A DNA stretch of 38,085 bases. Origin: an uncultured Chitinophagaceae bacterium (GTDB lineage: Bacteria > Bacteroidota > Bacteroidia > Chitinophagales > Chitinophagaceae). The notes beneath the pieces were generated by a model. It ran no database searches. It was not told where the DNA came from and worked only from the letters and a program-made list of their open reading frames with translations. The position numbers were made by a program, and so were the translations under genes. Location: NCBI GenBank assembly GCA_903895845.1, contig CAITVK010000107.1, positions 1 to 38,085 on the forward strand. The letters are read 5' to 3'. Below are positions 1 to 38,085 of this stretch, piece after piece (the first letter of the stretch is position 1; each line of letters opens with the position of its first letter).

Positions 1-535
1 CTAAAGATTGGGATACTAACTGAATTAATGAAGCCACCTCCGATTTTTGGTGGGCCTGTAAAACAACATAAATTAATTCTGATGCTATTCTTAATAAGAA
101 AAAAGAGCCTCCAAGAATGAAAATAAAATTTACTGCAACTGAGTTCTCTTTACTTGCATTGAAAACTCTGTTCCAATCAATCCAACTCGTTGAAACTAAT
201 AAGAGAAAGATAAAAATGATAGAAACAATTAAAAGTGTGATATAAACTGTAGAAATAATTTGTCTAGCGATAAAAAAATCTCCCTTTGCAATTGCCTCTG
301 TCAGTTTGTTTTTTGCCCCATTTGAGATTCCTCCATCAAATAATGAAAGCCATGTTGTTGCAGTAACGATTGTAGTAAAAATTCCGTATTGATAAGCACT
401 GATCTGATTTATTAATAAAGGAACCATCAGCAAGCTTATACCTGCGTAAAGACCTTTACAAACGAAAATTATTCCAATACTCTTATACTGTCTGAGTGAT
501 TTGGCATCCAGCTTTAATGAAATCTGATTAAGCAT
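1..535 (-). CDS. wzx: Wzx-type polysaccharide flippase, N-terminal part (runs off the left edge)
   Basis: I translated 178 codons without a stop from an ATG at 535 to the window edge. The protein is hydrophobic, with membrane segments at roughly residues 20-40, 45-65, 95-120 and 135-160. The stretch LFDGGISNGAKNKL followed by EAIAKGD resembles the N-terminal part of Wzx/MATE-like flippases, where a GLGNGLRNKL-type loop follows the second helix. Family role: moves the undecaprenyl-linked repeat unit from the cytoplasmic to the periplasmic face of the inner membrane. The start codon overlaps the end of the wzz-like gene by 8 nt, which suggests translational coupling. The C-terminal half is not in the window, so intactness cannot be judged. 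Confidence 0.8.
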   Translation of the reverse strand, partial: MLNQISLKLDAKSLRQYKSIGIIFVCKGLYAGISLLMVPLLINQISAYQYGIFTTIVTATTWLSLFDGGISNGAKNKLTEAIAKGDFFIARQIISTVYITLLIVSIIFIFLLLVSTSWIDWNRVFNASKENSVAVNFIFILGGSFFLLRIASELIYVVLQAHQKSEVASLIQLVSQSL

Positions 536-1610
536 TATTTTTTTCAGAGATTGAATTTTCTTTAAGATAATCAACCTTCTGAATTTGAAAAATTGAAGAA
601 CAAATAACCCATATTATCGCTATAAAAGCAAATAAGAAACCAAAAAGTATCCCACCCTTTAATTTGCCCATTTTCGTCTTAGTAAGTGGCAACCTTGGCG
701 TATCAATTATTTGTATTAATGGGGTTTCTTTGGTCAATGCAATTTTAGAAAGCTCCAAATTTTTCTCAAGTTCGGCAACCAATTCACCTTCTGTTCTCAA
801 ACGAACCTGTTTTTTCTGCGCATCTACCCTACTTACATTTTTTAATGGGTTTATGTTTAGATCATTAACAACAGCAATATTTTCTATACTGTTGTACATG
901 GAAGATTTAACGGAATCTAATTGCTTTTGAAAAATAGCTAAGTTCTGTGCGGCTTTTTTGCTTTTATATTCTCTGTAAAAATCTATTGTATTCTCTATGA
1001 GTTTTTCAGAGAAATCTTTAGAAAATAATTCATCATTACTAACAATCTTAAGTGATAAATAGTCTAAATTTTTGTCGATTTTGTCCACTTTTATTGAACT
1101 TTTAATAATACTCGATACAATATTATTTAAAACACTATCTTTTTCTCTTGAAGTTTGATTAGTATCACTGAAATTAATATTCTTCAAGACAGAATCTTTG
1201 TACCAAGACTTATTAATTTCATTAAAATTAATAAAGTAATCTATAAGTAATTGCTTCTTACCCTTAATATTTACAGAAGTGAAAAGGGTTTTTTCTGTCA
1301 TTTTCTTTAACTGTAATAATTCCATCAAATTATCCCCAACAAAAGCTCCCCCTCCCCCTCCACCAATTGCTAGCCCAAACTGAGAAGCAATACTAGCGTA
1401 TGAGCCAAGCGAGTTTTGTTCACCACTCTCTAGAGAAAAGACTACCTCGGCTTCATATTGTGGCTTTTGGTTAATAGAATAATAAACTCCTGCACTTATT
1501 CCTATTACGAAGAAAATAGATATTAAAATCCAATTTTTTAATAGTATCCTAACCCAATATTCTAAGCTTTTTATAAAATCATGTAACGAAAAAAATGCTT
1601 TATTTTCCAT
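528..1610 (-). CDS. wzz: Wzz-like chain-length determinant (polysaccharide co-polymerase), no kinase domain
   Basis: The 360-residue protein has the co-polymerase layout: an N-terminal membrane helix at about 27-47, a long periplasmic region, and a C-terminal helix at about 319-341 preceded by a proline-containing stretch (residues ~300-312, IDTPRLPLTKTK). Such proteins set chain length by interacting with the Wzy polymerase and the export channel. A run of six glycines (83-88) followed by NLMELL sits where this family has a conserved early periplasmic segment. The protein ends about 19 residues after the second helix, so there is no fused tyrosine-kinase domain. The ATG start lies 8 nt after the wza-like gene, and the end overlaps wzx by 8 nt. 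Confidence 0.85.
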   Translation of the reverse strand: MENKAFFSLHDFIKSLEYWVRILLKNWILISIFFVIGISAGVYYSINQKPQYEAEVVFSLESGEQNSLGSYASIASQFGLAIGGGGGGAFVGDNLMELLQLKKMTEKTLFTSVNIKGKKQLLIDYFINFNEINKSWYKDSVLKNINFSDTNQTSREKDSVLNNIVSSIIKSSIKVDKIDKNLDYLSLKIVSNDELFSKDFSEKLIENTIDFYREYKSKKAAQNLAIFQKQLDSVKSSMYNSIENIAVVNDLNINPLKNVSRVDAQKKQVRLRTEGELVAELEKNLELSKIALTKETPLIQIIDTPRLPLTKTKMGKLKGGILFGFLFAFIAIIWVICSSIFQIQKVDYLKENSISEKNNA

Positions 1611-1618
1611 TTCTATAT

Positions 1619-4078
1619 TTATAGTCTTATTAATGCAATCACAACGCCCACCATTGAGGCAACAGCAGTTGTTAATGCCACTATCTCAGTAACACTCATC
1701 TTGTTTTTCTTTTCAGGAATCTTAGGAACCAATATTTCAGCACCTGCAGTTACCTGAGGATATCTTTTAAAAAATAAAAAATGCTTTATCCTATTAGCAT
1801 CTCCGTTTGGATACAAAACATACACCTTACTTTCTCTGGCATTATCAGTATATCCACCTGCTTTATCAATATAATAGTTTAGTGAAGCCCCTTCTTTATA
1901 CACTACTTCGGAGGGAACCATCACTTCGCCATTTACTTTTATTTCATTCTTTTGTTTAGGTATCGACAACACATCCCCTTCTTGTAAAAGGATATCATCA
2001 ATGCCATTGGGATTGCTTAAAATCTTGTTCAGGTTCAAACCAACTTTAATGGTAGGTTTTGTAAAACTTTCAGCCAGACTACTACTTGTATCTTTTAACT
2101 CTTGTTGAATTTTCTTTACCTTGTCTTCTGTTTTGTTGTTGTCTTCTTTTTGAATGCTTGTATTTACCCTTATTAAATTGGCAGCTTCAATGAAAGCTTC
2201 TTCTGATAATCCTCCTGCTCTTTTCAACAAGCTACTCACTCTTTCATCTTTAGAAGCCAATACGTAGTTGCCCGGATACTTTACCTCTCCCTCTACTTTT
2301 ACACTGATTTGTTCACGGTAGTCTTTCTTTTTCCTTACAGATACTACATCCCACGGTTGCAGTTCTATTTCTTTTCCTATCAGTTTCAAATCTTTTTGGG
2401 CAGAAACATCTACAATCGTTGCCATTTCACTTTTCTGTCCACCGCCGTCACTTTTTATTCTTCTGGCTATTTCTATATTATCTATTGCAGCAGCATCCGT
2501 TACACCTTCTGCCAGAAACAATAAATCATTCAAAGTAATCCCTTGAAAGTATGGGAATATACCTGGCTTCTTTACTTCTCCTTCCAAAGTAAGCGTGTAC
2601 TTCTCTCTGTAGGCAGCAGCTTCTCCAATAATTATTTCATCATTCTTTTGAAGCAGAACATCCGTAGCGTTTTTTGTTACCACATCCTGTAAACTAAAGG
2701 GAATAATTCTCTTTGTTAAATCAGAATCGTTGATACGTACAATAACCCCCCTTTCCTTAAAAGCATCTTCCTTCAAACCATCTGCTTTTGCAATCAATCG
2801 GGAGAGTGTAAACCCTGTTTCCAGCTCATAAGTACCAGGTCTGTAGACTGCACCAGAAATGGTGACTTTATTATCGTATCTGTTCAATATTTTCCCTACC
2901 AAAATAGAATCTCCTTTTTGAGGAACGTATAAAGAGAAACTACTTTTTGCTACATCTTTTATCCTACGTTCCTTGTCCGTTACTTGTTTTACCTGGATAG
3001 AAGCAGTGTACGCTTCATTAGAGAATCCGCCAGAGAAATCAACCAATTTCTGTAAATCATCGGTTGGCAATATTTCAAATATACCTTCTCTTTTTACTTC
3101 TCCCGTCAAACTAACCTGCACTTTTGCAGGAGGAATCCGCACCACATCCTGATCGGTAAGGCGAACATTATTAGTTTGATCTCCCCTTAATAAAAAATCG
3201 TAGGCATCTAGTTTGGTGATTACTTTATTGTTTCTAATCAATTCAATTTGTCTGAAAGAGCCTTTATTGGTTGGCCCACCTGCAGCATACAGCGCGTTGA
3301 AAAGGGTAGATAATGAGGATATATTGTAAGATCCGGGTTTCTTTACTTCCCCAATAACGGTTACTTTAATACTGCGGATCTTACCTACACTTACCTGCAA
3401 TTGCGTTTGACTGTTTGTGAGGCTAGCATACCCACTATGAATCATTTTGTCTTTGATGCGCCTGGTCGCTTGCTCCACTGTGATGCCCACAACAGGCACA
3501 ATACCCACAAAAGGAATATTGATGCTTCCTTCGGGAGAAACAGTGAGGTGATAGTTGGCTTCCTGATAACCAAAAACATCAATCACCAGTTCATCGTCTG
3601 GGCCTAACGTATAATTTTTAGGAGTAGGAATGCGTAGATTGGGTTCAAAAATGGGTGTTGGATTATCAAATAGCTCACTACCAAAAACGGTATTCTTTAT
3701 TTCTTTTTCCTTTTCTTTTACAATGTTTCTCGGAAGCATATTAGAACTATCATCTTCTATTACGCGACTGATAGCTCTACTTGTAATGGATGAATTTTTA
3801 TTATAGCTACTACTGCTGGCAGCAAGCCGGGCTCTCAACTTAGCCAATTCCGAAGATGGCAAACCCCTTTGCAATGCTAATTGTTCTGCCTGTGTTTCGG
3901 ACAGTCCACTTTGTTGAAGCTGCTGTTTGAATTTCACAATGTCATCATCCGACAAATCATCCACTTTGAAAGCACTTAGGTCTTTGCTCTTTAATATATC
4001 CTGCGCTTTCAGATTTTTGGCTGATAAAAGAAATATAAAAACAATGAAAACAATCCTGAAAAGAAACCCTTTATTCAT
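1619..4078 (-). CDS. wza: Wza-like outer-membrane polysaccharide export protein with six SLBB repeats
   Basis: I chose the ATG at 4078 (819 aa) because it gives a clean signal peptide (MNKGFLFRIVFIVFIFLLSA, cleavage near KAQ). A GTG 42 nt upstream at 4120 would overlap the previous stop as GTGA but puts 14 polar residues ahead of it. After a charged linker, a polysaccharide-export domain begins near residue 156 (YTLGPDDELVIDVFG). Six SLBB units follow, each opening with a [G]EV-x-x-PG-like strand: VIGEVKKPG, LTGEVKREG, ISGAVYRPG, LEGEVKKPG, VEGEVKYPG, VNGEVMVPS. The last 25 residues form a hydrophobic segment. There is no lipobox cysteine in the signal peptide, unlike E. coli Wza. Expected role: the periplasmic and outer-membrane conduit for the polymer. 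Confidence 0.9.
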   Translation of the reverse strand: MNKGFLFRIVFIVFIFLLSAKNLKAQDILKSKDLSAFKVDDLSDDDIVKFKQQLQQSGLSETQAEQLALQRGLPSSELAKLRARLAASSSSYNKNSSITSRAISRVIEDDSSNMLPRNIVKEKEKEIKNTVFGSELFDNPTPIFEPNLRIPTPKNYTLGPDDELVIDVFGYQEANYHLTVSPEGSINIPFVGIVPVVGITVEQATRRIKDKMIHSGYASLTNSQTQLQVSVGKIRSIKVTVIGEVKKPGSYNISSLSTLFNALYAAGGPTNKGSFRQIELIRNNKVITKLDAYDFLLRGDQTNNVRLTDQDVVRIPPAKVQVSLTGEVKREGIFEILPTDDLQKLVDFSGGFSNEAYTASIQVKQVTDKERRIKDVAKSSFSLYVPQKGDSILVGKILNRYDNKVTISGAVYRPGTYELETGFTLSRLIAKADGLKEDAFKERGVIVRINDSDLTKRIIPFSLQDVVTKNATDVLLQKNDEIIIGEAAAYREKYTLTLEGEVKKPGIFPYFQGITLNDLLFLAEGVTDAAAIDNIEIARRIKSDGGGQKSEMATIVDVSAQKDLKLIGKEIELQPWDVVSVRKKKDYREQISVKVEGEVKYPGNYVLASKDERVSSLLKRAGGLSEEAFIEAANLIRVNTSIQKEDNNKTEDKVKKIQQELKDTSSSLAESFTKPTIKVGLNLNKILSNPNGIDDILLQEGDVLSIPKQKNEIKVNGEVMVPSEVVYKEGASLNYYIDKAGGYTDNARESKVYVLYPNGDANRIKHFLFFKRYPQVTAGAEILVPKIPEKKNKMSVTEIVALTTAVASMVGVVIALIRL

Positions 4079-4116
4079 TTTATGATTAATCTTATTAAAA
4101 AATTGAACCCATTCTA

Positions 4117-4878
4117 TCACCTGATAAACTGGTTAAGCTTGCGTAACGGTTTCAAAAAAAGTGTGTACCAATTTGGTTTCAAGTCATTCAGTCTCCAGGC
4201 TTTTCTATCTTCCATATTTGCCCGTAACCTATTGACTATCGATTGATTACTCTGCCCACCTGTTCGCATTTTAACTAAAACTTTATTCAAATAGGCAGCC
4301 TTCGCCTGATGCTTATACAAGAACCTTAGCATCAATTCGTAGTCTGCTGCACCCCACAAAGAAATATTAAATAATCCATACTTTTCATACAACTCTCTTT
4401 TTACAAAGAATGTGGGGTGTGGGGGCATCCATCCTTGCAGAAAATTTTCTTGTTTATAATCACCAGAAACCCACAACCGTTTCACAATACCAGTATCAAC
4501 TCCATCCACATAAACCAGATCACCATACACCGCATCACAGCCCGTTTTGTTAAAAAGAGATACTACTTCCTCAATTATCGTTTCCTCGGCATAAAAATCA
4601 TCAGAGTTCAATATTCCCACAATATTACCTTTAGCCAATGCAATCCCTTTGTTCATCGCATCATAAATCCCTTTGTCCTTTCCGCTATGGATTTCTCCCT
4701 TAAAAGAAGTAGATTTAATGATTTCGATGGTATTATCAGTCGATAACCCATCTACGATAATATGTTCCAAGTGTGGGTAACTTTGATTTTGTAACGAATA
4801 CAACGTATCCAAAATAGTTTTTGAGCTATTGTACGTTGCCGTAATGATGGATACTTTTAAAGCTGAATTAGTTGCCAC
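4117..4878 (-). CDS. Family 2 glycosyltransferase
   Basis: This 253-residue GT-A enzyme has the family 2 signature: SIITATYNSS near residue 10, IIVDGLSTDNT at 40-50, and the metal- and nucleotide-binding NSDD at 91-94. The ordering and the GAADYELMLRF stretch near 175 resemble the WcaE/TuaG-type GTs of exopolysaccharide loci. It adds one sugar from a nucleotide-sugar donor to the growing lipid-linked unit; donor and linkage cannot be read from the sequence. The start is a GTG at 4878: there is no in-frame ATG upstream before a TAG. It is the first gene after a 269-bp untranslated gap and the last GT before the export genes. Confidence 0.85.
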   Translation of the reverse strand: MATNSALKVSIITATYNSSKTILDTLYSLQNQSYPHLEHIIVDGLSTDNTIEIIKSTSFKGEIHSGKDKGIYDAMNKGIALAKGNIVGILNSDDFYAEETIIEEVVSLFNKTGCDAVYGDLVYVDGVDTGIVKRLWVSGDYKQENFLQGWMPPHPTFFVKRELYEKYGLFNISLWGAADYELMLRFLYKHQAKAAYLNKVLVKMRTGGQSNQSIVNRLRANMEDRKAWRLNDLKPNWYTLFLKPLRKLNQFIR

Positions 4879-4928
4879 TATACTTGAGTTGTTACTGTTT
4901 GTAACCTAATTTTTAATATAATCTGCCA

Positions 4929-5093
4929 ATAATTGTTAACCGTAAGGAATTAATTGTATGCAGTAGAACCTTAATTGTACACAGTGAAAGAAATACTGCT
5001 AACAGTGAGTGAATTCCGGTTAACCGTGAAGCTTTAATTGTATGCGGTAGAACTTTAATTTCATGCAGTGAAAGAAATACTGCAAGACTGAAA
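4929..5093. repeat. Degenerate tandem array with 21-bp period (array A)
   Basis: Units begin at 4929, 4950, 4971, 4992, 5013, 5034 and 5055, exactly 21 bp apart, with a partial unit at 5076. The best-conserved units start TTAATTGTATGC and end AGTGAAAGA. A higher-order copy is also visible: 4950-4999 matches 5034-5083 with 6 mismatches in 50, offset by 84 bp (four units). Several units carry a small dyad at unit positions 4-7 and 12-15 (ACTG/CAGT perfect in the 4992 unit). The 5013 unit holds a 10-bp palindrome, CGGTTAACCG. No frame is open across it, so it is not coding. Confidence 0.85.
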
Positions 5094-5110
5094 GATAGTT
5101 TTTAAGCTAA

Positions 5111-5128
5111 AGTGATAGGGCTATCGCT
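5111..5128. terminator. Small hairpin, possible terminator
   Basis: AGTGATAG (5111-5118) pairs with CTATCGCT (5121-5128) across a 2-nt loop, with one G-T wobble. A T6 run follows on the plus strand at 5131-5136, while on the minus strand, where the genes are, the hairpin is followed by a weak TTAGCTTAAAAA. It lies 20 nt after the WcaF-like stop. As a minus-strand terminator it is weak. Confidence 0.3.
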
Positions 5129-5147
5129 CATTTTTTCATTCTAAAAA

Positions 5148-5693
5148 CTACTTAAACTCCCTTTCTCTCACCTTCATCGCTGGGTTCCCTTGATAGATAC
5201 CGTAAGCCTCCAAATCTTTAGTGGCTACAGAACCAACCGATAAAACTGAATGACTACCACACGTAACGCCTGGACAAACCACCGACTGCGCCCCCAACCA
5301 AACGCCATCCTCCAAAATGATTTTGCCCACCATTAAATCGAAGGTTGATTTGGAATAATTATGGTTGCCGGTAAGTAGCATTACCCCTTGAGACAAACAA
5401 ACATTATTGCCAATAGTCACTTCTGTTAAGTTATCAATCCACACATTTTCCCCTATCCACACGTGCTTTCCGATGGATAAAAACCAAGGATATTTGATAC
5501 TGACAGATGGTTTTATCACCACGCCAACGCCCACATTTGCCCCAAAAGCTTTTAATAAACGAATCTTTAGACCATTGAACAGTGCCAATCCATTATTAAA
5601 AAACAATGCATTTACTACCAACCAAAGGGTACGCTTGATGGCGACTCCGGGTTGATACCAAGAATTATCGTAACGACTTAAATCAGTTGCCAA
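5148..5693 (-). CDS. wcaF: WcaF-like hexapeptide-repeat O-acetyltransferase
   Basis: The 181-residue protein is a left-handed beta-helix acyltransferase of the colanic-acid WcaF type. It shows hexapeptide repeats from about residue 70 to 155, the family LLTGNHNY segment with the likely catalytic His at 111, the ILEDGVWLGAQSVV turn at 126-139, and the closing QGNPA at 168-172. The N-terminal RYDNSWYQPG is also typical of WcaF. Expected role: acetyl transfer from acetyl-CoA to a sugar of the repeat unit in the cytoplasm. The start is a TTG at 5693, inside the end of the upstream GT2 (11-nt overlap); an in-frame TAA shortly upstream and the absence of an ATG make this the only reasonable start. 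Confidence 0.88.
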   Translation of the reverse strand: MATDLSRYDNSWYQPGVAIKRTLWLVVNALFFNNGLALFNGLKIRLLKAFGANVGVGVVIKPSVSIKYPWFLSIGKHVWIGENVWIDNLTEVTIGNNVCLSQGVMLLTGNHNYSKSTFDLMVGKIILEDGVWLGAQSVVCPGVTCGSHSVLSVGSVATKDLEAYGIYQGNPAMKVREREFK

Positions 5694-6549
5694 GGGAATG
5701 TTTCTTTTTTATTTCGTCAATTTTAATATCTACTACTAGCCTGAACCAGAAAGCTTGCAGAAAATGAAAAACAAATCCTTGCTTTCCATCCAAAATACCC
5801 AATTGTATAAAATATCTGTGAAAGAAATAGATAAAAGGACGGACGTATAAAGGCATTTTCCACCAGATACTCTTTAGAAACGCCTTCTTTTGATCTGGAC
5901 TACCAAACAAATCTGGTTTTAGTGTTTGAGTCCGCAATTGTTGCAACCTTTCCCACTCTTCTTGTGCCACCAAATCGCTGTAACGATTGTGTTTGCTGAT
6001 CCAAAAAGAGATTTCATTCTCCTTCAGGTTCTCCTCAACAATAAATCCATTTTTCCAGATAATAGTTTTACCGGGAACGATAAACCGATGATCCATATTT
6101 TCATTCAGATCAGAATAACCAACTCCATACCTAAACATCTTCAGCAGATAAACAGGAAAATAGCCGCCATGACGAAGCCATTTACCCTTGAATATATTTT
6201 TCCGATTGAAATAAATACCACTCACATCTTTGAAATCCTCATCTCTAAAATTGGAAAGTAAGCCAATCAATTCCGAAGTCACCTCTTGATCGGCATCCAA
6301 ACAAACGACCCAAGGTGTTTTTATATCAAAACTTTTTAAAGCTGCGTCCCATTGTTTTGGATGATTGATGAAAGGATTGTTTTTGACTTCACAACCAAAA
6401 TTTGCTGCTATCTCCAAAGTTTTATCCGTACTGCCAGAATCTAAAATATAAGTTGCAGCATTCAGGGGCTGCACAGACTTTAGCAGTCTAGGCAAATGAA
6501 TTTCTTCATTAAAAGTGAGAATAATAATACTGAATTGAGTAGAAAGCAA
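5683..6549 (-). CDS. Family 2 glycosyltransferase, WaaE/KdtX-like
   Basis: This 288-residue GT2 opens with FSIIILTFNEE and has LDSGSTDKT at 36-44 and DAD at 85-87. The TFNEE...LDSGSTD pattern, with the conserved later QEEWERLQQLR helix, resembles the lipopolysaccharide-core beta-1,4-glucosyltransferase group (WaaE/KdtX) and the many exopolysaccharide GTs annotated from it. The C-terminal third is rich in aromatic and basic residues, suggesting membrane association near the lipid-linked acceptor. The start is a TTG directly after the TAG of the upstream GT4 gene. Donor and acceptor are unknown. Confidence 0.82.
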   Translation of the reverse strand: MLSTQFSIIILTFNEEIHLPRLLKSVQPLNAATYILDSGSTDKTLEIAANFGCEVKNNPFINHPKQWDAALKSFDIKTPWVVCLDADQEVTSELIGLLSNFRDEDFKDVSGIYFNRKNIFKGKWLRHGGYFPVYLLKMFRYGVGYSDLNENMDHRFIVPGKTIIWKNGFIVEENLKENEISFWISKHNRYSDLVAQEEWERLQQLRTQTLKPDLFGSPDQKKAFLKSIWWKMPLYVRPFIYFFHRYFIQLGILDGKQGFVFHFLQAFWFRLVVDIKIDEIKKKHSLGN

Positions 6550-7710
6550 CTAGTTTAAATTTAGTTTTTCTTTATATTGATTAATGTATTTCTCTGCTAA
6601 AGCTTTTTGATTGAAGTCTTTCAATATCTGCTGGTGCATCTTAACCGACTTATCTTGCCACAACGTTTTATTGGAAGCATATTCTTTTACAGCCGTAGCA
6701 ATTTCTTCAGGATTCGTATCAATCACCCAACCCATATTGTTTGCACTAACATAGTCGTGCAATCCAACATATTTAGTCAAAATTACAGGGCGACCAGCAT
6801 ACAGTGTTTCTAAAATGATGTTCGCAAAGTTTTCATTGTAAGAAGGAAGAACCAATAGGTCAGCATTCAGAATATCGTCAAATTTTGCCCTCCACTCCAC
6901 AGCTCCTTTCCATATAATCAAGTCACTGATGGCTAGTGACGTAGCTAATTGTTTCAACTCTTCAACGTAATCATAATCACCGCCACCAATAACAGTCAAG
7001 GAAACAGGGACTTGCTCTTTTAATAACTGAACCGCTTTCAACAATAGCTCAATTCCTTTCTTCCTGTCAACCCTAGATATAAATAATAAATTGATAGTGT
7101 CTTTCTGGTGATGCGTCTGAATAGTTTCCACTAACAAATTTGGAAACTGCAAGAGATTAGGTAACGTAAAAACGCTCACATCCTTCCCAAATAATTGCTC
7201 AATTTCCTTTTGTTCAGAGATTGCTGTTGCATGAAAGACTTGTTTTTTGAGAGCTGGCTTAGTCAGTAAACCCCAGAAGACTCCTTTTTTAATGGGATTT
7301 ATATTATGATTGAAGGAATAATTAGAAAACATGCCACGCGGAGAAAAAACAAAACGAACGCCTTTTATTTTCAATATCCAGGCGCAACCAATCATCAAAA
7401 CACTCCACCAACTATGCAAATGAATCACATCATATTTGTGGGCATCTCTCCAAAGTCTAAGCCATAACTTGGGTGATATGTGCGTATGATCTCCTGTTAT
7501 TCTAGGGAAATAGGTGACATTAATATTATTGACAGATTGAACAATTCCAAGAGGTAAATCTAGATTAGAAGCTCCATTTGCATTGGTCGTAAACACAGAA
7601 ACGGTATGCCCCAATGCTGCCTGTGCCTCACACAAGGCACTTATAGAGTAGATGGGACCACCATAAACAAAGGCAGGTTTATAGGATGGCACTATCTGGA
7701 GAATCGTCAT
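6550..7710 (-). CDS. Family 4 glycosyltransferase, XYAG1-like
   Basis: This 386-residue GT-B enzyme has an N-terminal acceptor domain with the GGP loop at 17-19 and a C-terminal GT4 domain: SRVDRKKG at 212-219, and YNENFANIILETL at 291-303, which is the E-x7-E-type donor site. The N-terminal segments SYKPAFVYGGP, FTTNANG and YFPRITGDHTH closely match what I remember of the Bacteroidota GT group named XrtY-associated glycosyltransferase XYAG1; this is recollection, not a search. The gene starts with ATG inside the last 32 nt of the Wzy-like gene, so the two are very probably co-translated, which fits a paired function. Confidence 0.85.
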   Translation of the reverse strand: MTILQIVPSYKPAFVYGGPIYSISALCEAQAALGHTVSVFTTNANGASNLDLPLGIVQSVNNINVTYFPRITGDHTHISPKLWLRLWRDAHKYDVIHLHSWWSVLMIGCAWILKIKGVRFVFSPRGMFSNYSFNHNINPIKKGVFWGLLTKPALKKQVFHATAISEQKEIEQLFGKDVSVFTLPNLLQFPNLLVETIQTHHQKDTINLLFISRVDRKKGIELLLKAVQLLKEQVPVSLTVIGGGDYDYVEELKQLATSLAISDLIIWKGAVEWRAKFDDILNADLLVLPSYNENFANIILETLYAGRPVILTKYVGLHDYVSANNMGWVIDTNPEEIATAVKEYASNKTLWQDKSVKMHQQILKDFNQKALAEKYINQYKEKLNLN

Positions 7711-9097
7711 GTATTTTTTCTAAAAAGTCATACGTGTAGAGTAATCTATGGACTACATACATCGTTAAAAAGGAATAAAGTACAGTATTGAGGATAAACT
7801 CGAATGATAGCCCCCGCCAAAAAATAGGAAACAGTCCATTGAATACAATTGCCGTACCCAAAAAGTAGCCACCAAACCAACTTTCTGCTATACCACAAAA
7901 CCATTGTAGCGCATAGCCATACAAAAAAAGACTTAGCATTATCCCAAAAATCCCGCCACTCAAGTAACCATCCACAATGTACATGGGCTTGGCAGATACA
8001 TTTGCCAAGTTATTCACCACTCCTGTATCATATACCCTTTGCATCACTAATTGCTCCGTTATTGGTTTATCTTTCCAAGCTACTCTAGGAACCAATACAA
8101 TCAGTGCCTGTTCTACAATCTTGGTTCCATAATACGGGATACGTTTAGGCACGGCGTCTATGTAGGTGGTAAACATGCTTATTTCCGATAGTCTACCAGT
8201 TAAAAAATCCCAGTTACTCTCCTTGCTTTCCAATGCTTTGTTTAATGCCTCATTGCGAATCTCCGTAACACTTTTTATGTCCGCATCACTTACCAACCCC
8301 CTGAATGTATTCACATAAATGGGCACAATAAAAAAACAGAAATAAATGAGCGGCAACCCTGCAATTAATATTGCCTTTCGGTAAAAAGGATACATAAATA
8401 TACAAAACAAGAGAATACTTACTATTACTGGTTCTTTAAAGCCAGATATCAAGGTAGAGAAAAAGCTGTAGAAGTAAAAAGTACCAGCAAAAATGATTAA
8501 GCTTCTATCTTTCTTTATAATGGCGTAACAGAAGGCATAAGTACCACTTAAAAAGAACAGGTTATTCAACTGTTCTACCAATTGAGACATCCCTGGAATA
8601 AATCTGATTGCAAAAGACCCTATAAAAACCAAAACGGTAAACCATAATAAAAAGACACTCCAATCGAGGTCTTCCCTTACTTTATACTGTTGTTTTACCA
8701 AACTGATAGACCGGCTATACATTCCTATCAGTAGAAAAATGTGCCCTAACAGGTAGTATCGTTGCGCCCCTGCAATCTGATCGACCTTTACCATGTCTAC
8801 ATAATAATTCTTTGTCCAGACAAAGTCCCTCATTCCCAAAGAATCTAGAAAGTAAAAGATAGAGGAGCAAAAATTAAACCCACAAAATATGATTTGTATG
8901 ATAAATATTGGACGCATTAATTGTTGCATGATAGGCAAATCACTCGGGAGTGGTGCTATAAAGCCAGTCAGTGAAAGATAAAACAAGAAAAAGCTACCCA
9001 ACCAAGCTGTCAAGTAAGACAGTATCGGATCGACTTGCAAGAAGAACGCAAGTGCCAGAGGTAAAAACAAGGTTACATATTTTACACCATTATTCAT
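7679..9097 (-). CDS. wzy: Wzy-like O-antigen/polysaccharide polymerase
   Basis: The 472-residue protein is almost entirely hydrophobic, with about 11-13 predicted membrane segments. A larger soluble loop (roughly residues 255-340) contains NTFRGLVSD, then LTGRLSEISMF, then an Arg/Lys-rich stretch ending PRVAWKDKP. This size and layout fit Wzy-type polymerases, which join flipped repeat units at the periplasmic face. It is the only polymerase candidate in the window. It overlaps the downstream XYAG1-like GT by 32 nt and lies 1 nt after the upstream GT4. It may be the family called exosortase-Y-associated Wzy-like protein; a profile search would decide. Confidence 0.8.
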   Translation of the reverse strand: MNNGVKYVTLFLPLALAFFLQVDPILSYLTAWLGSFFLFYLSLTGFIAPLPSDLPIMQQLMRPIFIIQIIFCGFNFCSSIFYFLDSLGMRDFVWTKNYYVDMVKVDQIAGAQRYYLLGHIFLLIGMYSRSISLVKQQYKVREDLDWSVFLLWFTVLVFIGSFAIRFIPGMSQLVEQLNNLFFLSGTYAFCYAIIKKDRSLIIFAGTFYFYSFFSTLISGFKEPVIVSILLFCIFMYPFYRKAILIAGLPLIYFCFFIVPIYVNTFRGLVSDADIKSVTEIRNEALNKALESKESNWDFLTGRLSEISMFTTYIDAVPKRIPYYGTKIVEQALIVLVPRVAWKDKPITEQLVMQRVYDTGVVNNLANVSAKPMYIVDGYLSGGIFGIMLSLFLYGYALQWFCGIAESWFGGYFLGTAIVFNGLFPIFWRGLSFEFILNTVLYSFLTMYVVHRLLYTYDFLEKIHDDSPDSAIL

Positions 9098-9098
9098 A

Positions 9099-10271
9099 CT
9101 AAATGTTCCTCCATTCTTTCAACATACAATTGGCTGTATGATCTAGTCCCCAATCTTTAATAATTTTTCTACTTTCATTTCCCATCTCCAATAAAGCATC
9201 TTTATCAGGAATTTTTTTTATTATCTCCACTAGATTTTTGTGATTATTGCTTTCAAATATCCACCCATTTACATTATCAATCACCAAATCCTTTCCACAT
9301 CCAACTTTATTACTAACAATTATGACTTTACCGCTTGCCATCGCTTCATTTACAGCCAAGCCCCATGTTTCTCCTGGGCCCTTAGATGGCAAACAAAATA
9401 CATCTGCAAATTGATACCATATTGGCATCATTGATTGATTTTGAAACCCAACAAAATGGATGAACTCACTCTTACCTGAATTTCTTGCTGTTTCCTTCAA
9501 TCTTTGCTCTTCCTCTCCGTTCCCCACAAAAACTAGATGTATTTTCTCAGTAACTGCATCTACAAAAGCATTTAAAAGTAATAGCGGATTCTTTTTACTT
9601 TCAAACTTTCCTGCGAATAGTATGATTCTATCCAAATTAGAAAGAGAAAGGGATTTTATGAGTTCATCTACTTTATCACTAAAATCAATTGCATATCGGG
9701 TATTGTCAATAGAATGTGGTGAAAAAACTAACTGAGATTCCTTCAATAAAGCCCATTTAAAATAAGCTTTTGATTCCTTTCCAACATAAAAAGCTTTATC
9801 AACATGACTATACACCCAAATTAAAAAGATTCGCCTTAAAAAGTTTTTGGCTTTTCCTGCAAAACCACTCGCATAATTATCCAGTAAGGTAGAATCTCCC
9901 CTGAAGTAAAGAGGAATTTTTCCTTTAAAATACCTCAACACTTTCAAATGACTACGATATCCCCAACCAATAACCAAAATGGCAGCCGGGTTATAATCTA
10001 GTAGTTCTTTTATTATTGTAGGATTCCTGATGCCTTTAAAGTGATGACTACCTGGTACTGTTGAAGTATTTTCTAAATATTGATAGTCATATCCTTCTAA
10101 TAATGGAACATCCCACTGGACTTTTTTACCAAACCCTGGATCGTACTTTTCCACCGAATCTTTGCCCCAGGTATAAAATACTTTCAGCTCAATCCCTTGG
10201 GCAAGGAGCTTAAACAGGGGCGCATAATACTGAATGGGATGCGAAGTAACTATTGCTACCCTCTTGACCAT
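9099..10271 (-). CDS. Family 4 glycosyltransferase
   Basis: This 390-residue GT-B enzyme begins VAIVTSHPIQYYAPLF, an N-terminal signature seen in GT4 enzymes of exopolysaccharide clusters. The donor-binding domain shows FAGKFESKKNP at 219-229, FVGNGEEE near 248-255, and GETWGLAVNEAMASG at 300-314, including the usual E-x7-E-like motif. It transfers a sugar to the lipid-linked intermediate at the cytoplasmic membrane face; the sugar is not predictable. The ATG overlaps the previous stop by one base (TAATG), and the Wzy gene begins one base after its own stop. Confidence 0.87.
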   Translation of the reverse strand: MVKRVAIVTSHPIQYYAPLFKLLAQGIELKVFYTWGKDSVEKYDPGFGKKVQWDVPLLEGYDYQYLENTSTVPGSHHFKGIRNPTIIKELLDYNPAAILVIGWGYRSHLKVLRYFKGKIPLYFRGDSTLLDNYASGFAGKAKNFLRRIFLIWVYSHVDKAFYVGKESKAYFKWALLKESQLVFSPHSIDNTRYAIDFSDKVDELIKSLSLSNLDRIILFAGKFESKKNPLLLLNAFVDAVTEKIHLVFVGNGEEEQRLKETARNSGKSEFIHFVGFQNQSMMPIWYQFADVFCLPSKGPGETWGLAVNEAMASGKVIIVSNKVGCGKDLVIDNVNGWIFESNNHKNLVEIIKKIPDKDALLEMGNESRKIIKDWGLDHTANCMLKEWRNI

Positions 10272-11545
10272 TAATTTACAACCATATTAAATAATTCAAC
10301 TTGTCTCTTTGTCATTTCCTTGGCACTATACTTTTCAAATATGCTCCAGTCGGTATCAATACTAAAGGTATTTGCTTGAATTGATTTCAATAGGTTATCC
10401 AGCGTTTTATAAACAGCCTGAGTGCTATCCTCAAGCGTACAAACCTTTCCCGCACCTGTTTCCTCCAGAATATTTTTTGCGCTACTAGAGGGATGAAAAA
10501 CACCCATCAGCGGCTTCTTTGCCAATATATAAGGATAGAGTTTAGAAGCAGTATAGGCAGGATCGTCAGAACCCGGAATAAACAACAAGTCGGCTTTTAA
10601 CAACAGTGATAATCCTTCAAAATAGGGTACCCTATCCGTGTATTCTGTTACATAGCTTCCAATTCCTTCTTTTTCAGCAACAGGGACTATAGTTTTATTC
10701 CCTTGTCCTTTTGGCGCATAGCTGGTACCAATAAATACAAATCGAAACTGATTGTACAATTCTGGCTGTTCTTTAAGTCCTGTTTTAAAAGCAGAAAAAA
10801 CTAAAGAAAGGGCTGGTTGCATATCAAATCCACCTCGGCCTACATAAACTATATTTTTATGAGTCCTATCGTTTATAGTAATGGCAGACCTTATCTCTTT
10901 TGCAATCTCCAAATCGTTCGTAAATGCCCCAAATGTGATTACGCTGGTTGGCTTATCCATCAAATTTACATATCGATTTCTAAGTTCTGTTATGTACGCT
11001 TCTGAAACACTTATCAACCCATCACAACCCCTCATTGCAACTGGCTCAAGGTATTTATTAAGGTTGTAGGAAAACCAATACTTAGGTGGTCTTTCATTTT
11101 TTGGTTTGTCCTGATAATAAGTTGAATGCCAAGGATCTTGCATATCTATTAAATACGGAATTTTGAAACGCCACTTCCAATATCTACCCAATATCAACAC
11201 GGGAAACTGTGTAGTAGAAAAGTAAATCAACTGAAAAGAATCTCTTTTTAAAAGCGCATTTACCTTTTTAAAATAAAAGTATAAAGATCGCAATGCCAAA
11301 GCACCTAAGCCTACTTTTCTTGTCCACTTGCTAGAAAGCGCCCTGACCTTAATTACCTCTAATCCGTTGGGCAAAGAATTCAACAACAATGGTTCTTCTA
11401 CGCCTTCTACATACTTTTCATCCACCGAAACTACTGTTGGTTTCCAACCAAAGTCTTCAAAATACCATACGCTTTGTCTTACCCGGTGCATGTCGGCTGC
11501 ATTAATGGGCGGGAAGTGGGGTGATATGATGAGCAATTTCTTCAA
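10271..11545 (-). CDS. GT4-like glycosyltransferase
   Basis: The 424-residue protein begins KKLLIISPHFPPINAADMHR, a GT4 N-terminal motif for nucleotide-sugar GTs of the WcaI/Fut kind. It has a central IVYVGRGGFDMQPAL strand near 233, and a donor-site region FIPGSDDPAYTASKLYPYI near 325. The donor site uses DDPAYTASK instead of the common EGFGLxxxEA, like other members of this divergent branch. The start is TTG at 11545: no ATG exists between it and an in-frame TAG further upstream, and the next internal Met (residue 19) would remove the first beta strand. It is the first gene of block II, directly below the long array-B gap. Confidence 0.78.
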   Translation of the reverse strand: MKKLLIISPHFPPINAADMHRVRQSVWYFEDFGWKPTVVSVDEKYVEGVEEPLLLNSLPNGLEVIKVRALSSKWTRKVGLGALALRSLYFYFKKVNALLKRDSFQLIYFSTTQFPVLILGRYWKWRFKIPYLIDMQDPWHSTYYQDKPKNERPPKYWFSYNLNKYLEPVAMRGCDGLISVSEAYITELRNRYVNLMDKPTSVITFGAFTNDLEIAKEIRSAITINDRTHKNIVYVGRGGFDMQPALSLVFSAFKTGLKEQPELYNQFRFVFIGTSYAPKGQGNKTIVPVAEKEGIGSYVTEYTDRVPYFEGLSLLLKADLLFIPGSDDPAYTASKLYPYILAKKPLMGVFHPSSSAKNILEETGAGKVCTLEDSTQAVYKTLDNLLKSIQANTFSIDTDWSIFEKYSAKEMTKRQVELFNMVVN

Positions 11546-11990
11546 TATTGATCTTAAAAATGGATTCCGCTTCTTATTTTGCTTCTGTTTTTCGTAGCAC
11601 TATTTATTTTATTCTCTTCTCACAATTGCAAATACGTGCTTAACCAGATTTTGTTTGTGATTAAATACAAAGATTAACCTGATAGTTTTTTTAAAATGTA
11701 CTACTTGGAAATTATTGCCTGCTACTCTAGAATTATTGAATCTTACAATCGCTTTATTGCATCTTACATTGACATTATTGCGTCTGACAATAGCATTATT
11801 GCATCTTGCAGTAACATTATCGGGTCTGACAATGGAATTATTGCACCTAACAATGGAATTATTGAATCTTGCATTGTCCTTTCGCCATCTCGCAGTAGAA
11901 AAACCCTCTTTGACATAAAAAAAACGTTATGAATACTGAAAATGGTTGATAAACCACCTTTCATTTGGCACATTTTTGAAATGCAGCAGC
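11546..11990. other. Untranslated gap between blocks II and III
   Basis: This is the longest gap in the window (445 bp). It contains array B (11711-11878). Three short frames stay open through the array (two plus, one minus), but only because its period is divisible by three; none starts or ends like a real gene, so I call no CDS. A 5-bp hairpin, TGGTT-TATC-AACCA on the minus strand (11943-11956), followed by TTTTC, lies 35 nt after the stop of the acyltransferase at 11991 and could be a weak terminator. No recognisable promoter was seen before the TTG at 11545. Confidence 0.7.
11711..11878. repeat. Tandem array of eight units with exact 21-bp period (array B)
   Basis: Units begin at 11711, 11732, 11753, 11774, 11795, 11816, 11837 and 11858, every one 21 bp after the last; a decayed ninth follows at 11879. 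The consensus starts ATTATTGCATCT and ends TACAATGGA. The ATTATTG core is kept in six of eight units, with TTTATTG and ATTATCG in the other two. ATTG at unit positions 4-7 and CAAT at 15-18 are complementary, so half-sites alternate every 11 and 10 bp. Translated on the plus strand it would read as heptapeptides (IIASYNR, IIASDNS, IIGSDNG), but the neighbouring frame is open too, which argues that the frames are a by-product of the period. Confidence 0.92.
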
Positions 11991-13085
11991 CTAATTTCTT
12001 CTAACAATAAACTTTTTTTCAGTATAAAAATGACTTAGATAAGCCACCAAAACACTTGCGAACACGCCTAAGAATGCCAAGTAAAAACTATGTGGCAATT
12101 GATTGTAATATCTCAGATAGATGCTTGTCAAAAAGGCCTGAATTGGAAAATGTATGATATAAAGGGTGTAAGAAAATCCGCTAAAAAATCGGAAACGTCC
12201 AATTAGGCTATTTATTGCATTCTTAATAAGAGACTTATTGTCTGATAATAAGAATATAAATACAGGCAATAGACCTATACCAAAACCAAAATCGCTGATA
12301 TAATCATTGTATTTTCCTTGCAGGATTAAGCTAATGGGCAACAAAATGAGCAGGATATTGAGTAATTTAAAGAACTTAATCCTCTCTGACAATACATCAG
12401 CAATGTAAGCACCAATACACCAGGTAGGCAAATACAAAAAGGTTTCTATCCAGAAATATTGCCGGTTAAAATTTAGATAATATAAAATGAGCGAAGCTGC
12501 TAGAACCAGGATATAGCCCAAATAAATCTTTTTTCTATTTATCAGTAATAATAGAGGATATACCATATAAATCCACCATTCTACCCTTAAAGACCACAAC
12601 GGAAAATTATTTCCTGCAACATAGAAAAAGGGAGTAGTAATGAAAGTGAGGTTTGCGACTATTGTTTTAACAGAAAGATTGTCAGGGTAAGGCAGTCGAA
12701 AAAAGAACATTGATGTTAATGCCAAAATGACCATCAACAGCATACAAAAAATCAGAGGCGGAAAGATTCTTCTGACCCTGTTTTTTATATACCCCGCCAA
12801 GTTAAACTTAAAATTGTCGGAACCCTGTATTGAGTGTGCTTGTTTGTAATGAATAACCAAGCCAGATAATACAAAAAATAAGGTAACAGCTTCTGAACCG
12901 TACTTGAAAATGGAAAAGAAATACAAACATGCCTTGTCGAAATGATTATACAAATCTGGATGCTTTAAGTATCCTGTGTAATAACTTTCCCAACATACAA
13001 GTCTGGCATGGTGAAATACTACATATAACGCAGCTAATCCTCTTAACCCATCTAATATCTCAAATCTTTCTTTGTGCGTTTTCAA
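11991..13085 (-). CDS. Acyltransferase-3 family membrane O-acyltransferase
   Basis: This 364-residue multi-pass protein has the acyltransferase-3 (OafA/NodX-like) signature: EILDGLRGLAALYVVFHHAR at 9-28 with the key His pair at 25-26, GSEAVTLFFVLSGLVIHY near 63-80, and the basic RVRRIFPPL. About ten membrane helices follow. The family transfers acetyl or other short acyl groups to sugars, usually across the inner membrane. The start is TTG at 13085, whose bases form a 4-nt TTGA overlap with the upstream TGA stop, as ATGA overlaps do elsewhere in the locus. It is the last gene of block III before the array-B gap. Confidence 0.88.
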   Translation of the reverse strand: MKTHKERFEILDGLRGLAALYVVFHHARLVCWESYYTGYLKHPDLYNHFDKACLYFFSIFKYGSEAVTLFFVLSGLVIHYKQAHSIQGSDNFKFNLAGYIKNRVRRIFPPLIFCMLLMVILALTSMFFFRLPYPDNLSVKTIVANLTFITTPFFYVAGNNFPLWSLRVEWWIYMVYPLLLLINRKKIYLGYILVLAASLILYYLNFNRQYFWIETFLYLPTWCIGAYIADVLSERIKFFKLLNILLILLPISLILQGKYNDYISDFGFGIGLLPVFIFLLSDNKSLIKNAINSLIGRFRFFSGFSYTLYIIHFPIQAFLTSIYLRYYNQLPHSFYLAFLGVFASVLVAYLSHFYTEKKFIVRRN

Positions 13086-14302
13086 CCCAACTTATTTGAA
13101 ATTATGGTTAAAAATTTAGTGGACTCCATTTCCCAGTTATACTTGTCTATTGCCAATTGAGCTGCTTTAGTTTTGCATTCCCTTAAAGCCACTCTATTAT
13201 TAAAAAGATACGCTATCTGAGACGCTAATTCTTCCGTATTTCCAATCTTGTAAACGAAGCCGACACCCTTGTTTTCCTCAACAAACGCTTTTTGGGCTGC
13301 TGTATCAGAGGCAATTATTGCCAACCCTGAAGTGAGGTAGGAAAAAATTTTGTTGGTCAAACAAATATTTCTGTTTGATGGACTTCGCAGTTCTAAGGCA
13401 AGTCCAATATCAAACTGTGCGGAGAACCTAAAGATTTCTTCGGGAAGAATAGGTTTGTAGAAATACAATTGTTTTCTCCTTTTTGCCAACAAATTATAAA
13501 AATAATCTTTGCTTTCTTCACTACTATTCCCCAATAAGTGCAATTCGATAGCTTCGTTGTCAAGTATATTCAACGCTTCAACTACATCTTCTAATCCTCT
13601 GTTCTGACCAATTGTTTGAGAGAACCAAAAAAGTTTCAACTTGCCATCAACCCTTTCCTTCGGGTTCTGTATATATTTCTCTTCAAATAAATTATTAATA
13701 ATTATTGGATTCAACTGTGTATATAAATGCTGATAAGCTTCTGCTATCAATGGACTAGCGGCAGTTGTATAGGCACATTGCGACAAATACTTATCTTCTA
13801 GAAAAGAGGCAATTCTATAGGTAAAATCTACAGGTGAATCAGCAACTTCTTGCCTATGAAAATCTTCAGCATCAAATCCACATTTTGCCTTGTGGTATTT
13901 TGCAGCTTTTACAGCTACTGGCAAAGCAGCGAGATTATGAGCGATATAAAAGTGTGCTTTAATTGATTTTGCTTTTTGCAGCAACTCAACCGAAGCACGT
14001 CCCTTTGCCATTTCTGCTATTCCAAAATTAAACGTCAGTTTGTTAGCTATTAGGGTAACGAGTTTGAACCTAAGCTTGGTCCAAAAATAAATCAGCTTGT
14101 TTTGATAGGGGGATCCACCTGCCAATATTGGCTTCCAGGATACATTGGCAAACAGTTGCTGATCCATTTCCCAAGCCCAATTTGTCCAAAAGGAATAAAT
14201 CACAGTAACATCATATCCCTTCTTGGTTAAGGCATTTGCTTCTTTTACCAAACGAGGGTTTACTGATGGTTGTCCTGAGGATATAAGGACTATTTTTTTC
14301 AC
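13082..14302 (-). CDS. GT4-like glycosyltransferase
   Basis: The 406-residue protein starts KKIVLISSGQPSVNPRLVKEA, a GT-B N-terminal motif of Bacteroidota exopolysaccharide GTs. It has an AHNLAALPVA segment near 140, LFWFSQTIGQNRGLEDVVEAL near 225, and a donor region with LELRSPSNRNICLTNKIF near 310, in place of the standard EGFGxxxxEA. It probably adds a sugar to the lipid-linked unit. The start is GTG at 14302, forming a GTGA overlap with the upstream acyltransferase stop. It is sandwiched between two acyltransferase-3 genes with overlaps on both sides, so the three are very likely co-translated. Confidence 0.78.
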   Translation of the reverse strand: MKKIVLISSGQPSVNPRLVKEANALTKKGYDVTVIYSFWTNWAWEMDQQLFANVSWKPILAGGSPYQNKLIYFWTKLRFKLVTLIANKLTFNFGIAEMAKGRASVELLQKAKSIKAHFYIAHNLAALPVAVKAAKYHKAKCGFDAEDFHRQEVADSPVDFTYRIASFLEDKYLSQCAYTTAASPLIAEAYQHLYTQLNPIIINNLFEEKYIQNPKERVDGKLKLFWFSQTIGQNRGLEDVVEALNILDNEAIELHLLGNSSEESKDYFYNLLAKRRKQLYFYKPILPEEIFRFSAQFDIGLALELRSPSNRNICLTNKIFSYLTSGLAIIASDTAAQKAFVEENKGVGFVYKIGNTEELASQIAYLFNNRVALRECKTKAAQLAIDKYNWEMESTKFLTIISNKLG

Positions 14303-15474
14303 GACTTCTTAAAGAATTGAATTACTCTCTTTTGAAAATAGTGTTCAAGAAGAATACTCAGTGAGGTTGCCACAATTACTATTAAAATAATATTGGGAAT
14401 CACTACATCAGGCATTAGCCTACCAAATAAAAATACAATAGGCATATGAATAAGGTAAAGTGCATAACTAATTGAAGCTATAAAAAGCATTACTCTTTCA
14501 CCACTTCGTAAGATTTTCTTTATGAAAACCTCTACTTTACTATTTAGTAAAATAAGTGACAGCAAAGGAATAGATAAATAAAGAATACGACTTATTAATA
14601 AAGACCTTGAATACCTCATTGATAAATAAGCGGCAATCAGGTATACTGGTAGATAATGCCAATGCGTTAAATTGATTTCTTTTTGAGATGAGGTGCTTTT
14701 ATTGCCACAATTTAAGGAAAAAATAAAAATTGGGGCACAGACTATTGCGGTAGCCAAGTATGTGACAATGTCATAATAGTTGGAACTAAGTTGTAACCTG
14801 TTGATTAAAGGAATCATGCTAAAGGCAAAAACTGCAGTAGAGAAATTGGTTTTGAATAGATGTTTAAACTCATAGATAAAATAACCAAAAAGCCAAAGAG
14901 TTGAAAAAGACAACATTAATACAAAATATGAAACAATAATACTGGAAATGGGTACATAATAAAAATAAACAGCTACCATCGACAGAACAATCCACCCAAG
15001 CAACCACTTAGCTTGATTTTTTCCAATTGTGAGAGAATAAACAATATAAAAGAACACTTCGAAGCTTAGGCTCCATGCAACAGCTATGGTTGCTAGAGGT
15101 GTTGTAAGTAATCCGTGTAAAGTAGCAACAAAGAAAAAGGTGCCAATGTAGTTGCTTGTATTATTTGAGTGAAAATGGGTAATAACATCTATGCCTATAG
15201 ACAATAAAATGCAGGTGTAATAGATTGGAAGAATTCGTATTGCTCTTTTTTTTAGAAAAGTACTCGTGTTTTGAGCATTTTTTTTAACTGTGTGATTAAT
15301 GACAACCCCTGATAAGAGAAAAAAGATTATTACCGCTTCTGTTCCCCACGCTCCGATGGATTGCAGAGCTGCTCCTTTATGTTGTTCTAAATAAGGTAAT
15401 TTGCCAATGATGTGATTAACAAATACTGCCAAAGCAGCACAAGCCCTCAGGTATTCCAGATACTTATATTTCAC
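14299..15474 (-). CDS. Acyltransferase-3 family membrane O-acyltransferase
   Basis: This 391-residue multi-pass protein has EYLRACAALAVFVNHIIG at 7-24 (likely catalytic His at 21), GTEAVIIFFLLSGVVINH at 44-61 and the basic KKRAIRILPIYY, all standard acyltransferase-3 landmarks. About ten further hydrophobic helices follow, ending in a basic tail. Expected role: O-acylation of the polysaccharide at the inner membrane. The start is GTG at 15474, overlapping the previous GT4 gene by 11 nt; there is no in-frame ATG nearby. It is distinct in sequence from the acyltransferase at 11991, so it may act on another position or sugar. Confidence 0.87.
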   Translation of the reverse strand: MKYKYLEYLRACAALAVFVNHIIGKLPYLEQHKGAALQSIGAWGTEAVIIFFLLSGVVINHTVKKNAQNTSTFLKKRAIRILPIYYTCILLSIGIDVITHFHSNNTSNYIGTFFFVATLHGLLTTPLATIAVAWSLSFEVFFYIVYSLTIGKNQAKWLLGWIVLSMVAVYFYYVPISSIIVSYFVLMLSFSTLWLFGYFIYEFKHLFKTNFSTAVFAFSMIPLINRLQLSSNYYDIVTYLATAIVCAPIFIFSLNCGNKSTSSQKEINLTHWHYLPVYLIAAYLSMRYSRSLLISRILYLSIPLLSLILLNSKVEVFIKKILRSGERVMLFIASISYALYLIHMPIVFLFGRLMPDVVIPNIILIVIVATSLSILLEHYFQKRVIQFFKKS

Positions 15475-16507
15475 TTGAAAGTTTCTTATTTTTAAATAAA
15501 TCCAGATAATCTTTCGCTATCACCTCTACATCAAACCTACTTTTTGCTCGCTCTCTGCAATTGGAACGATCAATATTTGAAACTTTACCCAACGCTTCCA
15601 TGGCTTCTGCAAGTGTATCAACTAAAAAACCAGTAACTCCCTCTTCCACTACTTCTGGAACCGACCCTCTCTTATATCCAATTACCGGCGTACCGCAAGC
15701 CATTGCTTCCGCCATTACCATTCCAAATGGTTCATCCCATTCTATCAGCATAAGCAGGGCGGCACATTTACCGAGATAGTCATTTTTTTCCTCATCATTC
15801 AGTGGCCCAACATATTGTATCTGTGTACCATCTACATGAGGTTTTACCTCCGTTTCAAAATAGATCTGCTCCTCCTTTACATGCGAAATATTACCTGCTA
15901 TAATGAGTTTTCTGCCCGTTTTCTTTGCCAATGCAATGGCATTATGGCATCCCTTGATTTTATCCAGTCTGCTCAAAAATATGAGAGGTGCATCATCTTC
16001 AACAGATGATTGCAAAGTGTATATACTAAAATCAATGGCATTGTACACTGTCTTCCAAACCCCAGCTACATTGCCTGTAGAAACCAAATAGTTACTGCAA
16101 CCGGTAAAAATTAAATTTTTATTGGGTTTAGCACAAATCTTCTCGATATTTCTGGAGGTAACAACCCTACCATAAGTCATTATTTTCTGAACCGGCTTAT
16201 TCAAAATAGGAATTAAGTAGATCAATCTTCCAAAATTGTGAATCAGATCATATTCTCCATATTTAAAGTAGAGGTACTTCCAAGCCACAAAAACTTCCCA
16301 AAGTGATTGAATCTTGCTTTTGGGCAACCCGTTCTTGCCAAAATGGATTGTTTTGCCTGAACAATAGGAATCAGGCCCTGCTAGGATGGTAACAGAATGC
16401 CCCATTTGGATATACTGTTCTGCAAACATATAGACCAAGCGTTCGTGCCCTCCATATAGTTTTGGGGGAACGGAAACACCCGGATCCATTAGTAAAAGAA
16501 TTTTCAA
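15464..16507 (-). CDS. Family 4 glycosyltransferase
   Basis: This 347-residue GT4 has a PPKLYGGHERLVYMFAE loop at 14-30 that resembles the PxxYGGxE motif of many retaining GT4 enzymes. It also has FLSRLDKIKG near 175, EPFGMVMAEAMACGTPVIG near 258-276, and GSVPEVVEEGVTGFLV just after. These are textbook GT4 donor-site features, so this is among the most secure GT calls here. The start is TTG at 16507, 8 nt after the previous stop; an internal ATG at codon 7 is possible but would cut the first beta strand. Confidence 0.9.
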   Translation of the reverse strand: MKILLLMDPGVSVPPKLYGGHERLVYMFAEQYIQMGHSVTILAGPDSYCSGKTIHFGKNGLPKSKIQSLWEVFVAWKYLYFKYGEYDLIHNFGRLIYLIPILNKPVQKIMTYGRVVTSRNIEKICAKPNKNLIFTGCSNYLVSTGNVAGVWKTVYNAIDFSIYTLQSSVEDDAPLIFLSRLDKIKGCHNAIALAKKTGRKLIIAGNISHVKEEQIYFETEVKPHVDGTQIQYVGPLNDEEKNDYLGKCAALLMLIEWDEPFGMVMAEAMACGTPVIGYKRGSVPEVVEEGVTGFLVDTLAEAMEALGKVSNIDRSNCRERAKSRFDVEVIAKDYLDLFKNKKLSSEI

Positions 16508-16515
16508 GTGTTTGT

Positions 16516-17487
16516 TTAGTTAAAGAAGGTTAAAAAAGTTTCTGCAGATTTCCTTAGCGTAATGTTTTGTAAGATAAATCCTCTGGGACTGTATTTCTTT
16601 TCATTTAATTTCTGAAAAAAAAAATTTGCGCTGCTTTCAAAATTGATAATTCCATTAAACCTTTCACCGCAATCCTCATTGAAAATTGGTACAGAGGTAG
16701 CTGGTATAGTTTCATTTCCCCAAAGAAATCTATTTGGATCAAGACAATATCCATTATCCCAAGCCAAAACTGGCACATCCATAGCTAAAGCTTCACAACA
16801 AGCAATACCTTGACTTTCATGTTCACAAAGGAAAATCATAGACTTGGATTGGGTTAGTAAATGGTGAAACTCTTTCTCAGCGTAACTCCCATAGACTATT
16901 TCTTTGAAGCTTAGCTTTTTGCTAATGAGATAAGTTTTTATTGGTTCCAATAAATCTAGGTACAACTGTTCTTTGTTCCATCTTATTTTATTGTAAATCA
17001 ATACATCTACTTTTTTCTCGGTATTTGCACTTGGAGACCAGTAATCTGTATCTATGCCTACTGGCCAGATATCACAAATAGCATCACCAAAATAGGGCCT
17101 GTAAACATCTGCTGCCCATTGTGAATGCTGTAAATATTTTATTACCGGGTATTGGCTACACAGGTCTGGCCATTCGCTTGGATGAGTCATTAATCCAATG
17201 CCTGCAACTATTTTGTTCGGTTGAGTATAGCCATCCAGACAATGTTTGCCTGCACCCAAAATGGCAACTTTGTCTGAGGGCTTTAATTGCGAAAAAGGAA
17301 CATTTACTCTATAATCTATTCCGAGTTGATCCAACCCCCTGCATAAATTGATAAACACTTTTTCTACTCCTCCTGGTCTTGGTTTACCGCGTAATAACCT
17401 TCTTATAAAAGAACGTAGATATTTATCTCCTTTAATCCAACGATCCTTTTCGGGTGATTTTATAAAGTATAGACAAAGATTACTCAC
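16516..17487 (-). CDS. GT-B fold glycosyltransferase, divergent
   Basis: The 323-residue protein has a GGVEKVFINLCRGLDQLG segment near 39-56 that matches the acceptor-side GG[AV]E motif of GT4 enzymes. Its later CEHESQGIACCEALAMDVPVLAWD, near 226-249, is an E-x7-E donor site with the following hydrophobic strand. The middle part is shorter than usual, so the assignment is to the GT4/GT1 superfamily only. The GTG start at 17487 makes a GTGA overlap with the CgeB-like gene, and the stop lies 8 nt before the next GT4. Donor and acceptor are unknown. Confidence 0.72.
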   Translation of the reverse strand: MSNLCLYFIKSPEKDRWIKGDKYLRSFIRRLLRGKPRPGGVEKVFINLCRGLDQLGIDYRVNVPFSQLKPSDKVAILGAGKHCLDGYTQPNKIVAGIGLMTHPSEWPDLCSQYPVIKYLQHSQWAADVYRPYFGDAICDIWPVGIDTDYWSPSANTEKKVDVLIYNKIRWNKEQLYLDLLEPIKTYLISKKLSFKEIVYGSYAEKEFHHLLTQSKSMIFLCEHESQGIACCEALAMDVPVLAWDNGYCLDPNRFLWGNETIPATSVPIFNEDCGERFNGIINFESSANFFFQKLNEKKYSPRGFILQNITLRKSAETFLTFFN

Positions 17488-18647
17488 TTGAATGTTAGGT
17501 TTACCTTTTTTAACGATGCGTGAATAGAATGCTGTTTCAGTGCTCTTTCTTGTCCAACTTGCCTCAATGCCATCCTTTTTTGCTTATCAGCCAACAGCTC
17601 ATTCGCCTTTTCTTTCAAATCCTCCCCATTGCTGTATACCTCTATCTCTTTCCCCACCTCATATAATTCATCAATACCTTCTGTCCATTCTGTCAGGTAA
17701 CAAGCACCCAACATTGGTGCTTCAATATCGCGTAGTCGAGAGTATGTATTTGGGCTATTGAGTGGGTAATGATAGGAGGGATAACGATTTACGCCCAACG
17801 TAACGGCACTTTCTTTGGTAATAGTCACATAATCCTCAAAGGTTAGTTTCCCTTTGAGGGATTTCTCCAGGTTGGTAGATGGGTTGAACTGAAGATTTCT
17901 TTGGCTCATCTTTCTAAAAAATCCTGCCAAACCAAATCTTTTGAGAAATACCATTTGGTTTACCAAGGTTTGCTTTACCCCACTTTTGTCAATATTTTTC
18001 TCATGTATTATTGTTTCTACCCTTTCATCCTTCCACCCCTTACCATAAATATTTATTTGCAAACCTTTTTTCACCGCTTCCTCAAATAAAAGCACTCTCT
18101 GTACATCTACAGAACCGATAAAAGACACCCCATTCGTTTCTATTGTCGGCAGATTTCTATTTTTTGGTTCTACCCACATGGGCATAGGGAGATGGATATA
18201 TTGATGTCCCGCTTTTTTATACAGGGTAAGTGCCTTGTATTCTGGTACCCAATTCAAATCAAATACTGCAAATTCTTTTGGGGCACTAGTAAATTCCCGA
18301 ACATTATCACAGAAAAAATTGACACAAGGAATTCCCATTTTTTGAATCTCCCTGATTGCTTGCTCCTCTACCTGGTGTGGATATAGGTAACTCAAGAAAC
18401 ATGAAATGGGCTTTTTATTGTGTTTTAACTGAATGTCTTTAACTGTTTTCTCCCAAGTTTCCGTCTTCCATTGTGCCAGCTTTGTTTTATCTAAAGTGTA
18501 CAATAACCCTTCTGCCCAATCTACTTCTCCTTCTTGCCACTCATCGCCACCTTCAACAATCCCATTTTTTATGTAATACTCCCAAAAGGAATAAGCGGGA
18601 ATTGAATGATTTATTTTAGATTGAAGAAAGGATAGGTAAATATTCAT
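17484..18647 (-). CDS. CgeB-like glycosyltransferase
   Basis: The C-terminal half of this 387-residue protein has the CgeB-type GT-B arrangement: VSFIGSVDVQR with a following EEAVKKGLQINIYGKGWK, then NTYSRLRDIEAPMLGACYL, then LYEVGKEIEVY and a final helix with a QERALKQHS pattern. In that family the R-x-x-E-x-x-x-x-G segment binds the donor, and the YEVGKEIEVY strand is characteristic. Family members glycosylate spore surfaces, proteins or polysaccharides; here polysaccharide assembly is the natural reading. It starts with ATG and is the first gene of block III, below the gap that carries the inverted repeat at 18734-18777. Confidence 0.78.
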   Translation of the reverse strand: MNIYLSFLQSKINHSIPAYSFWEYYIKNGIVEGGDEWQEGEVDWAEGLLYTLDKTKLAQWKTETWEKTVKDIQLKHNKKPISCFLSYLYPHQVEEQAIREIQKMGIPCVNFFCDNVREFTSAPKEFAVFDLNWVPEYKALTLYKKAGHQYIHLPMPMWVEPKNRNLPTIETNGVSFIGSVDVQRVLLFEEAVKKGLQINIYGKGWKDERVETIIHEKNIDKSGVKQTLVNQMVFLKRFGLAGFFRKMSQRNLQFNPSTNLEKSLKGKLTFEDYVTITKESAVTLGVNRYPSYHYPLNSPNTYSRLRDIEAPMLGACYLTEWTEGIDELYEVGKEIEVYSNGEDLKEKANELLADKQKRMALRQVGQERALKQHSIHASLKKVNLTFK

Positions 18648-18732
18648 CAGTGTATAAAAAACTATTTTACTCTCTTAAGGTAATGGAAATGTATTTTGAA
18701 TCATTGGAATACTAAATCTTATGTCTATCTAT

Positions 18733-18779
18733 GGTCACCTAAATGATAAAGGTGACCACCTTTATCATTTAGGTGACTA
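18733..18779. repeat. Perfect 20-bp inverted repeat with 4-nt loop, nested GGTNACC motifs
   Basis: GTCACCTAAATGATAAAGGT (18734-18753) is exactly complementary to the arm at 18758-18777, with GACC as the loop. The left arm plus loop also contains a second inverted pair, GGTCACC (18733-18739) and GGTGACC (18751-18757), so two alternative folds exist. It lies in the 183-bp gap between blocks III and IV. A run of T does not follow on the minus strand, so it is not a standard intrinsic terminator; transcript processing, a binding site or a mobile-element remnant are alternatives. Confidence 0.9.
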
Positions 18780-18830
18780 CCTTTTAAATATAAACTCGGT
18801 TGTTTTACATTGGAATTGCCATAAAAAGGG

Positions 18831-19766
18831 TTAATTCCATAATCCGAACTTCAATTTTCGCCTGATTGTTAGTATTTTCTCTGTTGTTCCAAAGCCTACT
18901 TTGCTGTAGAGAAGACCAATAGCCCCTTTTTCGGGAATTACAAAATCGGGGTTTATTTCTTTTATCCAATTATAAACTTCAATTGCCTCTTTCAAATGTG
19001 TTTTTGCTATCCAATGAGCTAGTGGCCATAAAATGTTACACCCTGCAACAATTCTTCTTTTAGTTAACTTATTTTCAGCCTTTAATACCCTAAAAGCACG
19101 TTTATAAATTTCAAGGTGTTGAAAATTTTGAACGGATTGTTTAAGTCCATCAGGGAATTGCAGTCTTTCATTTTCATGCTTCCTATGCAGTAAGGCATAG
19201 CCATCGTGTACCGCTACCACAGGATTTTTTAGAGCAGCTTCAATTACAAAAAGCCGGTCATCTCTGTAAGCAAAGTCTGGTCTATGGGGTATGTCAGCAA
19301 TGAAATCTTTTCTAAAAAGGTAGGAAGAATAATGTGAACTGTCACATTCACCCAATTGCTGAGCTATGAAATCATCGCAATAAATCCATTTTTGAGCTCT
19401 TAAAATTTGGTTGTCTTCAAAAACTTGATATCCACTTACCACTAGGTCTGCCTGTTGGGCTTCTGCAAGCTGAAGTTGTTCTTCTGTAGCAATTAGGTCT
19501 ATTTTATCATCAGAGTCCAGAAATTTGATATACTTTCCTGTAGCCGTTTCAAATCCTTTGTTTGCTGCCCAGCATTTACCTTGATTGTTTTGTTTTATTT
19601 TTATAATATCTGATTGAGTTTGCAGCCATTCCCAAGTACCATCTGTACTACCATCATCGACTACTATTATTTCTGTCATTCCATTACTACTTCTGCAAGA
19701 GTCAATTGCCTCAGGCAAAGACCATAAGCGATTGTAGGTTGGAATAATAATAGAAATCAGTTTCAT
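18831..19766 (-). CDS. Family 2 glycosyltransferase
   Basis: This 311-residue GT2 has the full GT-A signature: SIIIPTYNRLWSLPEAI at 5-21, IIVVDDGSTDGTWEWL at 33-48, LDSDD at 83-87 for the metal-nucleotide site, and later YRDDRLFVIEAAL, which carries the ED-like base region. It adds one sugar to the lipid-linked chain. It is the last gene of block IV and lies 4 nt after the GT8-like gene; its stop is followed by the gap with the inverted repeat. The ATG start is unambiguous. Confidence 0.86.
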   Translation of the reverse strand: MKLISIIIPTYNRLWSLPEAIDSCRSSNGMTEIIVVDDGSTDGTWEWLQTQSDIIKIKQNNQGKCWAANKGFETATGKYIKFLDSDDKIDLIATEEQLQLAEAQQADLVVSGYQVFEDNQILRAQKWIYCDDFIAQQLGECDSSHYSSYLFRKDFIADIPHRPDFAYRDDRLFVIEAALKNPVVAVHDGYALLHRKHENERLQFPDGLKQSVQNFQHLEIYKRAFRVLKAENKLTKRRIVAGCNILWPLAHWIAKTHLKEAIEVYNWIKEINPDFVIPEKGAIGLLYSKVGFGTTEKILTIRRKLKFGLWN

Positions 19767-19770
19767 AGGG

Positions 19771-20736
19771 TTATACTCTTTCAGATATTTTTATTTTTCT
19801 GTAACCAAAGAAGGTATGATAAATAGGACGGAATGTATTTTTTAATGAATCTGCTACCAAAAAAGGAATGGTTATTTTCAGTGCAGCGATGAGTGATGCA
19901 AAAGCAACACTATATTTTTTTTCAAATACTAATTTCAATTTCAGTGCTTCTGTTGTGTAAGGATATTTGTTGGTATAATAACCCAGAAAATGTACCACTA
20001 TCGGGTTCACAATATGGTTTGGATTCCAAGGTTGGTGCTCAGGATGAGGAAAAGAGGGATTTTCTAACTGACTAAATCCTTTAAAAACATCCAATTTCAT
20101 TTTACCTGGACAAGCAAGAGGATCGTTCATATAATTTCCTGTATCCTCCAGAGGCGTTTGTTTATATACAGCCATCGCCAAGGCCATCAATAACTCATCA
20201 TTGGGCTTATTGCGCAATCTTGCCAATCCAATGGCGTCGTATTGAGGTTCCATTTCTCTTGCTTTCTGGTAAACTTTGGTTGCTATTTCGCTTTTCTCCA
20301 GATAATAAAGCCCCCCATTAAATTTAGGAATTTTATTTACACCCACTTTCTGGCAAACACTTTTTACATCACCAAACCATTCTCCCTCATTGATATAAGT
20401 ACCTACTACCGATACAGCTTTGCCCTCCATCTTTTCAAACAATGGTAACAATGAGCTTACAATCAAGCAATCGCTATCAATAAATAAGGTTTTTTCGGTG
20501 GGTGCAATCTTATCCAGATGTAACTTCGGGGAAAAGCCTTCACCTAGTTCTCCGGGTCTCAGTTCAATTACTTTTGTCCATTCCAATACATCTGCTGCAA
20601 TCAGTTGTTTGTTGTCTGTGGCAATGTAAAAATCAATATCAGTCTCCTTGTTCCATAGATAAAATGAGCGAGCCAGTGCCACAGCCATATCTATGTACAA
20701 CTGCTTACCAACTGCTAGTGTAAGAACTGACTTCAT
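19771..20736 (-). CDS. GT8-like nucleotide-sugar transferase
   Basis: The 321-residue protein begins with a Rossmann-like KSVLTLAVGKQLYIDMAVAL and has the metal-binding FIDSDCLIV at 85-93 (DxD at 87-89). It then has a FNGGLYYLE segment near 140 and, near residue 250, VHFLGYYTNKYPY, whose His is placed where GT8 and related enzymes have an HF.G motif. The order (DxD, NGG, HFLG) supports a GT8-like nucleotide-diphospho-sugar transferase, although overall similarity to classic LgtC-type enzymes seems low. Spacing is 8 nt to the upstream GT2 and 4 nt to the downstream GT2. Confidence 0.72.
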   Translation of the reverse strand: MKSVLTLAVGKQLYIDMAVALARSFYLWNKETDIDFYIATDNKQLIAADVLEWTKVIELRPGELGEGFSPKLHLDKIAPTEKTLFIDSDCLIVSSLLPLFEKMEGKAVSVVGTYINEGEWFGDVKSVCQKVGVNKIPKFNGGLYYLEKSEIATKVYQKAREMEPQYDAIGLARLRNKPNDELLMALAMAVYKQTPLEDTGNYMNDPLACPGKMKLDVFKGFSQLENPSFPHPEHQPWNPNHIVNPIVVHFLGYYTNKYPYTTEALKLKLVFEKKYSVAFASLIAALKITIPFLVADSLKNTFRPIYHTFFGYRKIKISERV

Positions 20737-20744
20737 CTATCTAT

Positions 20745-21773
20745 CTATTTTTTTATCCATTTTGCATTCATCAGTTTTTGATAATTGGCAGGTATCAAGT
20801 GTCTACATTCGAATATACCAACCAACAATCCAAACTGATTGATGAGCTTTATTTTTTGTTTGAAATAATTACCAGTGACCATCCCTTTAAAGAAACGAGG
20901 CAATTCATAACGAAATATATATACAGCAACCCCCAAAAAGAACCACCACCATGTTTTTTTGTAAGTAGGGATGTCAACCTTCGAAAAAACCCATTTGTAG
21001 GGCAAATGATAAGCTCCTGTATATCCCAAACTGTATTGAAGCCTTTTAAGATATTCGGTTGTCAACCGTTCTTTAGGAATAAAGTGTTGAAATTTCAAGC
21101 CGTCATTATACCAGATCTCATAACCAATTTTATTAATTGCAAGACACAACTCTACATCGCCACCCGATGAAAGCTTGCTTCCCTTTCTATCACTTGCAAG
21201 TGGTGCAAAGTCTTGTTGTAGTAATTGTATCAATGCCTCTTTTCGGTAAACTGACCCAGCTCCATAAACAAAGGGAGAATTATTATCGACTTTGCCGTTG
21301 GTATCATTTTGAACACCTATAGCGTAATTATAGGAGAATTCGGAGAACCATTCAGGCGGGGCTATCTCGCATTCAGGAAAACCCAATCCACCCAGAACTC
21401 CAATCTTTTCATCTGATGAAATAATATCAAAAGCAGTTTTTATAAAGTTGCTACAAAGCCAATTATCATCATCACAAAACAGAAGGTAGGCATATTTAGC
21501 TACTTCAATTCCTTTTTCTCTTGCTGCACTCAACCCAGCGATAGGTTGGCTAACAATAGTTAATTTGATAGTTGATTGATTTGATTGCTCCCAAAAATCA
21601 GTCGCCACTTTTACAGTGTTATCCTTACAGTTATTATCAACCAATATCAGTTCGCAATCAATCGCCTCTATCCCCACTTGTTCGGAAATGTGTTTGAGTG
21701 TGGCTTCAATTCTTTTTTCGCTGTTATAGCAACAAATGATTACAGACACACCACTTGGTATTTTCTCCATCAT
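20745..21773 (-). CDS. Family 2 glycosyltransferase (CDDDNW subgroup)
   Basis: This 342-residue GT2 has VSVIICCYNSEKRI at 9-22, ILVDNNCKDNT at 43-53 and CDDDNW at 100-105. It later has the shared elements VYGAGSVYRKEAL, SSGGDVELCLAINKIGYEIWY and FIPKERLT. The same elements in the same order occur in the genes at 30239 and 32537, so the three are paralogues. The C-terminal quarter carries hydrophobic and aromatic segments (FFLGVAVYIFRYELPRFF), suggesting membrane contact. Two ATGs lie in tandem at the start; the first directly abuts the stop of the upstream GT4. Confidence 0.86.
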   Translation of the reverse strand: MMEKIPSGVSVIICCYNSEKRIEATLKHISEQVGIEAIDCELILVDNNCKDNTVKVATDFWEQSNQSTIKLTIVSQPIAGLSAAREKGIEVAKYAYLLFCDDDNWLCSNFIKTAFDIISSDEKIGVLGGLGFPECEIAPPEWFSEFSYNYAIGVQNDTNGKVDNNSPFVYGAGSVYRKEALIQLLQQDFAPLASDRKGSKLSSGGDVELCLAINKIGYEIWYNDGLKFQHFIPKERLTTEYLKRLQYSLGYTGAYHLPYKWVFSKVDIPTYKKTWWWFFLGVAVYIFRYELPRFFKGMVTGNYFKQKIKLINQFGLLVGIFECRHLIPANYQKLMNAKWIKK

Positions 21774-23003
21774 CTAATGTTTTAATTTCAAGTACCAACT
21801 TTCCATCAACTCGCCAATAACTGCTGTGTTATACTTTGCCAAAACCGATTCTCTAGCCACTTCCCCCAATCTGACTCTCTTTTCTTTGTCTTTTATCAAC
21901 GCTATAATAGCATTGGCAATCTCCAGGTGATTCAATGGATCAATCAAGACCCCCGCTTCGGGGTTTTCCAGCATATCCTTCATACCGCCTTCCCTACTCG
22001 CCACTACTGCTTTTCCTGCACTCATTGCTTCCAGACACACATTGGGAAAATTTTCCCACAGGCTTGGAAAAATGCAGATATCTGTTTCTTGATAAGCCAA
22101 AGGCATTTCGGCCAAAGCAAATTGTTTGAACTGAATGCTGCTCTTAAACTTCGTTAATTTTTTCTCAATGAATGCCTTAGAGGATATTCTTTTATTTGGT
22201 GGATGTCCACTGTGCCCAATAAATTTAAACACCACTTCAGGGTATTCTTTCAAAACAACAGGTATCGCTTTGCATAACTCCACAATCCCTTTCCGTACTT
22301 CTAGCCTACCAATTAACGTAACCGAAACAGGCCCTTGAGCTTCTATAATTTTCAGTTTTAACAAATTTTCATTTACACTATATGGATTGGGAACATTTGC
22401 AATTTCATGCCTAGGTATTCTCCAGATTGATGATACGATATCTCCCAAACTAACAGAAGGGGTGTGAATCTGATTGGCAAGATGGGCTATTTTATATTCA
22501 ACATCTGCCTCAATATTGTTATACTTCCAAAAAGGTTGTAGCCATTTCCTTTTCTTAATCAGCCCGCTGAACATGAATTTTGCTTTATCAGCAAAAGGCA
22601 GATAGGTATAATTTAATTGCTTTATCAAATAAGAGGGCGTGTGCAGTTTTACAACCAGTGGTAAATTTGGAAACTGTTCCTTTATGCAAAGCCCGTCTGC
22701 ATAGTATTCCGGAGATTCCAGCACATCAAAAGCCCCTAGTTCATTTCTTGCGGCAAATGTTGCTACAATTACATCTCTAAAAATTTCTCTGTCTGTACAC
22801 AGTACCCTATTTACAACCAAGCCATCAATAGACTCAGTAATAGTCCGGTTATGGGAGGCTGTGAATACTTCTACCGTATGCCCCCTTGAAGCTAGAAGTT
22901 TACTTACCTGATATACATAAGTTCCGATGCCCCCAAAAGCAGTATCGGGCGGATACTCATAAGAGACAAAAGCAATTTTTAATTTATTTACAGTAGATAT
23001 CAT
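21774..23003 (-). CDS. Family 4 glycosyltransferase
   Basis: I set the start at the ATG at 23003 (409 aa). The longest frame begins 39 nt earlier at a TTG, but the extra 13 residues precede the normal first beta strand (LKIAFVSYEYPP) and overlap a repeat-like sequence. The GT4 features are clear: FGGIGTYVYQVSKLL acceptor loop, VTLIGRLEVRKGIVEL strand, FPSLWENFPNVCLEAMSAGKAVVA donor site, and a following GGMKDMLENPEAGVLI. It is the first gene of block IV and its stop directly abuts the CDDDNW-type GT2. Confidence 0.88.
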   Translation of the reverse strand: MISTVNKLKIAFVSYEYPPDTAFGGIGTYVYQVSKLLASRGHTVEVFTASHNRTITESIDGLVVNRVLCTDREIFRDVIVATFAARNELGAFDVLESPEYYADGLCIKEQFPNLPLVVKLHTPSYLIKQLNYTYLPFADKAKFMFSGLIKKRKWLQPFWKYNNIEADVEYKIAHLANQIHTPSVSLGDIVSSIWRIPRHEIANVPNPYSVNENLLKLKIIEAQGPVSVTLIGRLEVRKGIVELCKAIPVVLKEYPEVVFKFIGHSGHPPNKRISSKAFIEKKLTKFKSSIQFKQFALAEMPLAYQETDICIFPSLWENFPNVCLEAMSAGKAVVASREGGMKDMLENPEAGVLIDPLNHLEIANAIIALIKDKEKRVRLGEVARESVLAKYNTAVIGELMESWYLKLKH

Positions 23004-23335
23004 ATTTAAAATGAGCGTCTTTGCGAACGGTTCATCAGGCAAGCCTAAAATAAATGTGAATGATGCTATATATGTTAATTTAAACGACCCAAAAAACAGT
23101 GAGCATCATTACTGCGAGGGATAAAAAAATATAACCAAAATTGGTTGTCGTCAAATCGACCTTAGAGACATATCACGGCGGCTATTTAAAATTTTCAATG
23201 AGATATCTCGTTCCTCGATATGACGGTTAACGAGTTTTGAAGAAGATAATATTTCAAAAATGATTTATCCAATTGGAGCCTTGTCCTAAAAAAGTTTATA
23301 CGTTTATTGGATAATCCATTAATAAGTTTATCGGT
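23004..23335. other. Untranslated gap between blocks IV and V with REP-like palindromes
   Basis: This 332-bp gap has no open frame of note. It contains CAATGAGATATCTCGTTCCT (23196-23215) followed by CGATATGACGG, whose core GAGATATCTC is a 10-bp palindrome. It also contains CATTACTGCGAGGGAT (23107-23122) and GCGTCTTTGCGAACGG (23015-23030). All three resemble, from memory, REP-like intergenic palindromes widespread in Bacteroidota genomes (CATTGCGAGG- and GAGATTTCTC-type). No promoter consensus was found. Confidence 0.55.
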
Positions 23336-24253
23336 CTACTTGCTAACCTTCTTGCCGGGTAGAATAATCTTGTCTTTGATTAGAATTTTAGCCTTCTCAA
23401 AAACAGAGGCTTTGCTTAGATAATAGTCCAGATTGTTTTTTGCAGCCTCCAGATCACCTTTTTCTTTGAAATTGTAATATTGAAAAAGAGAGACATGTTT
23501 CAACCGCTTCAAAACTAGCTTTTCATCAAGCCCAATATTGTAAGAAGCAAAAATTTCAAAGGTCTTTTCGTATTCTTTCACATTTACAGCAGATCTTTTT
23601 ACAGTGGCACTATGGCTATTATCAAAGTCCCTGTAACAACATAATTGTTTTTGAATCTGTATGCCACCCAATTTACTGATTACCCTAACCCACATTTCCC
23701 AGTCGGCACAATGAGATAAAACTTCATTGAATCCTCCCAACTGGTCAAAAGCCTCTTTTCTGATGACGACACATGGAAAACAGATCCGGTTATTGTACAT
23801 AATTTCACTTACATCTTTTGTAACACCCACATGTGTTGATTGTAAGCCCATATCGTACATAAAAGCACCCGATTCATTTACACCCATTGTATCGCAATAA
23901 ATAAGAAAGGCATCCGGATGCTTTTCGGCACATGCCGCATATTCTTTATAAAACCCATCAAGTACAAAATCATCCCCATGAAGAATGTGAACTAATTTGC
24001 CTTTTGACCTTTTAATGCACTCATTAAAGTTTTTGATTGCACCTACGTTTTTAGGATGTCTGAAAAACTGAACCCTTCCCTTACCTAGCCTTTCAACAAC
24101 TTCCTCGGGATTATCCTTTGTTGAACAATCATCTATGACCTCTATTTGCATCATTTCCTCCCCCATGTCTTGGGACAACACGCTTTCCAACGTTTTTTCG
24201 AGATAATTTGCACAGTTATAAGTGGGTATCATTACAGAAAACAGGGGAGCCAT
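23336..24253 (-). CDS. Family 2 glycosyltransferase
   Basis: The 305-residue GT2 shows FSVMIPTYNCANYLEKTL at 5-22, IEVIDDCSTKDN at 37-48 and HGDDFVLDG at 92-100 (DD at 94-95), with CADWEMWVRV in the later base-containing region. It transfers one sugar to the intermediate; the donor is unknown. It has a clean ATG start, lies 27 nt after glf and is the last gene of block V before the REP-like gap. A weak stem followed by T6 (around 23289-23330, minus strand) could end the transcript, but pairing is imperfect. Confidence 0.85.
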   Translation of the reverse strand: MAPLFSVMIPTYNCANYLEKTLESVLSQDMGEEMMQIEVIDDCSTKDNPEEVVERLGKGRVQFFRHPKNVGAIKNFNECIKRSKGKLVHILHGDDFVLDGFYKEYAACAEKHPDAFLIYCDTMGVNESGAFMYDMGLQSTHVGVTKDVSEIMYNNRICFPCVVIRKEAFDQLGGFNEVLSHCADWEMWVRVISKLGGIQIQKQLCCYRDFDNSHSATVKRSAVNVKEYEKTFEIFASYNIGLDEKLVLKRLKHVSLFQYYNFKEKGDLEAAKNNLDYYLSKASVFEKAKILIKDKIILPGKKVSK

Positions 24254-24280
24254 CTTTTTTATTTTAGACCTTAATGAAAT

Positions 24281-25390
24281 TTATGCTTTAAATTTAACCA
24301 ACTCATCTTTGGCTTTTTTCTTTGCAGAAGCCACAATTTGATGCATGTCATAATACCTATACTCAGCTAGTCTTCCTCCAAAAATGACATTTGGCAAATT
24401 TTCGGCCCTCTCCTTGTATAGAGAGGCTAACTTTTCGTTCTTCACATCATTTATTGGGTAGTAGGGCTCATTACCCTTGTTCCACTCTTGTGAGTATTCC
24501 CTGGTAATTATTGTGGTGGGTTGTGTTCCAAATTCAAAATGCTTGTGTTCCAGGATTCTTGTGTAGGGTATCTCCTTTTCGGTGTAATTGACTACGGCAT
24601 TACCTTGAAAGTTCTGTACACCCAGCTCTTCTGTTTCAAACCTTAAACTTCTATATTCAAGATAGCCCGCATCGTAACCAAAAAATTCGTCTAGCTTACC
24701 AGAAAAAACCACTTGTCTGGCACTTGATTCAAAAAAGGCTCTGTCACTAAAAAAGTCTACCGACAGTTTCACTTCAATCCCTTCCAATAGTTTTTCAATA
24801 AGCTGTGTATATCCTCCAATTGGAATTCCTTGGTATTTATCATTGAAGTAATTATTGTCGAACGTAAACCTGATTGGTAACCTCTTAATGATAAAAGTTG
24901 GTAAATCTCTACAGTCTCTTCCCCATTGCTTTTCAGTATATCCTTTTATCAGTTTAAAATAAATATCAGTACCCACCATACTAATAGCTTGCTCTTCAAG
25001 GTTACCAGGTGATACTATACCCGCATTTATAACTTGACTTTGAATAATCTCTTTTGCTTGTTCAGGCTTTGTTACCCCCCACATCTGATAAAAAGTATTC
25101 ATATTGAAAGGGAGATTATACAATTTTCCTTCAAAATAAGCAATCGGACTTAGTGTGAATCTATTAAATTCTACAAAGGAATTTACATAATCCCAAATTT
25201 CTTTATCATTGGTATGAAAAATATGGGCCCCATACTTATGTACGTTTATACCAGAAACATTTTCAGTAAATACGTTGCCTCCAATATGATTTCTTTTGTC
25301 AATTACTTGGCATTTGTATCCGTTATTAGTCATTTCCCTAGCAAAGACAGCCCCAAATAAACCAGAGCCTACAATAAGATAATCTACCAT
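24281..25390 (-). CDS. glf: UDP-galactopyranose mutase
   Basis: This 369-residue flavoenzyme interconverts UDP-galactopyranose and UDP-galactofuranose, supplying Galf. Seen directly: the FAD-binding GSGLFGAVFAREM at 8-20, DKRNHIGGNVF at 31-41, the family HKYGAHIFHT at 51-60, GYTEKQWGRD near 155, RLPIRFTFDNNYF near 179, and a C-terminal FGGRLAEYRYYDMHQ, all hallmark Glf segments. Length is normal for bacterial Glf. It is the only nucleotide-sugar enzyme in the window and implies that at least one nearby GT uses UDP-Galf. It starts with ATG and has gaps of 59 nt to the GT90 and 27 nt to the GT2. Confidence 0.95.
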   Translation of the reverse strand: MVDYLIVGSGLFGAVFAREMTNNGYKCQVIDKRNHIGGNVFTENVSGINVHKYGAHIFHTNDKEIWDYVNSFVEFNRFTLSPIAYFEGKLYNLPFNMNTFYQMWGVTKPEQAKEIIQSQVINAGIVSPGNLEEQAISMVGTDIYFKLIKGYTEKQWGRDCRDLPTFIIKRLPIRFTFDNNYFNDKYQGIPIGGYTQLIEKLLEGIEVKLSVDFFSDRAFFESSARQVVFSGKLDEFFGYDAGYLEYRSLRFETEELGVQNFQGNAVVNYTEKEIPYTRILEHKHFEFGTQPTTIITREYSQEWNKGNEPYYPINDVKNEKLASLYKERAENLPNVIFGGRLAEYRYYDMHQIVASAKKKAKDELVKFKA

Positions 25391-25449
25391 AAATAAATTT
25401 ATTATTTTTTGTTACTAATTCCCATGATAGAGGAAAGGGCCTTTAAATA

Positions 25450-26328
25450 CTACTTTCGACTCTCCTTTCCTAAGTGATTGATCATTTTTGATTTAAACAC
25501 ACCTACAACAGAGTCATAGTTCAAATTGTGTATTGCAAATTGAGTTGCATTCTCTATTATCTGGTTTACCTCTATTGGATTAGAATTAGCCCACTCAATT
25601 TTTTCAATTAAATCTGAGAAGTCTTCCTTTATCGGTATAAAATGATAATTTGGTATTAATTGATAATGATAATAAGACTTCCATTTACGCTCTTGAATAA
25701 ACAAAAGCCTTTTCATAAAAAGCAAATACTTTATTCTCGCTGAATACCCTCTTCCTTGTAGATCTATTAAATATTTATAATCAAGATGATCGGCAAGGGT
25801 AAATCGTTTTTCAACATAATCATTTGACCAAGGGTCAATATTATAAATTTCGAAGTATTTGTTACCAGAAAACTTTTTAAAGAACACTTCCCGTGAAGGA
25901 TGTGTTTTTATATTCCCTGCCCAAAAAAGTTTCTCGGTAATAGGAGCTGTTCTCGAAATTGATTCTTCTAACAAATCGTTAGATGTGCCAATGTATGAAT
26001 TGATGCCTACCTCTTTCCAATGTACAAATGAAAAGTCGGGGATACAATCATCTAAATTAGCTTCTCTTTCTGTACAATAACTAAACTCTCCTTTGTTAAC
26101 AGGAAAATTTCCTGTGTGTATTACTAATTTGAATTTTTTATTTAAATACGCTGACTTTATCTCACTGAATGCCTGAAGAAACATGGTAATGGTTGACTCA
26201 TTTCTAGTCTGAAATCCATTGCTAGAGATAACCTTCAATTGCTTTCCATCCCACTTAATCGTAATTTTTTCTTTGGGTGAATCTGGCAATAGGGTTCTGA
26301 TTATTTTTTTTACAGCTCTTTTTAACAT
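25450..26328 (-). CDS. GT90 (CAP10-like) glycosyltransferase
   Basis: The 292-residue protein carries the CAP10/KDELC-type GT90 layout: FVHWKEVGI near 101-109, KLFWAGNIKTHPSREVFF at 133-150 (the W-x-G...R segment), and YKYLIDLQGRGYSARIKYLL at 184-203, which is the family KYxIDxxGxGxSxRxKxL signature. This family includes fungal capsule xylosyltransferase CAP10 and bacterial lipopolysaccharide-modifying enzymes, typically using UDP-xylose or UDP-glucose; the donor here is not known. At 292 residues it is shorter than eukaryotic members and lacks a secretion signal, as expected for a cytoplasmic bacterial enzyme. It lies between glf and a DxD-type GT. Confidence 0.82.
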   Translation of the reverse strand: MLKRAVKKIIRTLLPDSPKEKITIKWDGKQLKVISSNGFQTRNESTITMFLQAFSEIKSAYLNKKFKLVIHTGNFPVNKGEFSYCTEREANLDDCIPDFSFVHWKEVGINSYIGTSNDLLEESISRTAPITEKLFWAGNIKTHPSREVFFKKFSGNKYFEIYNIDPWSNDYVEKRFTLADHLDYKYLIDLQGRGYSARIKYLLFMKRLLFIQERKWKSYYHYQLIPNYHFIPIKEDFSDLIEKIEWANSNPIEVNQIIENATQFAIHNLNYDSVVGVFKSKMINHLGKESRK

Positions 26329-26419
26329 ATTTTTCAGGTATTGTAAGATAAAGATTTACTTTTTCCGAATGAATATTTTAACCGTTAGCCAATCTAACAA
26401 TATCAAATCTGTCACAACC

Positions 26420-27322
26420 TCAATTCTGTAATTGCTTAGATCTGTATCCTATTCGTAAAAAAAAAGCATCCCTCCAGAAAAGGTGACGAAAGGCGCCCAC
26501 ATAATGTCTTGCTACCCATTCTTTCTTTAGGTAAGTGGGTGCCAGACTCTGTTGATCATCCTGATATATTGTAATTAGTTCATCATCCCAATGTTGATTA
26601 AAATAGGTTCTATTTAACCCTGCAAAAATAGTTTGCTCTGTAAAGTGGTTGGATTGCTTGCAGCAATCTTCCAGAATAGCGTCCATCATTGGCAACTGCA
26701 GGATATTCCCGCTCAGAGAAAGGAACCCTGCACAATAAAATGGGCTTTGATTCAAATTGGGAAAATATTTCTTCTGAATGTGTTCGTCATAAGCCGCTTG
26801 ATAATCCCGAGACATACATAAGTAATCTTTTGCGATGCACAACGAAGTCTTTGTAATTAATTTTTCCAAGCTGTTGAAGGCTAAAATGTCCGTATCGCAA
26901 TAAAAGCAAGGAGAGTTGTCCGCTACTTGTACGATGGCTGCTAGTTTTAACCCCATCGGATTTATTTCTGCAAACCGTACAAGGCTATCTCTTCTTTTGG
27001 TGCGGTGATAACTGATGCAATCTTCTTTTTCAATGATTTGTAACGAGTTGGGATACCATTTAAAAAGTTGAGTCAGTTTTTCTTTGCTTATTGTACCATC
27101 CGTAAAGATCTTGATGCTTGGTAGTTTACTGTTTGATGCGTAAAAGCTATATAAACTTTCCCTTAGCATAGGTACTTGTTTATTCCCTGTAAGAAATACA
27201 AGGATGTTTTCATCTTTCTCTTTCTTGCGTTTTGGTAAAATTGGCATGATACTCAGAAGAACCCGATAAAAATTTGCAGACCTGAATGCTAAACTATTCT
27301 TTATTGTTTTGAATAAACCCAT
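26420..27322 (-). CDS. Probable nucleotide-diphospho-sugar transferase (GT-A, DxD)
   Basis: I do not recognise the exact family of this 300-residue protein. It has a GT-A look: ENILVFLTGNKQVPMLRESL near 38-57, KIFTDGTISKEKL near 71, and a probable metal site FYCDTDILAF at 140-149. Later come FYCAGFLSLSGN, with an NGG-like position, and a His-containing WVARHYVGAFRHLFW near residue 275. This order parallels GT8-like enzymes such as the one at 19771, but the sequences differ. The context, between a GT90 and three GT2s, supports polysaccharide assembly. ATG start, 2 nt after the upstream GT2. Confidence 0.62.
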   Translation of the reverse strand: MGLFKTIKNSLAFRSANFYRVLLSIMPILPKRKKEKDENILVFLTGNKQVPMLRESLYSFYASNSKLPSIKIFTDGTISKEKLTQLFKWYPNSLQIIEKEDCISYHRTKRRDSLVRFAEINPMGLKLAAIVQVADNSPCFYCDTDILAFNSLEKLITKTSLCIAKDYLCMSRDYQAAYDEHIQKKYFPNLNQSPFYCAGFLSLSGNILQLPMMDAILEDCCKQSNHFTEQTIFAGLNRTYFNQHWDDELITIYQDDQQSLAPTYLKKEWVARHYVGAFRHLFWRDAFFLRIGYRSKQLQN

Positions 27323-27324
27323 AC

Positions 27325-28353
27325 TTATCTGGAAAGAAATTTAGACGCTTTCAGTTTATTTTTATAATGAGCCACTAATGCAGATATTTTCCATCCAAAA
27401 AGAGGGGTAAGAATTTTATAAATTGGCGTGTGCAAATAGTATTGACTACTGCATCCGCCCAACTCGGCTACCTTCCTTTCTGCCTTTTTTGATAAATCGT
27501 AAAAGGAAGGGTAACAACTTACCGCAATATCCAGATATAGTCTTGCTATTGCTGTCTTGGCAAGCGCATTAGTAGTAGCTGCCAGAAGGCTTTTTTCTTT
27601 TAATTGGGTACTCAGAAAAATGCTGAGCATTGCTTTTTTGCTTCTCTGTGCACTAAGGTTTGTTCCGCTGGCATGCATCCTGTAATAATTTACCGCATTG
27701 TATGCGTACCGAGTTCCCTTACTTGCCAATAGCACCCTACAAAAAAATTCCCCATCATCATCCACGGTTATTTCTTCATTCCAAAAACCTGCCTCTCTGA
27801 TAATTTCCATTGGAGCTAACCAGGCATTAGGTTGAATCATGCCCCCATACCTTTCATTTATAGCATTTCCACCGTAGAGCTTTATCAAAAAATCTATTGG
27901 GTCATCAGATTCTTCTTGAAACCAACAATGCCCAAGTTCTTTTTTTAAAAAATCCTCCCCTTCTAAAAAATGTACAGAACAACAAATTGCCAGTTTTTGA
28001 GGATTGTTTATTAATAATTTCACCTGCTCCTCAATCTTATTAGTACTTAATAAATCATCTGCATCCAAAAACTGAATAAAAACTCCTTTGGCCTCTTTTA
28101 ATCCATAATTACGTGCAGCACTAGCACCTTTGTTTGTTTGAGAAAATACCTTTACCTGATTGCTCTCAAAAGATTTTGCAACAGTTAGACTTTGATCGGT
28201 ACTTCCATCATTAACTACGATTATCTCAATGTTAGGATAGGTCTGATTTAATACATTTTGTATACTTCCTGCTATGTATGCTTCTGCATTATAAACAGGA
28301 ATTATAACTGAGACAAGTGGAGCATCTAGAGAACCGGTTTCTGAGATTGACAT
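27325..28353 (-). CDS. Family 2 glycosyltransferase
   Basis: This 342-residue GT2 has VSVIIPVYNAEAYIAGSI at 14-31, IIVVNDGSTDQS at 44-55 and LDADD at 96-100. A TVDDDGEFFCRVLLA segment near 195 corresponds to the ED-x-x-F-type catalytic-base region. It has about ten extra N-terminal residues before the first beta strand and a C-terminal basic tail. It is one of five GT2 genes transcribed almost without gaps in block V (27325-31255 plus 23336). Sugar specificity is unknown. ATG start; 6 nt follow the stop of the preceding gene. Confidence 0.86.
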   Translation of the reverse strand: MSISETGSLDAPLVSVIIPVYNAEAYIAGSIQNVLNQTYPNIEIIVVNDGSTDQSLTVAKSFESNQVKVFSQTNKGASAARNYGLKEAKGVFIQFLDADDLLSTNKIEEQVKLLINNPQKLAICCSVHFLEGEDFLKKELGHCWFQEESDDPIDFLIKLYGGNAINERYGGMIQPNAWLAPMEIIREAGFWNEEITVDDDGEFFCRVLLASKGTRYAYNAVNYYRMHASGTNLSAQRSKKAMLSIFLSTQLKEKSLLAATTNALAKTAIARLYLDIAVSCYPSFYDLSKKAERKVAELGGCSSQYYLHTPIYKILTPLFGWKISALVAHYKNKLKASKFLSR

Positions 28354-28359
28354 ATATTT

Positions 28360-29265
28360 CTAGAGGTTCCTATTTCTGAACTGTAAGAACCTGTAGTAAG
28401 CTTTTACACCAAATATTCTTGTGAAAAGAAAAGAAAATGCGGATGTATCTATCGACTTGACTCCAGCTTTCTTTACCAGTTCAAGTGTTTTAGTACCGGC
28501 TTTAATATTTTGATGAGTATAAAAATACGCCCCAGAAACAGCAAGATGTTTCCCAATGGTTTTAAAGTATTTCTTTTCAAAAGTAGTTAGGTACATTTCA
28601 TAACACTTTAACTTCTCTTCTACACAAAGCATCCAATTTTGGTGTGAGTAAGACGTGTCATGCTCTAGTTTTGTAACTAAATACTTATTTACAGCTTTAA
28701 CAGTAAACCCATTTTTAACCAGCCTCACATGTAAATCCGGGTCTTCATTTGCTTTTATATCTTCCCGAAAACCTCCTATTGACTCTAAGGCTTTTTTAGA
28801 ATAAAGCCCCATGCTTGCAAAACCTACATTATTCAAGAAATATTCTAGTTGGTCATCCGCTTCATTTAGGGAGTCATACACAATGTTTCCTACATTAATA
28901 CTTCTATTTAATCTATAAAGAACAGCGGCGTTACAGAGAAACTGGGTATTTTGATCAATAATGTATTTTTGAAATACTTCTACAAATGAAGGGTCTATCA
29001 AATCATCTGCATCATGAAAGTGAATCCAATCAGATTTTGTTGCCTCAATCAGTCGATTTCTGCCAAATGAAGGTCCCTTATTTTCATACCCTTTGATAAC
29101 CTTAGCACCCAGCCTGAGCGCAACCTCAATTGTATTGTCAGTACTGCAATCATCGTAGCAAATGATTTCATCAAAAGGTATTGTTTGGGCATTGATTCCT
29201 TCAAACAAATCTGACAAATATTCCGCAGCGTTATAGCAGGGTATAAGAATCGCAATGCTATTCAC
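28360..29265 (-). CDS. Family 2 glycosyltransferase
   Basis: The 301-residue GT2 has IAILIPCYNAAEYLSDLF at 4-21, IICYDDCSTDNT at 34-45, and the metal-binding FHDADDLID at 83-91. NEDPDLHVRLVKNG near 190 is the catalytic-base region. The DDCSTDNT variant and the short C-terminus fit exopolysaccharide GT2s. The start is GTG at 29265, sharing one base with the previous stop (TAGTG); no in-frame ATG is nearby. Confidence 0.85.
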   Translation of the reverse strand: MNSIAILIPCYNAAEYLSDLFEGINAQTIPFDEIICYDDCSTDNTIEVALRLGAKVIKGYENKGPSFGRNRLIEATKSDWIHFHDADDLIDPSFVEVFQKYIIDQNTQFLCNAAVLYRLNRSINVGNIVYDSLNEADDQLEYFLNNVGFASMGLYSKKALESIGGFREDIKANEDPDLHVRLVKNGFTVKAVNKYLVTKLEHDTSYSHQNWMLCVEEKLKCYEMYLTTFEKKYFKTIGKHLAVSGAYFYTHQNIKAGTKTLELVKKAGVKSIDTSAFSFLFTRIFGVKAYYRFLQFRNRNL

Positions 29266-30191
29266 TACCTTAATAATTTGTAGATTCTCTGTAAATAATA
29301 AAATTCATAATTCAGATAAACACTTTTCTTGGGCTTTCCATACTTAGCATGTATATTTCTATCATCTTCAGCCCATTTCTGCTTCCAAGATTCACTTATG
29401 CTTTTTGCGTCTGGCTGGTGTCGACATACACCAATCGGGAATTTTATATGTTTCTTTTTTTTGCCAGTCAAAAGTCTTCCCCATAGTTCCCCATCCACAT
29501 TGCAATTCATCAATTCCCATATAGGCTGATGTATTTCTCTTTTCCAAAATGCAGAATGAGATGCAATTAAACCTCCAAATGCGTAATACTTATCTAAGAC
29601 TAAATTGGCTTTCCAATAGTTCCTCAAACTCCCATCTTCATTTATCTCTAGAGCATCCCCATAATAAAAATCTTTTTTTGATTTTAAAATTTCCATCCCC
29701 AACCTGAAAAGAGAACCATTTGAATAATAATCATCACTATTTATCCAACCTTGATATTCACCCGATGACAAACTAAATCCTAAATTAATTGCATGCCCCT
29801 GACCCTTATCTGGTTTACTATGCCAGTAGCTAATCCACTTTGAATATTTTTTCAATACATCAAGTGTGCCATCCGTACTTCCACCATCTATAACAATATA
29901 TTCCAGGTTTGGATAGTTTTGAAGCAATACGGCCCTTATAGTTTCTTCTATATATTTACCCTGATTGTACGAAGGTGTAATAATTGAAATTTTAGGCCAT
30001 TTTTTCTTTTTATCATAAATTTTGGGACTAGTTTCAATACCCCATGGCCATTCTTTTTTAGCCCCGAAGTTGTTTGGTAATGCTGCCAGAAGTCCCATCT
30101 CGGAAAATGGAACTGTAGGAAGTGGATAACTATCTGTATCAATAAGACTGTATCTATAAGCTTCAGGAAAACCTTCTATTGAATATTTCAT
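29265..30191 (-). CDS. Family 2 glycosyltransferase with 65-residue N-terminal extension
   Basis: This 308-residue GT2 begins its catalytic fold late, at ISIITPSYNQGKYIEETI (68-85), after a 65-residue extension rich in Pro, Trp and Tyr. The extension shows no signal or membrane helix and may dock to the acceptor or a partner. The core is clear: IVIDGGSTDGTLDVL at 99-113, INSDDYYSNGS at 150-160 and a GELWGRLLTGKKK segment. The GSTDGTL...WINSDD pattern resembles the GT2 at 4117. ATG start, 47 nt after the previous stop. Confidence 0.85.
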   Translation of the reverse strand: MKYSIEGFPEAYRYSLIDTDSYPLPTVPFSEMGLLAALPNNFGAKKEWPWGIETSPKIYDKKKKWPKISIITPSYNQGKYIEETIRAVLLQNYPNLEYIVIDGGSTDGTLDVLKKYSKWISYWHSKPDKGQGHAINLGFSLSSGEYQGWINSDDYYSNGSLFRLGMEILKSKKDFYYGDALEINEDGSLRNYWKANLVLDKYYAFGGLIASHSAFWKREIHQPIWELMNCNVDGELWGRLLTGKKKKHIKFPIGVCRHQPDAKSISESWKQKWAEDDRNIHAKYGKPKKSVYLNYEFYYLQRIYKLLR

Positions 30192-30238
30192 TTACTTTTT
30201 TGTTTTAACAGCACAGAAAATATTTCTGGTGCAAAAAT

Positions 30239-31255
30239 CTAAGTGATGGGGAACTTTTCTCTCATTTCAACATACTTCATTCTATTCTTTTTGTAGTTGA
30301 TTAGTAATCCCCTACAGTACCCTGCCTGATTAATGATTTCAATCAAGCATTTTTGATAATCTTTAGAAAAGTCCCCCTTGATAACACTGATAATAATTTT
30401 TTTTAAGAGGTTTCTTGAAGCATTCATAAAAAGCCATTTAGTACTGTACTTGTATGCTTGCTTGCGAGGATTTTTGAAGTATATATCTGGAATGATATAC
30501 AGAGAGGATGAAAGTCCAAAACTGTAGTGCAGCCTTTTTATATATGACCAGGTAATTCTATTCTTAGGCAAAAAGTGATGAAACCTTAAGCTGTCGGAAT
30601 AAAATATTCTGAACTTCAACATGCGGATATAAAAAGCCAACTCCACATCTCCTCCCGAAGCCAGATTATTACCGATTCTATCAGTAAGAAGATAATTGAT
30701 TTTCTTTTTTTTAAGTTCCAGCAGTGCTTCTTTTCTTAAAACTGCCCCTGCCCCATATACATATCCTTTACTTTCTGTAATATCGTCCAAACTAGTCCCA
30801 ATGATTCCTTGTGGACCAGTGGCAAAATCCCCTGAGAATTTATGAAGCAACTCCAAATTTTCACTATCTGTAACAGGATAACCTACTCCGCCCAACATAC
30901 CAATTGAGCTATTGGAGCTCATGATTTTGAAAACTTGATTCACATAATCTTCAAAAAGCCAATTGTCATCATCACAAAAAACAAGATAATTGTACTTAGA
31001 AGTAACAATTCCTGCTTCCCGTGCAAAACTCAACCCTGCTCTAGCTTCATCAATGATTGAGAATGGAACAGAGAGATTATATTTATTCCATTCTTTTTTT
31101 GCAACCTCAGTTGTATTGTCAGAAGAATTATTATTTACAATAATGATTTCCCAAGCAATTGTTGGGTCTACGTTTTGTAGTGCCAAGTGCTTAATTGTTT
31201 CTGGTAATCTGGAGGCACTATTATAACAGCATACTATCACAGAAACACCTATCAC
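30239..31255 (-). CDS. Family 2 glycosyltransferase (CDDDNW subgroup)
   Basis: The 338-residue GT2 is a paralogue of the proteins at 20745 and 32537: VSVIVCCYNSASRL at 4-17, NNNSSDNT at 41-48, CDDDNW at 94-99, VYGAGAVLRKEAL, ASGGDVELAFYIRML and FLPKNRIT in the same order. It is the first gene of block V. The start is GTG at 31255; the only nearby ATG (near 31283) is in another frame and opens a nine-codon frame that stops across the GTG, so GTG is preferred. The C-terminal region is basic and hydrophobic, consistent with membrane association. Confidence 0.85.
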   Translation of the reverse strand: MIGVSVIVCCYNSASRLPETIKHLALQNVDPTIAWEIIIVNNNSSDNTTEVAKKEWNKYNLSVPFSIIDEARAGLSFAREAGIVTSKYNYLVFCDDDNWLFEDYVNQVFKIMSSNSSIGMLGGVGYPVTDSENLELLHKFSGDFATGPQGIIGTSLDDITESKGYVYGAGAVLRKEALLELKKKKINYLLTDRIGNNLASGGDVELAFYIRMLKFRIFYSDSLRFHHFLPKNRITWSYIKRLHYSFGLSSSLYIIPDIYFKNPRKQAYKYSTKWLFMNASRNLLKKIIISVIKGDFSKDYQKCLIEIINQAGYCRGLLINYKKNRMKYVEMREKFPIT

Positions 31256-31629
31256 AAGACTTTTATTTGATTTTGGGTCATAATACTTACAACTAACATT
31301 TAGTGAGTACTCAGTTAAATACAGTTTATTCTATTAATAGCTTTAAGTTTTGTAATTGCCATATTTCCTTCTCAATAGAATGTATGCTTAGTTTTCGCCA
31401 CAAAGAATCAAAGGCTCAAAGTGGCACAAAAGGAAGTAAGAAGAAAAAAGTAACGCTTAGTACTTCTTTTTTTGTTTCTTTTTGTCATAAAATCTACCCG
31501 AAAGTGGGGGATTTAACCGAAACGTACATCGCAAATCAGTACCTTAATTTTTAATGGCTACACATTAATCACTATTGATAAGTAAATACTTTAAGGCTAT
31601 TATCCATTAATATAATTTGTTTAAATCAA
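31256..31629. other. Untranslated gap between blocks V and VI with a CACAAAG-type repeat remnant
   Basis: In this 374-bp gap, 31393-31436 carries CGCCACAAAGAATCAAAGG followed by CTCAAAGTGGCACAAAAGG. This looks like a decayed member of the intergenic repeat family (GCCACAAAGACACAAAG) that I know from many Bacteroidota genomes. An A-rich/T-rich stretch (31438-31489) can fold imperfectly. A plus-strand frame of 83 codons crosses it, but its translation is low-complexity and has no gene-like features, so I call no CDS. No promoter consensus was identified. Confidence 0.55.
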
Positions 31630-32472
31630 TTAAATTGTATTGAAATTTTTATTTATCCCAATATAGTATTCACCACTGACTCTAAGTTCAAACCCATTAT
31701 CTTTTAATAAATTTATGATTTCGATTATTTCTCCTGACTCACTATGAATTTCGATTGCTATTGATTTGGTAATGCTTAAAAAAGCTAAATCCGAATCTTT
31801 TGAAAAAATTTTAAATTCGCTACCCTCTATGTCAATCTTTAATAAATCGATTGTTTTGATTGAATTCTCTTTGACAAAGCCATTTAGCTCAATCGCATCA
31901 AAATGTTCTGTTTCATCAAACTTTTCAGTTACTGCATAAGACCATTCTTTACCATCACGAAAACTTCTATCCAGATACAACCTAACGTTTTTATTCCATA
32001 ATCCTCTTTGAAATATTTTTGCTTCAATGCTATTCAACTTTAGATTTTTTTTTAGCTATAGTACATTTCTTTTATTTGGTTCAATACAATAAAATTTTGC
32101 AAATGGGAAATACCGCTGGAGATATATTGTCGCTAACCCAATATTTGCACCGGCATCTATTATTGTATTTACAACTATATTATTTTCTTTAATCTCATTT
32201 ACAATTGCGCTATACTCATCTAAAAAGAAAATTTGATTAAATACTTCCAAATCACTCGTAAATCGTCTTAAAGAAATTATTTTATCATTACAGAGCGTTT
32301 TGTAAGAGTTTATCTTAGGGTTTAAAATTTTATTCCCATTTTTATTTAAAAAGAAATAACCATTTCTTTCATTTTGCCATTTTTCACTCCTTCTGAAAAA
32401 GAGTACGTACACAATCATATTAATTAATCCAAAATCGCTAATTGATTTCAAAAATTTTTCAATTTTTTTCAT
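31630..32472 (-). pseudogene. FkbM-family methyltransferase interrupted by an in-frame amber codon
   Basis: Two adjacent fragments are in the same frame and read as one 279-residue protein with a single TAG at 32056-32058 (codon 139). The first part carries the SAM-binding TIIDAGANIGLATIYL (103-118) and CIEPNKRNVL. After the TAG, CTA AAA AAA AAT CTA AAG TTG continues as LKKNLKL, the normal continuation of FkbM proteins. The second part has the FkbM KIDIEGSE (about 212-219). Family role: SAM-dependent O-methylation of a sugar. One base change (for example from CAG or GAG) explains the break. Either it is a recent pseudogene, the codon is read through, or it is a base-call error. The gene is strikingly AT-rich. 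Confidence 0.88.
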
Positions 32473-32536
32473 AAATCGTATCTAATATTTGGTTATTCAA
32501 ATAGGGTTTTAATGTTATTGGGTCACACTCAATTTT

Positions 32537-33505
32537 CTATATTTTCAGTTTATTAATTTCTTTATAAAACCCAACAATTTTAAAGTTATATCGAAAATAT
32601 TCAAACCCAATTGCACTCCAATTATTATGGTGAATCTCCTCTATACTCCCAACACCTTTACTATAAATTTTGTATTGTGTTGGCCAATACTTAATATATA
32701 TACCCAAATAATACAGTGCTTTTTTTAGCCAATAAAAGGTAGAAATTTTTTGTTCATTTATTACTTTTTCGTACAAATCCAAAATGATGGAACTTTTGGC
32801 AAATCCAATATGTAATTTTTTTAGATACGCCCAATCCAACCTATTTTTTGGTATAAAGTGTTTGAACTTTAATCGTTCATCATACCATATTGTGTACCCA
32901 GCTAGCCTTACCTGAAAACACATTTCGGAGTCCTCTCCAGCAGATAAAGAAGCTCCTTTTCTCCCCGTCAATAATGACTCAAATTGGTTTTCGTAACATT
33001 TTTTTCTGACTGCCATTCCTGCTCCGTAAACACTCCCTACAAATTGAGATTTATCCGATTGCGGAAAAGCTCCATATCCATGAATAAATTTTTCGAACCA
33101 GAATGGAGGTTCTATTTCTGTAACTGGCGAACCATTACCGCCAATTATTCCGATATTATCATCTTTCTCAAATAGTTCATATACATTCTCAACATAGTTA
33201 GGTGCTAACCAGTTGTCGTCATCACAAAAAACTAAGTAATCATATTGAGCAGTATCAATACCCTTACTTCTGGCTGACGCTAACCCAGGCTTAGGTTCAT
33301 CTACTACTTTAAATGGTATGAGTACTCCCATTCTTGCCCATTCTGCTACAGCTACTTGTCTGGTGTTGTCTGAAGAATTATTATTCACTACGATCACTTC
33401 CCATGATATACTGGTTTGCTGCAATGCAATGTGTTGTAGTGTTTTTGGCAGCCTGAATGCACTATTAAAACAACAGATTATTACAGAAACACCCTTGTTT
33501 GTCAT
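32537..33505 (-). CDS. Family 2 glycosyltransferase (CDDDNW subgroup)
   Basis: This 322-residue GT2 is the third member of the paralogous set: VSVIICCFNSAFRL at 6-19, NNNSSDNT at 41-48, CDDDNW at 94-99, VYGAGMAVRKK, LSAGEDSEMCFQVRLAGYTIWYDE and FIPKNRLD. It is closest to the copy at 30239 in the N-terminal third (shared VNNNSSDNT, FCDDDNWL and VDEPKPGLASAR-like segment). The ATG forms an ATGA overlap with the upstream fucosyltransferase stop, and 64 nt separate it from the broken fkbM. Confidence 0.86.
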   Translation of the reverse strand: MTNKGVSVIICCFNSAFRLPKTLQHIALQQTSISWEVIVVNNNSSDNTRQVAVAEWARMGVLIPFKVVDEPKPGLASARSKGIDTAQYDYLVFCDDDNWLAPNYVENVYELFEKDDNIGIIGGNGSPVTEIEPPFWFEKFIHGYGAFPQSDKSQFVGSVYGAGMAVRKKCYENQFESLLTGRKGASLSAGEDSEMCFQVRLAGYTIWYDERLKFKHFIPKNRLDWAYLKKLHIGFAKSSIILDLYEKVINEQKISTFYWLKKALYYLGIYIKYWPTQYKIYSKGVGSIEEIHHNNWSAIGFEYFRYNFKIVGFYKEINKLKI

Positions 33506-34377
33506 TCAACTTCTATTAATTCCCAATCAGAAGGATATATTTCTTCTGGCACTTGCTTTTTAACCCTCCAACCAAGAAAATATTTAGGAGCAATTATTTT
33601 TCTGGTTGGTTTGTTATTTAAGTATGCCCCCCACCAACTAAAGGTACTGTTAGCCATAATACAAACGTCAGCATGAAGAAAATGCTGAAAATCGGTAATT
33701 TCATCATCTTGTGAGATATGCTTGTATGGCAAATAATCAAATTCGGTTTCAATGCAAGTTGGGTTATCTGATGTAAAAACAAAAAAATGTTTTTGATAAT
33801 CCAATTTCTTTATTATCAGGTGATAATACGAAAAAGGAAGAGACAAGTCGGCCCCTCCCAAGTTCAGTTTTTCCAACCCTTGATAATCCGTTTTTCTGAT
33901 GTGTACAGCAACAATTTTTTTATCGGCCGGAAAAATATTTCTAAATTTCTGGTAGGATACTGAGAGTTCTTTTCTTAAAGTAAATTTCTTTTTTATTTCA
34001 CTACTATAATCTGTGAAATAATTTTCAGACTGATAAAACCCGTGATAAATGCAATAAGTTTTTAAGTTATCTCTGGTATCCTTACCAGATTCATTATCAC
34101 TCATTTTTCTGTTTTGAAAAAATATAAAACCAACAGTCCTATAAAACATCCTCCTGAGATGATACCGAAATACATTCTTAAACTCTTCTATTGAAAATAT
34201 ATTCTTGTCTATCGGATAAAACAAGTCCTTGTCAATTTCAAAATAATCGTGTAGTTTAAATTTCTCTATACTTTGGTCAATATAGAAACATGTATTTAAA
34301 CGCTTTGCGGCTGCATAAATAAAAGCATACTGAAACATTTGGTTTCCTAATCGCCCCTCAATTTTCACTGCAATCAT
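33502..34377 (-). CDS. GT11 alpha-1,2-fucosyltransferase-like enzyme
   Basis: This 291-residue GT11 enzyme shows the whole family pattern: KIEGRLGNQMFQYAFIYAAA at 5-24, YHGFYQSENYF at 111-121, the donor-binding VAVHIRKTD at 156-164 (the HxRxxD motif), FTSDN at 201-205 and ANSTFSWWGAYLN at 242-254. GT11 members transfer fucose from GDP-fucose in alpha-1,2 linkage, usually to galactose; a few use other donors. The predicted fucose residue is the most specific structural clue in block VI. No GDP-fucose pathway genes (gmd, fcl) are in the window, so the donor must come from elsewhere. Both ends overlap neighbours by 4 nt (ATGA). Confidence 0.92.
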   Translation of the reverse strand: MIAVKIEGRLGNQMFQYAFIYAAAKRLNTCFYIDQSIEKFKLHDYFEIDKDLFYPIDKNIFSIEEFKNVFRYHLRRMFYRTVGFIFFQNRKMSDNESGKDTRDNLKTYCIYHGFYQSENYFTDYSSEIKKKFTLRKELSVSYQKFRNIFPADKKIVAVHIRKTDYQGLEKLNLGGADLSLPFSYYHLIIKKLDYQKHFFVFTSDNPTCIETEFDYLPYKHISQDDEITDFQHFLHADVCIMANSTFSWWGAYLNNKPTRKIIAPKYFLGWRVKKQVPEEIYPSDWELIEVE

Positions 34378-35306
34378 CTGCTACTCATTGTTCTTTGAAC
34401 TTTCTTCACTACTCGTTCCCAAATGGTTGCTTTTGGATAAACGAAGTTGTATATTTTCAGATGTAAGTCTTTATAAAATGTTTCTTTCGATTTTCCTTCT
34501 GGAATCAATTTGATTGGCTTTTTTTTCAGTTCATAATACCATTTGTATTTCCCTTTTCCCAACATATACTCCAAAAAATCTTCATCAATGCGATCAAAAA
34601 ATGGAAACAAAGCATAGGTTACTTTCATTGATACCGACCAGATGTTTGCCTCTGCATCCTTCATCCAATAGGAATTTTTATAATCCAAGCGATGATAGTA
34701 CCAGCTATTTGCTAATATTACTTTCTTGGCTCCTGTAATTGCTTGTCTTAACCCAAAAGTGGAAGTATCCAACGCACCACTTCCCTCTGCATATCCTTTT
34801 GCTTTTGCCCAACTTTTTTTTGTAAACAAGTAATTACCATGTTGCCCTGGCGTATTTCCACCAACCAGATATTGTTTGTTGTCAAAAACACCCGCTGGCA
34901 AATGCCAAGTGTAGTGAGGCGCTTGTTTGTTGTCGGTAAAAAAATGTTGCTCCTGAAATGACGCTACATCTGCATCTTGCTCCAATAGGTATGCTTTTAA
35001 TGGTTTTATGCTATCGGGAGCCAATACATTGTCAGAGTCCAAACAAAAGAGCAATTCATTTCTTGCATGCTCAACGGCCGTATTTCTAGCTGCAGCCCCC
35101 CCCTTGTTTCTTTTATGATTGAGTACTTGAATAATTGGAAATCTAGCTTTAAGGTCGTCTAAAACTTGGGCAGTATTATCAGTGGCGCAGTCATTGACAA
35201 CAATTAATTCATCCCCTTCCTGAAAATTAGTTTCAAGGATAGAGATAACAGACTCTGTTACTGTTTTAGCGCAATTATAAGCTGGAATAAAGAAGGAAAT
35301 ATTCAT
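34374..35306 (-). CDS. Family 2 glycosyltransferase
   Basis: This 310-residue GT2 has ISFFIPAYNCAKTVTESV at 3-20, IVVNDCATDNT at 35-45, KRNKGGAAARNTAV at 65-78 and CLDSDNVLAPDSI at 88-100. The C-terminal part has a GALDTSTFGLRQAI element and a basic tail. Its base composition is visibly higher in GC than that of the fkbM and acyltransferase genes of the same block. The ATG shares one base with the upstream acyltransferase stop (TAATG), and its end overlaps the GT11 gene as ATGA. Confidence 0.85.
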   Translation of the reverse strand: MNISFFIPAYNCAKTVTESVISILETNFQEGDELIVVNDCATDNTAQVLDDLKARFPIIQVLNHKRNKGGAAARNTAVEHARNELLFCLDSDNVLAPDSIKPLKAYLLEQDADVASFQEQHFFTDNKQAPHYTWHLPAGVFDNKQYLVGGNTPGQHGNYLFTKKSWAKAKGYAEGSGALDTSTFGLRQAITGAKKVILANSWYYHRLDYKNSYWMKDAEANIWSVSMKVTYALFPFFDRIDEDFLEYMLGKGKYKWYYELKKKPIKLIPEGKSKETFYKDLHLKIYNFVYPKATIWERVVKKVQRTMSSR

Positions 35307-36402
35307 TAAACGGCTCCATTTGAAAGAAAAGATAACTTTCTGCCTAATGGCTTCTCAATAAATTGATAAAACAACCATGCAAAAGCTGAAAGTAGCAAAG
35401 AGATAATTATTGGGTACAAAAAATTAAACCTGCCTAGACAATAACTATATTTATATACCAAACTGATTCCAATTTCTGCGTGAACTAGATATAAAGCATA
35501 AGAAGCAAGTCCTACCTTGGAAATAGGGTTCCATGTCAAAGTATTGAGAACATTTGGAAAATAAATAAAAAGAAAAAATAAGAAAAGCATCAAAAGAAAG
35601 GCAATCCTAAATTGAAGTTTATTTAAAAAAATAAATTGTAAACAAGAAGCTAGTATCAAATAACCCATACTTTTTAAATCCCTCTTATCATTATAAAGAT
35701 CAAAGAAAAGTACACCAATCGTGAAGAGTAAAATAAATTCAGGCAAATTGAATCCTGAATAGAAAATTTTTTCATAAATCACAAAGATTGATTTGTTTTT
35801 TAAGTGAAAAATATTTGACGTATTAATATTTTGAATTAGTCGATGAAGTGTATAAATAACTAGGGCAGTAGAAGTAAAATTTCTAGTGAAAGTTTTCCTA
35901 TTAAAAAAAAATAAAAGACTTGATAATACATAGAATTGAATTTCAACCCACAAAGACCAATAACTGCCGTCAAGATATTCAAAATTGCTACTTTTATGAT
36001 ATAACAAATTAATTAACCCTGGGTTTAAAAATGACCAACTAAAAAGTAGGTTCTTAATTTTTTTTGCCGCTGGAAACAAATTGCTCGTATCTATAATACT
36101 AACTAAGGAGAACGTAATAATCGAACAAAGAATCATTGTAGGCAAGAGCCTGATTATACGTTTTATTACAAATTCTTTAAGCGATTTTGTCTTTGTTAGC
36201 GTATATGAAATAACAAATCCAGAAATTATGAAAAAAAAGTGTACACCTAGAAAACCAAGGTGAAAAAATTATCCCATTTCTGTCCAAAAGAATAGTATTT
36301 ATCATCACTAGCTGTGCTATAAAAATGATAAGCCATAACAGAAATAATGGCTAAAAATCGAAAACTATCTAAGATTTTAATTCTGCTATGTTCTTTTTTC
36401 AT
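35306..36402 (-). pseudogene. Acyltransferase-3 gene with a one-base frameshift in a T6 tract
   Basis: An ATG at 36402 opens KKEHSRIKILDSFRFLAIIS then VMAYHFY, a typical acyltransferase-3 start with the catalytic His at 26. The frame ends at TAG after DNFFTLVF. One frame over, the family sequence continues without loss: HLGFLGVHFFFIISG, then SYTLTKTKSLKEFVIKR, then IIRLLPTMIL, and on to a normal C-terminus at 35306. Restoring one T in the T6 run at 36263-36268 (A6 on the plus strand) joins both parts into 365 residues, the usual size. Alternatives are a slippage-prone (phase-variable) tract or a sequencing error. A TTG internal start at 36145 would give only 279 residues without the active-site His. 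Confidence 0.88.
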
Positions 36403-36692
36403 TACTATACATCATACGACTTCAACCCCAAATTAGTTTTCTATGTTGAGACTTCCAACCCTATTACTATTTCAGCAAATTAGACGTAGGAATAAATAAA
36501 AAATATTCTTTAAATAAGAAGACTAAAATAATAAGGCTGCTGACGGCTATAACAAAATTGTATAATCATAATTTATTACTGCAATGTTTACTGTGTAGTG
36601 TTTGATGAAGTATTGCATTTTGCAACAATTATTCACTAAAATCAGCGATACTGAAGAAAAGTATAATGCACTTTATCCCTAGCTTGATTTCA
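36403..36692. other. Untranslated gap between blocks VI and VII
   Basis: This 290-bp AT-rich gap has no plausible gene, no clear hairpin and no promoter consensus that I can defend. Fragments such as ATTACTGCAATG and TATTGCATTTTGC recall the units of the 21-bp arrays, but I could not lay them out in a convincing 21-bp register. Confidence 0.6.
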
Positions 36693-37919
36693 TTATGACA
36701 CCCTTGTTTTATAGACCAATATCCGCTTTTCAAAATATTGATAGCTCAAGTGTGCCAATCCCACAAGTACAACAGAATAACCAAAAAAACAGATTGTCTC
36801 AACTAAACGATTTGAAGTCAGCTTATCCCATCCCCCCAATCTATTCCCAATCATTTCCATAGTGGCAACTAGTGGATTATGAAACAAATAAATGCCATAA
36901 GATATCTTGCCCAGATAACTGATGAATGAGTTTAGAAATACTTTGGGAAACAAAGGAGTGCCTTGTATGGCTGGAAGGATAAGCGATACCGCCAACAAAT
37001 TTACAAGCGTATATTGATAAAAAGCCCTGATATTGATAAGAAAATACTTGGTAGGTTCATCAAACCAAAATCCAGGAAAATCATATCCCAAACTTTTACC
37101 TTCCATGTGTTCATAACCAGATTTTCTAAAAAAATAGAAGCAACACATCCCAACCAACAGCCAAACAGTCAATGTAGAAAAAAATGTAAGGTAAGGCTTT
37201 GCTATTTTAAAGTTAAAAACTGCCAAAGCTGCCCCCATCGTTAAAGCATCTGCCTGACAAAAGGTATTCGAGTACAATAATTCACCCAACCAATACCGGT
37301 CAGTAACGATGTGTGCGCCATACAAAGCCGCCCATAATCTAATTAGGGGGCATAGAACAATGATAGTTATAATAACCCTTTTGAGGTTTTTGGCAGATGC
37401 GAAATAGATAATAAATGGGAAAATAAGATAAAATTGTTCTTCAACTGATAGTGACCATAGGTGACCAAAAAATTTATTGGAGCTATCTGGCCAGTGAATA
37501 AAGTGGCGAAGATTGATTTTGATGTTGTAGGTGTACGTTAGATAATAGGGATAATCGTGTGTGGCTGCATAATAGGCTCCCCGCCAAGCCTCTAAGGAAA
37601 ACAGAGATGGAATTAAATGGCTAAAAATCAGAATTAAAGCAAAGCCGACCACCAAAAAAGCATAGTATAATGGGAATATACGTAAAGCCCGTTTGTAATA
37701 AAAATGACCAATGTACTCTTTAAACGGTCTTTCTTTTGTTTGCAACAAGATACGTGTAATGAGAAAGCCGGACAGTACAAAGAAGATATTTACGCCTATC
37801 CAACCAAACTTAAGCGAAAGAAAATTATTAGGCCAATGCGTAGAAATTACCAGAAAGGCAGCCAAGGCACGTATGCCATCTAGCCCAGAAATATAACCGA
37901 GGCTTTTATTTGATTCCAT
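36693..37919 (-). CDS. Acyltransferase-3 family membrane O-acyltransferase
   Basis: The 408-residue multi-pass protein has ISGLDGIRALAAFLVISTHWP at 10-30 (split here: ISGLDGIRALAA, then FLVISTHWP, His at 28), WIGVNIFFVLSGFLITRIL at 40-58, KRALRIFPLYYAF near 90, and HLWSLSVEEQFYLIFP near 150-165. All are landmark acyltransferase-3 motifs; the SLSVEEQFYL segment places it in the OafA/YrhL-like branch. About ten helices follow and the C-terminus is basic. It is intact, unlike the acyltransferase just downstream in block VI. The ATG lies inside the last 14 nt of the upstream GT gene. Confidence 0.9.
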   Translation of the reverse strand: MESNKSLGYISGLDGIRALAAFLVISTHWPNNFLSLKFGWIGVNIFFVLSGFLITRILLQTKERPFKEYIGHFYYKRALRIFPLYYAFLVVGFALILIFSHLIPSLFSLEAWRGAYYAATHDYPYYLTYTYNIKINLRHFIHWPDSSNKFFGHLWSLSVEEQFYLIFPFIIYFASAKNLKRVIITIIVLCPLIRLWAALYGAHIVTDRYWLGELLYSNTFCQADALTMGAALAVFNFKIAKPYLTFFSTLTVWLLVGMCCFYFFRKSGYEHMEGKSLGYDFPGFWFDEPTKYFLINIRAFYQYTLVNLLAVSLILPAIQGTPLFPKVFLNSFISYLGKISYGIYLFHNPLVATMEMIGNRLGGWDKLTSNRLVETICFFGYSVVLVGLAHLSYQYFEKRILVYKTRVS

Positions 37920-38085
37920 CTAATTCTTTTATTACGTACTTACACCATTGCTGGTAATACAACTCATTTTTAAACGCCACTGCTGCATTCTTTCCCTTTT
38001 TCAATGCTTCCTTTTTGTTGAGTTTACACAATAGATTATCCAGTTCATCCACGGTACTCGCATAATAACTGATGCTTTCCCAATC
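37906..38085 (-). CDS. C-terminal end of a glycosyltransferase, probably GT4 (runs off the right edge)
   Basis: The last 59 codons of a gene enter from the right edge and stop at TAA (37906-37908). The translation ends with SISYYASTVDELDNLLCKLN, then KKEALKKGKNAAVAF, then LYYQQWCKYVIKEL. A helical tail with a final basic/aromatic helix of this type is common at the C-terminus of GT4 enzymes (the part after the donor site), but 59 residues do not prove it. It overlaps the start of the acyltransferase gene by 14 nt, so the two are probably translated together. Confidence 0.5.
   Translation of the reverse strand, partial: DWESISYYASTVDELDNLLCKLNKKEALKKGKNAAVAFKNELYYQQWCKYVIKELDGIK

What the first reader, a model, noticed from the sequence alone, without database searches (positions are those of the whole stretch)
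11711..11878. Eight-unit intergenic array with an exact 21-bp period and alternating ATTG/CAAT half-sites
Seen: eight units, each exactly 21 bp after the last, sequences diverged at many positions but spacing never changed. That pattern suggests selection on spacing. 21 bp is two turns of B-DNA; ATTG (unit positions 4-7) and CAAT (15-18) alternate every 11 and 10 bp, so complementary half-sites would fall on the same helix face. Inference: a phased binding array for a nucleoid or regulatory protein, a curved-DNA element, or a recombination boundary between gene blocks. A coding heptapeptide repeat is the main alternative.
Basis: partly seen in the sequence, partly recalled or inferred. Interest (0 to 1): 0.75.

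Follow-up and report, generated by a model that had tools for sequence, protein, structure and literature searches.

The report
Genome-wide 21-bp phased intergenic arrays
An uncultured bacterium and its close relatives carry non-coding DNA arrays in which a unit is repeated about ten times at exactly 21 letters (two turns of the double helix), by sampling estimate a few hundred per genome and mostly with unrelated unit sequences, which suggests that the spacing, not the sequence, is what matters.

Summary
The array is real: 10 units at exactly 21 bp (11711-11920). It is one of 14 dispersed copies of a non-coding element of roughly 210-230 bp in this genome (Chitinophagaceae, by titles of same-genus records), with matches in 7 of 12 other genomes of the genus. 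In 30 such arrays 249 of 253 spacings are 21 bp and 4 are 20. In 26 of 28 scorable arrays the start side faces the 5' end of a neighbouring gene (secA, mutS, GAPDH and others).

It is not coding (stops; no 3-bp periodicity of conservation) and shows no RNA fold or dyad symmetry; the ATTG/CAAT half-site reading fails. Against the G006 orthologue the element keeps 74% identity, the array ungapped, while third codon positions of the adjacent gene are at 51%.

The surprise is larger: 782 kb sampled from two species hold 62 arrays of period 21 (about one per 13 kb; roughly 320-360 per genome by extrapolation) in ~41 sequence families, 55 of them between ORFs. Five other genera gave 0 in 360 kb. In this class conservation follows 21-bp and 10.5-bp, not 3-bp, periodicity.

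Best explanation: helically phased protein-docking arrays. Protein and effect are unknown; a selfish, length-measured satellite is the main rival.

The parts
11711..11920 (+). 21-bp array, 10 units in exact register (family consensus ATTATYGNRTCTNNNANTNNN); non-coding
11697..11919 (+). whole element (type II) as compared with the orthologous site in G006: start motif TGTACTACTTGGAA, array, end motif CCCTCTTTGACATAAA
   Evidence: 74% identity over 223 aligned columns; the two gap columns are 1 and 221 of 225; flanks 56% and 46%
11492..11696 (-). spacer between element start and the ATG of the glycosyltransferase gene (no TANNTTTG match here)
10271..11545 (-). glycosyltransferase (GT4-like; Pfam match below the curated cut-off) whose 5' end faces the array start; TTG start at 11545 or ATG start at 11491
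11991..13085 (-). acyltransferase (Acyl_transf_3) gene whose 3' end faces the array end

Best explanation
The array is one copy of a dispersed, non-coding DNA element of about 210-230 bp. It most likely works as a row of protein-docking sites: because the units are exactly two helical turns apart, the same ~12-bp core (ATTATYGNATCT) comes up on one face of the helix about ten times. It sits upstream of a gene with its start turned to the gene's 5' end, so the bound protein filament or cluster would act on transcription or on local DNA architecture. Shown: the family, the fixed register, the orientation, the lack of coding, RNA fold and dyad, and the retention of register and core at a site whose flanks and third codon positions have diverged far. 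Also shown: many arrays of other unit sequences (62 in the sample, a few hundred per genome by extrapolation) share only the period. Inferred: that a protein binds, that it recognises mainly a phased pattern or has many cognate partners, that a promoter lies between array and gene, and any effect on expression.
For: Family: 14 arrays in G000 and matches in 8 of 13 genus genomes including the own one. Spacing: 249 of 253 are 21 and 4 are 20, although the chain allowed +-2. Orientation: start faces a gene's 5' end in 26 of 28 scorable arrays; 21 of the 25 such neighbours scanned have a Pfam match at E<=0.01; P = 3e-5 against 0.565 expected, or 0.004 if 0.7. Retention: window vs G006 orthologue 74% identical with gaps only at columns 1 and 221 of 225, flanks 56% and 46%, third codon positions of the adjacent gene 51%. 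Same-genome and different-genome copies are equally similar (0.760 vs 0.772 for type II; 0.634 vs 0.633 for type I), so gene conversion within a genome does not explain it. Class: 62 arrays of period 21 in 782 kb, with 28 and 26 segments at lag 21 but 0-2 at lags 20 and 22, median 9 units, and conservation power at 21 bp (z 1.10 +- 0.22) and 10.5 bp (0.38 +- 0.15); in the window family at 10.5 bp (0.54 +- 0.15). No sense/antisense folding bias in 39 arrays between co-directional genes, P = 0.92.
Against: No binding protein was identified. No motif clearly common to the ~41 families was found (information 4.61 vs 4.09-4.35 in permuted controls), so one sequence-specific protein cannot serve all. 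In the window family the 21-bp harmonic of conservation is not raised (0.17 +- 0.17) and weak signals at 7.0 and 4.2 bp appear (0.40 +- 0.17, 0.44 +- 0.24). No array was detected at the matching place of the other species for L155:1099 (absent in G006) and L191:8397 (absent in G000), so some are dispensable. A promoter-like TANNTTTG between array and gene is seen in 7 of 25 cases, 3 on the other strand, 3.45 in shuffles (28 of 500 shuffles reach 7): weak. The window copy is closer to some non-orthologous copies (0.77) than to its orthologue (0.73). The 62 arrays as a class show no preference for divergent or convergent sites over background.
Confidence: 0.48

Rival explanations
1. Selfish or by-product satellite: some enzyme in this genus measures 21 bp (two turns) and amplifies whatever short sequence it meets; whole elements are then copied to new sites, like MITEs, with no host function.
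For: Unit sequences are unrelated between ~41 families; near-homogeneous, young-looking arrays in G011 (four, lag identity 0.87-0.99) and one in G007 (0.92); presence/absence between species; close relatives across genomes can sit beside different genes, e.g. L111/L131 (0.81) and L113/L123 (0.82); all 6 close homologues of a 299-aa protein in the four genomes searched lie beside a family array, as if copied together.
Against: 26 of 28 orientation bias; register and core kept where flanks and third codon positions diverged far; narrow unit number (10-90% range 6-11); the conserved part of the unit follows the helix. No target-site duplication could be read at the one near-empty site examined in detail. 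Y1 transposases are not enriched: 2 matches in G000, 5 in G006, 4 in G011, 3 in G012, against 4, 2, 0 and 0 in G019, G016, G030 and G034.
Confidence: 0.32
2. Intrinsic curvature: any unit repeated in phase with the helix adds its bends, so 21-bp arrays are selected as curved, supercoil- or nucleoid-organising DNA without a specific protein.
For: Predicted curvature of the arrays is about twice that of shuffled sequence or of the same units at 20 or 22 bp: 6.05 vs 2.70, 2.87, 2.52 deg/turn; family 5.97 vs 3.04, 2.87, 2.69 (wedge values recalled). It explains why the period matters and the sequence does not.
Against: Unit sequences are hardly tuned for bending: z 0.48 +- 0.15 for 62 arrays and 0.19 +- 0.17 for the family; no phasing of A/T. 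The window array itself (4.26) is below the mean of its column-permuted versions (4.97). It does not predict a TCT core in 234 of 283 units.
Confidence: 0.12
3. RNA-level element: the arrays are transcribed as rows of hairpins or a small RNA.
For: The 62 sampled arrays fold better than column-permuted ones (mean z -2.78; 83 of 124 strands below -1.65; the segments include some flank); 25 of 62 have dyad symmetry.
Against: The window family shows none of it (mean z 0.04, 5 of 60 strands below -1.65; dyad in 1 of 30); no strand bias in 39 arrays between co-directional genes (P = 0.92); hairpins do not need exact 21-bp spacing; no Rfam match in the window at the gathering threshold.
Confidence: 0.05
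4. Heptapeptide-repeat coding sequence, or its pseudogenes.
For: 21 = 7 codons; open frames are somewhat commoner than in permuted arrays (1.23 vs 0.81 family; 1.55 vs 1.11 sampled); the window array itself is open in three frames between stops.
Against: 8 of 30 family arrays and 19 of 62 others have no open frame; no 3-bp periodicity of conservation; pairwise divergence by position class 0.23, 0.34, 0.28, with the core/spacer split dominating; 20-bp units in 4 arrays would shift the frame.
Confidence: 0.03

Closest known systems
TAACTGA heptamer direct repeats of Beggiatoaceae, cyanobacteria and some Bacteroidetes (PMC4679880; abstract and found passages seen) and cyanobacterial STRR sequences (search listing only)
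   Same: Intergenic direct repeats, many sets in some genomes, often upstream of genes, patchy across lineages
   Different: Unit 7 bp of one sequence, mostly 2-6 copies just upstream of the start codon in the best-studied genome; here 21 bp, about 10 units, dozens of unrelated unit sequences, 123-513 bp from the start codon
REP/BIME elements mobilised by RAYT transposases (recalled)
   Same: Short, dispersed, intergenic, hundreds per genome; many arrays of the class are partly palindromic
   Different: Fixed 21-bp direct period; the window family is not palindromic; Y1 transposases are few and not enriched
Plasmid iterons (recalled)
   Same: Direct repeats of about 19-22 bp, helically phased, protein-bound
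   Different: Many dispersed copies, no replication gene beside the window array, unrelated sequences
MITE-like non-autonomous elements (recalled)
   Same: Small non-coding elements with conserved ends, dispersed
   Different: No terminal inverted repeat recognised by eye in the family; body is a 21-bp array
Intergenic tandem repeats noted in lake bacterioplankton genomes (PMC9426551; found passages seen only)
   Same: Tandem intergenic arrays
   Different: Here a single dominant period with narrow unit number and family-independent sequence

Membership tests
CRISPR-type arrays | Conserved repeats separated by unique spacers | tested here: not met
   Units abut with no spacers; the whole 21-bp unit recurs
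REP/BIME elements | Imperfect palindrome in the unit | tested here: not met
   Window family: dyad signal in 1 of 30 arrays; the wider class: 25 of 62
REP/BIME elements | Cognate RAYT (Y1) transposase | tested here: inconclusive
   PF01797: 2 matches in G000, 5 in G006, 4 in G011, 3 in G012; 4, 2, 0, 0 in G019, G016, G030, G034 of other genera; linkage to arrays was not examined
Heptamer STRR / TAACTGA repeats | 7-bp unit | tested here: not met
   Best lags in the window are 21, 42, 63; 14, 28 and 35 are not among the top eight; lag 14 in the samples 4 and 4 segments against 28 and 26 at lag 21
Plasmid iterons | Adjacent replication initiator gene | tested here: not met
   Window neighbours are a glycosyltransferase and an acyltransferase
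MITE-like elements | Terminal inverted repeats and target-site duplication | tested here: inconclusive
   Conserved ends but no inverted repeat seen by eye; one near-empty site (L155/L181) too diverged to show a duplication
Coding heptad-repeat genes | Open frame with third-position excess | tested here: not met
Phased protein-binding array | Fixed spacing in whole helical turns with a conserved core per unit | tested here: met
   249 of 253 spacings 21 bp; TCT core in 234 of 283 units
Phased protein-binding array | A bound protein | not testable with these tools
   Needs footprinting or ChIP

The most novel reading that the evidence does not exclude
This genus carries a class of DNA element defined by length alone: about ten tandem copies of an arbitrary sequence at exactly two helical turns, at some 300 sites per genome by extrapolation, made by an enzyme that measures 21 bp or read by a protein that recognises helical phase and not base sequence. 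Either would be a sequence-independent, period-locked genome organisation system without a known counterpart.
Probability: 0.4. Interest if true: 0.88.

Novelty: new variant of a known kind. Interest (0 to 1): 0.74.

Why it matters
Bacterial intergenic repeats are normally defined by sequence. Here the invariant appears to be the period, two turns of B-DNA, across dozens of unrelated sequences. That makes a direct test possible of whether helical phase alone is selected or measured in a bacterial chromosome. If a protein reads it, it would be a new type of nucleoid or gene-upstream organiser; if an enzyme writes it, a new length-measuring amplification activity.

Tried and rejected
Heptapeptide coding in any of six frames: rejected. 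Complementary ATTG/CAAT half-sites: not general. RNA hairpins: true of many other arrays but not of this family and without strand bias. A motif common to all arrays: only marginal. Y1/RAYT transposases: not enriched. Rfam on the window: nothing at the gathering threshold. Viral contigs: no exact match to the one array pattern tried. Literature: no description found in the listings of searches of the held library, which lacks most subscription journals; of the papers listed only PMC4679880 and PMC9426551 were opened, as found passages.

Caveats on counts. The family scan was run on 33 sources; four that gave fewer than four good units (L117, L126, L133, L136) are not among the 30 arrays. Of the 30, 9 are type II, 15 type I and 6 match the profile but are of neither type (L116, L120, L121, L124, L125, L132). 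The chain let one weak unit be skipped in register. In the orientation count L106:4458 and L121 could not be scored; two of the 28 rest on ORFs under 80 aa (L128 away, L007 towards); two pairs are orthologous (window/L129, L107/L135), and counting each pair once gives 24 of 26, P = 8e-5. The 25 neighbours given to Pfam were those already seen to read away from the array; the two exceptions (L007, L109) were not scanned. Gene calls are simple ORFs. Of the 62 sampled arrays 55 lie between ORFs, 6 at ends of the sampled stretches could not be scored and 1 lies in a 134-aa ORF; several others overlap small ORFs; a few are weak or heptamer-like (e.g. L172:2950) and were not pruned. The sampled contigs were chosen because they were long and known. 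In G012 several lag-21 hits are multiples of heptamers. The 9 distant homologues of the 299-aa protein (15 matches in all) were not checked for arrays. After re-checking I lowered the best explanation from 0.50 to 0.48 and raised the satellite rival from 0.30 to 0.32, because the promoter-like sequence between array and gene is hardly above shuffles.

Full report
What is there. It lies between a GT4-like glycosyltransferase gene, whose 5' end faces the array start, and an acyltransferase gene, in a polysaccharide-synthesis cluster on the minus strand.

It is a dispersed family. Blast and a sequence profile (R1) find 14 arrays in the own genome. Eleven of the 12 elements first outlined by hand are 209-231 bp long, one is 147. 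With R1, 8 of 13 genomes of the genus, own included, match at E<=0.01. In the family-wide search 8 of 244 genomes match at E<=0.001, three of them of this genus. The other five give weak matches; of their six loci three (G019, G211, G230) are themselves arrays of period 21 with other unit sequences and one (G211) of period 42. An exact pattern scanned over one genome for each of 84,980 species found 11 loci: nine in records titled Chitinophagaceae and two in a Clostridium and an alphaproteobacterium with no 21-bp array there. The Chitinophagaceae placing of the window rests on those titles for same-genus genomes; the habitat was not shown by any search.

Copies fall into two types with conserved ends plus six that are of neither type. 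In 30 family arrays 249 of 253 unit spacings are 21 bp and 4 are 20 bp, at 0.52-0.83, mostly about 0.6, identity between units of an array.

Position. In 26 of 28 scorable arrays the start side faces the 5' end of the neighbouring gene, against 0.565 expected (P = 3e-5); the other side is mixed. The genes are diverse: secA in two species, mutS, SAICAR synthetase, GAPDH, acetyl-CoA synthetase, glycosidases, glycosyltransferases and others. The array is 123-513 bp from the start codon; a TANNTTTG promoter-like sequence lies between in 7 of 25 cases, against 3.45 in shuffles, which is weak. All six close homologues of a 299-aa protein in the four genomes searched lie on the end side of family arrays.

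Constraint. The orthologous site in G006 keeps the element at 74% identity over 223 aligned columns with gaps only at columns 1 and 221 of 225, while flanks give 56% and 46% and third codon positions of the adjacent gene 51%. Copies in one genome are no more alike than copies in different genomes, so conversion within a genome is not the cause. The orthologue is, however, not the closest copy of the window array, so what is retained is the family consensus and register more than the individual sequence.

What it is not. Eight of 30 family arrays have no open frame and conservation shows no 3-bp periodicity. There is no fold (mean z 0.04) and no dyad (1 of 30). Unit sequences are not tuned for bending.

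The wider class. In 400 kb of the own genome and 382 kb of G006, period 21 and its multiples dominate: 28 and 26 segments at lag 21 against 1 and 0 at lag 20 and 2 and 1 at lag 22. Merged over lags 21, 42 and 63 these are 62 arrays, 55 of them between ORFs, about 320-360 per genome by extrapolation, in about 41 sequence families, with a median of 9 units and mode 10. Four further species of the genus have such arrays: G007, G011, G010 (only at lag 42) and G012 (partly heptamer multiples). Five other genera gave none at any lag from 11 to 63 in 360 kb, where 28.6 were expected at this density. Within units, conservation in the class is concentrated with periods of 21 and 10.5 bp and not 3; in the window family only the 10.5-bp signal is clear. 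Many of these other arrays are partly palindromic but show no strand bias in folding, which favours a DNA-level reading.

Interpretation. A fixed number of whole helical turns, kept through heavy substitution, without coding, fold or common sequence, with a defined orientation to the next gene in the window family, is best read as a helically phased docking array. That a protein binds and that transcription is affected are inferred. The rival that an enzyme writes 21-bp satellites without host benefit explains the unrelated sequences better, but the orientation and the retained register less well. No description of such a class was found in the searches listed under Tried and rejected.

Noticed in passing
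L009:1656-2555, L014:1744-2643, G003:C95, G004:C64, G006:C47, G006:C35: A 299-aa protein (CarboxypepD_reg-like tail) whose six close homologues in four genomes all sit on the end side of a window-family array; one copy (G006:C35) has an internal stop.
   Followed up: partly
L107, L108, L134, L135 (upstream of secA, an Smr-domain gene, GAPDH): 7-bp direct repeats of the TAACTCA / TAACAAC kind upstream of these genes, near TANNTTTG in three of the four, reminiscent of the TAACTGA repeats of PMC4679880.
   Followed up: no
L115:21-309 and L116:5081-5301: A second 21-bp array with another unit (such as ATTACACGTCTTAAATCTTGT) directly follows the family array at two places.
   Followed up: no
L167:1-233 and L173:9964-10145: 21-bp arrays whose two ends are inverted repeats of each other, or that form one long palindrome.
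   Followed up: no
L162:14691 and L177:7585: Upstream of the same 647-aa gene in two species stand 21-bp arrays of quite different unit sequence.
   Followed up: partly
L132:1551-1936 and L187:2985-3414: A 42/85-bp intergenic array that shares its unit between two places in G006; not built of a 21-bp sequence unit.
   Followed up: no
L150 (G019), L153 and L148 (G211): Isolated arrays in another genus (g8) of the family: about ten units of 21 bp in L150 and L153, a short 42-bp one in L148.
   Followed up: partly
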